DNA of 46,425 bases. Origin: Pelagibacterales bacterium SAG-MED29 (GTDB taxonomy: Bacteria; Pseudomonadota; Alphaproteobacteria; Pelagibacterales; Pelagibacteraceae). The notes under the pieces were generated by a model. That model searched no databases. It had not been told where the DNA came from and worked only from the letters and a program-made list of their open reading frames with translations. The stretch spans positions 1-46,425 of the forward strand of contig JACWDZ010000007.1 of assembly GCA_014653815.1 (NCBI GenBank), written 5' to 3'. Shown in pieces: positions 1 to 46,425 of the stretch (position 1 is the stretch's first letter; each line of letters begins with the position of its first letter). Both the position numbers and the translations under genes were made by a program.

Positions 1-182
1 CACTTGAATCAACCTCAACCATTACAGCGCAAATCGTAGTAATTTTAATTGGAGACCAACAATTCGGAGATCCAAAAACTCAATCAGCTTTTGCCTTAGG
101 AATATCTTTATTTATAGTAACTTTATTCTTAAATGTAATCGCTCTTTCAGTTGTTAAAAGATATAGGGAAAAATATGAATAA
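1..182 (+). CDS. pstC: Phosphate ABC transporter permease PstC, C-terminal fragment
   Basis: Only the last 59 codons lie in the window, open from the left edge (first full codon at base 3) to TAA at 180-182. The fragment has a polar stretch followed by a final hydrophobic helix (ISLFIVTLFLNVIALSVV) and a short basic cytoplasmic tail, as expected for the end of an inner-membrane permease. Identity rests mainly on position: it ends inside the start of pstA (overlap ATGAATAA, 175-182), followed by pstB, phoU and phoB. PstC pairs with PstA to form the membrane channel of the high-affinity phosphate importer. The rest of the gene, and any pstS or phoR, would lie left of the window. Confidence 0.85.
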   Translation, partial: LESTSTITAQIVVILIGDQQFGDPKTQSAFALGISLFIVTLFLNVIALSVVKRYREKYE

Positions 183-1446
183 TTTTAAAAAAAATTTATT
201 AAAAAAAAGATATAACGCTGAAAGAAGATTTCAATGGTATGGCAAAATAGCTATAGGATTAGCTTTAACCTTTTTAGCAGTTTTTATGTTTCAAATATTT
301 TCAAAAGGTTACTCAGCTTTCCAAAAAACTTGGATAGTAACTGAAGTTCATTATGATAAAGAATTACTTTTAATCGATGCAGAAAGCCCATCAAAAGATG
401 ATTTAGAAAATGCAGACTATTATGATGTTGCTTATAAAGCTATGACCTCATTAGATCCTGGTCTTCCTGAAGAAGAGGATCGTCAATTAATTCAAATGGT
501 TTCGTATAAATACGAGACAGAAGTTAAAGATCTACTTTTAAAAAATCCAGACTTTCTAGGTAAAATAGTACCCATAAAATTAACAGCTTCTGATGATGTT
601 GATCAAGTTCATAAGGGAAATTATCCAAGAGATATCCCTGAAGAGAATAGAAGAGTAAATGATTATCAGCTGCAGATTTACGATATGCTTAATGAGAGAG
701 GAGATATTTTATCAGAGTTTAACATTAGTTTCTTTACAAATCCCGACTCAAGAGAGGCAGAACTAGCAGGTATAGCTAGCTCGTTTATGGGAACAGTTTT
801 TAGTATATTAGTATGTTTAGCGTTTTCATTTCCTATTGCAGTGCTAGCAGCAATTTATCTCGAGGAATTTGCACCAAAAAATAAATTTACAGATTTTATA
901 GAAGTAAACATTAACAATTTGGCAGCCGTTCCATCGATAGTATTTGGTTTGCTAGGTCTGGGTATTTTATTAGCAGTTTTTAATTTACCAAGGTCGACAC
1001 CACTTGTCGGAGGAATTACTCTGTCACTTATGACACTACCAACAATAATTATTGCTGCAAGAGCATCATTAAAAGCTGTACCACCAAGTATAAGAGAAGC
1101 TGCTTTAGCGATGGGTGCAAGTAATATGCAAACGACCATGCATCATACTGTTCCACTATCAATGCCCGGAACCTTATCTGGAACGATAATTGGCTTAGCT
1201 CAAGCTTTAGGAGAAACAGCTCCTTTAATTTTAATAGGAATGGTTGCTTTTGTTAATACAATTCCTGGCACGCCAGTTGATCCTGCTGCAAGTTTACCAG
1301 TACAGATATATATATGGTCAGAAAGCGCTGAGAGGGGTTTCGTTGAAAAAGTATCTGCATGTATTATGGTACTTCTAGCTTTTTTAATTTTAATGAACTT
1401 GGCAGCTCAAATAGTTAGACACAAATTTGAAAAGAAATGGAGTTAA
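175..1446 (+). CDS. pstA: Phosphate ABC transporter permease PstA
   Basis: Second inner-membrane permease of the phosphate importer. I chose the ATG at 175 (423 aa), which overlaps the pstC stop by 8 nt; the frame is open to a TTG at 151 but that would overlap pstC further. After a basic N-terminus there is a membrane helix at about residues 24-45, a large soluble (probably periplasmic) domain to about residue 190, then the multi-helix permease domain. The EAA loop that contacts the ATPase is visible near residue 306 (EAALAMGASNMQTT). The protein is much longer than the roughly 300-residue enterobacterial PstA; this extended N-terminal form is common in alphaproteobacteria. pstB starts on the base after its stop, so the genes are surely co-transcribed. 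Confidence 0.95.
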   Translation: MNNFKKNLLKKRYNAERRFQWYGKIAIGLALTFLAVFMFQIFSKGYSAFQKTWIVTEVHYDKELLLIDAESPSKDDLENADYYDVAYKAMTSLDPGLPEEEDRQLIQMVSYKYETEVKDLLLKNPDFLGKIVPIKLTASDDVDQVHKGNYPRDIPEENRRVNDYQLQIYDMLNERGDILSEFNISFFTNPDSREAELAGIASSFMGTVFSILVCLAFSFPIAVLAAIYLEEFAPKNKFTDFIEVNINNLAAVPSIVFGLLGLGILLAVFNLPRSTPLVGGITLSLMTLPTIIIAARASLKAVPPSIREAALAMGASNMQTTMHHTVPLSMPGTLSGTIIGLAQALGETAPLILIGMVAFVNTIPGTPVDPAASLPVQIYIWSESAERGFVEKVSACIMVLLAFLILMNLAAQIVRHKFEKKWS

Positions 1447-2202
1447 ATGAGTAAAATTATAGCAGAAAATGTAAATGTATATTACGGATCTAAACAGGCA
1501 TTATTTGATGTCTCTATAAATATAGCAGAAAAAGAGGTTACAGCTTTAATTGGACCATCTGGATGTGGAAAGTCTACTTTCTTAAGATGCTTGAACAGAA
1601 TGAACGATGTTATAGATATTTGTAGAGTTGAAGGTAGTATTAAAATGGATGACCTAGAACTCAACTCAAGAAAATTAGATGTTGTGAGACTTAGGGAAAA
1701 CGTTGGTATGGTTTTTCAAAAACCCAATCCGTTCCCTAAAACAATTTATGAAAATGTAGCTTATGGACCTACTATTCACGGTATTGCACAGAGCAAAGAA
1801 GAAATGGATCAAATAGTTGAAACAAGTCTGAAAAAAGCTGCCCTGTGGAACGAAGTTAAAGATAGACTTGATGAAATCGGAACTGGTTTATCAGGAGGTC
1901 AACAGCAACGACTATGTATTGCAAGAGCTATATCTGTAAGCCCAGAAGTGATTCTTATGGATGAACCATGTTCAGCGCTTGACCCAATAGCAACAGCTCA
2001 AATTGAAGAACTTATAGATGATCTTAAAAAAGAGGTTACAATGGTAATAGTTACTCACTCAATGTCACAAGCAGCTAGGGTATCTCAAAAAACAGGTTTC
2101 TTTCATTTGGGAAAACTTATAGAATTTGGATCAACAGAAAAAATATTTAAAAATCCTGACAAACAACAAACTCAGGATTACATTACAGGAAGGTTTGGTT
2201 AA
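1447..2202 (+). CDS. pstB: Phosphate ABC transporter ATP-binding protein PstB
   Basis: ATPase that powers phosphate import through PstCA. It has 251 aa, the normal length. Walker [10 protein letters not shown] is at residues 36-44, the Q-loop follows FQKPNPFP near 90-97, the signature LSGGQ is at 148-152, Walker B VILMDEP at 168-174 and the H-loop histidine at about 204. The FQKPNPFP segment and the CSALDP D-loop are typical of PstB within the ABC family. It begins directly after the pstA stop and its TAA overlaps the phoU ATG by one base (TAATG), implying translational coupling. Confidence 0.97.
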
Positions 2203-2882
2203 TGAGTGAAAAACCGCACATTGTAAAATCTTACGAAGAGCAACTTCAGTTATTAAAAGATACAATAGTGAAAATGGGAACGGGTGTTGAGAAACAGCTA
2301 GAAAACGCCATTCAATCTTTAGTTAAAAAAGACATTAGCTTAGCAGAAAAATCTATCAAAGATGACGAATTAATCGATAAGTATGAATTAAATATAGAAG
2401 AGCAAGTTGTAAATTTGATTGCCCTAAGGCAACCTATGGCAATAGATTTAAGAGAAACAGTTGTTGCTTTAAAAATTTCTTCAGACTTAGAGAGAATTGG
2501 TGATTTAGCAAAAAACATCTCAAAACGATTAGCTAAAATTGGAACCGATTTACCTAATGAAATAACTAAAAATTTCGAAATAGCTGGTCTAAAAGCATCA
2601 AAACAAGTTAATGCAGTTTTAAATTCGTATTTACATAGAGCTAAAGATACAGCAGAAAATGTTTGGAATTCTGATGAAGAAATAGATCAAATGACTAATG
2701 CTAATATGGAAGCTGCAGTAAAGCATTTAGAAAAAAATAAAAACGATGTACAAAAAGTAACCCAACTACTGTTCATACTTAAAAATATAGAGAGGATTGG
2801 AGATCATGCAACTAATATTGCAGAGCAAGTTTATTTTCTGATTACAGGAGATTATTTAGAGGGAGACCGACCAAAGGGATAA
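2202..2882 (+). CDS. phoU: Phosphate transport regulator PhoU
   Basis: Cytoplasmic negative regulator linking Pst transport to the phosphate two-component system. The 226-aa protein is all-helical, with the two PhoU repeats each carrying an acidic metal-binding helix: DLERIGDLAKNI near residue 95 and NIERIGDHATNI near residue 195. Length and motif spacing match the family. Start and stop codons overlap both neighbours by one base. PhoU is known to act with PstB and the sensor PhoR; no PhoR gene is in this window, so the kinase must be upstream of the left edge or elsewhere. Confidence 0.96.
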   Translation: MSEKPHIVKSYEEQLQLLKDTIVKMGTGVEKQLENAIQSLVKKDISLAEKSIKDDELIDKYELNIEEQVVNLIALRQPMAIDLRETVVALKISSDLERIGDLAKNISKRLAKIGTDLPNEITKNFEIAGLKASKQVNAVLNSYLHRAKDTAENVWNSDEEIDQMTNANMEAAVKHLEKNKNDVQKVTQLLFILKNIERIGDHATNIAEQVYFLITGDYLEGDRPKG

Positions 2883-3565
2883 TGAGGGCAAATTTATTCA
2901 TAGTTGAAGATGAAATGCCCATCGTAACTTTGCTTAAATACAATTTAGAAAAAGAGGGTCACAAAGTTGATTATGCAGTCAATGGAGAAGAAGCTATTAG
3001 AAATATAAAGGAAAAAAATCCTGATTTAATTTTATTAGATTGGATGTTACCAGATATTTCAGGTGTTGAAGTCTGTAAAAATTTGAAAAGAAGCAATCTT
3101 CACAAAAATATCCCAATCATTATGTTAACAGCCAAAGGTGAAGAAGAAGACAAGCTGAAAGGATTTGAAACAGGAGCTGATGACTACGTAACTAAGCCAT
3201 TCAGCCAAAAAGAACTTATTGCAAGAGTTAACGCTTTACTAAAGAGATCTAAACCAAGTGTTGCCGCTGATGTTGTAGTATTTGAAGATCTAAAAGTAGA
3301 TAGAGTTCAACGAAGAGTTTATAGAGCAGATAAGCAAGTTATAGTTGGTCCTACAGAATTTAAACTAATTGATTTTTTAATAAAGAGTCCAAAAAGAGTA
3401 TATTCGCGTGAGCAACTTCTAAATTCTGTATGGGGAGATGATATTTATGTTGAGTCCAGAACTATAGATGTTCATATAAGAAGACTAAGAAAAGCAATAA
3501 ATATTGATGGCAAGAAAGATCTTATCAGAACAGTAAGATCTGCTGGCTATTCCTTAGATGCTTGA
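2882..3565 (+). CDS. phoB: Phosphate regulon response regulator PhoB
   Basis: OmpR/PhoB-class transcription factor of 227 aa. The receiver domain (about 1-120) has the acidic pocket at E9/D10, the phospho-acceptor D53 (LLLDWMLPD) and K105 (VTKPF). The winged-helix DNA-binding domain follows (about 130-227), with TEFKLIDFL and the recognition region VESRTIDVHIRRLRKA. When phosphorylated it should activate pst and other phosphate-starvation genes by binding direct repeats of about 11 bp. It is the last gene of the pst operon here, and its 3' end overlaps the convergent SixA-like gene by 19 nt. Confidence 0.95.
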   Translation: MRANLFIVEDEMPIVTLLKYNLEKEGHKVDYAVNGEEAIRNIKEKNPDLILLDWMLPDISGVEVCKNLKRSNLHKNIPIIMLTAKGEEEDKLKGFETGADDYVTKPFSQKELIARVNALLKRSKPSVAADVVVFEDLKVDRVQRRVYRADKQVIVGPTEFKLIDFLIKSPKRVYSREQLLNSVWGDDIYVESRTIDVHIRRLRKAINIDGKKDLIRTVRSAGYSLDA

Positions 3566-4071
3566 AGATCTTTTGGCTTTATAAATGATATTAATTTTCC
3601 TTTAACTTTTGATAACTTCTCCCAATCATTGAAATTAAAACTTACTTCAGCAACGGCTGCAGTAGGAAATTTTCTTTTTAAATTTTCAAATTGATCAGAG
3701 TTTTCTTTAAGACAGATTCGATTTATGAGTTCACTAATTGAAGGTTCATGATTGATTAAAAGTAAAGTTTTATAATTATCAACTGTTTGTTTTAAGATAT
3801 GAATAATTTCATCCTCACTAGCATGATAAAGCGCTTTTTTTTTAATAATTTTCTTAAAACTGATTTTTTCTGACAATATATTTAATGTTTGTATTGTCCT
3901 TTTAGAGGATGAGCAATAAACTAAATCAAATTTTAATTTCTTTTTAATAAAAAATTCACAAATTAATTTTGCTGAATTTACCCCTCTTTTATTCAATGGC
4001 CTGTCATGATCATCTAAATCTGGAAAATCCCAACTAGATTTAGCGTGTCTCATCGCATATAATTTAAACAT
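3547..4071 (-). CDS. SixA-like histidine phosphatase
   Basis: Histidine phosphatase superfamily protein of 174 aa. The catalytic RH motif is R8-H9 in MRHAKSSW, which with the RPLNKRG segment near residues 24-30 is the SixA signature. A further conserved Arg (SSSKRT, about 58) and the second catalytic His (NHEP, H108) are present. SixA removes phosphate from histidine-containing phosphotransfer domains in enterobacteria; the substrate here is unknown. The gene lies between phoB and ppk on the opposite strand: convergent with phoB (19-nt 3' overlap) and divergent from ppk with only 22 bp between start codons. A role in phosphate or polyphosphate signalling is possible, but rests on position alone. 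Confidence 0.82.
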   Translation of the reverse strand: MFKLYAMRHAKSSWDFPDLDDHDRPLNKRGVNSAKLICEFFIKKKLKFDLVYCSSSKRTIQTLNILSEKISFKKIIKKKALYHASEDEIIHILKQTVDNYKTLLLINHEPSISELINRICLKENSDQFENLKRKFPTAAVAEVSFNFNDWEKLSKVKGKLISFIKPKDLQASKE

Positions 4072-4093
4072 ATTTTTAATTTAACATTTATAT

Positions 4094-6220
4094 ATGTCGA
4101 AAGCATCATTTTCAGAAAACGCTAATATTAGCAATCAACTCATAAACAGAGAATTGTCTTGGCTTCAGTTTAATGATCGTGTTTTAGAAGAGTCAAAAGA
4201 TAAAACAAATCCTTTATTTGAAAGAGTAAAATTTTTATCAATCGCAGGTACAAATTTAGATGAATTTTTTATGGTAAGAGTCGCTGGACTTTTTAATCAA
4301 ATTAAAGATGGTTTTGACGAATTAAGCGCAGATGGATTAACTGCAGAGGATCAATTGAATAGGGTCGTATTAAAAACTAAAGATCTATTAAAGAAGCAAA
4401 ACGAAGCGTTTCTAGAGTTGAAAAAAGAGCTATCGAAAGAAAAAATTTTCATTCGGAAAATATCAGAACTAAATAAGAAGGATCTTATGTATCTAAGAGA
4501 ATATTTTCAGGAAACAATTTATCCTATAATAACGCCTACTGCCATTGACCCATCACATCCCTTTCCTTTTATACCAAATAAAGGCCAAGCAATTTTATTA
4601 AGAATGACAAGAATTAAAAAAAAAAGAGAACTAAACGCAATTATAGTTATACCAAGAGCACTTCCAAAATTTATATCTCTAAACAATTCTGAAACAATAA
4701 ATGAATTTGTCACAATTGATGACGTAATTTGTAAATTTGCAAATGAAATATTTCCAGACCATAATATCGAGGCAAGTTTGCAGTTTAAAATAATTAGAGA
4801 CAGCGAAATTGAAATAGATGATGAAGCTGCTGATCTTGTGAGATATTTTGAAAAAGCAATTAAGAAAAGAAGAAGGGGAAACGTAGTTAAACTTGAAGTA
4901 CTCACTAATTCAAATAAAAACCTTTTAAATTTTATTTCAAAAAAATTTAAAATGGATGAAGATCATATTTATGAGGTTGAAGGATTGGTTGGAATACAAG
5001 ATATAGATGAAATTTGTAAAAAGAAAGATCCAAAGCTGAGATTTAAAAAGTTTAATCCTAGAGAAGTTGAAAGATTGAAGGAATTTGATGATAAATTTTT
5101 TTCAGCTATAAGAAGTAAAGATTTTGTTGTACACCACCCTTTTGAAACTTTTGATGTAGTAATTCAATTTTTAGAAGTTGCAGCAAAAGATCCCAAAGTT
5201 ATCGGTATCAAACAAACTTTGTATCGAACCACACCTGACTCTCCTATCGTAAAAGCACTAAGTAGAGCAGCAGAAAACGGAAAAGTTGTTACAGCCGTAA
5301 TAGAAATAAAAGCTCGATTTGATGAGGAAGCTAATATTGAATTATCTAGGAAACTAGAGAAAGCTGGCGTTCAAATTGTTTACGGATTCGCAAAATACAA
5401 AACGCATGCAAAGGCAAGTTTAGTTTTAAGAAAAGAAGGAACAAAAACGCGAAGCTATGTTCACTTAGGTACAGGAAACTATCATCCAATTAACGCAAAA
5501 ATTTATACTGACTTATCACTGTTTAGCTCTAATCAAGACTTGGCCAAAGATGTTGAAAAATTTTTCAATTATGTAACTGGTTATGCAAAACCCAAAAAAT
5601 TGAATAAAATTTTTATGTCTCCATTAAATAGTAGGAATTTTTTTGAAGAAAAAATTGAAAATGAAATTGTAAATGCAAGTAAAGGAAAACCTGCAGAAAT
5701 ATGGGCAAAAATGAATTCTCTTGTAGACCCTGGAATTATTAAGAAATTTTATGAAGCTTCAAACGCAGGAGTAAAAATAAACTTATCAGTACGAGGCGTA
5801 TGCTGCTTAAGACCTGGAGTTAAAGGTCAATCTGAAAATATAAAAGTAAAAAGCCTTATTGGCAGATTTTTAGAACACTCAAGAATTTATTGTTTTGCAA
5901 ATGGTAGTTCTATGCCTTCTCGAGAGAATCAGGTATATATTTCATCTGCAGATTTAATGCCTAGAAATTTAGATAGAAGAATTGAAATTATAATTCCGAT
6001 AGAAAACAATACTGTGCATGAGCAAATTTTAGATCAAATTATGTTAGCCAACTTTAAAGATAAATCAGAAACATGGTATTTAGATAGCTTAGGAAACTAT
6101 AATAAAGAACAAGAAAAAGGCTTTTCCGCACATTCCTATTTCATGAAGAACCCAAGTTTATCAGGTCGTGGTAAGTCAATTTTAAGAGCTAAACCTCAAA
6201 ATTTAAGATTGGTAAAATGA
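4094..6220 (+). CDS. ppk1: Polyphosphate kinase
   Basis: PPK1 family, 708 aa, close to the usual 690-720. It reversibly transfers the terminal phosphate of ATP to polyphosphate. The N-terminal domain begins INRELSWLQFNDRVLEES; the two phospholipase-D-like C-terminal domains carry the catalytic histidines, H438 (YKTHAKASL), the autophosphorylation site by comparison with E. coli H435, and H457 (VHLGTGNYHP, compare H454). The ATG at 4094 gives a complete N-terminal domain. ppx follows with an ATGA overlap, the classical ppk-ppx pair. Placement after pst-phoU-phoB suggests storage of imported phosphate. I see no clear PhoB box in the 22-bp gap upstream. Confidence 0.97.
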   Translation: MSKASFSENANISNQLINRELSWLQFNDRVLEESKDKTNPLFERVKFLSIAGTNLDEFFMVRVAGLFNQIKDGFDELSADGLTAEDQLNRVVLKTKDLLKKQNEAFLELKKELSKEKIFIRKISELNKKDLMYLREYFQETIYPIITPTAIDPSHPFPFIPNKGQAILLRMTRIKKKRELNAIIVIPRALPKFISLNNSETINEFVTIDDVICKFANEIFPDHNIEASLQFKIIRDSEIEIDDEAADLVRYFEKAIKKRRRGNVVKLEVLTNSNKNLLNFISKKFKMDEDHIYEVEGLVGIQDIDEICKKKDPKLRFKKFNPREVERLKEFDDKFFSAIRSKDFVVHHPFETFDVVIQFLEVAAKDPKVIGIKQTLYRTTPDSPIVKALSRAAENGKVVTAVIEIKARFDEEANIELSRKLEKAGVQIVYGFAKYKTHAKASLVLRKEGTKTRSYVHLGTGNYHPINAKIYTDLSLFSSNQDLAKDVEKFFNYVTGYAKPKKLNKIFMSPLNSRNFFEEKIENEIVNASKGKPAEIWAKMNSLVDPGIIKKFYEASNAGVKINLSVRGVCCLRPGVKGQSENIKVKSLIGRFLEHSRIYCFANGSSMPSRENQVYISSADLMPRNLDRRIEIIIPIENNTVHEQILDQIMLANFKDKSETWYLDSLGNYNKEQEKGFSAHSYFMKNPSLSGRGKSILRAKPQNLRLVK

Positions 6221-7722
6221 AACCAGAATTAAAAAATCTTTTTAAATTTCAGTCTAATAAAAAGTTTAAGCAAGCCATAATAGATCTTGGATCAAATTCA
6301 ATAAGAATGCTCATATACGATAATTTTAAAATTTCTCCAATTCCAGTTTTTAATGAAAAAGCAGTTTGCAAACTTGGAAAAAATCTAGATAAATCTAAAA
6401 AACTAAATCCTGATGGAATTAAAAGTTCTTTAAAAGTTCTAAATAGATTTAAAGAAATTTTAGATATTTCAGACGTTCAAGATTTAGAAATTATTGCTAC
6501 AGCAGCTTTTAGAGAGGCCACTGATGCAAGTGAATTTTTAAAAGAAATTGAAAAAATATTTAATAAAAAACCACTAGTATTATCTGGCGAGGAAGAAGCA
6601 AGAACATCAGCAAACGGTGTAATGGTAGGATTTGATGAAGTAGATGGACTAGTTGCAGATTTAGGAGGTGGAAGTTTAGAACTTGCCAGAGTTTCTAAAA
6701 ATCAAATTTTTGAAACAACCTCTTTGCCTCTTGGAGTATTAAGACTTGAAAATAATCCTATTTTAAAAAAAAGAAATTTGGGAAAATATGTTAGAAAACT
6801 TTTAAGAGATGAAAAATGGCTTTTTAAAAAGAAATTTAAAAATATTTATTTGGTAGGAGGGACTTGGAGATCATTATTTAAATATCATCTCTTTAAAGAA
6901 AAACACCCATTACATATTTTGCATCAATATAAGCTCTCAAAAGATGTAGCAGTTAAATACTTAAACAGAATTTCAAAATTTAATAAATCATCTTTGAAAT
7001 CAATGGAATATATTACTAAATCTAGAACTCCCTATTTACCTTTTAGTTCTATAATACTTAACGAAATAATTGAAGCAGCAAGCCCCTCAAAAGTTATTTG
7101 CTCAATCAGTGGACTGAGAGAGGGGCATATGAATACAATTATAAACCAAGGAATGAGCGAGGATGAAATTTTCAAATTAAAAACTGATGGCATATCCTTT
7201 AAAAAAGGAGACTATGGAAAGAGTTTTGAAAAATATTTTAATTTTATTTCACCATTATTTGAAGACAACGAATATTTTAATCGAAGATTACTAACCTTGG
7301 CTTGTATCTTAAGCAAAATGGATTGGGGCCTAGGAGCTTTTCAAAAAGCAGAGCTAGTTTTTATGGAAGTGTTAAATACTCCATTACTAAAACTAGAACA
7401 TAGAGATAGAGTAAAAGTTGCAACAGCAAGTTTCTGGAGACATTGTGGCTTAAAATATAATCCGAATTATCAGTTTTTATCCTTATTAAATAACAACGAA
7501 ATTTTATCCTCAAAGCAAGTGGGATCTGCTTTAAGATTAGCAGAGTCACTTACTAGCATGTCTTCGTTGTTGTTAGATGAATTTAAAATTTATAAAAGAA
7601 ATAAGACTATTTTTTTGAAAATACCGAACAATCATAGTGATATAGTCTCAAAACAAGTAACTAAAAGACTTAAAAATCTGGCAAGAGAGATGAATGTCGA
7701 CTCTAATATCATTTATTCTTGA
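6217..7722 (+). CDS. ppx: Exopolyphosphatase / pppGpp phosphohydrolase family protein
   Basis: Ppx/GppA-family member of 501 aa, matching the long E. coli-type enzymes. Actin-like ATPase fold motifs are present: IDLGSNSIRMLI near residue 22, GEEEARTSANG near 126, and DLGGGSLELAR near 148. The C-terminal part (about 310-500) corresponds to the HD-like accessory domain, with a weakly conserved sequence. The expected reaction is release of phosphate from polyphosphate ends; pppGpp hydrolysis cannot be excluded. The start overlaps the ppk stop by 4 nt, so the opposing synthesis and breakdown enzymes are translated from one message. Confidence 0.93.
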   Translation: MKPELKNLFKFQSNKKFKQAIIDLGSNSIRMLIYDNFKISPIPVFNEKAVCKLGKNLDKSKKLNPDGIKSSLKVLNRFKEILDISDVQDLEIIATAAFREATDASEFLKEIEKIFNKKPLVLSGEEEARTSANGVMVGFDEVDGLVADLGGGSLELARVSKNQIFETTSLPLGVLRLENNPILKKRNLGKYVRKLLRDEKWLFKKKFKNIYLVGGTWRSLFKYHLFKEKHPLHILHQYKLSKDVAVKYLNRISKFNKSSLKSMEYITKSRTPYLPFSSIILNEIIEAASPSKVICSISGLREGHMNTIINQGMSEDEIFKLKTDGISFKKGDYGKSFEKYFNFISPLFEDNEYFNRRLLTLACILSKMDWGLGAFQKAELVFMEVLNTPLLKLEHRDRVKVATASFWRHCGLKYNPNYQFLSLLNNNEILSSKQVGSALRLAESLTSMSSLLLDEFKIYKRNKTIFLKIPNNHSDIVSKQVTKRLKNLAREMNVDSNIIYS

Positions 7723-7812
7723 AAATTAATAAATCTTTAACATAATTTAAATATTTCTTTTATAATTTTAAACTATTAATAACTTAACAGTCTCTCACTG
7801 CTTTGTTAATAA

Positions 7813-7845
7813 TTAGCCTAAGGTATCAATATTACCTTGGGCTAA
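7813..7845. terminator. Shared stem-loop between ppx and aquaporin genes
   Basis: A 13-bp stem with one G-T pair and a 7-nt loop: TTAGCCTAAGGTA (7813-7825) pairs with TACCTTGGGCTAA (7833-7845). It sits about 90 nt after ppx and 9 nt after the aquaporin stop on the other strand, where a bidirectional terminator is expected. Neither side has a strong T tract, so intrinsic termination is not certain; it could instead protect 3' ends. Confidence 0.55.
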
Positions 7846-7853
7846 CCCTCCAA

Positions 7854-8501
7854 CTACAAAATAATTTTTCTAATTAAATAGACAGCCAACATTCCACCAA
7901 TCATTTCAGCAATGATATAGCTGGGGGTATTTAAGTAATTAATTCCAGTAAATGTGTCTGTAAAAGTTCTTGCAATTGCTACCGCTGGATTTGCAAATGA
8001 AGTTGAAGAGGTAAACCAATAACCTGCTGTAATAAAAGTAGCAACTGATGAGGCGACTGCAAGTTTACCACTTTTTAAAGATCCGAATATCACAAAAATT
8101 AATCCAAAAGTTGCAATGATCTCAGCTGTAAAAATATTTATTCCAGGTCTAATCTTCTCTGATAGCTGTAACAAAGGAAGATCAAACATAAAATTAGCCA
8201 ACATTACTCCTAACATGCAACCTAAGATTTGAGCTGAGATATAAATGATAATTAAATTTTTTTTAATCTTATTGGTAAAATACATTGCTAAAGTAACGAC
8301 AGGATTGAAATGTGCTCCAGAGATATCACCGATTGAAGTAATCAGAACAAATAATCCTGCACCTGTAGCTAAAGTATTCGCTATTAACATTACAGCGACG
8401 TCATCAGTTAGATTTTGAGCCATAATACCTGAACCAACAATTATCATGACTAAAAAACAACTTCCTATAAATTCACCAATAAATATTTTTTTACTTTTCA
8501 T
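7854..8501 (-). CDS. MIP-family channel (AqpS-like, probable arsenite efflux)
   Basis: Major intrinsic protein of 215 aa with six hydrophobic helices. Both pore motifs are present: N66-P67-V68 (GAHFNPVVTLA) and N171-P172-A173 (SFANPAVAIARTFTDTF). The usual selectivity-filter arginine directly after the second NPA is replaced by Val; the nearest Arg is R178. This second motif resembles aquaglyceroporin-like channels found in ars operons. The gene overlaps the ArsC gene by 11 nt. In Sinorhizobium meliloti AqpS is known to replace the ArsB pump and let arsenite leave the cell. I infer the same here from the operon; water or other small-solute transport remains possible. Confidence 0.82.
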   Translation of the reverse strand: MKSKKIFIGEFIGSCFLVMIIVGSGIMAQNLTDDVAVMLIANTLATGAGLFVLITSIGDISGAHFNPVVTLAMYFTNKIKKNLIIIYISAQILGCMLGVMLANFMFDLPLLQLSEKIRPGINIFTAEIIATFGLIFVIFGSLKSGKLAVASSVATFITAGYWFTSSTSFANPAVAIARTFTDTFTGINYLNTPSYIIAEMIGGMLAVYLIRKIIL

Positions 8502-8934
8502 TTTTTATCCAATTTTTAATTTTTTCATTAATTATATTATAAGTTTCTTCAGCTATTAAATTTATTTTATCTTTATTTTTAGTTTTTTTAAATTTTTCAA
8601 CAGGGTCCTCAATATCCCAGTGTGTAATGGTCTTTTTTTTGGGCCATACAGGACAAACTTCTTTATTAGCGTTATTACAAACTGTAATCACGTAATCAAT
8701 ATCAATATCATTTTTTAAAAATTCATCAAAATTTTTTGAATAATAAGTGTCTAAATTAAATTTTTTTCCTTCAAGATACTCTTTAATATAAGGATTGATT
8801 TTTCCTGAAGGATTACTTCCGGCACTAAATGCGATGAATTGATTTCGGTAATTTTTATTTACAATACTTTCTGCTATTATGCTTCTCGCAGAGTTTCCAG
8901 TACAAACAAACAATATTGTTTTTGTTTTCCTCAT
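8491..8934 (-). CDS. arsC: Arsenate reductase, thioredoxin-coupled LMW-phosphatase type
   Basis: The 147-aa protein begins with the phosphate-binding loop CTGNSAR (C11-R17) of low-molecular-weight tyrosine phosphatases. Downstream are the two further redox cysteines of the thioredoxin-dependent arsenate reductases, C86 and C94 (VCNNANKEVCPVWP), and the acidic HWDIEDP segment (about 105-111). The three cysteines point to arsenate reduction to arsenite through a Cys disulfide cascade, not to a plain phosphatase. It is followed by the overlapping MIP channel that could release arsenite. Arsenate enters through phosphate transporters, so proximity to pst-pho fits, although the gene runs the other way. 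Confidence 0.88.
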   Translation of the reverse strand: MRKTKTILFVCTGNSARSIIAESIVNKNYRNQFIAFSAGSNPSGKINPYIKEYLEGKKFNLDTYYSKNFDEFLKNDIDIDYVITVCNNANKEVCPVWPKKKTITHWDIEDPVEKFKKTKNKDKINLIAEETYNIINEKIKNWIKNEK

Positions 8935-8960
8935 AAAAAATGTTTTGAAGTGTCCCGAAC

Positions 8961-9188
8961 TTACGGAACCAAAATTTGATAAAAACCAATAATAAATAAT
9001 GGTATCTGTAACCCAAAATTAGTTAATATTGCTTTATCCTTAGAAATAAAACCTGCAATAGTCCAACCAACAACTCCAGCTCCATGAAACATTATATTTA
9101 CTGGATACATATTCAAATTTGTTAATAAAATACCTGTAAGAACTAAAAAAGTACTTAACCATTTAAGGTATTTTTTAATAAACTTCAT
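8961..9188 (-). CDS. Small two-helix membrane protein of unknown function
   Basis: Uncharacterised 75-aa protein. A basic N-terminus (MKFIKKYLKW) precedes two or three hydrophobic segments, about residues 11-27, 31-49 and 55-73, separated by a short KDKA loop. I do not recognise it securely; similar small proteins occur in marine bacteria. It is first in the minus-strand order before arsC (26 nt gap) and the MIP channel, so it may be co-expressed with arsenate detoxification. A TATAAT box lies only 5 nt before its ATG, suggesting a leaderless message. Confidence 0.7.
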   Translation of the reverse strand: MKFIKKYLKWLSTFLVLTGILLTNLNMYPVNIMFHGAGVVGWTIAGFISKDKAILTNFGLQIPLFIIGFYQILVP

Positions 9189-9193
9189 AGTTA

Positions 9194-9225
9194 ATTATAT
9201 GATTGTAATGTTAAAGTTTTGTTAA
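9194..9225 (-). promoter_or_regulatory. Candidate promoter with 11-bp direct repeat for the arsenate module
   Basis: Reading on the minus strand, TATAAT (9199 to 9194) lies 5 nt before the ATG of the small membrane protein. In place of a good -35 box there are two copies of TTAACA with an exact 11-bp period (plus-strand TGTTAA at 9209-9214 and 9220-9225), 9 bp upstream of the -10. Response regulators of the PhoB/OmpR class bind 11-bp direct repeats in this position. The repeat is only a partial match to the E. coli Pho box, so the regulator is a guess. Confidence 0.35.
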
Positions 9226-9293
9226 CCAGACGAGGCTTTAACTTTTTTCTCGATAAACTCTGGAATCTCATCACCAAGATCATCGTCTCTCTC
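9222..9293 (-). pseudogene. Fragment of the gcrA 3' end
   Basis: This minus-strand piece encodes 23 residues in frame between a TAG at 9294-9296 and a TAA at 9222-9224, with no start codon. Its peptide contains DDDLGDEIPEFIEKKVK, nearly the same as the C-terminus of the intact GcrA encoded at 12379-12873 (EDDLGEEIPEFIEKKVK). DNA identity is also high, including a perfect 17-nt run (ATAAACTCTGGAATCTC). It is a remnant or duplication of the gcrA tail, not a gene. With the intact gcrA it brackets the znu-zur block in direct orientation. Confidence 0.85.
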
Positions 9294-9359
9294 CTATAAT
9301 TATTGTTTACTAAGAATTTATTACAATTTAGAAGAGAAAGATACTTTGGTTAGAAATAG

Positions 9360-10337
9360 TTAACAGCTTTTAAAGGACTTAGACATATTGCTAATTAGAT
9401 CAAAATATAAAGTTTTTCCTGGGGTTAAAGTGGCTCCTAATGGATCTAAAACACCAGTTTTAATATTCATATCTTTCGCTACTGCATTGATTATGTCAGG
9501 ATTAAATTGAGGTTCAGAAAACACACAACTTACTTTGTCATGTTCAATTATTTCTCTGATTTCAGATAATTGTTCAGCTCCAGGCAATACATCTGTATTT
9601 ACAGTAAAAGCTCCTAGAACATTTATATCAAATCTTTTTTCAAAATATTGATAGGCGTCATGGAAAACAATCGATTTAAAATCTTTATTTAAATCAGATT
9701 TTACTTTTTTTGTAAGTTTATCTAAATCTTTGAGTGCTTTTTTTAAATTAGCTTTATACGTAGATGCATTTTTTTGATCATTTTCTATTAAATGTTCTGC
9801 CATTTCTTTTAAAATCACTTTTGCGTTCATCGGATCTAGCCAAATGTGCGGATCATGTTCACCGTGAGCATGCTCATGGTGATCATCGTGTTTATCTTCT
9901 TTATGACCATGTTCTTTATGTTCATCTTCTTTTTTATGCTCGTCATGTCCATGATCATCATGTCCTTCAAATATGTTTCTTTCTCTAAATTCTAATTTAT
10001 TTAAACCTTTAATTTCCATTAATTCTATTTTTTCAGCTTTTTTTGCTATTGAATTTAATGGTTTTTCTAAAAAACTTTCTAAGTCTTCGCCAATCCAAAA
10101 GATTAAATCAGCATTTTGTAACATTTTAGCGTGAGATGGTTTCATTGCAAATCCGTGTGGTGAAGCATATCCATCTACTATTAAATCTGGTTTACCTACC
10201 CCATCCATCAAATAACTTGCTAATGAGTGTATAGGTTTTATTGATGCAACTACTTTGATATCAGCTTTTGCTGGTGAGAAAATAATAAATAGAGATAATA
10301 TTGATAATATAAATGGTAATTTTTTAATGTTTTTCAT
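9360..10337 (-). CDS. znuA: Zinc ABC transporter substrate-binding protein ZnuA
   Basis: Periplasmic zinc-binding protein of 325 aa. The signal peptide covers about residues 1-25, with cleavage expected after SPAKA. Candidate zinc ligands are H37 (KPIHSLA), H61 (SPHGFAMKPSHA), H164 (DPHIWLDP) and H226 (FHDAYQYF). A charged His-rich loop at about 126-164 (repeats of HDEH, HKEH, HDDHHEHAHGEH) is the hallmark of ZnuA and separates it from manganese-binding relatives. The gene diverges from znuC across 72 bp containing two Zur-box-like palindromes, so it should be induced by zinc shortage. Confidence 0.95.
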   Translation of the reverse strand: MKNIKKLPFILSILSLFIIFSPAKADIKVVASIKPIHSLASYLMDGVGKPDLIVDGYASPHGFAMKPSHAKMLQNADLIFWIGEDLESFLEKPLNSIAKKAEKIELMEIKGLNKLEFRERNIFEGHDDHGHDEHKKEDEHKEHGHKEDKHDDHHEHAHGEHDPHIWLDPMNAKVILKEMAEHLIENDQKNASTYKANLKKALKDLDKLTKKVKSDLNKDFKSIVFHDAYQYFEKRFDINVLGAFTVNTDVLPGAEQLSEIREIIEHDKVSCVFSEPQFNPDIINAVAKDMNIKTGVLDPLGATLTPGKTLYFDLISNMSKSFKSC

Positions 10338-10356
10338 AATAATAGTATGTTAGAAT

Positions 10357-10371
10357 TGTTATAATATAACA
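10357..10371. promoter_or_regulatory. Zur box 1 (znuA/znuC divergent operator)
   Basis: TGTTATAATATAACA is a perfect 7-1-7 palindrome and matches the core of the proteobacterial Zur operator (TGTTATANTATAACA). It lies 20 bp upstream of znuA and 38 bp upstream of znuC, where one bound dimer could repress both. A Zur-like gene is third in the znuCB operon, consistent with autoregulation. Confidence 0.85.
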
Positions 10372-10374
10372 GCA

Positions 10375-10389
10375 TGTAATAATATAACG
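10375..10389. promoter_or_regulatory. Zur box 2, weaker copy
   Basis: TGTAATAATATAACG matches the same operator core at 12 of 14 fixed positions. It begins 18 bp after the start of box 1, on the znuC side, so two Zur dimers could bind almost side by side along the helix. It ends 20 bp before the znuC start codon. Confidence 0.6.
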
Positions 10390-10409
10390 TTTTAGAGTCA
10401 AGAGATAAA

Positions 10410-11156
10410 ATGAGCTTAAATCAAAATATTTTAGTAAAATTAAAACAAGCTGGTTTTCGTATAAACGGCAAATGGCTTGTTAAAGGAGTGTCATTACAAA
10501 TTGAAAAGGGTAAAATAGTTACTCTTATTGGCCCTAATGGTTCTGGAAAAAGCACAACAGCTAAAATTGCTTTAGGAATTTATAAAAAAATCGATGGAGA
10601 AGTTGAGAAATATACGAATAAAGTTGGATATGTTCCTCAAAAAATTTCAATTGATTGGACATTGCCACTTAGAGTGAATGATTTCATGGTACTAACTGAA
10701 AATCTCAAAGATGAAGCTATTAACGAAGCTTTATCTTTAACAGGCGTTATACATCTCAAAGACAAAAATCTGGGAGACTTATCAGGCGGGGAATTCCAAA
10801 GAGTATTGCTTGCAAGAGCCATCTCAAAAAAACCAGATCTTTTAGTGCTTGATGAACCAGTACAAGGAGTGGATTTTACTGGCGAAATTGCTCTATACGA
10901 ACTTATAAAGAAAATTTCAGATGAATTGAATTGTGGAATTCTATTGATTTCTCATGACTTACATACTGTAATGAGTGCTACTGACCATGTTGTTTGTCTA
11001 AACGGTCACGTTTGTTGTTCAGGCTCTCCATTAGATGTTGCAAAAAATAATGAATATAAAGCTTTATTTGGAGAACAAGCCTCTCAAATATTAACAAGAT
11101 ACAAACATAGTCATGATCATATTCATACAAGTGAAGGTGAAATAAAAAAAAATTAA
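10410..11156 (+). CDS. znuC: Zinc ABC transporter ATP-binding protein ZnuC
   Basis: ATPase of 248 aa driving zinc import. Walker A GPNGSGKST is at residues 41-49, the signature LSGGE at 124-128, Walker B LLVLDEP at 144-150, and the H-loop lies in ISHDLHTV near 180. The C-terminus is rich in histidine (YKHSHDHIHTSEGE), a feature of ZnuC proteins that may help sense or hold zinc. znuB starts on the base after its stop codon. Expression should be repressed by Zur through the palindromes immediately upstream. Confidence 0.94.
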   Translation: MSLNQNILVKLKQAGFRINGKWLVKGVSLQIEKGKIVTLIGPNGSGKSTTAKIALGIYKKIDGEVEKYTNKVGYVPQKISIDWTLPLRVNDFMVLTENLKDEAINEALSLTGVIHLKDKNLGDLSGGEFQRVLLARAISKKPDLLVLDEPVQGVDFTGEIALYELIKKISDELNCGILLISHDLHTVMSATDHVVCLNGHVCCSGSPLDVAKNNEYKALFGEQASQILTRYKHSHDHIHTSEGEIKKN

Positions 11157-11960
11157 ATGTTAGATGATTTTTTTATAAGAGCTTTATTAGCTGGACTTGG
11201 TATTGCATTTGTAACTGGCCCTCTTGGATGTTTTGTTATATGGAGACGACTATCATATTTTGGTGATACTCTTGCCCACTCTGCTTTACTTGGAGTTACA
11301 CTAGCTTATACTTTGGAATTTAACATTGCTCTTTCAGTATTTATAATTTCATCTTTAATTGCATTAATTTTGATACAACTTCAAAAAAGAACTAATCTAC
11401 CAGGTGACGCTTTATTAGGTCTCTTAGCTCATTCATCTTTAGCAGTTGGACTGGTTGTAATTGGTTTTTTAACATTCATAAGGTTCGATATCATGGGATT
11501 ATTATTTGGGGATATATTAGCAGTTACAACTGAAGATTTATTAATTATATGGATAGGGGGGCCATTAATACTTTTAATTCTTAAATTGATTTGGAAACCT
11601 TTATTTGCATCAACAGTAAATTACGAATTAGCAGAAGCCGAAGGTTTAAATCCTGATAGAGCTAAAGCTATATTTACTATTTTAATGGCTGGGATAATTG
11701 CTATTTCAATTAAAATGGTTGGACTATTATTAATTACAGGAATGTTAATCATACCAGCTGCAATGGCACGAAATATTTCTTCAAGCCCTCAGAGTATGGT
11801 AATTTATTCAGTGCTTGGAGGTTTGTTGTCTGTAATTTTGGGTTTGTTTACTTCCTTACAGTTTAATACATCTTCAGGGCCATCGATCATTGCGGCTTCC
11901 TTGTTTTTATTCATACTTTCATTAGTAAAAATTAAACAATCGATTAAATTGAAAAATTAA
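11157..11960 (+). CDS. znuB: Zinc ABC transporter permease ZnuB
   Basis: Inner-membrane permease of the ABC-3 family, 267 aa, with about eight hydrophobic segments. Typical features are FVTGPLGCFVIWRRLSYFGDTLAHSALLG near the N-terminus, the loop ELAEAEGLNPDRAKAIF near residue 160, which contacts ZnuC, and LLITGMLIIPAAMARN near residue 190. The gene has zero spacing from znuC and 15 nt before zur, giving a znuC-znuB-zur transcription unit. Confidence 0.94.
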   Translation: MLDDFFIRALLAGLGIAFVTGPLGCFVIWRRLSYFGDTLAHSALLGVTLAYTLEFNIALSVFIISSLIALILIQLQKRTNLPGDALLGLLAHSSLAVGLVVIGFLTFIRFDIMGLLFGDILAVTTEDLLIIWIGGPLILLILKLIWKPLFASTVNYELAEAEGLNPDRAKAIFTILMAGIIAISIKMVGLLLITGMLIIPAAMARNISSSPQSMVIYSVLGGLLSVILGLFTSLQFNTSSGPSIIAASLFLFILSLVKIKQSIKLKN

Positions 11961-11975
11961 TGAAGAATCAGTACA

Positions 11976-12377
11976 ATGACTAGAATGCATAAAGAAAACA
12001 ATCTTTCCAAAAATCAACAAATAATTTTTGATTTAATTGATAGATCTTCAGAGCCCTTAAAAGCATATACGATACTTTATAATGTTCAAAAGAAAGGTAT
12101 CAATGCTCCACCGCAAGTTTATCGAGCATTAGATAAATTAGTTGAGATAGGAAAAATTCATAAAATTGAAAGTAAAAATGCTTTTGTTGCATGTAAAAAT
12201 TCTGATTGTGAAATTTCAAAAGCTACAGCGTTTTCAATTTGTGAAAGTTGTGAAGTGGTTGATGAAATTAGTGATGTTAAACTCTCAAAATATTTATCAA
12301 GTTTTAATCATAAAAAAGGAATGAAGTTCAAAAGATTTAATTTAGAATTTTTTGGTCTTTGCAAAAAGTGCAAATAA
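11976..12377 (+). CDS. zur: Fur-family zinc uptake regulator Zur
   Basis: Fur superfamily repressor of 133 aa. The N-terminal winged helix (about 10-70) contains the recognition segment PPQVYRALDKLVEIG. The dimer domain carries the structural zinc pairs C89-x2-C92 (CESC) and C129-x2-C132 (CKKC); C73 and C78 may contribute to the regulatory site. Assignment to Zur, not Fur, rests on the operon with znuCB and on the operators matching the Zur consensus. An in-frame ATG at 11985 is an alternative start. The stop is one base from the stop of the convergent gcrA. Confidence 0.9.
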   Translation: MTRMHKENNLSKNQQIIFDLIDRSSEPLKAYTILYNVQKKGINAPPQVYRALDKLVEIGKIHKIESKNAFVACKNSDCEISKATAFSICESCEVVDEISDVKLSKYLSSFNHKKGMKFKRFNLEFFGLCKKCK

Positions 12378-12378
12378 T

Positions 12379-12873
12379 TTAGCTTGCTGATTTTACTTTC
12401 TTTTCTATAAACTCTGGAATCTCTTCACCTAGATCATCTTCTTTTTGGTTTTTAGGCTGGAAGGCATATAAAACGTGCAGCTTGCAATATGGAAATTCAC
12501 CTTCTGGTTTTCTACCACAAAAGTAAAACTTTTCTTCATTAGGGTGACCTATTGGCCATTTGCACGTCTCTTCAGTTAATTCCTCTAAAGATTTAGGATT
12601 TTCAGCTTCGAAATTTTTATCAAGTAAAATTGACTGAAATTTAGCCTTTCTAGACATAGGAGCCGGTGAACGCCTCATGACTTGTCTATTTTCTCTTGAT
12701 TTAAGAGAATTTGATTGTTTCGATGGAGCTCTAGCTTCTAGGTTTAATCTATGAGCTTTACCTATAACTGCATTACGCGTGGTATCACCTAGTGCTTCCG
12801 CTATTTGACTAGCCGTATGCCCTTTCGACCAAAGTTCTTTTAATTTTTCAACTTTCTCGCTAGTCCAACTCAT
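12379..12873 (-). CDS. gcrA: Cell-cycle regulator GcrA
   Basis: GcrA family, 164 aa, an alphaproteobacterial sigma70-binding transcription factor that in Caulobacter activates promoters carrying CcrM-methylated GANTC sites. The helix-turn-helix at the N-terminus is clear (MSWTSEKVEKLKELWSKGHT, then TRNAVIGKAHRLNL near 32-45). A linker rich in Arg, Ser and Pro follows, then the C-terminal RNA polymerase-binding domain with CKWPIGHP near 107, FCGRK and YCKLH. The acidic tail EIPEFIEKKVK is the part duplicated near 9222-9293. The zur stop lies only one base away, so the znu-zur block abuts the very end of gcrA. Confidence 0.93.
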   Translation of the reverse strand: MSWTSEKVEKLKELWSKGHTASQIAEALGDTTRNAVIGKAHRLNLEARAPSKQSNSLKSRENRQVMRRSPAPMSRKAKFQSILLDKNFEAENPKSLEELTEETCKWPIGHPNEEKFYFCGRKPEGEFPYCKLHVLYAFQPKNQKEDDLGEEIPEFIEKKVKSAS

Positions 12874-13010
12874 TGTATAATTTTACTGTATTTAGTATTT
12901 TTATTATGTCTAAAACATTATGTTGTAGTTTAAAAGATTAAAACGATCTAAGGCTGTTAGTAGCATTAGTTTTGCACAGTTTTTTTTAATAAGGAGTTAT
13001 AAGACTATCA

Positions 13011-13823
13011 ATGGTTGAAATGACAAAAAAATATAAAATTGGAAAAAGAAGATTTGGTTATATTAACTGGGTCGGAGCTTGGACTTTATATAAAAAAGAG
13101 GTTTTAAGATTTTTAATCGTTTGGGTTCAAACAATTTTTTCCCCATTAATTTCATCGCTTTTGTTTTTATTAGTTTTGTCATTAGCTATTGGCACTGAAA
13201 GAGGTGAAGTACTAGGGGTTTCATTTATCATTTTTCTGGCTCCAGGCTTAATTGCAATGCAGGTTATACAACAGTCTTTTTCCCATTCATCTTCATCCTT
13301 TATGATCGGTAAAATACAAGGAAATATTGTTGATCTCCTTTATGCGCCTTTATCAGCTGCAGAAGTTACAATTTCTGTTTGTTTAGCTGCTGTCACTAGA
13401 AGTTTTATTATTGCTTTTGTTTCAATTTTAGTTTTTTATTTAATTATTGATATTCAAATAAAGCATTTTTTTACCTTAATTTTATTTACTTTTTTGTCTT
13501 CTTTTATATTAGGAAACATAGGCACTATTGCAGGTTTGTGGGCTGAAAAATTTGATCATATGGCATCTGTTACAAACTTTGTCATAGTTCCATTATCTTT
13601 TTTATCCGGCACATTTTATACGATAGATAGATTGCCTGGTTTTTTAAAAACTGTCAGTGAAGCAAATCCTTTTTTCTATATGATTGATGGATTTAGATAT
13701 AGTTTTATTGGCGTTGCAGATGGCTCAATTAAGATAGGAATAATTTATTTAACAATTTTGAGTTTTTTGAGCTGGTTAGTCGCTTATATTTTATTTAAAA
13801 GAGGCTATAAGATAAAATCATAA
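13011..13823 (+). CDS. ABC-2 type transporter permease
   Basis: Permease of 270 aa with about six hydrophobic helices, of the ABC-2 family (YadH/NodJ-like). The conserved segment LSGTFYTIDRLP with PFFYMIDGFRYSFIG near residues 197-230 is typical of this group. No ATP-binding partner is encoded next to it, although such permeases need one; the partner must be elsewhere. An AAGGAG motif lies about 14 nt before the ATG, rather far, but no closer start preserves the first helix. argD begins 3 nt after its stop, so it may be the promoter-proximal gene of an argDF transcript. The substrate is unknown. Confidence 0.85.
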   Translation: MVEMTKKYKIGKRRFGYINWVGAWTLYKKEVLRFLIVWVQTIFSPLISSLLFLLVLSLAIGTERGEVLGVSFIIFLAPGLIAMQVIQQSFSHSSSSFMIGKIQGNIVDLLYAPLSAAEVTISVCLAAVTRSFIIAFVSILVFYLIIDIQIKHFFTLILFTFLSSFILGNIGTIAGLWAEKFDHMASVTNFVIVPLSFLSGTFYTIDRLPGFLKTVSEANPFFYMIDGFRYSFIGVADGSIKIGIIYLTILSFLSWLVAYILFKRGYKIKS

Positions 13824-13826
13824 AAT

Positions 13827-14993
13827 ATGAGTGCAATATTAAATACCTATAATAGAAAAAAAATTTCTTTTAAAAGAGGAAAGGGAAGCTTTCTGTATGC
13901 AACAAATGGAAAAAAATATTTAGATTTTGTTCAAGGTATAGCAGTAAATTGTCTAGGACATTCAAATGATTATTTAAATAAAGCTATACAAAAACAATCT
14001 AAAAAAGTTTGGCATGTTTCAAATGTATTTACAATTCCCGAACAAGAGAAGTTGGCAAAAAGACTTAAACAAAAAACTTTTGCAGATTATGTTGCTTTTC
14101 AAAATTCAGGAGCAGAAGCAACAGAAGCTGCAATAAAATTTGCTAGAAGATATTTTTATTCAAAGGGTAAACCAAAAAAAAATAGAATTATATGTATCAA
14201 CAATAGTTTTCATGGAAGAACTTTAGCAACCATATTTGCTAGCAATAGCAAGAAAGCTACTGAAGGATTTTATCCTAAAGTTGATGGATTTGATCATTTT
14301 AACTTCGGTGACCACAAAGGATTAGAAAGAGCTATAAATAGTAGAACGGCAGCTATTATGGTTGAGACTATAATGGGTGAAGGAGGGATAAAGGTAATTC
14401 CTGATTACTGTTTAAAAGGATTAAGAAAATTGTGTAATAAAAAAAAGATACTATTAATACTAGATGAAGTTCAATGCGGAATAGGGAGAACCGGAAAATT
14501 TCTAGCTTTTGAGCATGCTAAAATAAAACCTGATATTGTTCCTATAGCTAAAGGAATTGGTGGAGGTTTTCCAGTAGGAGCAGTATTAGTAAATAAAAAA
14601 GTTGCCTCTGGAATGAAACCTGGAACACACGGATCAACTTTTGGAGGAAATCCCTTAGCAATGAGCGTAGGTAATGCAGTTATTGATGTTTTATTTAGAA
14701 AAGGATTTTTAAATAATGTTAAAAAAAATGGGAAATATTTTCATAAAGAATTGAATAAAATCAAAAATAAATATCCCAAAGTTATTAAAGAGGTTAGAGG
14801 TCAAGGATTATTACTTGGACTTGCATTACAAAAAGATCAAACAGACTTTATAAAGAAATTATTACAAAAAAGATTGCTTACTGTCAAAGCATCTGAAAAT
14901 GTTGTCAGACTTTTGCCTCCTTTAAACGTTACAAAAAAGGAAATTAATTTAGCATTAAAAATTCTGAATAATGTAAGTGAGAACTACAAATGA
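13827..14993 (+). CDS. argD: Acetylornithine aminotransferase
   Basis: Class III PLP-dependent aminotransferase of 388 aa. It transfers an amino group from glutamate to N-acetylglutamate semialdehyde in arginine synthesis. The Schiff-base lysine is K242 (PIAKGIGGGFPVGAV). Other landmarks are QNSGAEATEAAIKFAR near 95, SFHGRT near 130, LILDEVQCGIGRTG near 212, and THGSTFGGNPLA near 270. The assignment to ArgD, as against other ornithine-type aminotransferases, is backed by the ATGA overlap with argF. A second role in lysine synthesis (succinyl-diaminopimelate) is common for this family and possible here. Confidence 0.93.
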   Translation: MSAILNTYNRKKISFKRGKGSFLYATNGKKYLDFVQGIAVNCLGHSNDYLNKAIQKQSKKVWHVSNVFTIPEQEKLAKRLKQKTFADYVAFQNSGAEATEAAIKFARRYFYSKGKPKKNRIICINNSFHGRTLATIFASNSKKATEGFYPKVDGFDHFNFGDHKGLERAINSRTAAIMVETIMGEGGIKVIPDYCLKGLRKLCNKKKILLILDEVQCGIGRTGKFLAFEHAKIKPDIVPIAKGIGGGFPVGAVLVNKKVASGMKPGTHGSTFGGNPLAMSVGNAVIDVLFRKGFLNNVKKNGKYFHKELNKIKNKYPKVIKEVRGQGLLLGLALQKDQTDFIKKLLQKRLLTVKASENVVRLLPPLNVTKKEINLALKILNNVSENYK

Positions 14994-15916
14994 AAAACTT
15001 TATTAATATATCTGATTTGTCTTCTAAAGAATTGAGATCAATTATAGAAGAAGCAAAATCTAGAAAATTAAATAGAAAAAATTTAAATAAATCTGCACCT
15101 GACGAAGATAAACCTTTTGAGGGAAAATCGATGGCGATGATTTTTGAAAAACCTTCTACGAGAACTAGAATGTCTTTCGACATAGCTGTTAAACAACTTG
15201 GAGGATCTTCTATTATATTAAATCCAGATGGTATTCATTATGGAAAAGGTGATGAGACTTTAAAGGATACTGCAAAAGTATTAACAGAGTACGTAGATAT
15301 TGTTATGCTTAGAACATCTTCTCATAAAAATTTGGAAGAATTTGGAAAGTATTTAGATATTCCAATTATTAACGGCCTTTCAGATCAAAGCCATCCTTGT
15401 CAGATTATGTCTGATATTCTTACTTTTGAGGAAACTAAAGGCTCAATTCAAGGTAAAATTATTTCTTGGCTAGGCGACGGAAATAATAATATGTCAAACT
15501 CTTTGATAGAAGCTGCAGCAAAATTTGGCTTTCAATTAAAAATAGGTTGTCCTAAACAATATATGCCAAGCAAAAAGATATTAAATTGGGCAAAAAAAAA
15601 TAAAGTAAATCTTTTACTAACAAAAAAACCTGAAGAAGCCGTCAAAGATTCTGATTGTATCATGACCGACAAATGGGTTTCAATGAATGATAAAGTAAAC
15701 AAAAAAATAAAAAAGAAAAATTTAAAAAGCTATCAAGTTAATAAAAAGTTAATGCAAAAAGCAAAGTCAGATGCAATCTTTATGCATTGTTTGCCTGTAG
15801 GAAGGGGAGAAGAGGTAACGGATGAAGTTATCGATGGCAAGCAGTCAGTTGTTTGGAGACAAGCTTTAAATAGAGTCCATGCTCAAAAAAGCATAATTAA
15901 CTGGTGTCTAGATTAA
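14990..15916 (+). CDS. argF: Ornithine carbamoyltransferase
   Basis: Makes citrulline from ornithine and carbamoyl phosphate, 308 aa. The carbamoyl-phosphate loop S56-T57-R58-T59-R60 (EKPSTRTRMSFD), HPCQ at 135-138 and the ornithine-binding MHCLPVGRGEE near 265 are all present, which separates it from aspartate carbamoyltransferase. A lysine-rich insert (KVNKKIKKKNLKSYQVNKK) near residue 240 is a normal variable region with local A-rich codon use. It is translationally coupled to argD. The last 4 nt overlap the convergent cytochrome gene. Confidence 0.96.
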   Translation: MKNFINISDLSSKELRSIIEEAKSRKLNRKNLNKSAPDEDKPFEGKSMAMIFEKPSTRTRMSFDIAVKQLGGSSIILNPDGIHYGKGDETLKDTAKVLTEYVDIVMLRTSSHKNLEEFGKYLDIPIINGLSDQSHPCQIMSDILTFEETKGSIQGKIISWLGDGNNNMSNSLIEAAAKFGFQLKIGCPKQYMPSKKILNWAKKNKVNLLLTKKPEEAVKDSDCIMTDKWVSMNDKVNKKIKKKNLKSYQVNKKLMQKAKSDAIFMHCLPVGRGEEVTDEVIDGKQSVVWRQALNRVHAQKSIINWCLD

Positions 15917-16446
15917 GGTGTCGGAAGAGGTTTATCGCTTTTAGAGTTCATATATAAAATAACTGAAGCTCTATCTTTTTCTTTTTTTAAACCCGCAAAG
16001 GCCATTTTTGTTCCTTTAATATGAGCAGAAGGTTTAATTAGGAATCCATTCATTTCTTCAAATGACCATTCTTTTCCATAAGCAGCTAAAGCTTTAGAAT
16101 ATTTATAACCGGAAGCAACACCAGTTTGTTTTCCTAATATACTCCATAGATTTGGACCGATCATATTTTTTCCTCCAGCCGCAATCATATGGCAAGCACT
16201 ACATCTCTTAAAAACTTTTTCTCCATGTTCAATAGTTCCCATGGCCAATAATTCACTAATTCCAACTGCCGCCTGTCCAGTATTTGAAGCAGAAGCTAAA
16301 GTTGGTTCTATTTTTTCTACCTTGTAAGCTGATTGTTGAGGTTTATCAGGAGTAAATATTATATCTGTAACTTTGTTAATACCAAAAACAACCACTACAG
16401 TAGCTAAGATTGCAGCTATAATTTTATTTAATTCAAAACCGTCCAT
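15913..16446 (-). CDS. Membrane-anchored c-type cytochrome (CycM-like)
   Basis: 177-aa cytochrome c of class I. An uncleaved N-terminal helix (about residues 8-24) probably anchors it in the inner membrane with the haem domain in the periplasm. The haem motif is C82-S-A-C85-H86, followed by GPNLW near 98 and a likely axial methionine M148 (GTKMAFAG). The layout of anchor, Ala/Ser-rich linker and c2-like domain resembles CycM (c552) of rhizobia, which carries electrons from the bc1 complex to the cytochrome c oxidase. A different electron partner is possible. Confidence 0.88.
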   Translation of the reverse strand: MDGFELNKIIAAILATVVVVFGINKVTDIIFTPDKPQQSAYKVEKIEPTLASASNTGQAAVGISELLAMGTIEHGEKVFKRCSACHMIAAGGKNMIGPNLWSILGKQTGVASGYKYSKALAAYGKEWSFEEMNGFLIKPSAHIKGTKMAFAGLKKEKDRASVILYMNSKSDKPLPTP

Positions 16447-16518
16447 AAATTTGATAAATACCTATTTGACATATAGCACGACTACATAAAAAATACTTAA
16501 AATTACTTAATATTTTTT

Positions 16519-16535
16519 TGCGTCTTTGAGACGCA
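16519..16535 (+). promoter_or_regulatory. Short perfect hairpin just upstream of kdsB
   Basis: TGCGTCT (16519-16525), a TTG loop, and AGACGCA (16529-16535) form a perfect 7-bp stem, preceded by a seven-T run and ending 5 nt before the kdsB ATG. It occupies the place where a Shine-Dalgarno sequence would be. It could control kdsB translation, or act as a terminator on the minus strand, where an A-rich template gives no benefit. Function unknown. Confidence 0.4.
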
Positions 16536-16540
16536 CAACT

Positions 16541-17284
16541 ATGAACAAAATTGCAATAATAATACCTTCCAGACTTGACGCTCAAAGATTACCGAATAAA
16601 CCTTTGAAAATTATAAACAATAAAGAGATGATTTTACATGTTTATGACTCAGCTGTTAGGTCGAAAGCCGGAGAAGTTTACGTAGCTACGCCCGACCAGC
16701 AAATAGTAGATATTGTAAAAAACTTTGGAGGCAAGGCAATTAAAACCTCTGACAACCATGAAACAGGTACAGACCGTATATTTGAGGTTTTTAAAGAAAC
16801 TTTAAATAGCGAACCAAATATAATTATCAACCTACAGGGTGATATGCCTAATCTCGAGCCTCAGGCGATTTCCAATCTAGTTTCTTATGTGAGTAAAAAT
16901 AAATGCGATATTGGAACTCTCGCAAGTGATTTTCATTCTCAAACTGAGATGGACAATCCTAACGCAGTCAAAGTTGCAGTAAAAGAAAAACTTTCAAATA
17001 ATATATTTTTAAATGCATTAGATTTTTTTAGAGTTAAAACTAAATCAATTTATAATTTATATCATCATATAGGCATTTATGCCTTTACTAATAAAGCATT
17101 GGTAAGGTATGTAAGTTTAAAAAGAACTAAACTTGAATTAGAAAGAAAACTAGAACAACTTAGAGCCTTAGAAAACAAGATGTCAATACATGTTGGTTAT
17201 ATAAAATCATCTCCTTTAAGTGTTGACACTGAAGAAGATCTAATCGAAGTTAAAAATTTGATGGAAAAAAATGAAAAAAATTAA
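16541..17284 (+). CDS. kdsB: 3-deoxy-manno-octulosonate cytidylyltransferase
   Basis: Activates Kdo with CTP to give CMP-Kdo for lipopolysaccharide inner core synthesis. The protein is 247 aa from the ATG at 16541; the frame is open upstream to a TTG at 16526, but the family N-terminus begins at KIAIIIPSRLDAQRLPNKPL. Further signatures are VATPDQQIVD near 50, SDNHETGTDRI near 70, NLQGDMP near 95 and YHHIGIYAF near 180. It supplies substrate for the WaaA enzyme encoded at 40336-41622. The last 14 nt overlap pheA in another frame. Confidence 0.94.
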   Translation: MNKIAIIIPSRLDAQRLPNKPLKIINNKEMILHVYDSAVRSKAGEVYVATPDQQIVDIVKNFGGKAIKTSDNHETGTDRIFEVFKETLNSEPNIIINLQGDMPNLEPQAISNLVSYVSKNKCDIGTLASDFHSQTEMDNPNAVKVAVKEKLSNNIFLNALDFFRVKTKSIYNLYHHIGIYAFTNKALVRYVSLKRTKLELERKLEQLRALENKMSIHVGYIKSSPLSVDTEEDLIEVKNLMEKNEKN

Positions 17285-18113
17285 AATTGCCATTCAAGGA
17301 GAGCTAGGCGCTTATTCTCATATTGCTGCTAATAATCTATTTAAAGATTCAGAAATTAAAACTTGTTCAACTTTTGAGGAAACTTTCAAAAAAGCTTATG
17401 AAGATGAAAGTTATAAGATTATAATTCCAATAGAAAACTCTCTAGCTGGGAGAGTTGCTGATATACATTATTTATTGCCAAAATATAAATTACAGATACA
17501 TGGAGAATATTTCTTAAATGTTGAACATAATTTACTTTGTAAACCAGATGCAGAAATTAATGATATAAAATTTGTTAGAAGTCATGCTCAAGCCATTGGA
17601 CAATGTCAGAAAATAATTCATAAAAATAAATTTCAGCCTATCATTTCAGCAGATACAGCTGGCTCAGCTAAAGAGCTAGCAGAAGGAAATGATAAATCTA
17701 TAGCAGCAATTGCGTCGGACCTTTCAGCTAAAATTTATAAATTAAAAATTTTAGAAAAAAATATCGAAGATGAAAAAGGTAACGTTACTCGCTTTCTCAT
17801 TATGGGAAAAAATATAGAACAACCAGAATTTAGTAATGAAAAAAAATTTATAACCAGCTGTATTTTTAGAGTTAAAAGTGAGCCTTCAGCTCTTTATAAA
17901 TGCTTAGGAGGATTTGCAACTAACCAAGTAAACTTAACCAAATTAGAAAGCTTTTCTGTTAAAAATACTTTTGATCAAGCGAATTTTTATTTAGATTTAG
18001 AAGGACACCTAGATGAGCCTGGAGTAAAAAAGGCAATGGAAGAACTTGGCTTTCATACAGTGACCTTGCAGATTTTAGGCGTATATGAAGCCTCAACATT
18101 TAGGGAAAAATAG
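17271..18113 (+). CDS. pheA: Prephenate dehydratase
   Basis: Monofunctional prephenate dehydratase of 280 aa making phenylpyruvate for phenylalanine. The catalytic domain (about 1-180) starts with IAIQGELGAYSHIAA, contains IIPIENSLAGRVADIHYLL and ends with the diagnostic Thr-Arg-Phe of NVTRFLIMG near residue 177. A C-terminal ACT domain follows (about 195-270); its ligand motif reads KLESFS instead of the textbook ESRP, a variation I believe is usual in alphaproteobacteria. No chorismate mutase domain is fused. It overlaps kdsB by 14 nt. Confidence 0.93.
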   Translation: MKKIKIAIQGELGAYSHIAANNLFKDSEIKTCSTFEETFKKAYEDESYKIIIPIENSLAGRVADIHYLLPKYKLQIHGEYFLNVEHNLLCKPDAEINDIKFVRSHAQAIGQCQKIIHKNKFQPIISADTAGSAKELAEGNDKSIAAIASDLSAKIYKLKILEKNIEDEKGNVTRFLIMGKNIEQPEFSNEKKFITSCIFRVKSEPSALYKCLGGFATNQVNLTKLESFSVKNTFDQANFYLDLEGHLDEPGVKKAMEELGFHTVTLQILGVYEASTFREK

Positions 18114-18135
18114 TCCACAAAATTAAAATCTAGTC

Positions 18136-18165
18136 TTGTAGTATTTAAATTGATCTTGATATACT
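18136..18165 (+). promoter_or_regulatory. Promoter of the SRP RNA gene
   Basis: TTGTAG at 18136-18141 and TATACT at 18160-18165 with an 18-bp spacer form a sigma70-type promoter. A start site about 7 nt beyond the -10 box falls on the first base of the SRP RNA helix at 18172, which supports both assignments. Confidence 0.6.
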
Positions 18166-18171
18166 CATATT

Positions 18172-18263
18172 GAGGTTGGCATCAGGTGGATGTTTCATAA
18201 ACCCGGTCAGGTCTGAAAAGAAGCAGCCGTAGTGAAAATTATTCAGGTTGTTGCCTGCCTCTT
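18172..18263 (+). ncRNA. ffs: Signal recognition particle RNA (4.5S type)
   Basis: The conserved Ffh-binding tip GGTCAGGTCTGAAAAGAAGC (about 18205-18224) has both internal-loop halves of bacterial SRP RNA and a GAAA-like tetraloop. The two ends form a long hairpin: GAGG at 18172-18175 pairs with CCTC at 18258-18261, and TTGGCA with TGCC. The size of about 92 nt fits the small Gram-negative 4.5S form. No intrinsic terminator separates it from dnaX, whose ATG is 4-6 nt downstream, so its 3' end is probably made by processing. Confidence 0.92.
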
Positions 18264-18267
18264 TAAA

Positions 18268-19953
18268 ATGACAAGTAATAAAATTTTAGCTCTTAAATAT
18301 AGGCCTCAAGAATTTAAAGATTTAATAGGTCAAGAATTGATGGCCGAAACTATTACCAATGGGATTAAACTTGGTAAAACACCTAATGCTTATTTGTTAA
18401 CGGGAATTAGAGGGGTTGGAAAAACAACAACTGCTAGATTAATTGCCAAGGCACTAAACTGTCAAAAAAATACTAATAGAGAAATAAAATGTTCCAGCGA
18501 AAAATTTTGTCCCACATGTGAAGAAATAATTAGTTCTAATCATATAGATATCTTAGAGATGGATGCCGCTTCAAAAACAGGAATAGATGATATTAGAGAA
18601 TTAATTGAAAACTCCAAGTATAGCCCTACAAGCGCAAAGTATAAAATCTTTATTATCGATGAAGTTCATATGCTTTCAAAGCAGGCTTTTAATGGGTTAC
18701 TTAAAACTTTAGAGGAACCTCCACCAAGCCTTAAATTTATATTAGCAACTACAGAAGTTAGAAAAATTCCTGTTACTATTTTGTCTCGTTGTCAGAGATT
18801 TGATCTTAAGAGGATTAACGCTGATAAGCTTTGTGCTCATTTAAAGAATATTTCAGCAAAAGAAAATGGGAAAATTACAGATGATGCAATCAGATTAATA
18901 GCAAGAACATCAGAAGGATCGGCGAGAGATGCTATATCGCTTTTAGATCGTGCTTTAATTTCTCAATCTATTAGTAAAAATAACTTAATAGAAGAAAAGT
19001 ACGTTCGAGAAATGTTGGGCCTTGCAGATCGAAGTAAAGTCATTTCTTTATTTAAAGAAGTTTTAAACGGCAAGGAGAAAGAAGCGCTACAATACTTAAG
19101 AGAACTAATCAATGACGGAATAGATGCTAAAAATTTTTTAAATGATATTTTAGAAGTTATTTATCTTTTTAGCAGGAGAATAAATTTAGGCTCTATTGAA
19201 AAAGATATGACGATATCCGAAGCCGAAGTTAAAATGGTTGACGAATATTCAAAAAATATAGATATGCAAGATGTAGGATTATTTTGGCAGCTTACGATTA
19301 AAACAATTGATGATCTTAGAATTATTGGCAATGAAAACTTAACACTAGAAATGTATATTATGCAATTAGTGCATCTTAAAAATATTGAAACTAAAAAAGA
19401 CATTTTTTATTCCAATATTGAAAACAATGAAAACAAAAAACAAAAAAGTTTAATTGGTGAAAATATAAAGGAAGAGAATTTAGAAAATAATTTATCAACT
19501 CAAGTCAAGAATCAATTAAAGAATACAGATCAAATAAAAAAAAATCCAATAAAAAATTTATCTCCTGAAATTAGTAAAAATAAAATTGAAATTACAAACT
19601 TGCAAGATTTGATTGATAAAGCTAACGAAGAAAAAGAAGTTGAACTTAAATTTGATTTAGAACGAAATGTTAAACTAGTTAGTTTCAATAAAGGAAAAAT
19701 TGATATTAGTTTTAATGAAAAATTAAATCAAAGCTTTATTAAGAATCTTGCTGAAAAATTATTACTCTGGACAGGAGAAAGGTGGATTATATCGTTAAGT
19801 AAAAATAATGATGCTAAAAGCATATATGAGAAAAATATGGAAAGAAAATTATCTAAACTAGAAGAATTTAAAAAAACTGATTTAGCACAACAAATTCAAG
19901 AGGCATTTCCAGACGCAAAAATTACAGATATTCAGGAGGAGAGCAATGACTAA
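18268..19953 (+). CDS. dnaX: DNA polymerase III subunit tau/gamma
   Basis: Clamp-loader ATPase, 561 aa from the ATG at 18268. A longer reading from 18232 would run through the SRP RNA and add nothing conserved; the family N-terminus is LALKYRPQEFKDLIGQE. Walker A GIRGVGKTT is at 46-54, zinc cysteines are C65, C75, C81 and C84, Walker B with IIDEVHMLS lies near 128, and the sensor SRC in LSRCQRFDL near 172. The C-terminal tau region (about 370-561) is Lys/Asn-rich and poorly conserved. A run of nine A residues at 19536-19544 (codons 423-426) could cause slippage and a short gamma-like product. ybaB overlaps its end by 8 nt. Confidence 0.96.
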   Translation: MTSNKILALKYRPQEFKDLIGQELMAETITNGIKLGKTPNAYLLTGIRGVGKTTTARLIAKALNCQKNTNREIKCSSEKFCPTCEEIISSNHIDILEMDAASKTGIDDIRELIENSKYSPTSAKYKIFIIDEVHMLSKQAFNGLLKTLEEPPPSLKFILATTEVRKIPVTILSRCQRFDLKRINADKLCAHLKNISAKENGKITDDAIRLIARTSEGSARDAISLLDRALISQSISKNNLIEEKYVREMLGLADRSKVISLFKEVLNGKEKEALQYLRELINDGIDAKNFLNDILEVIYLFSRRINLGSIEKDMTISEAEVKMVDEYSKNIDMQDVGLFWQLTIKTIDDLRIIGNENLTLEMYIMQLVHLKNIETKKDIFYSNIENNENKKQKSLIGENIKEENLENNLSTQVKNQLKNTDQIKKNPIKNLSPEISKNKIEITNLQDLIDKANEEKEVELKFDLERNVKLVSFNKGKIDISFNEKLNQSFIKNLAEKLLLWTGERWIISLSKNNDAKSIYEKNMERKLSKLEEFKKTDLAQQIQEAFPDAKITDIQEESND

Positions 19954-20266
19954 TTTTTCTGACATGCTTTCAAAGGCAAAAGTGATGCAAGAGAAGATGA
20001 AAGAAGTTCAGGAACAAATAAAAAAAATTGAAGCAGAGGGTGAAGCGGGCGGCAATCTAGTTAAAGTAATTTTAACCGGTGATTATGAATTAAAATCGAT
20101 TATTATTAGTGAGGAAGCAAAAAAAGAAAATCAGGAAATTATTAATGATTTAATTATAGCAGCTTATAATAATGCAAAAGCAAACATAAAAAAGAAATCT
20201 GCTGAAGAACTTTCTAAAGTTACAGGTGGATTAAACTTACCTTCTGACTTTAAACTTCCTTTTTAA
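19946..20266 (+). CDS. ybaB: YbaB/EbfC family nucleoid-associated protein
   Basis: Small DNA-binding protein of 106 aa with the family N-terminus SDMLSKAKVMQEKMKEVQEQ, a long coiled helix, then GEAGGNLVKVILTGDYELKSI and a C-terminal helix ending GGLNLPSDFKLPF. Members form tweezer-like dimers that bind DNA. It sits in the widespread dnaX-ybaB-recR order, overlapping dnaX by 8 nt and recR by one base. A Shine-Dalgarno GGAGGAG lies inside the end of dnaX, 5 nt before the ATG, the strongest in this region. Confidence 0.95.
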   Translation: MTNFSDMLSKAKVMQEKMKEVQEQIKKIEAEGEAGGNLVKVILTGDYELKSIIISEEAKKENQEIINDLIIAAYNNAKANIKKKSAEELSKVTGGLNLPSDFKLPF

Positions 20267-20871
20267 TGGATAATAATATTCCTGAAATAAACGAACTTAT
20301 AAAACAATTCTCCAAACTTCCTGGCTTAGGACCTAAATCAGCAAAGAGAATTATTTTAAAATTAATTAACAATAAAGACAGTATGGTAAAGCCTTTAGCT
20401 AAGTCTCTAGCCCAGGTATATAAGAATGTAGTGCGATGCGCTGATTGTGGAAATCTAAAAGTAATGGATAAAATTTGCATATGTTCTACCAACAATGCAT
20501 ATGACAAGATTTGTGTTGTTGAAAATCTCGCTGATATGTGGGTTATTGACTCCGCGAATATTTATAAAGGCCATTATCATATTTTAGGTGGAACTTTGAA
20601 TTCAAGTGAAAATTATGAACAAAAAAATTTACTAATAGATTCTTTAGTTAAAAGAATTAAAAAAAATAGTCTTAAAGAAGTTATCATTGCAACTAGCGCT
20701 ACTGTAGAAGGACAAACAACTGCTCACTACATTGAGGATACAATTAAAAACGGAAAAATTAAAATTACTAAATTAGCTCAAGGATTGCCAGTTGGAGGTG
20801 AAATCGAACAACTTGATGATGGTACATTATTTTCAGCATTTAAGAACAGAGTGCCTGTTACTGGAAGTTAA
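20266..20871 (+). CDS. recR: Recombination protein RecR
   Basis: RecFOR-pathway mediator that helps load RecA on gapped DNA, 201 aa. A helix-hairpin-helix at the N-terminus ([16 protein letters not shown]), a C4 zinc finger near 57-72 (CADCGN ... CICS), a Toprim domain starting [15 protein letters not shown], and the C-terminal [19 protein letters not shown] near 170 are all present. The length is the family standard. Its stop overlaps the convergent glcB stop by 4 nt. Confidence 0.96.
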
Positions 20872-23036
20872 GTGGAAGCTTTTTTTTCTAACCTTTTTTG
20901 ATGCAAAAGAGGCTCTGTGTATCCAGAAGGCTGGATTCTTCCTTTAAAAACTAAATCACAAGCAGCTGAAAAAGCTACTGAGTTATCAAAGTCATCTGAC
21001 ATTTTCGTATATCCTGATCTTCCACTTCGAAAGTATGCTGGATCTTTTTCGTTTTGTTTGTCTACGATAGTAGCCATTTTTTTCATAACTTTTATCACTT
21101 GGTCTTTTGTGCAAATACCATGATGCAACCAATTAGCTATGTGTTGAGAAGATATTCTAAGCGTTGCTCTATCTTCCATTAAACCAATATTATTTATGTC
21201 TGGGACTTTAGAACAACCTACTCCTTGATCAATCCATCTAACAACATAGCCTAAAATACCTTGGGCATTATTTTCTAGCTCACGATTTATATCTTCAACT
21301 GACCAGTTTGGTCTATCAGCTTTTGGTATTTCTAAAAGATCTTCTAATTTTGCTTTTTTTCTCGATTTAATTTTTTCTTGTTCATTAAATACGCTTATTT
21401 TGTGATAGTGCATGGAGTGTAGTGTTGCAGCTGTTGGAGAGGGAACCCAAGCACAGTTAGCTCCTGATTTAGGATGCCCGATTTTTTGATCCATCATGTC
21501 TTTCATTTTATCTGGCATAGCCCACATGCCTTTTCCAATTTGAGCTTTTCCTGAAAAACCACAATCTAAACCTATATCAACATTCCAGTTTTCATAAGAA
21601 TTTAACCAAGTTGATTTTTTCATTTCACCTTTGAAAATCATCGGTCCTATCTCGAATGAAGTATGCATTTCGTCTCCAGTTCTGTCCAGAAAACCTGTAT
21701 TGATGAAAACAATTCTATCTTTTACTTCTCTTATGCATTCTTTTAAGTTAATTGTTGTTCTTCTCTCTTCATCCATTATACCAACTTTAATAGAAAATCT
21801 TTTTATTCCCAGAGCATCTTCTACTTTTTCAAATAAAGTATTGGTAAAAGCTACTTCCTCTGGACCATGCATTTTTGGCTTAACAATATAAAAAGATTTT
21901 GTTCTAGAATTTTTTTTATTCTTAAAGTCATGCAGAGCGCATAGAGTAGAAACAAAGGCGTCCATAATACCTTCAGGAATTTCAGACTCATCCTTTAAAA
22001 TAATTGAAGGGTTAGTCATTAAATGACCAACATTTCTATTTAATAATAAAGCTCTTCCATGAAGTTCAATTTTTGATCCATCTTTACCAATGTAACTTCT
22101 GTCAGGGTTTAGTTTACGAACAAATGTTTTTCCATTTTTTTCCATATTTGTTTTTAAATCACCTTTCATCAATCCAAGCCAATTTCTGTAGCATTTAACT
22201 TTATCTTCCGCATCTACTGCAGCTACAGAATCTTCATTATCTACAATAGTAGATATAGCTGACTCAATAATAAAATCAGAAATATTTGCTTTATCATCTT
22301 TTCCAATCATATTTTTTGGATCAATAATAATATCTATGTGAAGATTGTTATTTTTAAGTAATACTGAATGTGGTTTAGCTTTTTCTCCATTGAAACCAAC
22401 AAATTGTTTTTTATCTTTTAAATAATTTTTTTTCTCTTTTATCAACAATGCTAAATCATTTCCTTCGATTTGAATTTTTGAAATTTCTTTCCAACTACCA
22501 GCATTAAGAGGAAAGACTTGATCTAAAAATTCTCTTACATAGGAAATTACTTTATTAGCTCTTTCTTTATTATGGCCTTTCCCTTTTTCTCCTGAAATTA
22601 CGTCAGTTCCATATAAAGCATCGTATAAACTTCCCCATCGAGCATTAGCTGCATTTAGTGCATATCTAGCATTATCTACTGGAACTACTAGTTGAGGTCC
22701 CGCGATAGAAGAAATTTCTTTATCTACATTAGAGGTGTTTATTTTAAAATCTTCTTTTTTATCAACAATATATGAAATTGATTTTAAAAAATTTACATAT
22801 TGTTCTTTATTAAAATCTTTGCCATCATTTTTTTTATGCCAATCATCAATTTTTTTCTGAATAGTCTCTCTTTTTTCTACAAGTGATTTATTTATGGGAG
22901 CAAGTTCATGAGCTATTTTTCCAAAATTTCTCCAAAAATCTTCAGGATTAATATTCGTGCCCGGAATTACTTCTTTGTTAATAAATTCAAACAATTTTGA
23001 ATCTATTTTAAGGTTATTTTTTTCTATATAATTCAT
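20868..23036 (-). CDS. glcB: Malate synthase G
   Basis: Condenses glyoxylate and acetyl-CoA to malate, allowing use of glycolate/glyoxylate and C2 carbon. At 722 aa it has the G-isoform length. Recognisable segments include [20 protein letters not shown] near 145, the active-site region around [17 protein letters not shown] near 430, and [11 protein letters not shown] near 500. The conserved C-terminal domain contains [27 protein letters not shown] in two joined blocks, with catalytic acid D in LMEDRATL. Known SAR11 strains control glcB with a glycine riboswitch; I find no such element in the 129 bp upstream here. A small hairpin TAACCA/TGGTTA (23053-23071) lies about 17 nt upstream of the start. 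Confidence 0.96.
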
Positions 23037-23126
23037 AAATAATCAATCTTTTTAACCATCTGTATTGGTTATTTAAAGTTAAATGTTAATTACTGTGACA
23101 TTTTTTTAGACAATTTATTGACTTAA

Positions 23127-23155
23127 TTGAATTCTATTAATAGTAGAACTATAAT
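23127..23155 (+). promoter_or_regulatory. accA promoter
   Basis: TTGAAT at 23127-23132 and a perfect TATAAT at 23150-23155 are spaced by 17 bp. The expected start site is about 3-5 nt before the accA ATG at 23166, leaving no room for a Shine-Dalgarno, so the message would be almost leaderless. The rest of the 129-bp glcB-accA gap shows no strong motif for the glcB direction. Confidence 0.55.
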
Positions 23156-23165
23156 ATTTATTATT

Positions 23166-24269
23166 ATGAAAAATTACTTAGAATTTGAAAAAGAAATCAA
23201 AACTTTAGAAGAGGAAGTCGATAATCTCAAAAGCCCTTTTGGATCTGAAGGCATATCTGAAGTAGACACAAAAAAAATTAAAACTACGCAGGAAGAAATT
23301 AATGAAAAATTAAAACAGACCTATAAAAATTTAAATGGCTGGCAAAAAACTTTAGTTGCTCGTCATGAAGATAGACCAAAGGCAAATTTTTATATTAAAA
23401 AAATATTTAATCAATTTACATTGTTGTCAGGTGATAGATTTTTTGGAGATGATAAATCAGTAATCGCAGGTTTTGGCTTAATAGACAACAGATCTGTTTT
23501 AGTTATTGGGCAAGAAAAAGGTGAAGATTTAAATACAAGAATAGAAAGAAATTTTGGAATGATGCGTCCAGAGGGATATAGAAAATGTATTAGATTGATG
23601 AAACTAGCTGATCGATTTCAAATTCCTGTAGTTATTTTTATTGATACACCTGGAGCTTATCCGGGAATCGGTGCTGAACAAAGAGGACAAGCATCTGCTA
23701 TAGCTCATTCAATAGAAACTTCTATGTCTATAAGTGTTCCAAATATTTCTATTATAATAGGCGAAGGTGGATCAGGCGGTGCAGTTGCTTTAGCATCTTC
23801 AAATAAAGTTATAATGTTAGAAAATTCTATTTATTCAGTTATCTCTCCGGAAGGTTGTGCTTCAATACTTTGGAGAGACCCAACAAAATCTTTACAAGCT
23901 GCTGATGCTATGAAGATGACTGCAAATGATTTATTAAATCTTGGAATTATTGATGAAATTATTCCCGAACCTCTTGGAGGAGCCCACAGGAATCCAGAGG
24001 CAATAGCTGATGACATTAAACATTCAATTATAAAAAACTTACGTAGCTTTGAAAATTTTTCTAGGGAAGAAGTTTATGATCATAGAAAAGCAAAATTTTT
24101 AAAAATTGGAAGAGATCAAGGTTTTAGCAGATCATCTGATTTAGACGTAGGATTAAGCTACAAAGGATCAGACATTCAAAAATTTAAAGCTCATATTGTT
24201 AAGAATAAACTAATTTATATAGGAATCGGCCTTGTATTTATTGCAGGCCTAGTGTCGATTATTTATTAA
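23166..24269 (+). CDS. accA: Acetyl-CoA carboxylase carboxyltransferase subunit alpha, with C-terminal membrane helix
   Basis: Alpha subunit of the carboxyltransferase that makes malonyl-CoA with AccD. I chose the ATG at 23166 (367 aa, MKNYLEFEKEI); an upstream reading to 23127 would overlap the promoter. Core motifs: GWQKTLVARHEDRPK near 65, the oxyanion-hole region IDTPGAYPGIGAEQRGQA near 155, and GEGGSGGAVALA near 198. Normal AccA ends at about residue 318. Here a 49-residue tail follows, with polar DLDVGLSYKGSDIQKFKAH and then a hydrophobic helix LIYIGIGLVFIAGLVSIIY as the last 19 residues. That tail predicts membrane tethering, which is unusual for this soluble enzyme. There is no frameshift; the tail is in the same frame. 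Confidence 0.95.
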   Translation: MKNYLEFEKEIKTLEEEVDNLKSPFGSEGISEVDTKKIKTTQEEINEKLKQTYKNLNGWQKTLVARHEDRPKANFYIKKIFNQFTLLSGDRFFGDDKSVIAGFGLIDNRSVLVIGQEKGEDLNTRIERNFGMMRPEGYRKCIRLMKLADRFQIPVVIFIDTPGAYPGIGAEQRGQASAIAHSIETSMSISVPNISIIIGEGGSGGAVALASSNKVIMLENSIYSVISPEGCASILWRDPTKSLQAADAMKMTANDLLNLGIIDEIIPEPLGGAHRNPEAIADDIKHSIIKNLRSFENFSREEVYDHRKAKFLKIGRDQGFSRSSDLDVGLSYKGSDIQKFKAHIVKNKLIYIGIGLVFIAGLVSIIY

Positions 24270-24314
24270 TAACTGTTGCAAAAAAACAATTTTTTAGATT
24301 ATTTAAATCATCTA

Positions 24315-24367
24315 TTGACATTTTACACACAAATCTATTTAAGGTTCACAGTTAGTATTTTACTAAC
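24315..24367 (+). promoter_or_regulatory. Promoter and hairpin leader of the cold-shock gene
   Basis: A perfect -35 box TTGACA lies at 24315-24320; the -10 is weak (TATTTA at 24336-24341 or TTTAAG at 24338-24343). In the leader, AGTTAGTA (24350-24357), TTT, TACTAACT (24361-24368) form an 8-bp perfect hairpin. The AAGGAA Shine-Dalgarno follows at about 24385-24390, 11 nt before the ATG. A structured leader fits temperature-dependent translation known for csp genes, but this is inferred. Confidence 0.4.
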
Positions 24368-24401
24368 TAAAGTTAATAACAAATAAGGAAAAGTAAATAA
24401 T

Positions 24402-24614
24402 ATGAGTACACTAAAAGGTAAAGTAAAGTGGTTCAATGGCACTAAAGGTTATGGTTTCATTGAAAGAGAAGACAAAGAAAAAGACGTGTTCGTTCATTCT
24501 TCAGCAGTTAGAGAAGCTGGTTTAAAATACTTAAACGAAGGTGATGAGTTAACGTTTGAAGTGGAGAATGGAGAAAAAGGTCCTTCCGCAGTTAAATTGC
24601 AGAAAACATCTTAA
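24402..24614 (+). CDS. Cold-shock domain protein (CspA family)
   Basis: Single cold-shock domain of 70 aa, the family standard. RNA-binding motifs RNP1 (KGYGFIER, about 17-24) and RNP2 (VFVHSSA, about 30-36) are intact, after the typical start [15 protein letters not shown]. It should act as a single-strand nucleic-acid chaperone. It is monocistronic: a hairpin follows at 24641-24674, and it has its own promoter and the most canonical Shine-Dalgarno spacing in the neighbourhood, in line with high expression. Confidence 0.95.
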
Positions 24615-24640
24615 ATCTTATTTCCAAAATCACAGATTAA

Positions 24641-24674
24641 CGGGACACTAAGCTCTAGATAGTTTTTTGTCCCG
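24641..24674 (+). terminator. Terminator-like hairpin after the cold-shock gene
   Basis: CGGGACA (24641-24647) pairs with TGTCCCG (24668-24674) around a 20-nt loop, 26 nt after the csp stop. The following bases (GTAATTTTCCC) are only modestly T-rich. Confidence 0.55.
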
Positions 24675-24685
24675 GTAATTTTCCC

Positions 24686-24714
24686 TTGAAAAAGACACAA
24701 TTATTTCTTAAATA
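24686..24714 (+). promoter_or_regulatory. Candidate promoter of the tRNA-His/his operon
   Basis: TTGAAA at 24686-24691 and TTAAAT at 24708-24713 are separated by 16 bp. The start site would be near 24720, two bases before the ATG of the His-rich mini-ORF. A second promoter closer to the tRNA (AT-rich 24797-24850) cannot be excluded. Confidence 0.35.
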
Positions 24715-24721
24715 CACACCA

Positions 24722-24796
24722 ATGATTATAAAAAATAGAACTTCTATTCTTACATCACATTCTCACAGAATGCACGCTAGGCTATTGCTTAGCTAA
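24722..24796 (+). other. Candidate histidine leader peptide and hairpins (24 codons)
   Basis: An ATG-started 24-codon frame ends TSHSHRMHARLLLS-stop, with three His codons within six. Perfect or near-perfect hairpins overlap or follow it: AATAGAA/TTCTATT (24734-24748), CATTCT/AGAATG (24758-24772, over the His codons) and GCTAGGC/GCTTAGC (24776-24793, over the stop region). It lies 57 nt before tRNA-His and the hisS-hisZ-hisG genes. This resembles the parts of a histidine attenuator, but there is no ribosome-binding site and no strong T tract, so it may be chance in AT-rich DNA. Confidence 0.3.
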
Positions 24797-24852
24797 ATCA
24801 TTACATATTTTAAAATACAAATTTATTAATAATTAATATAAAAAGGAGTTAT

Positions 24853-24929
24853 GCAGCAGTAGCTCAGTTGGTTAGAGCACTAGTTTGTGGAACTAGGGGT
24901 CGGTGGTTCGAATCCACCCTGCTGTACCA
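24853..24929 (+). tRNA. tRNA-His (GTG), G1:U72, A73 type
   Basis: A 77-nt tRNA with encoded CCA. Acceptor GCAGCAG pairs with CTGCTGT (one G-U pair at 1:72); the D arm is AGCTCAGTTGGTTAGAGCA, the anticodon stem CTAGT/ACTAG encloses TTGTGGA with anticodon GTG, and the T arm is GGTGG-TTCGAAT-CCACC. The base before position 1 is T and the discriminator is A73, so the universal G-1:C73 pair of tRNA-His is missing, as known for a clade of alphaproteobacteria. The hisS start codon is 4 nt after CCA. Confidence 0.97.
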
Positions 24930-24933
24930 GAAA

Positions 24934-26268
24934 ATGACGAAAGATAAAAAAAACAAACCTTCGAAAGAACTTCCTTTAGGGTTTGTTGATAGACAAGAAA
25001 AAGAATTACTCGTACGTGATTTTATAATTTCAAATATTAAAGAAGTTATGATCAAGTATGGTTTTCAATATCTCGAAACACCAAGTTTTGAGTATACGGA
25101 TAGTATTGGAAAATTTTTACCAGATAAAGATAGACCAGATGAAGGTGTTTTTTCATTTCAAGATGAAAAAAAATGGTTATCTCTGAGATATGATCTAACG
25201 GCACCATTAGCACGTTATGTTGCAAAAAATTATTTAGAAATTCCAAAGCCGTTTAAAAGATATCAACTTGGCACTGTATGGAGAAATGAAAAACCTGGAC
25301 CAGGAAGGTTCAGAGAATTTTTACAATTTGATGCAGACTTTGTTGGCACAAAAAGTTTACAGGCCGATGCAGAGTTATGTGTATTAATTTCGGAAATACT
25401 TGAGAAGTGTGGATTGAGTAAAGAAGAATACATTATTAAAATTTCTTCTAGAAAAATTACAGAAGAACTATTTAAAAAAATTAATATAGATAACAATGAG
25501 CAAAGACTTACAGTTCTTAGAGCTTTAGACAAAATTGATCGATTGGGTTGGAACGGAGTTAAGCAACTACTTGGAGAGGGTAGAAAAGATAAATCAGGAG
25601 ATTTTACCAAAGGCGCAAATTTAAATTTATCTAGTATAGAGACAGTAGAAAAAGAGTTAAATAAAAAGTCACCAGATACCAAAGATCTTTTAGAAATTTT
25701 TAAAATATTTAAAGATTATGGTTTTTCAAATTTTGAATTTAATCCATCCATTATAAGAGGACTTGAATATTATACGGGCCCAATATTTGAAGTGAGTCTA
25801 AAATTTGATGTAAAAAATAATAAAGGGCAAGTTATTCAATTTGGTTCAATTGGAGGCGGCGGAAGATACGATAACTTAGTAAATAATTTTGGCAATTATG
25901 ATGCTCCTGCAACCGGAATCTCTATAGGCTTAGATCGACTAGTTTATGCGTTGATGCAGAAAAAAGAATTTAAAGTCAAACAATCAAAACCAGTTGTTAT
26001 TTGTGTTTTTGATAAAAATTTTATGAAAGATTATATCAATTTACAAAAAATTTTAAGAAATGTCGGTGTTAGTACTGAGATTTATCCTGGAGAAAGTAAA
26101 TTAAAAAAACAAATGGAATATGCAAATAAAATCAACTCGCCAGCAGTTATTCTTTATGGCGAAGATGAGATAAAATCAGGAAAACCAACCTTACGAGATT
26201 TAAGCTCTGGCAATGAAAAATCAATACCAATTAAAGAACTAGTTAATGAAATCAAAAAAATTATCTGA
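24934..26268 (+). CDS. hisS: Histidyl-tRNA synthetase (divergent alphaproteobacterial type)
   Basis: Charges tRNA-His. I chose the ATG at 24934 (444 aa); the frame is open through the tRNA but that extension is an artefact. Motif 2 reads RYQLGTVWRNEKPGPGRFRE, the form seen in HisRS that recognise tRNA-His lacking G-1, not the common FRHERPQ-type motif. The HisRS signature RGLEYYTGPIFE near residue 270 and motif 3 GLDRLVYAL near 330 are present, followed by an anticodon-binding domain (about 350-444). No Shine-Dalgarno is possible in the 4-nt gap after the tRNA, so translation may start on a leaderless, tRNA-processed message. hisZ overlaps its end by 23 nt. Confidence 0.95.
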   Translation: MTKDKKNKPSKELPLGFVDRQEKELLVRDFIISNIKEVMIKYGFQYLETPSFEYTDSIGKFLPDKDRPDEGVFSFQDEKKWLSLRYDLTAPLARYVAKNYLEIPKPFKRYQLGTVWRNEKPGPGRFREFLQFDADFVGTKSLQADAELCVLISEILEKCGLSKEEYIIKISSRKITEELFKKINIDNNEQRLTVLRALDKIDRLGWNGVKQLLGEGRKDKSGDFTKGANLNLSSIETVEKELNKKSPDTKDLLEIFKIFKDYGFSNFEFNPSIIRGLEYYTGPIFEVSLKFDVKNNKGQVIQFGSIGGGGRYDNLVNNFGNYDAPATGISIGLDRLVYALMQKKEFKVKQSKPVVICVFDKNFMKDYINLQKILRNVGVSTEIYPGESKLKKQMEYANKINSPAVILYGEDEIKSGKPTLRDLSSGNEKSIPIKELVNEIKKII

Positions 26269-27283
26269 GCAGATTATTAAAACTTTTAAGAGCAATGGTT
26301 TTGTTTTGTCGGAACCAGATGTATTGTTAGACTCAGAGTATATTATTCAAAGATCTGGTGAAAATTTCAGAAGCTCAATGCTTACATTTGAAAATGATGA
26401 TGGAAAAGTAATGTGCCTTAGACCAGATCTTACTGTGGCTTCTTGCATCAAATATCTAGAAAAAAAATCAAAATCTAAAATTTATTATTCAGGACAAGCC
26501 TATAGAAGAAGCAATCAAAAAACATCTGAATTGATTAATGATCAATTAGGTATTGAAATCCTGGGATCAAAAAACAAACTACAAGATGATTACAAAGTTA
26601 TTAAAACAATTTTAAACTCAGCTGAGAAAATAAAAAGTAAAAAAATTGAAATTAAAGTTGGAGATATAAGTTTATTTAATAGATTAATTAATTCTCTAGA
26701 TATGCCTGAGAGATGGAAATTGAGATTAATAAGACATTTTTGGCGTCCTAAATATTTTGAAGAATTGCTTAAAAGATTAGAAAAAAACGCAGATATAGAC
26801 TCTGTAACCTTTGATGCGGATAAAAAAAGATTTGATGAAATGAAAAAAATGGAACAAGACAAAGTTATAGCAGGTCGCTCTATTTCAGAAATTTTAAAAA
26901 GATTTGATAAAAAGATAAAAGATCCAAGATCGTTTAATGAAGGAAAACAGATTGTAAGAATTATAAGATCATTCTTAAAGATTAATTGCAAATTATCAAA
27001 ACTAGATGAGACTTTATTAAATTTTGCTAAAAAAAATAATCTTAAAGAAAATATTTTTAAGGAATTTAAATCAATTCAAAATTTTAAGAAATTCAATATA
27101 AAAGTAAATTTTATTACAAACTTTGGAAGAGATATTGAATACTACACGGGCATTGTTTTTGAAATTTTTTCGGGAAAAAAAGAGATTGCACGAGGAGGAA
27201 GATATGATGACTTGCTTAAAAGTTTAGGGGCTAAGAGAAATATTCCAGCTGTGGGTGCAGCAATTAATTTAAATAATATATGA
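26246..27283 (+). CDS. hisZ: ATP phosphoribosyltransferase regulatory subunit HisZ
   Basis: HisRS-like paralogue of 345 aa without an anticodon-binding domain. It keeps class II synthetase landmarks such as CLRPDLTVASCIKYLEK near 55, YSGQAYRRS near 82, IEYYTGIVFEIFSGKKE near 296 and RGGRYDDLLKSLG near 318, but its motif 2 and HisRS-specific signatures are altered. HisZ is required by short-form HisG and forms an octamer with it. The next gene, overlapping by 4 nt, is a short-form hisG, which settles the assignment. The start overlaps hisS, itself a homologue, but in another frame, so this is not a simple tandem duplication junction. Confidence 0.92.
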   Translation: MKSKKLSEQIIKTFKSNGFVLSEPDVLLDSEYIIQRSGENFRSSMLTFENDDGKVMCLRPDLTVASCIKYLEKKSKSKIYYSGQAYRRSNQKTSELINDQLGIEILGSKNKLQDDYKVIKTILNSAEKIKSKKIEIKVGDISLFNRLINSLDMPERWKLRLIRHFWRPKYFEELLKRLEKNADIDSVTFDADKKRFDEMKKMEQDKVIAGRSISEILKRFDKKIKDPRSFNEGKQIVRIIRSFLKINCKLSKLDETLLNFAKKNNLKENIFKEFKSIQNFKKFNIKVNFITNFGRDIEYYTGIVFEIFSGKKEIARGGRYDDLLKSLGAKRNIPAVGAAINLNNI

Positions 27284-27957
27284 AAAATTTAATTACTATA
27301 GGACTACCTAGCAAAGGAAGATTAAAAGATAAATCTATAGCCTTTTTTAATGATAGAAATCTAAAAATTTTACAAAATGATAAAGAAAGAAATTATTTTG
27401 CAAATATTGAAAATAAACCCAATATAAAAGTAATATATTTACACGCTAAAGAAATTATACAAAGATTAGGTGATGGAACACTAGATGTTGGTATATCTGG
27501 TTTAGATCTTTTAAATGAGTCAGAGAAATCTTTGAAAGATAAAATAGGCATAAAGCAGAAACTCAATTTTGGTAGTGCTGATTTAGTTGTAGCTGTTCCT
27601 GATGATTGGATTGATGTTCAAACTATTGCTGATCTAGAAGAAGTAGCTTTTGATATCAGATCTAAAAGAAATACGAGGTTAAGAGTAGCAACAAAATATC
27701 CTAATTTAACTAATAATTTTTTAATCTCAAAAGGAGTAACTCAATACAAATTGATTTCCAGTCTTGGAGCAACAGAAACTTATCCTTTTATCGGATCATC
27801 TGAGATAATTACGGATATTACATCTTCTGGAAAGACATTGCAGGATAATAATCTTAGAGTTTTAAAAGATGGATTAATATTAAAGTCAGCAGCTTGTTTG
27901 TTGGTATCAAAAAAAAAGGCTGCAAAATTGCAGCCTTTTTTAAATTCATTGGGTTAA
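27280..27957 (+). CDS. hisG: ATP phosphoribosyltransferase catalytic subunit, short form
   Basis: First enzyme of histidine synthesis, joining ATP and PRPP; 225 aa, the short HisG_S form lacking the C-terminal regulatory domain and dependent on HisZ. Conserved segments include GLPSKGRLKDKSIAFF at the N-terminus, LGDGTLDVGISGLDLL near 65, and the PRPP-binding region TSSGKTLQDNNLRVL near 187. The last 16 codons contain a complete hairpin with A and T runs that looks like a terminator in both directions. No other his biosynthesis genes are nearby. Confidence 0.95.
   Translation: MKNLITIGLPSKGRLKDKSIAFFNDRNLKILQNDKERNYFANIENKPNIKVIYLHAKEIIQRLGDGTLDVGISGLDLLNESEKSLKDKIGIKQKLNFGSADLVVAVPDDWIDVQTIADLEEVAFDIRSKRNTRLRVATKYPNLTNNFLISKGVTQYKLISSLGATETYPFIGSSEIITDITSSGKTLQDNNLRVLKDGLILKSAACLLVSKKKAAKLQPFLNSLG
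27909..27941. terminator. Bidirectional intrinsic terminator inside the hisG 3' end
   Basis: A run of A (27909-27917), GGCTGCAA (27918-27925), two As, TTGCAGCC (27928-27935) and TTTTTT (27936-27941) make a textbook rho-independent structure on either strand. For groEL (minus strand) it begins 22 nt after the stop codon. For hisG it lies upstream of the stop at 27955-27957, within the codons for KKKAAKLQPFL. Confidence 0.85.
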
Positions 27958-27963
27958 GTGAAA

Positions 27964-29628
<1,665 letters not shown>

Positions 29629-29635
29629 TTAAAGA

Positions 29636-29932
29636 TTATTTTTTTCCTTTTGAAACTCCCATTATGTCCGACTCTTTCATAATACTATATTCTTTACCGT
29701 CAATTTTGACTTCCGTGCCTGACCATTTTCCAAAAAGCACTATATCTCCTACTTTAACATCCATAGGAGTTAACTTTCCATCCTCATTTTTGGAACCAGG
29801 ACCTACCGCTACTACTTCACCTTCCTGCGGTTTTTCTTTTGCCGTGTCAGGAATAATTATTCCTCCAGCAGTTTTTTCCTCACTGTCTAAAACTTTAATG
29901 AGCACACGATCGTGTAAGGGTCTAAATTTCAT
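29636..29932 (-). CDS. groS: Co-chaperonin GroES
   Basis: 98-aa lid protein of the chaperonin. The sequence starts [20 protein letters not shown], has the GroEL-binding mobile loop with [14 protein letters not shown] at about 23-36, and the core VVAVGPG and [17 protein letters not shown] good Shine-Dalgarno (AGGAG, minus strand) lies 8 nt upstream. First gene of groES-groEL, expressed from the heat-shock-type promoter at 29965-29992. Confidence 0.97.
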
Positions 29933-29964
29933 ACATATTCTCCTGTAATTTTTATGTAGGGCTG

Positions 29965-29992
29965 ATATGGTGAGTTTTGTAAAGATTTCAAG
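29965..29992 (-). promoter_or_regulatory. Heat-shock (RpoH-type) promoter of groES-groEL
   Basis: Minus-strand CTTGAAA (29992 to 29986) is a perfect sigma32 -35 element, and CACCATAT (29972 to 29965) a good match to the -10 CCCCATNT, with 13 bp between. The start site would be near 29957, 25 nt before groES. No CIRCE inverted repeat for HrcA is visible in this 131-bp gap, so control appears to be by sigma32 alone. Confidence 0.7.
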
Positions 29993-30063
29993 AGGCGAAA
30001 ATCATTAAAAAAAAGGCTAAATTGCTATATTTTAAGAGATAAACTGAAGAGAGACAGTAAAAA

Positions 30064-30870
30064 TTGAGAAACTTAAATCATTTATCAGAGGTATTTCACT
30101 CTTATGACACTTACGTAATAGATTTATGGGGAGTGATGCATAACGGGATAGCCTTAAATTCAAAAGCAATTGAAGTTGTTGAAAATTTAAGCGAAAGATC
30201 CAAAAAAATTGTATTTTTATCTAATGCACCTAGACCTAGTTCTAAAGTTGTTGAATTTTTAAAAAGAATGAAAATGAAAGAGAAATTTTTATCTAGAGTA
30301 ATAACATCAGGTGAGGCAGCAATGAATGCTATTAATCAAAATAAATATGGAAAAAGTTTTTATCATCTTGGTCCATCTAGAGACCAATCAATATTTGAGA
30401 AAGTATTAGAAAATAAGACTTCTTTAGATAGCTGTGATTTTATACTTTGCACCGGTCTTTTTGATGATCAAGATGAAGACTTAGAATACTATAAAGATTT
30501 ACTTAAAAATTATATTTCTAAAAAATTCATATGCACAAATCCTGATTTGACTGTTCACAGAGGCGACATAGAAGAGCTTTGTGCTGGAGCACTAGCAAAA
30601 ACTTTTGAGACATTAGGAGGTGAGGTCGTATATTATGGTAAACCTTATAAGGAAATCTATGAAATGTGCTTTGATACAAAAGAAAAAGTTCTAGCTATAG
30701 GGGATAACTTGAGAACAGACATTAAAGGCGCAAACAATCTTAAAATAGATAGTTTATTTATCTACAATGGTGTTCATAAAAATGAAATTAAAAATGATGA
30801 AGATCTTCCGGCTTTATTAAAAAGATATAATGTAAAAACTAATTTTTTTCAGAAAGAACTTAAATGGTAA
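30064..30870 (+). CDS. HAD-superfamily phosphatase, class IIA (TIGR01459-like)
   Basis: 268-aa phosphatase. HAD motif I is D20-L-W22 in YVIDLWGVMHNG, motif II threonine/serine lies in VFLSNAPRPSS near 56, and motifs III-IV in GKPYKEIYE and LAIGDNLRTDIKGA near 195 and 218; the cap lies between. The DxWG form marks the CECR5/TIGR01459 subgroup common in alphaproteobacteria. I use a TTG start at 30064, since no ATG occurs before motif I; GAGAGA lies upstream. It stands one base before ribF. A role in dephosphorylating FMN or another riboflavin intermediate is suggested by that pairing only. Confidence 0.82.
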   Translation: MRNLNHLSEVFHSYDTYVIDLWGVMHNGIALNSKAIEVVENLSERSKKIVFLSNAPRPSSKVVEFLKRMKMKEKFLSRVITSGEAAMNAINQNKYGKSFYHLGPSRDQSIFEKVLENKTSLDSCDFILCTGLFDDQDEDLEYYKDLLKNYISKKFICTNPDLTVHRGDIEELCAGALAKTFETLGGEVVYYGKPYKEIYEMCFDTKEKVLAIGDNLRTDIKGANNLKIDSLFIYNGVHKNEIKNDEDLPALLKRYNVKTNFFQKELKW

Positions 30871-30871
30871 A

Positions 30872-31780
30872 ATGAGAATTTATAATAATCTTATAATAAA
30901 TAAAAAACATCAGAATAGCGTAGTAGCTATAGGAAATTTTGATGGAATACATTTAGGTCACCAAAAAGTATTAAATCGAGCTAGACAAAAAGCAAAAACA
31001 AAAAGATTGCCTTTTGGAGTTATTACTTTTGAGCCTATGCCAGCAATGTTTTTCAATAAAAAAATTAAGAACCATCGTATAAATTCACTATTACAAAAAA
31101 AAACTCAACTTAAAAAATTAAAATTAGATTTTTTAATGATAATAAATTTTAATAAAAAATTTTCAAAATTGTCAGCTGAACAATTTATAAAAAAGATTAT
31201 TTTCAACAAGGCAAAATGCAAGTTTTTGTACGTTAGCAATAATTTTAAATTTGGTTTTAAAAGAAAAGGCAATACCCAGACCCTTACAAAATATGCAAAT
31301 TCATATAATTATAAAACTATGATTACTAATCCTCTAAGAAAAGCAACAAAAGTTATCTCTTCAACGATCATAAGAAAAAAAATTTCTCAGGGAAAAATAT
31401 ATGAAGTTAATAAATTATTAAATCGTAATTGGTGTATTCAAGGAAAAGTAATTAAAGGCGAGAAAAGAGGAAGGAAAATTGGTTTTCCAACCTGTAATAT
31501 TAATTTGAAAAATTATATAATGCCCAAACTTGGAGTTTATTCTGTAATAGCTGAAACAAAATATTTTAAAAAACAAGGTATTGCTAATATAGGCTATAGA
31601 CCAACATTTAATGGCCAAAATTTACTACTAGAAGTGAATATATTTGGAATTAATAAAAACTTATATAATAAAGAGATTAATATTAATTTTATAAAATTTA
31701 TAAGACCTGAAAAAAAATTTAAAGGTTTAGAACAATTAAAGAAACAAATAAAAATTGATATAATTCAAGCTAAAAAATAA
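30872..31780 (+). CDS. ribF: Bifunctional riboflavin kinase / FAD synthetase
   Basis: 302-aa enzyme that phosphorylates riboflavin to FMN and adenylates it to FAD. The N-terminal adenylyltransferase domain has GNFDGIHLGHQKVL near 22 (HxGH motif HLGH) and STIIRKKISQG near 162; the C-terminal kinase domain has GKVIKGEKRGRKIGFPTCNI near 190 and NIGYRPTFNG near 240. Length is close to the usual 310. Codon use is strongly A-rich with many Lys residues, as in neighbouring genes. It is followed by ileS after 5 nt, the common ribF-ileS-lspA order. Confidence 0.94.
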   Translation: MRIYNNLIINKKHQNSVVAIGNFDGIHLGHQKVLNRARQKAKTKRLPFGVITFEPMPAMFFNKKIKNHRINSLLQKKTQLKKLKLDFLMIINFNKKFSKLSAEQFIKKIIFNKAKCKFLYVSNNFKFGFKRKGNTQTLTKYANSYNYKTMITNPLRKATKVISSTIIRKKISQGKIYEVNKLLNRNWCIQGKVIKGEKRGRKIGFPTCNINLKNYIMPKLGVYSVIAETKYFKKQGIANIGYRPTFNGQNLLLEVNIFGINKNLYNKEININFIKFIRPEKKFKGLEQLKKQIKIDIIQAKK

Positions 31781-31785
31781 AAAAA

Positions 31786-34524
31786 ATGTCTAAAGATAAC
31801 TTACATCTTCCAAAAACTGCTTTTTCCATGAAGGCAAGCTTACCAACTAAAGAACCATTAATTTTAGAAAAATGGGAAAAAAATAAAATTTTTGAAAGGT
31901 TAAGAAAAAACTCAAAAGGTAAAGAAAAATTTATTCTGCACGATGGTCCGCCATATGCCAATGGCCATATTCACATGGGAACAGCGCTCAATAAAATTTT
32001 AAAAGATATAATAATTCGCTTTCATCAAATGAATGGAAAAGATTCTGTTTATGTACCTGGCTGGGACTGCCATGGTCTCCCTATAGAATGGAAAATTGAG
32101 GAGCAATATAAGAAAAAGAAAAAAAATAAAGATGAAGTTCCTATCAAAGATTTCAGACAAGAGTGTAGAGTCTTTGCAAAGAACTGGATAGAAATTCACA
32201 TAAAAGAGTTTAAAAGACTAGGTGTAGTTGGAGATTTTGAAAATTATTACTCAACGATGAGCTATGAAGCTGAAGCTCAAATTGTAAGAGAACTTGGAAA
32301 ATTTCTTTTAGATGGCAGCTTATACCAAGGATTCAAACCTGTTTTATGGTCAACAGTTGAAAAAACAGCTTTAGCAGATGCTGAAGTTGAGTATATGGAT
32401 CATACTTCGAATACGATTTTTGTCGCTTTTAAAGTTAAAAATACTAAAAAAGATTTTCTTAAAGACTCTAGTATAATAATTTGGACTACAACACCTTGGA
32501 CTATTCCAGCAAATAAAGCTTTAGCGTTTAATAACAAGATTGAATACTCATTAGTTGAAGTTAATGAATTAGATCATTTTAAAGATAAAAAGATAATTGT
32601 TGCTACTAATTTAGTTGAGTCAGTTGTTAAATCTTGTGGAATAGATAAGCATAAAATCTTAAAGACCTTTAAAGGCTCTGAATTTCAAGGAACGATTTGC
32701 AGCCATCCATTTGCAAATATGAAATTTGATTATGACGTTCCAATGCTAGAGGCAAATTTTGTAGATCTAGAACAAGGAACTGGAATAGTCCATTGCGCAC
32801 CCAGTCATGGTCCAGATGATTTTAACTTATGCTTAAAGAACAATATTCCATCTAGCTATACAGTTGACAATGCTGGCTTGTATACAAAAGAAGTACCTTA
32901 TTTTACCAATACACATATTTTTAAGGCAGATCCTTTAGTCATAGAAAAACTTAAGGAACAAAATCAATTATTAAAGGATGATAAATTAAACCATAGTTAC
33001 CCTCACTCATGGAGATCAAAAGCGCCTTTAATATACAGAGCTACTCCACAATGGTTTATTTCTATGGAAAAAAATTCTTTAAGAAATAAAGCTCTTAAAG
33101 CAATTAATGATACTAATTTTTATCCAAAGAAAGGAAAAGAAAGACTCCTATCAATGATTCAAGATAGGCCTGATTGGTGCGTTTCAAGACAACGAGTTTG
33201 GGGAGTTCCATTACCTATCTTTATTAACAAAAAAACAAAAGAGCCTTTAAGAGATAAAAAAGTAATAGATAGAATTGCTGAAATTTATGAAAAAGAAGGC
33301 TCAGATTGTTGGTTTTCTGACGAACCTAAAAAGTTTTTAGGAAAAGATTATAATCCAAATGATTTTGAAAAACTTAATGATATTGTTGAAGTATGGTTTG
33401 ATAGTGGCTCAACTCATAGTTTTGTTTTGGAAAAAAGAAAAGATTTAAAATGGCCCGCAGACATGTATCTAGAAGGCTCTGATCAGCATAGAGGCTGGTT
33501 TCACTCATCGCTATTAGAATCTTGCGGAACTAGAGGCAGAGCTCCTTTCAATAATATTTTATCTCACGGCTTTGTTGTTGATGGCAAAGGTTTAAAAATG
33601 TCAAAATCTTCAGGCAATGTTATCTCTCCAGAAGATATACTTAAGAATTATGGTGCAGATATATTGAGAGCATGGGTAGCTTCCTCAGACTATTCAGAGG
33701 ATTTAAGAATAGATAAAACTATTTTAACTCAACATGCAGAGTCCTACAGAAAAATAAGAAATACTTTTAGATTTATTCTAGGGAATATACAAGATAATTT
33801 TGTAAAACAATCAATGGAATCTTTAAACATTAAAGATTTTAACGAACTAGAGCAATATATCTTGCATAAAGTTTTTATTCTTAATAATTCAGTTAAAGAA
33901 AACTTTAAAGAATATAATTTTCATAAATTATACAAAGAGCTTTTAAATTTTTGTGCTTTAGATCTTTCCTCATTCTATTTTGATATTAGAAAAGATGTAT
34001 TATATTGTGACAACTTAAATTCAAAAAAAAGAAAAGACTGCATTATAGTTTTAAATATAATTCTTGATAGTTTGTTAAAATGGTTTGCTCCTATATTAGT
34101 TTTTACAACAGATGAAATTTATAGTCTAGTAGGCAAGGATAGCAAAAGTATTCATGAGCATACATTTCCTGAAATTCCAAAAAAATTTGAAAATTTAGTT
34201 TTAGATGAAAAATGGAAACAGCTTTTTAAAATTAAACAAGAAGCCAATATCGCAATTGAAGAAAAAAGGTCTAGTAAAGAAATTGGTTCGAGCTTAGAAG
34301 CAGAAATAAATATTACTACTGATAATAAAAATTTTGAATTATTAGAAGGTTTAGATTTAGCTGAATATTTTATTACATCAAAAGCAGAAAAATTTAAAAG
34401 CAAGGACAAAGAAGAATTAACAATTAAAGTTACAAAAGCAAAAGGCACAAAATGCCCAAGATGTTGGAAAATTCTAGAGAGCAAATGTGTTAGATGTGAA
34501 AAGGCTATTACGGAGAATGTTTAA
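31786..34524 (+). CDS. ileS: Isoleucyl-tRNA synthetase
   Basis: Class I synthetase of 912 aa. The HIGH-type motif appears as HMGT at 63-66 (PYANGHIHMGTALNK), and KMSKS near 603-607 (GLKMSKSSGNV). The editing domain contains IIWTTTPWTIPANKALA near 232 and GTGIVHCAPSHGPDDF near 332. A zinc-binding C-terminal end CPRCW ... CVRCE near 889-906 shows it to be the bacterial zinc-ending type, expected to be sensitive to mupirocin. It continues the ribF-ileS-lspA operon, with one base between its stop and lspA. Confidence 0.97.
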   Translation: MSKDNLHLPKTAFSMKASLPTKEPLILEKWEKNKIFERLRKNSKGKEKFILHDGPPYANGHIHMGTALNKILKDIIIRFHQMNGKDSVYVPGWDCHGLPIEWKIEEQYKKKKKNKDEVPIKDFRQECRVFAKNWIEIHIKEFKRLGVVGDFENYYSTMSYEAEAQIVRELGKFLLDGSLYQGFKPVLWSTVEKTALADAEVEYMDHTSNTIFVAFKVKNTKKDFLKDSSIIIWTTTPWTIPANKALAFNNKIEYSLVEVNELDHFKDKKIIVATNLVESVVKSCGIDKHKILKTFKGSEFQGTICSHPFANMKFDYDVPMLEANFVDLEQGTGIVHCAPSHGPDDFNLCLKNNIPSSYTVDNAGLYTKEVPYFTNTHIFKADPLVIEKLKEQNQLLKDDKLNHSYPHSWRSKAPLIYRATPQWFISMEKNSLRNKALKAINDTNFYPKKGKERLLSMIQDRPDWCVSRQRVWGVPLPIFINKKTKEPLRDKKVIDRIAEIYEKEGSDCWFSDEPKKFLGKDYNPNDFEKLNDIVEVWFDSGSTHSFVLEKRKDLKWPADMYLEGSDQHRGWFHSSLLESCGTRGRAPFNNILSHGFVVDGKGLKMSKSSGNVISPEDILKNYGADILRAWVASSDYSEDLRIDKTILTQHAESYRKIRNTFRFILGNIQDNFVKQSMESLNIKDFNELEQYILHKVFILNNSVKENFKEYNFHKLYKELLNFCALDLSSFYFDIRKDVLYCDNLNSKKRKDCIIVLNIILDSLLKWFAPILVFTTDEIYSLVGKDSKSIHEHTFPEIPKKFENLVLDEKWKQLFKIKQEANIAIEEKRSSKEIGSSLEAEINITTDNKNFELLEGLDLAEYFITSKAEKFKSKDKEELTIKVTKAKGTKCPRCWKILESKCVRCEKAITENV

Positions 34525-34525
34525 T

Positions 34526-35041
34526 ATGAGCCCCCAGAAACAATTTGATAAGAACAATTTTTCTTTTATAGTTCTAAAAGATAAATTAATCTGTATTTTA
34601 TTGGTCACGCTAATATTTTTTTTGGATAGAATCTCTAAAATTAAAATAATAAATCATCAGATTGATAAAGAACGTGTTTATATTAATGATTTTATTAATT
34701 TAGATTTAGTATGGAATACAGGTATTGGTTTTGGTCTTTTAAGCTCAAATTCTAGTATTATTTATAATTCAATTACTGGGCTCATAGGAATAATACTAAT
34801 TATACTAGTTTTTATGATTATAAAATCCAATTTAATTGAAAAGATTTTATATTCTATAATTCTTGGAGGGGCTCTTGGCAATGTGTACGATAGGATAGTA
34901 TATTTCGCAGTTCCAGATTTTATAGATATTCATTATCAAAGATTTCACTGGTTTACTTTTAACATCGCAGATATATTTATTACGACAGGTATATTTTTAT
35001 TAATTATTAAAGAATTTTTTTTAACTAATGAAAAAAATTAA
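34526..35041 (+). CDS. lspA: Lipoprotein signal peptidase
   Basis: Inner-membrane aspartic protease that cleaves prolipoproteins before the lipidated cysteine. It has 171 aa from the ATG at 34526; the frame extends into ileS but the family start is here. Catalytic aspartates are D122 (GNVYDRI) and D149 (FNIADIFI); the conserved N-terminal FLDRISK and LVWNTGIGFGLL near 61-72 are present, with four membrane helices. The following gene, overlapping by 14 nt, encodes a lipoprotein that could be a substrate. Confidence 0.95.
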   Translation: MSPQKQFDKNNFSFIVLKDKLICILLVTLIFFLDRISKIKIINHQIDKERVYINDFINLDLVWNTGIGFGLLSSNSSIIYNSITGLIGIILIILVFMIIKSNLIEKILYSIILGGALGNVYDRIVYFAVPDFIDIHYQRFHWFTFNIADIFITTGIFLLIIKEFFLTNEKN

Positions 35042-35345
35042 AACAATATCATTATATTTTATATTAATAATTTTTTTGCACTCTTGTGGTGGAGCATCAG
35101 ATGCAGCAAAAGTATTAAAAAATGAAAAAATTACAAATACAGATGAGTTTCTGGTTAAAAAAAGAGATCCATTAATACTGCCTCCAGAATATAATACTTT
35201 ACCTGAGCCTAATTCTGAAAATAAATCAAAAAAAAATGACAGTAACAATATTAATAAAATATTAAAACTTCCAGACCAGTCAACATCTAACACAACGGGA
35301 TCTTCCTCAGTAGAAGAATCTATAATGAAAAATATTAGAAAGTGA
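35028..35345 (+). CDS. BamF-like lipoprotein (DUF3035)
   Basis: 105-aa lipoprotein. The signal peptide ends in a lipobox-like FLHSC, with C20 as the expected lipidation site. The body carries DEFLVKKRDPLILPPEYNTL near residues 38-57, a motif I associate with DUF3035/BamF, an outer-membrane Bam-complex lipoprotein of alphaproteobacteria; the rest is low-complexity Ser/Asn/Lys. Neighbourhood with lspA is also usual for this family. It overlaps lspA by 14 nt and pgi by 4 nt. Assignment to BamF is by motif memory, not a search. Confidence 0.75.
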   Translation: MKKIKTISLYFILIIFLHSCGGASDAAKVLKNEKITNTDEFLVKKRDPLILPPEYNTLPEPNSENKSKKNDSNNINKILKLPDQSTSNTTGSSSVEESIMKNIRK

Positions 35346-36508
35346 AAAGGAACAAAAAAATAATTTATAAAAATTTCATTCAAAAAGAATTTTTTAATTT
35401 CAAAAATAATAAAAAGATAAACAAAAAATTCTTTGATATCTTAAATAATATTACTTTTAATTTAGACTCTTCTAAGAGCGCAATTAATTCTTTGAGTAAT
35501 AAATTTAGATTTAATTTTAAAATTAAAGATTTAAATAGATTTAAAAAATTTAATTCAGTTGTAATCATAGGCATGGGCGGATCTATATTAGGTGCAGAAG
35601 CAATTTATTTTTTTTTAAAAAAAAAAATTAAAAAAGATTTTATATTTTTAAATAATATTGATGAAGATGAATTACAAAGAATTAAAAGTAAACAAAAACT
35701 CAGTAAAATTCTTTTTATAATAATATCTAAATCAGGTAATACAATTGAAACATTGTCTAATATTAGAGCTCTAAAAATTATAAAAAAAAGAAGTAAAAAT
35801 ATAATTATAATTTCAGAAAAAAAACAAAATCCCCTTTATTTATTGTCAAGAAAAATGGAAATTTTTCATATCGAACATAAAAGCTATATTGGAGGCAGAT
35901 ATTCTGTTTTATCAGAAGTAGGAATGGTTCCTGCTTACTTGATGGGAATAAATATTTTAAAATTAAGAAAAAATTTACTCAATCATTTTAAAGCTAGAAA
36001 TAGAAATTATTTAAAAGATAGTTCATCAAAATTAGCAAGTATTCTACAAAGAAAGAAATTAAATAATTTAATTTTCTTCAATTATGTTCCACAGTTAAAT
36101 AAGTTTTTATATTGGAATCAGCAACTTATAGCAGAAAGTTTAGGAAAGAAAGGAAAAGGTTTTTTGCCCGTAATATCTTCAGCACCAAGAGATCATCACA
36201 GCTTATTACAACTTTATTTAGATGGACCTAAAGATAAATTATTTTATGTTTTCAGTTCTGATACTAATAATAAAAGTTTAAATCGAATTAAGATAGCTCA
36301 AAAAAATGCTTTTTTAAAAGTATTAAAAAAAAAGAGAATTCCATTTAGAGAATTTAAAATTGGAGATATAAATGAACAGGCTTTAGGCGAGTTGTTTTCA
36401 TATTTTATATTAGAAACAATAATTGTAGGAAAATTAACAAATATCAATCCTTTTGATCAACCAGCTGTCGAAGACGTAAAAGTTTATACAAAAAATATTT
36501 TATCTTAG
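35342..36508 (+). CDS. pgi: Glucose-6-phosphate isomerase, short form
   Basis: Interconverts glucose- and fructose-6-phosphate. At 388 aa it is well below the 450-550 of most bacterial enzymes. Sugar-isomerase motifs are intact: VIIGMGGSILGAEAI near 74, ISKSGNTIETLSN near 127, GGRYSVLSEVGMVPA near 180 with the substrate Arg, QQLIAESLGKKGKG near 258 and the catalytic-base region INPFDQPAVEDVK near 365. The start is GTG at 35342 in a GTGA overlap with the lipoprotein gene; no alternative ATG precedes the first motif. The 3' end overlaps rsmD by 9 nt. Confidence 0.92.
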   Translation: MKRNKKIIYKNFIQKEFFNFKNNKKINKKFFDILNNITFNLDSSKSAINSLSNKFRFNFKIKDLNRFKKFNSVVIIGMGGSILGAEAIYFFLKKKIKKDFIFLNNIDEDELQRIKSKQKLSKILFIIISKSGNTIETLSNIRALKIIKKRSKNIIIISEKKQNPLYLLSRKMEIFHIEHKSYIGGRYSVLSEVGMVPAYLMGINILKLRKNLLNHFKARNRNYLKDSSSKLASILQRKKLNNLIFFNYVPQLNKFLYWNQQLIAESLGKKGKGFLPVISSAPRDHHSLLQLYLDGPKDKLFYVFSSDTNNKSLNRIKIAQKNAFLKVLKKKRIPFREFKIGDINEQALGELFSYFILETIIVGKLTNINPFDQPAVEDVKVYTKNILS

Positions 36509-37063
36509 GAATTTCCCAAATATTATTTTTGAGCGACCATATTGCTTAGTTAGTATAGGAGATAAAATATCCTTAAAATTTTCAAAAGATTTTCGTTCTC
36601 GATGAATTATAATAAGATGATTTTTTTTATAATTTCTATTTTGTTTAATTAACTTTAATTTTTGAAGATAAGATTCATCTGCAAAAGGAGGGTCCAAGTA
36701 AATTATTTCAAACTTTTCAGAAATATCTTTTTTTAAAAAATTATCTATCTCATCTATTTCGACAGTAGCATTTTTATTTACACCCAGATTTATTAAGTTT
36801 TTTTTTAAAATTTCACCAGCATTTATATCTTTTTCAACAAATGTGATTTTTTCTGCTCCTCTTGAAATGCATTCCAATCCAAAAGAACCAATTCCAGAAT
36901 AAAGATCTAAAATATTAGAATTTCTTATGTTTACATTTAACAAATTTGAGTGAATTATAATATTAAAGATACTTTCTTTAACGGAGTCCTTTAAGGGTCT
37001 GGTTATAGAAGATTTTAAAAAAGATATAGTTTTTCCTTTTAATTTTCCACCTATTATTCTCAT
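36500..37063 (-). CDS. rsmD: 16S rRNA (guanine966-N2)-methyltransferase RsmD
   Basis: SAM-dependent rRNA methylase of 187 aa. The N-terminus MRIIGGKLKGKTI and the following TRPLKDSVKESIFNII are the family signature. The SAM site is LDLYSGIGSFGLECISRGA at about 52-70 and the catalytic DPPF at 124-127 marks an N2-guanine methylase. It modifies the small ribosomal subunit during assembly. It lies 8 nt downstream of purD on the same strand and converges with pgi. Confidence 0.94.
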   Translation of the reverse strand: MRIIGGKLKGKTISFLKSSITRPLKDSVKESIFNIIIHSNLLNVNIRNSNILDLYSGIGSFGLECISRGAEKITFVEKDINAGEILKKNLINLGVNKNATVEIDEIDNFLKKDISEKFEIIYLDPPFADESYLQKLKLIKQNRNYKKNHLIIIHRERKSFENFKDILSPILTKQYGRSKIIFGKFLR

Positions 37064-37071
37064 AAGTTATT

Positions 37072-38331
37072 TTAAATTACTCTCCAACCAATATCTTTTC
37101 TATAAAAACCATGTTTCCAATTAATCATTTTAATTGTTTTAATGATATTTTTTCTTATTTTTTTGAAGACTTTGCCAGTAGATGTAATATTTAACACTCT
37201 ACCACCATTAGAGAATAATCTATTATTTTTTAACTTTGTTCCAGCATGAAAAATAAATGAATTTTTAAAAAGTTTTAATCTATCAATGTTTTTGATCAAT
37301 CTATTTTTTTTAATTTTTCCAGGATATCCTTTTGAACACAAAACAATAGTCATGCACTTTAGTTTCTTCCATTTTATTTTAATTTTATTAAGTCTATTGT
37401 TGATTGATGCATTAAAAATTTTAACTAAGTCAGTTTTTAATCTAGGTAAAATTACTTGGCATTCAGGATCTCCCATTCTAACATTATATTCTATAAGATA
37501 AGGCTCACTATTTATTATCATTAAACCAACATACAAGAATCCTGTGTAAGGTTTTTTTTTATTTTTTAAGGCTAGCAAAGTAGGTTTTACAATTTTTTTA
37601 ATTATTTTATCTTCCAAATCTTTATTAACAATTGGTGCAGGGGAGTATGCCCCCATACCACCGGTATTAGGGCCTTTTTCATTTTCACCTACACGTTTAT
37701 GATCTTGCGCTGAGCCAAAAAATTTATAATTTTTTTTATCTACAATTAAAAAATAACTTGCCTCTTCACCTTTTAAAAATTCTTCAAGTACTAACTTTTT
37801 TGAAGTTTTGAACTTACCTTTAAATATTTCATTTGAAATAGTAAATATTTCTTTTTTAGTTTTACAAATAGCTACTCCTTTTCCAGCAGCTAGGCCATCT
37901 GCTTTTACAACTAACGGGAGCTTACTATCTTGCAAAAACTTAATTACATCTTTTTTATTTTTACATATTTTAAATCGAGCTGTAGGAATTTTGAATTTTT
38001 TACAAATTGATTTCATGAATGCTTTAGAACCCTCTAATTTTGCAGCATATTTATTTGGCCCGAATACTTTAATTTTATGTTTATTTAAAAAATCTACTAT
38101 TCCTCGAACTAGAGGCTCCTCTGGACCAACAACTACTAAGTCTATTTTATGGGATTTAATGGTTTTGAGTAATTTTTTAAAGTTTAAAAAATCTAGGTCT
38201 ATATTTTTTGCAATTTTCGCAGTTCCTGCATTTCCGGGAATACAAATTATATTTTTAGATAATTTAGATTCGTATATTTTTTGGCATAAAACATGCTCTC
38301 TACCGCCGCTACCTATTAAAGCAATATTCAT
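37072..38331 (-). CDS. purD: Phosphoribosylamine-glycine ligase
   Basis: GAR synthetase of purine synthesis, 419 aa, normal length. ATP-grasp landmarks are present: MNIALIGSGGREHVL at the N-terminus, VVGPEEPLVRGIVDFL near 71, LVVKADGLAAGKGV near 136, DHKRVGENEKGPNTGGMGAY near 210-229 and EYNVRMGDPECQ near 281. It probably begins the purD-rsmD transcript; the 30-bp gap to the divergent DUF2093 gene contains TATAAT-like repeats suitable for promoters both ways. Confidence 0.96.
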   Translation of the reverse strand: MNIALIGSGGREHVLCQKIYESKLSKNIICIPGNAGTAKIAKNIDLDFLNFKKLLKTIKSHKIDLVVVGPEEPLVRGIVDFLNKHKIKVFGPNKYAAKLEGSKAFMKSICKKFKIPTARFKICKNKKDVIKFLQDSKLPLVVKADGLAAGKGVAICKTKKEIFTISNEIFKGKFKTSKKLVLEEFLKGEEASYFLIVDKKNYKFFGSAQDHKRVGENEKGPNTGGMGAYSPAPIVNKDLEDKIIKKIVKPTLLALKNKKKPYTGFLYVGLMIINSEPYLIEYNVRMGDPECQVILPRLKTDLVKIFNASINNRLNKIKIKWKKLKCMTIVLCSKGYPGKIKKNRLIKNIDRLKLFKNSFIFHAGTKLKNNRLFSNGGRVLNITSTGKVFKKIRKNIIKTIKMINWKHGFYRKDIGWRVI

Positions 38332-38361
38332 ATGAAAAGATATATAATATATAATTTATAG

Positions 38362-38562
38362 ATGAATAAAAAAAAAGCTAAACTTCATTATAAGCATAAC
38401 TCATTTGATATTATAGAAGAAGGAAGCTTTGTAGTTTGCGCTATTTCTGGAAAAGAGATCCCGATAGAAAATTTAAATTATTGGAATGTAGAGTTGCAAG
38501 AAGCTTACTTTTCACCTTTAGAAGTTGATGAGCGCTATAAAAAGTTGAAAAATAAAGAATAA
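38362..38562 (+). CDS. DUF2093 small protein
   Basis: 66-aa conserved protein of unknown function. The central stretch (GSFVVCAISGKEIPIENLNYWNVELQEAY in two joined parts) matches the pattern I recall for DUF2093, an alphaproteobacterial family found beside xseA or other housekeeping genes. It has a single Cys and no membrane segment or signal. It is divergent from purD with 30 bp between, and convergent with lpxL, 9 nt apart. Confidence 0.75.
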   Translation: MNKKKAKLHYKHNSFDIIEEGSFVVCAISGKEIPIENLNYWNVELQEAYFSPLEVDERYKKLKNKE

Positions 38563-38571
38563 TTTTATTAT

Positions 38572-39429
38572 TTATTTCCATCTATCATGTGTCCAAATCC
38601 ATTGATTTGGATTTTTTATAATCATGTTTTCTATTATTTTATTTAATTTTTCAGAGACCTCAGATGTATCTTTAAAGTTAGATGGCTTAATTGGTTCGTA
38701 TACTTTCATCTTAAATAAATTACTATTTGTTCTTTCGATAAATATTGGAACAATGTCTAACTTATACTTTAAGGCTAGCTGTCCAGGCAAAGTTGTAGTA
38801 AGAGCCTCATCGTTAAAAAATTTAATTTTTTCACCTTCACTAACTCTTTGATCGACCATAAGAGCGATGCTATGATTATCTTTTATATATTCAACAGATT
38901 CTTTTACACCCCTACGTCCTTTTTTGATTTGATTTTTACATACATATTTTTTTCTAATAAGTTCCATAAATGGGTTTAGAAAGAAGTTATTAAGAGGTCT
39001 ATAAATAGTTGCTAGATTAATTTTTTTTTTTGTAATTTCCATGGACATAAGTTCAAAGTTTGCAAAGTGCCCCGATATAAATATAACTGGTTTATTATTT
39101 ATAGATATTTTGCTTAATATATTTTCTCCTTCAATGTCTATATGTGATTGTCCTTTTTTAAAATTATTTAAAAAAATGTATTCAATGAAAGTCATACCGT
39201 AATTGGACCACATGTTTGATGTTATTTCTTTTTTTTCTTGATCGGAAAGTTCATTAGAAAACTTTAATAAGTTTTTATTAATAATATTATTCGATCTAAT
39301 TATAGGACCTATTTTTTTGAATATTAAAGAAAAAACTTTTCTACTCAATGAAAGACCAATTAATTTTGCTATTAAAAAAAATAAATAAACGAAAAATGCT
39401 TCAAAAAAATATTTAATTGGTTTTATCAT
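38572..39429 (-). CDS. lpxL: Lipid A lauroyltransferase family acyltransferase
   Basis: Inner-membrane acyltransferase of 285 aa of the LpxL/LpxM (HtrB) family, adding a secondary acyl chain to Kdo-lipid IVA. An N-terminal hydrophobic segment is followed by the catalytic HX4E motif in SGHFANFELMS near residue 121, a conserved GRRGVKESVEYI near 165 and ALMVDQRVSEGEKIKFF near 190. The C-terminus QWIWTHDRWK fits the family. Whether it is LpxL-, LpxM- or LpxP-like cannot be told from sequence alone. It is the last gene of the lipid A operon and overlaps lpxK by 4 nt. Confidence 0.88.
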   Translation of the reverse strand: MIKPIKYFFEAFFVYLFFLIAKLIGLSLSRKVFSLIFKKIGPIIRSNNIINKNLLKFSNELSDQEKKEITSNMWSNYGMTFIEYIFLNNFKKGQSHIDIEGENILSKISINNKPVIFISGHFANFELMSMEITKKKINLATIYRPLNNFFLNPFMELIRKKYVCKNQIKKGRRGVKESVEYIKDNHSIALMVDQRVSEGEKIKFFNDEALTTTLPGQLALKYKLDIVPIFIERTNSNLFKMKVYEPIKPSNFKDTSEVSEKLNKIIENMIIKNPNQWIWTHDRWK

Positions 39430-40355
39430 GTGTAATTTAAAATTTGATTTATTAATTTATCTTTTTCTAAAATTTCTAACTTTATTTTTAGAAATTTAAT
39501 ATTTTTAAATCCGTAATGTTTAATTCTAAAATAATCTTTTTCAGTTGTTACGAGTTCCAAATTATTCTTAAAAGACTCATCAACTATTTTTTGAATTTCT
39601 GATTTACTAAATTTGTAATGATCTGGAAATGCAAGTTTTGTTTGCACATTAAGATTATTGTCACCTAATAATTTAAAAAAATTACTTGGGTTTCCAATTC
39701 CAGCAAAAGCAAAAAGATTTTTATTTCTAAATTCTTCAATATTTTCTGGTAAATATTTTGAGTAAAAAATTTTAACTTTATTTGAAATACTTAAGATCTT
39801 TTCTTCAAATAATTGATTTTTACTACCATTAATTAAAACTATTTGAGTTCTTTTTATAGCATTCATGTTTTCTCTTAATGGTCCAGCAGGAAGCGTCATG
39901 CCATTACCAATTAACTGATTGCTATTAAAACATAATATATTTAGATTTTTTTTTATGGAATAATCTTGAAATCCATCATCTAGAATAGCCACATCATATT
40001 GTTCTTTTTTAGCAATGTTTATAGCTTTAGATCTTTGTTTATTTAAGAAGAGACAGTCTAGACTACTATCGATTAAGTTATGTTCGTCAATATGTTCAGA
40101 ATAATATTTTTTTATTATAGCAGGTTTTTTATTATGTTTTCTTAATTCTTTAGCAATGAAGATAGTTAAAGGTGTTTTCCCAGTTCCACCCAAATAGATA
40201 TTTCCAATACAAATCACTGGAATTTTAAATGAATGTTCAAAGGTAAGTTTTTTTTTAATTATAATTAATATTTGTAAAAGAAAAGATATAGGTAACAGCA
40301 ATAAAGATATCAAATTATTATTTTTTTCCCAAAATTTAGGTTTTAGAATTTTCAT
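39426..40355 (-). CDS. lpxK: Tetraacyldisaccharide 4'-kinase
   Basis: Phosphorylates the lipid A disaccharide to lipid IVA; 309 aa. An N-terminal membrane-associated helix (about 15-33) precedes the P-loop GNIYLGGTGKTPLTIFIAKE near 51, and the hallmark DDGFQDYSI near 127. Toward the C-terminus LVTTEKDYFRI near 275 matches the family. The start overlaps waaA by 20 nt, so the two are translated from one message. Confidence 0.94.
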   Translation of the reverse strand: MKILKPKFWEKNNNLISLLLLPISFLLQILIIIKKKLTFEHSFKIPVICIGNIYLGGTGKTPLTIFIAKELRKHNKKPAIIKKYYSEHIDEHNLIDSSLDCLFLNKQRSKAINIAKKEQYDVAILDDGFQDYSIKKNLNILCFNSNQLIGNGMTLPAGPLRENMNAIKRTQIVLINGSKNQLFEEKILSISNKVKIFYSKYLPENIEEFRNKNLFAFAGIGNPSNFFKLLGDNNLNVQTKLAFPDHYKFSKSEIQKIVDESFKNNLELVTTEKDYFRIKHYGFKNIKFLKIKLEILEKDKLINQILNYT

Positions 40356-41622
40356 TTTTTATAGATAAGCTTAGTTCATTATAGGTTTCTTCTAATATTT
40401 TTTTTCCAAGATTATCAACAACTGATATTTTATTATCATAAGTTTTGTTGAAATTATTTAGGTCTTTTATTAAACAATCAGATAATTCCATTTCGTTGCG
40501 AATGATTTTAGAAATTTTTAATTTATTTAAAAGCTCATATATTTCCTGAAAATTACTTATAAATGGCCCATGATAGATTTTGCAACTAAGTTTTGCAGCT
40601 TCAATTGGGTCCTGACCACTAACATGTTTTAATTTTTTGAGCATAGATTTTCCGATGAACACACTTTTACAAGATTCTAAGTAATCAGATATAACTCCAT
40701 ATGAATTTACAATAATTATTTCACTTTCAGGATTTATTGATTCATGGTCGGATAAAATCTGCGTTTTTAAATTAAATTTATTGCAAATTAATTTTATATT
40801 ATGAGACCTGTCTATATGTCTTGGAATTATAATTGTAACAATGTTATTATGAATCTTTTTTATATTGAGATGAGTTTTTATACAGAATAAATCTTCTCCC
40901 GGATGAATACTAATAGCACACCAAAATCTTAGATTTTTAAGAGTATTTTTGTTTTGAGTTAATTTGTTCGTTGATTTTATTTCTGCGCTTAATTTTAAAT
41001 TTCCTATATGTTTAACTTTTTTTGCATTTAGTTGTTCGAGATAATTCTTTGATTTGTTGCTTGAAGCTAAACACAGGTCAAAAGTTCGAAAAATTTTTTT
41101 AGCTACATTAGGAATTAATCTCCATCTTAAAAATGTTTTTTTTGTTATTCTTCCATTTAATAGAATTAGTGGAATATTTCTTTTTTTGATTTCAAAAAGA
41201 AAATTTGGCCATATTTCTGAGTCAACAAATAAGATTAAATCTGGTGACCAGCCTTCTAAAAATTTTATGATAATATTTTGTTTATCTATTGGAAAGAATC
41301 TATGAATTATATTTTTTTCATTAGACAATTGTTCTGCAATTAATTTAGCAGAACTTGTTGTGACTGATGTAATTAAAAATTCAAATTTATTATTTGTATT
41401 AAGCTTTTTAATTAATGGAATTATACTTTTTAGTTCTCCAATGCTTGCCGCATGAAACCAAATTAATTTTTTATCTTTATTTTTAGTTATATTAAATGAT
41501 GAAATAAAAATTTTTTCTTTAAATCTATCCTTGTCTTCTTTTTTAAACCACACTCTTACGAAAATTAAAATTATTATTATTGGAAATAAAATATTTATAA
41601 GATAGCGATAAATAAGGGTCAT
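40336..41622 (-). CDS. waaA: Kdo transferase (3-deoxy-D-manno-octulosonic acid transferase)
   Basis: Transfers Kdo from CMP-Kdo to lipid IVA at the inner membrane; 428 aa. One N-terminal helix anchors a GT-B glycosyltransferase. The conserved IWFHAASIGELKSIIPLI near residue 54 with its catalytic Glu, ILFVDSEIWPNFL near 134, and IHPGEDLFCI near 240 identify KdtA/WaaA. How many Kdo units it adds cannot be judged. Position between msbA (3-nt gap) and lpxK gives a coherent lipid A-Kdo operon with the kdsB product as donor supplier. Confidence 0.95.
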   Translation of the reverse strand: MTLIYRYLINILFPIIIILIFVRVWFKKEDKDRFKEKIFISSFNITKNKDKKLIWFHAASIGELKSIIPLIKKLNTNNKFEFLITSVTTSSAKLIAEQLSNEKNIIHRFFPIDKQNIIIKFLEGWSPDLILFVDSEIWPNFLFEIKKRNIPLILLNGRITKKTFLRWRLIPNVAKKIFRTFDLCLASSNKSKNYLEQLNAKKVKHIGNLKLSAEIKSTNKLTQNKNTLKNLRFWCAISIHPGEDLFCIKTHLNIKKIHNNIVTIIIPRHIDRSHNIKLICNKFNLKTQILSDHESINPESEIIIVNSYGVISDYLESCKSVFIGKSMLKKLKHVSGQDPIEAAKLSCKIYHGPFISNFQEIYELLNKLKISKIIRNEMELSDCLIKDLNNFNKTYDNKISVVDNLGKKILEETYNELSLSIKNENSKT

Positions 41623-41625
41623 TAT

Positions 41626-43368
41626 TTATTTTAATTGATTTTTATAAAGAGATTTATATTCCTCACTATTTTGAATAAGTTGTTCATGGTTTCCCGAGTC
41701 TATAATTTTACCCTTTTTCATTAAAAATATTTTATCTGCATTGTGGATTGTTGAAAGTCGGTGCGCTATAATAATTGTAGTTCTTCCTTTTATTAAATTA
41801 TTAATGGCATGTTGTACAATTCTTTCAGCTTCTGTATCTAAAGAAGATGTGGCCTCATCTAATAAAATGATTGGAGATTTTTTTAGGATCGCACGTGCGA
41901 TGGATATTCTTTGCTTTTGTCCACCTGAGAGCCTGATACCATTTTCTCCAACAATAGTCTCATATTTTCTAGGTAGTTTTTCAATAAATTCATCCGCAGC
42001 AGCAAATTTGCAGGCCTGTTGAATGTTTTCTTCAGAGGCGTTTGGGTTAGCATAAGCAATATTATTCTTAATTGTATCGTCAAACAAAATCACATCTTGG
42101 CTTACTAATGATATTCTTTTTCTTAAGGACTTGAGTCTAATTTTCTTAGTATTTTGATCATCAATTGTAATTTCACCATCTTGAGGATCGTAAAATCTTG
42201 GTATTAGATTTATAATGGTGCTTTTACCAGCGCCACTTTGACCAACTAAAGCAGTAATTTTTCCACCTTCAATTTTCAAGTTTATATTGTTAATTGCTTT
42301 TTCATTTGTAGACTTATATTTAAAATTAACATTACTGAATTTAATTTCACAATTTTTAATTTGAAGTTCAGGCAAATGATCTTCATCTTTGATGTTAATT
42401 GGTTCGTCTATTACAGAGAAAATTCTATTGGCCGCTGCGCCACCTTGGTATGCAACCATATGAATCGTAGCTAATGACCTAATTGGCTGATAAGCTAACA
42501 TCATAGCCGCAAGAAAAGAAAAAAAATTATTTATCTCTAGTTCTCCGGCATTAATTAATTTACCAGAATAAAAAATAAATCCCGCTATCATAAATCCTGT
42601 TAAAGTTTCCATAATTGGAGTGGCTCTAATCATGATGCTTGCTATTTTAATATTTTTACCTATCAAAGAAGATATAACTTTAGTTGCATTTTCATTTTCT
42701 GTATCTTCTTTTTGATAAATCCTAATCATTCTGGAGCCTCGAAATATATCTGACAAAAAAGATGTTAAATTTCCTGCTATTTCACCAGCCTCTCCTTGAA
42801 CTTTCCCAATTTTTTTCCCTAGGTTCTTTGCTAAACCTGCTGCTAAAGGAATCATAAAAATAGCAAAAATTGCTAATTTCCAATTTTGATAAAACATAAC
42901 TGCAACTAAACAAATTGCAGAAAAACTGTCTTTCATTAAGTTTAATACTCCCGTACTAACTAAATTTTGAACCTGTCCTGAGTCGAACATAATGTTCCCT
43001 ATGTATTTACCTGAATGTCTAGAGTCTAATGTTTGAACATCAGAAAATAAGATCGTTTCTGCAATTTTTTTTTGTAACTCTCCAGCAATTCTTTGTCCAA
43101 CAATTAGTATATTTAGTCTTGCGAAATAAAGAGACAAGCCTTTACCCGTAAAAGTAAAAATTATAGCTAAAGGTATTAACCAAGCTAGAGTTACATCTTT
43201 ATCGATAAAAATTTTTTTTACAGCCGGATCTAATAACCATGCAGTAGTAGATGTAGTTAAACCAACCAATATGGACAATACAAGGCACAATAAAATTCTT
43301 TTAAAATGATATTTTACGTACTCTTTATAAAGTCTTTTTAAAGTAATTTTAAGTTCATCAAATTTCAT
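41626..43368 (-). CDS. msbA: Lipid A/LPS flippase MsbA-type ABC transporter
   Basis: Half-size ABC exporter of 580 aa: six membrane helices (about 20-320) fused to an ATPase domain. Walker A GQSGAGKST near 375, signature LSGGQKQR near 479, Walker B ILLDEATS near 500 and H-loop IIAHRLST near 533 are all present. Multidrug exporters look alike; identity as MsbA rests on its place in an operon with waaA, lpxK and lpxL. It would flip core-lipid A to the periplasmic face. It overlaps ubiA by 4 nt. Confidence 0.88.
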   Translation of the reverse strand: MKFDELKITLKRLYKEYVKYHFKRILLCLVLSILVGLTTSTTAWLLDPAVKKIFIDKDVTLAWLIPLAIIFTFTGKGLSLYFARLNILIVGQRIAGELQKKIAETILFSDVQTLDSRHSGKYIGNIMFDSGQVQNLVSTGVLNLMKDSFSAICLVAVMFYQNWKLAIFAIFMIPLAAGLAKNLGKKIGKVQGEAGEIAGNLTSFLSDIFRGSRMIRIYQKEDTENENATKVISSLIGKNIKIASIMIRATPIMETLTGFMIAGFIFYSGKLINAGELEINNFFSFLAAMMLAYQPIRSLATIHMVAYQGGAAANRIFSVIDEPINIKDEDHLPELQIKNCEIKFSNVNFKYKSTNEKAINNINLKIEGGKITALVGQSGAGKSTIINLIPRFYDPQDGEITIDDQNTKKIRLKSLRKRISLVSQDVILFDDTIKNNIAYANPNASEENIQQACKFAAADEFIEKLPRKYETIVGENGIRLSGGQKQRISIARAILKKSPIILLDEATSSLDTEAERIVQHAINNLIKGRTTIIIAHRLSTIHNADKIFLMKKGKIIDSGNHEQLIQNSEEYKSLYKNQLK

Positions 43369-44228
43369 GATTTAAAAAATATAGATAAAAAAATTAAAAG
43401 TCCGGATAGATTATTTGTTTTGAAAGCTTTTAAGCAACTATTGGGATTATCTTTTTGAAAAATTTTCAATTGATAAATTAAACTTAGAAAAAACATAAAT
43501 AAAAATAAAGTAAAAAGGTTGAGTCCCATGTTTTCTTTAAATAAATAAGCTACAAGAGAAAAAGTTAATAAATAGCATGAGCTTACAAATAATTTTATGT
43601 TATTTTTAAATTTAATAGCAGTAGATTTGACTCCTATTATTTCATCATCTACTACATCTTGAACTCCATAAATGGTGTCATAGCCCAATGTCCAAAATAT
43701 GGCTGAGATATAAAGTACAATTATTTCATAAGAAATGTTGTTATTTATAGCTGTCCAGGCCATTATAATCCCCCAATTAAAAGTTAGTCCTAAAAATAAT
43801 TGAGGCCAATAAGTTATTCTCTTCATAAATGGATAAGAAAAAGCCAAAAGCATTGATCCTAATCCAAGAATAATCGTTAGAAAATTAAATTGAATTAAAA
43901 TTAAAAATGCTAAAGCACATAAACTTATAATATAAAAAAAAGATTGTTTTATAGATATTTTCCCAGCTGCTATAGGTCTTTGTTTTGTTCTCTTAACTTC
44001 TTTATCAAGATCTTTATCGATAATATCATTAAATATGCAACCAGCACTTCTCATTAAAACTGAACCTAAAAAGAAAATAAGCAAATAATATAAAAAAGTA
44101 TTCAGACTTAGATTTAAATTTAAATTATAAGCATAAGCTAAACCCCAAGAACAAGGCCAGAATAAAAGCATAAAACCAATTGGCTTATTTAATCTAGTTA
44201 AATTAATAAATATTTTTAAATGTTCCAT
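43365..44228 (-). CDS. ubiA: 4-hydroxybenzoate polyprenyltransferase
   Basis: Membrane prenyltransferase of ubiquinone synthesis. I use the ATG at 44228 (287 aa, MEHLKIFINLTRLNKPIGF); the frame is open to a TTG at 44252. The first Asp-rich motif is NDIIDKDLDKEVKRTKQRPI near residue 66 and the second is DVVDDEIIGVKSTA near 190, both needed for prenyl diphosphate binding. About eight membrane helices are evident. The gene starts a minus-strand run ubiA-msbA-waaA-lpxK-lpxL without gaps, so quinone and LPS genes may share a promoter. Confidence 0.92.
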   Translation of the reverse strand: MEHLKIFINLTRLNKPIGFMLLFWPCSWGLAYAYNLNLNLSLNTFLYYLLIFFLGSVLMRSAGCIFNDIIDKDLDKEVKRTKQRPIAAGKISIKQSFFYIISLCALAFLILIQFNFLTIILGLGSMLLAFSYPFMKRITYWPQLFLGLTFNWGIIMAWTAINNNISYEIIVLYISAIFWTLGYDTIYGVQDVVDDEIIGVKSTAIKFKNNIKLFVSSCYLLTFSLVAYLFKENMGLNLFTLFLFMFFLSLIYQLKIFQKDNPNSCLKAFKTNNLSGLLIFLSIFFKS

Positions 44229-44282
44229 GAAAATATGACTTGTAAATATCAAACACTATCTTCATAATCAATTTGATTCGAT

Positions 44283-44693
44283 ATGGATATAGATTACACA
44301 GTAGCAGCTTTAATGTTCCCAGCTATACCACTAATGATGACTATGTATGGTCATAGGTATCATACTTTGAGCGCTTTAATTAGAAGATTGCATGATCAGT
44401 ATACTTTTGACAAACGTACACCTCCTGAATGGGAGAAGCAATTACACGTTTTAAATAATAGAACTAATTTATTAAAATATACTATGGGTTTTGCAGCTTT
44501 TGGTTTTCTTTTCAATATGATAACTGTTTTGATGCTCTATTTAGGCAGCACTCAAATAGCTAGAATAATTTTTGCAGGATGTTGTCTTTGTATGATTATT
44601 TCAATCTTTTTATTTCTACAAGAAATAAGGCTTTCAAATAAAGCGCTTAAATTTCATTTGAGCGATATGGAGTCGATGAAGAAAGATTTATAA
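44283..44693 (+). CDS. DUF2721 membrane protein
   Basis: 136-aa membrane protein of unknown function. Hydrophobic helices are at about 8-24, 65-88 and 93-113, separated by a charged loop (HDQYTFDKRTPPEWEKQL) with the pattern ALIRRLHDQY ... NRTNLLKYTMGFAAFGFLF that I associate with DUF2721. It starts 54 nt from the ubiA start (divergent) and ends 2 nt before a convergent DUF1289 gene. No functional clue from neighbours. Confidence 0.75.
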   Translation: MDIDYTVAALMFPAIPLMMTMYGHRYHTLSALIRRLHDQYTFDKRTPPEWEKQLHVLNNRTNLLKYTMGFAAFGFLFNMITVLMLYLGSTQIARIIFAGCCLCMIISIFLFLQEIRLSNKALKFHLSDMESMKKDL

Positions 44694-44695
44694 TT

Positions 44696-44959
44696 TTACT
44701 TTTTTTCTAAAAGATTTTTTTTAAACAACGATATGCCTTTATTTATCTTATGTTTATATGACTCCTTAAAAGTTTCTAATTGCCAACCTTTCATTCTTGT
44801 AGATATTTCTTCTAAATTTTTTGACTTCCATTCATTAGTTGTTTTTTCACTTTTCCATATTTTTTTTTCATCGTTTGTCCTTGCACACCCATAGCAATAA
44901 CCAGTAACAGGATCAGTTTTGCAAATACTTATACAAGGAGAGATTACTTTATTTTCCAT
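44696..44959 (-). CDS. DUF1289 Cys-rich small protein
   Basis: 87-aa protein with a four-cysteine N-terminal motif: SPCISICKTDPVTGYCYGCA (C9, C13, C22 and C25), the DUF1289 signature, likely binding a metal or cluster. The remainder is basic and helical, with RMKGWQ. Biochemical role unknown to me. Its ATG overlaps the stop of the upstream quinone oxidoreductase by one base, so the two are co-translated. Confidence 0.85.
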   Translation of the reverse strand: MENKVISPCISICKTDPVTGYCYGCARTNDEKKIWKSEKTTNEWKSKNLEEISTRMKGWQLETFKESYKHKINKGISLFKKNLLEKK

Positions 44960-45933
44960 TAGGGAATTAATATAGCTGGACCCGTCAATTTTCTGGACTC
45001 TAAATCTTGGTGAGCTTGTTTTGCTTCACTTAATTTGTATTCTTTAAATATTTTTATTTTTACCATTCCAAATTTAATTTTTTCAAAAATTTCGTCAGCA
45101 CCTTTTTGAATCTCTTGTCTGTTTGTGAAATAGTGACCAATAGTTGGTCTAGTTAAAAAAAGACTTTTAGACTGAATGTCTTTAGTTACGTTTACAGGAT
45201 CTAAAGGTCCAGAAGCATTTCCGAAACTTACCATCATGCCTCTCGGTTTTAAGCATGCAATAGATCCTTTAAATGTATTTTTTCCAACTCCATCAAAAAC
45301 TGCTGAAACTCCTTTATTATTGGTCAATCTCATAACCTCTTTTGTAAAATCATCTTTTGTATAATTAATAACATTGTCGTATCCATTAGCTTTTGCGATT
45401 TCTATCTTTTCATTAGAACCAACTGTGCCAATAACCTTAGCTCCAATGCTTTTAGCCCATTGAGCAAATATTTGCCCAACGCCACCAGCTGCAGCGTGAA
45501 ATAAAATAGTTTCATTAGTTTTTAGTTTATAAGTTTTGGTTAACAAATAGTTAGTTGTTAAACCTTTCGTCATTAATGTTGCAGCTAATTTATATGAAAT
45601 CCATTCAGGAATTTTTACAGCAATTTTTGCAGGTATTATTCTTTGTTGAGAGTATGCTCCTATTGGAATAGCAGCATAAGCAATATTGTCACCTTTATTG
45701 AACTCAGTAATATTTTCACCAACTTCATCAACTTTTCCAGCTGCTTCCAATCCTATGCCGCTCGGTAAAGGCAAAGGATATAGGCCTGACCTATGATAGG
45801 TATCAATATAATTTAATCCTATTGCATGATTAGTGATTTTTAACTCATCTGGCCCTGGTGATTTTATATCTACATCTTCAAGCTCCAAGACTTCTGGCCC
45901 ACCATTTTTTTTAATAATTATCGATTTAGACAT
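44959..45933 (-). CDS. qor: NADPH:quinone oxidoreductase (zeta-crystallin-like)
   Basis: MDR-family oxidoreductase of 324 aa lacking the zinc ligands of alcohol dehydrogenases. The N-terminal catalytic fold contains GLNYIDTYHRSGLYPLPLP near residue 40 and GLEAAGKVDEVG near 60. The nucleotide-binding site is HAAAGGVGQIFAQWAKSIGA near 145. This is the one-electron-type quinone reductase subgroup of E. coli QorA; the physiological quinone or enone substrate is not known. It is followed by the DUF1289 gene with a one-base overlap. Confidence 0.88.
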   Translation of the reverse strand: MSKSIIIKKNGGPEVLELEDVDIKSPGPDELKITNHAIGLNYIDTYHRSGLYPLPLPSGIGLEAAGKVDEVGENITEFNKGDNIAYAAIPIGAYSQQRIIPAKIAVKIPEWISYKLAATLMTKGLTTNYLLTKTYKLKTNETILFHAAAGGVGQIFAQWAKSIGAKVIGTVGSNEKIEIAKANGYDNVINYTKDDFTKEVMRLTNNKGVSAVFDGVGKNTFKGSIACLKPRGMMVSFGNASGPLDPVNVTKDIQSKSLFLTRPTIGHYFTNRQEIQKGADEIFEKIKFGMVKIKIFKEYKLSEAKQAHQDLESRKLTGPAILIP

Positions 45934-45957
45934 TTTAAAAGAAAGGTACTTGAACTT

Positions 45958-46425
45958 TTAATATTTAGCAAATGTTCCATTGTTATAGTCTTGAATAGCC
46001 TCAAGTATTTCAGCTTTAGTATTCATAACAAAGGGACCACCTCTAGCGATTGGTTCACCAATTGGCTTACCAGCAACAAAAAGAAATTCAGTTTTTTTAT
46101 TTGCCATTACATTAAGTTTATTGCCTCTTTCAAGTAAAATTAAATTAGAGTCATTAGTTTTATTATGTTCTTTTTCTCCAATTTTTAGCTCTCCTTTGAG
46201 TAAATAAATAAAAGAATTATGTTCCTCTGGCACTTCACATTTAAACTCTTTTTTTTCATTAAGAATAATGTGAAAATAAATTGGTTCTACGTTGTGATTT
46301 GTTTGAGGACCTTCAGCTTTTTCATATTTTCCTGCTATAATTTTCACTGTCTTTTCACTATCTTTATGAACTCCAATTTCATTACTTTTTATATAAAGAT
46401 ACTCTGGTTTGTTCTTTTTCAATTT
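45958..46425 (-). CDS. Pirin family protein, C-terminal part
   Basis: About 155 codons, still open at the right edge of the window, ending TAA at 45958. The C-terminal cupin half is clear: a barrel segment EEHNSFIYLLKGELKIG, then FLFVAGKPIGEPIARGGPFV and MNTKAEILEAIQDYNNGTF, which is the pirin C-terminal signature. Pirins are about 290 aa, so the metal-binding N-terminal cupin lies outside. Some pirins have quercetin dioxygenase activity; function here is unknown. The gene lies 24 nt upstream of the quinone oxidoreductase on the same strand. Confidence 0.85.
   Translation of the reverse strand, partial: KLKKNKPEYLYIKSNEIGVHKDSEKTVKIIAGKYEKAEGPQTNHNVEPIYFHIILNEKKEFKCEVPEEHNSFIYLLKGELKIGEKEHNKTNDSNLILLERGNKLNVMANKKTEFLFVAGKPIGEPIARGGPFVMNTKAEILEAIQDYNNGTFAKY

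Follow-up and report, generated by a model that had tools for sequence, protein, structure and literature searches.

At the ocean surface, SAR11 bacteria are dominant. Their genomes are small, but not uniform in genes for phosphate, arsenate and zinc. In replacement flexible genomic islands, strains carry alternative gene sets of similar purpose at one position between the same core neighbours; raised substitutions have been reported at the island borders, and, in the parts of the report available to us, clear marks of illegitimate recombination are said to be missing there (Lopez-Perez 2014, PMC4033161). For the SAR11 phosphate island, versions of pstSCAB-phoU with PhoB-PhoR at a single position are stated, in the sections we had, to share less than 60% amino-acid identity (Haro-Moreno 2020, PMC7318151), and a SAR11 znuABC set with a Fur-family gene has been described as conserved in order and patchy in distribution, with znuA in 50% of SAR11 genomes (Hogle 2016, PMC4771312, in part). 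In homology-facilitated illegitimate recombination, finally, one end of the incoming DNA is joined through homology and the other without long homology, the junctions in the accessible text showing mostly 3-10 bp of microhomology (PMC3240628).

The window analysed here, a stretch of 46,425 nucleotides of contig JACWDZ010000007.1 from Pelagibacterales bacterium SAG-MED29 (GCA_014653815.1), contains an intact copy of the core gene gcrA at 12379-12873 on the reverse strand (Pfam GcrA, E 2.8e-40). The 3' end of this gene is an exchange slot for nutrient modules, of which gcrA forms the left border (left and right are given in its reading direction), and its stop codon is where identity to relatives shifts sharply. 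We compared 108 gcrA loci, which overlap in part, several genomes belonging to one species. No island follows gcrA in 47 of them, the more distant ones. The original prediction had suggested a search for strains in which the gene at 8961-9188 adjoins gcrA without znu-zur; a DUF6552 gene like it, and not znu-zur, lies at most 72 nt after gcrA in 40/108 loci, 16 of which carry the window's arsC type. The right border of the slot, an SMR or NDUFA9 gene, was recognised from the 25 of 61 non-empty loci that reach it, the other 36 not extending to the border, while the loci were chosen for having gcrA on the left; Rnd and KpsF follow SMR or NDUFA9 in 18 of the 25, and the remaining seven stretches end first. 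Between these borders, the islands range from 2.1 to 21.9 kb and hold alternative contents: two pst-pho versions (61-78% identity, phoU 44-50%) or a ugp-like set of glycerophosphodiesterase and ABC genes, with or without znu. The gcrA tails sort by island type, the last 33 nt being on average 97% identical within type B and 95% within type C, against 75% between these types and 62% between type B and znu loci. The gcrA bodies of type B, compared in 13 of 16 loci, differ (69-87% identity in 55 of 78 pairs), and within the 78 pairs the stretch of uninterrupted identity reaching back from the stop codon measures anywhere between 9 and 210 nt, so that a fixed crossover point in gcrA is not supported for type-B islands.

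In the window, the slot opens with znu-zur. The zur gene (11976-12377, forward strand), assigned from a weak Pfam FUR match (E 4.6e-6) and its context, ends one base from the gcrA stop codon (12377/12379), as originally observed. The permease gene znuB (11157-11960, forward; Pfam ABC-3, E 1.3e-66) and the ATPase gene znuC (10410-11156, forward; ABC_tran, E 1.1e-26) follow, and divergently from these lies znuA for the zinc-binding protein (9360-10337, reverse; Pfam ZnuA, E 1.6e-64), whose stop codon is, by eye and at several addresses, the right edge of the module. The intergenic palindrome TGTTATAATATAACA (10357-10371, exact match) is a probable Zur operator. By itself such a palindrome is no rarity, since 15 of 100 shuffles reach two matches when up to two mismatches are allowed; its weight comes from conservation, the core being exact in 45 of 46 loci and within one mismatch in all 46. 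The elements of a ZnuABC-Zur system, namely ZnuA, ABC-3 permease, ATPase, FUR regulator and operator, all appear to be represented, and zinc specificity and regulation by Zur are predicted from the Pfam matches and the conserved palindrome.

The idea that znu-zur is variable cargo at the gcrA 3' end is supported. The znuB gene occurs in 118 of 169 same-genus genomes, and znu-zur sits at other chromosomal addresses in other genomes; its history is decoupled from that of gcrA. On a znuCB tree of 46 chosen rows, comprising 44 of the 118 znuB-bearing same-genus genomes and two distant loci, the gcrA address needs six changes, a count that does not tell gain from loss and is independent of four loci labelled 'other' (nrdB on the right, no proXW on the left). 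Across znu loci, the identity jump starts at the gcrA stop codon, and in G122, compared with G000 and G067, the gcrA body is 82% identical, the tail 67-68% and the first 100 nt of zur 93%. It is conceivable, although we would not put it at even chances, that znu-zur is an integrase-free portable module that has moved repeatedly between addresses and lineages; gene 3' ends would then be safe landing places in streamlined genomes. Such a module would regulate itself from a central operator, carry stop codons on both sides and dock tail to tail at core-gene 3' ends, with gcrA as its neighbour at one address and nrdB, which it directly abuts in some genomes, at another. With its own regulator, a probable operator and outer genes pointing outwards, znu-zur should work wherever it is docked.

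Beyond znu-zur, the window contains a second gcrA 3' end of 67 nt (9222-9288, reverse strand), in the same orientation as the intact gene. This copy had been noticed before with an extent to 9293, but 9289-9293 belongs to the leader on the znuA side. Positions 9237-9288 align with 12391-12442 over 52 nt at 87% identity (45/52), with 3154 nt between them; this is the top match in an ungapped scan of all window positions, the runner-up on either strand reaching 32/52. When the entire draft (80% complete) was searched for the GcrA protein at E up to 10, the intact gene and the fragment came up and nothing else. Among 54 of the 100 distinct loci, those with a gcrA identity of 62% or more (downstream DNA being short in some), the tail of the intact gene in L040, another SAR11 genome, agrees with the fragment at 66 of the 67 bases, and in the genomes that match the fragment, DUF6552-arsC-aquaporin-ppx comes directly after gcrA. 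A flanking copy is present in 4 of 17 zur-first loci, and it is a foreign gcrA tail.

The fragment ends at a sharp breakpoint. On the tail side, 37 genomes match from query base 78 (= 9288) to at least base 171, and reciprocally, nine genomes match on the leader side, ending at query bases 76-78; the exact overlap is 1 nt, with short imperfect likeness around it by eye. The stretch between fragment and znuA (9289-9359, reverse strand) is homologous to the znuA-DUF6552 spacer of G033, G097, G158, G083, G112 and G156 and represents the leader, with ribosome site AGGAGAGA, of another DUF6552 allele, a lost gene of the znu type. A foreign-like fragment next to the leader of another allele beside znuA marks 9288 as a chimaeric junction. 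It was found in 4 of 169 same-genus drafts, the window's genome, G014, G015 and G067, many of the drafts being incomplete, so that absence elsewhere is no proof; its presence in three further drafts shows that it is no assembly accident. On the znuCB tree, the four junction genomes form a weak clade (84/40).

To the right of the junction, the DUF6552 gene for a small membrane-type protein (8961-9188, reverse; E 2.7e-9), whose protein is 99-100% identical in type-B islands, is followed by genes for an arsC-like reductase of the low-molecular-weight phosphatase fold (8491-8934, reverse; Pfam LMWPc) and an aquaglyceroporin-type channel (7854-8501, reverse; Pfam MIP). AqpS-ArsC pairs are known, and with its aquaporin neighbour the reductase presumably acts on arsenate. 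Next come the exopolyphosphatase gene ppx (6217-7722, forward; Ppx-GppA), the polyphosphate kinase gene ppk (4094-6220, forward; Pfam on a 99% identical L112 copy), a phoB-like regulator (2882-3565) and phoU (2202-2882), both forward and assigned by Pfam on L112 copies, and, as forward ORFs syntenic with G014, pstB (1447-2202) and a pst permease (151-1446), whose names follow from position and sequence start and not from Pfam; the island runs past the contig end. On the core side of gcrA lie an ABC-2 permease gene (13011-13823, forward; ABC2_membrane) and an argD-like gene (13827-14993, forward), in the same order as left of gcrA in close loci. The border carries no tRNA, the only one found in the window being tRNA-His at 24853.

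The two sides of the junction differ in their relationships. By plain nucleotide identity, the DNA from the junction rightwards is 94-99% identical to eight distant genomes with type-B islands, whereas left of gcrA the identity to five of the eight is 65-90%. In 42 of 44 left-flank bins, the best znu-bearing relative (among G014, G015, G009 and G033) is closer than the best of these five, and this still holds in 38 of 44 when G014, a junction genome, is left out. In G005 (74% complete), which equals G014 in closeness over many left bins, znu is absent from gcrA and znuB has no match. The window contig ends at +12.4 kb, and the right end of the tract was located in G014 and G015 only: in G014, which shows the same identity step against the type-B genomes G006 and G036, the type-B-like tract stops near +16 kb, and past +20 kb, G006 and G036 are at 65-86%. 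In that region, G015, itself a junction genome, is clearly closest to G014 (74-96%), with G033, znu-bearing without the junction, at 70-90% only slightly closer than type B (65-86%). Islands also differ between G006 and G029, which are 90-97% alike over the 3 kb left of gcrA.

Quite probably, the fragment marks where an imported type-B island begins on its left, with the donor's gcrA tail as its edge, the island having come to lie beside resident znu-zur. In the ancestor, znu-zur would already have had its place at gcrA, with a DUF6552-led island behind it, in the slot for exchangeable nutrient modules that gcrA and the SMR/NDUFA9-Rnd-KpsF core block enclose. Type-B DNA (gcrA - DUF6552 - arsC - aquaporin - ppx - ppk - phoBU - pst) would then have replaced the right part of the ancestral island, probably by a homologous crossover some 16 kb from gcrA, with G014 and G015 as stand-ins, and by a left join at 9288 with almost no homology, in which the incoming gcrA tail would have been joined to the former DUF6552 leader directly behind the ribosome site of that leader. 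G009, G167 and G021 carry a type-B island beside znu with apparent crossovers, by eye, in or at the start of DUF6552; a crossover within this shared gene, as the G009 sequence suggests, would have removed the tail, which here would persist as a scar.

The direction of transfer is judged from identity rather than from a dated event, and the original prediction had it the other way round: a genome with gcrA - DUF6552 - arsC in place would have taken up znu-zur at the gcrA 3' end, together with a replacement tail, the old one being left behind. That cargo varies at this site is supported, and the 16 loci with the window-type DUF6552-arsC directly after gcrA, whose tail the fragment matches, as well as the absence of znu from G005, a near relative by its left flank, speak for such an entry; gcrA, znu and leader moving together into a type-B genome would even yield the same junction. 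We nevertheless regard it as unlikely. A znu-type DUF6552 leader still separates znuA from the fragment, the znu-bearing G033, G097 and G158 have znuA, leader and DUF6552 in a row without any fragment, the left flank sides with znu-bearing relatives, and the fragment with the DNA to its right belongs to another island type. Nor does the gcrA tail travel with znu, as the contrast of tail and zur in G122 illustrates; the travelling tail is that of the DUF6552-led islands. A site-specific element that used the conserved gcrA 3' end as attachment site and carried a replacement tail could explain why tails sort by island while type-B bodies differ, and why direct copies flank the block. Yet, consistent with the earlier remark that no integrase is visible, no recombinase was found among the island proteins scanned, a subset of the island ORFs, and in a search of 14 drafts confined to the phage-integrase family, 12 had a single match, always on a contig other than that of gcrA, and two had none. 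The direct copies show no fixed attachment core (4 of 17 loci), and the varying identical runs, which resemble scattered crossovers, and island lengths likewise make such an element very improbable; an integrase-based origin is not supported.

That the genome duplicated its gcrA tail locally, as the shared orientation and similarity might suggest, was rejected and deserves next to no credence, since the fragment is foreign-like (66/67 against 45/52 for its own tail) and foreign genomes match the spacer behind it as well. Compatible with import of the island would be selection of the 30-codon ORF that runs out of frame over the fragment (9191-9283, reverse) as a functional leader peptide: a recycled ribosome site lies 7 nt before its ATG, its stop 2 nt before the DUF6552 start, and it is open in all four junction genomes. 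These are four close copies only, with one amino-acid difference, and we think such a function improbable. No conserved small gene, which would have offered another origin for the fragment, was seen in the part of the 127 matching genomes that we inspected.

An imported type-B island bears on how nutrient islands are swapped between SAR11 lineages without mobile-element machinery, and shows how streamlined genomes may trade nutrient genes with no integrase in the island. With the slot beside gcrA there is also a well-defined spot at which these exchanges could be quantified in metagenomes along gradients of zinc and phosphate.

Compared with the znuABC-Fur set of PMC4771312, ours has the same genes in conserved order and is likewise patchy (znuB in 118/169 genomes here); we found no mention of its chromosomal address or of address changes in the parts available. 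The island of the window is probably the SAR11 phosphate island of PMC7318151, whose sections at hand mention neither gcrA as border gene nor znu-zur nor the DUF6552-arsC-aquaporin head, and two versions likewise alternate at one position here, at 61-78% identity (phoU 44-50%). With homology-facilitated illegitimate recombination (PMC3240628, in which as far as available we found no SAR11 case), our locus shares one presumably homologous end and one without long homology, but the exact overlap is 1 nt, where 3-10 bp is usual. The case is a new and unusually legible replacement genomic island, a kind already known. Like the islands of PMC4033161, insofar as that text was available, it occupies an equivalent position with the same core neighbours, presents different clusters of similar function among strains, is near-identical amid a divergent core and has no integrase in sight. 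It differs in its cargo, surface glycans there and nutrient and metal genes here, and in that one almost homology-free join has been caught with the tail of a donor core gene as its scar: because donor gcrA tail and recipient leader are both preserved, the event is legible down to single bases.

The window is a single contig (46,425 nt) of a 0.95-Mb draft genome that is 80% complete, and the named records nearest to it belong to Pelagibacteraceae (SAR11). It does carry the second, direct copy of the gcrA tail that the original prediction placed beyond znu-zur: 52 nt at 9237-9288 recur in the same orientation at 12391-12442 with 87% identity, and the runner-up site in the window matches at only 32 of 52 positions. 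The gcrA 3'-end fragment proper spans 9222-9288. We oriented 108 gcrA loci (100 distinct) and searched the 54 with a gcrA identity of at least 62% for a second tail downstream of gcrA. Only the window and the drafts G014 and G015 had one, aside from a single weak match each (E 4e-3) in loci L113 and L117. The three fragments are 81-87% identical to the gcrA tail of their own genome over 51-52 nt and 97-99% identical over 67 nt to that of locus L040. L040 and its kin show the type B order, in which gcrA is followed after a 33-nt gap by DUF6552 and then by arsC, aquaporin, ppx, ppk, phoB, phoU and pst; the fragment is shown to be a tail of foreign type. The proposed exchange at the gcrA 3' end stands, but the fragment is better read as a mark of the arrival of this phosphate/arsenate island than as an old tail left behind by incoming znu-zur.

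The last 33 nt of gcrA are on average 97% identical within type B and 95% within type C (another DUF6552-led island; 11 loci with DUF6552 12 nt after gcrA), compared with 75% for B against C and 62% for B against the 17 znu loci, indicating that tails go with the DUF6552-led islands. Among 13 type B loci, gcrA bodies are 69-87% identical in 55 of 78 pairs; in these same pairs the last 33 nt reach 85-100% (94-100% leaving out pairs with locus L137) and the 663 nt from +37 reach 96-100%. Among znu loci, the last 33 nt average 84%, and the identity jump starts at the gcrA stop. In 79 of 136 pairs of znu loci, znu identity is over 5 points higher than gcrA identity, and in 26 it is over 5 points lower; these two neighbours therefore have separate histories.

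At 9288, the fragment is joined to the znuA-side leader (9289-9359). We searched 169 same-genus drafts with a 177-nt junction query, in which base 78 corresponds to position 9288. The entire junction was found in four drafts (the window's own genome, G014, G015 and G067), tail-side matches from base 78 to at least 171 in 37, and leader-side matches ending at 76-78 in nine (G083, G112, G156, G097, G033, G158, G077, G021 and G167); the remaining matching drafts had pieces that were shorter or otherwise placed, and 42 of the 169 had no match to the query. The 71-nt leader, which includes a ribosome site, has its homologue in the spacer between znuA and DUF6552 of G033, G097, G158, G083, G112 and G156. 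The junction site is a chimaeric fusion of two island types. Behind the recycled ribosome site, the fusion sets an out-of-frame ORF of 30 codons (9191-9283, minus strand), which terminates 2 nt short of the DUF6552 start; all four junction genomes have it open. The left join would have been made with almost no homology, with homology-facilitated illegitimate recombination as the proposed model; the exact overlap at the junction, 1 nt, is a weak point of this reading. G009 has this island next to a left part that bears znu, and to the eye its DUF6552 shows znu-type differences over the first ~110 nt and equals the window over the remainder; in G167, the changeover lies near the DUF6552 start codon (by eye), and in G021 spacer and start are znu-type. 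These three genomes have the look that homologous entry would be expected to produce; the window's join is the odd one out.

To see which side was imported, we compared identities along the locus. In 500-nt bins left of gcrA, the window is 84-97% identical to G014 and 67-96% to G005, G009 and G015, compared with 65-90% to the type B genomes G006, G030, G036, G034 and G020. In 42 of 44 bins, the highest identity among G014, G015, G009 and G033 is above the highest among these five type B genomes; when G014 is left out, this holds in 38 of 44. The znu block is 93-99% identical to G014, G015, G009 and G033 and 84-89% to G021. Starting at the fragment and moving right, the window is 94-99% identical to eight type B genomes, including G020 despite its most distant left flank. 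With G014 as reference, type B identity stops near +16 kb, inside a phoR-like gene, and beyond +20 kb G014 is 65-86% identical to G006 and G036, 74-96% to G015 and 70-90% to G033. These comparisons show the identity steps. Since the type B DNA is flanked to the left and to the right by DNA unlike type B, we read the tract as a probable import of the type B island, whose right end would be a homologous crossover. Against this direction of import it can be held that the right-flank comparator G015 is itself a junction genome, that on this right side G033 is nearer than type B by a small margin only, and that G005, near on the left, has no znu at gcrA. In G014 (loci L112/L140), the right end of the type B tract is patchy between +16 and +20 kb past the gcrA stop: a gap of 65-76% takes in the phoR-like gene's 5' part plus the gene that follows, and at +18 to +20 kb comes a second patch of 87-94%, which suggests a second exchange.

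The slot between gcrA and the core block was surveyed in 108 loci (the 100 distinct ones above and 8 more). NDUFA9-Rnd-KpsF lies 16-462 bp from gcrA, the state without an island, in 47 (gcrA identity 57-66%). Of the genes sought in the other 61, DUF6552 comes first at 40 loci, zur at 17, znuA at two and another FUR gene at one (G005), and one locus is too short; the arrangement without znu-zur that the original prediction had proposed to look for is that of the 40 DUF6552 loci. The right border was reached in 25 of the 61, at 2.1 to 21.9 kb. Over the 3 kb to the left of gcrA, G006 and G029 are 90-97% identical, yet their islands differ. In two distant SAR11 loci, znu-zur is inverted at the slot, with znuA facing gcrA at 40 bp (L064) or after ~1 kb (L060). 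In the slot of G005 (L115, 15719-16506), the FUR gene is accompanied by a 135-aa protein with a weak likeness to Mntp/ZIP metal transporters that stays under the Pfam cut-offs; the two may form an alternative metal module. A 322-aa protein (L123, 14881-15849, minus strand) recurs in islands without the type B pst set; it has no Pfam match and is PiT-like by eye only.

A znuB gene is present in 118 of 169 drafts, with a single match each except for two partial ones in G178. The 38 znu loci that we read (neighbours named from Pfam on one copy each) place znu-zur at several addresses: at gcrA in some genomes, in the interval between a glycine-betaine-type transporter and nrdBA in others, at further sites beside one of those two neighbours only, and rarely elsewhere. 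Judged by eye, the module is mostly delimited by the stop codons of zur and znuA, although the final zur codons vary; in G076, G069, G068, G139, G141, G166 and G175, the stop codons of znuA and nrdB lie directly against each other. A znuCB tree with 46 rows requires 6 changes of the gcrA label, 6 of them forced by starred branches, against a shuffled mean of 14.8. The central palindrome GTTATAnTATAAC is exact in 45 of 46 loci and present with at most one mismatch in 46 of 46. From these sequence features, znu-zur would be a self-contained unit that can function at whichever address it occupies; its role in zinc, that of the island in arsenic, and a part for selection are likewise putative. In L215, L202, L205, L201 and L209, two passenger gene pairs (an unknown protein with a HAD phosphatase, and an ATP-grasp with a proteasome-like protease) adjoin znuA at both gcrA and proX/nrdB addresses, as if travelling with it.

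In the available portions of the literature on SAR11 with gcrA or znuA, gcrA is not named as an island border; subscription papers lie mostly outside this scope, so this is no proof of novelty. The accessible parts of related studies describe a phosphate island of SAR11 that occurs with alternative versions of pst (PMC7318151), a HIMB59 counterpart for which homologous recombination is suggested (PMC10734472), pst in 55% of offshore Pelagibacteraceae genomes (PMC12636525), a patchy SAR11 znuA with conserved local gene order (PMC4771312), and arsenite efflux together with phosphorus genes in Prochlorococcus (PMC3686209). Replacement islands (PMC4033161) and one-sided homology recombination (PMC3240628) are likewise described there. 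Recombination across whole SAR11 genomes is the subject of PMC12374537. The kind of event seen at gcrA is thus already known, and the present case is an unusually legible one.
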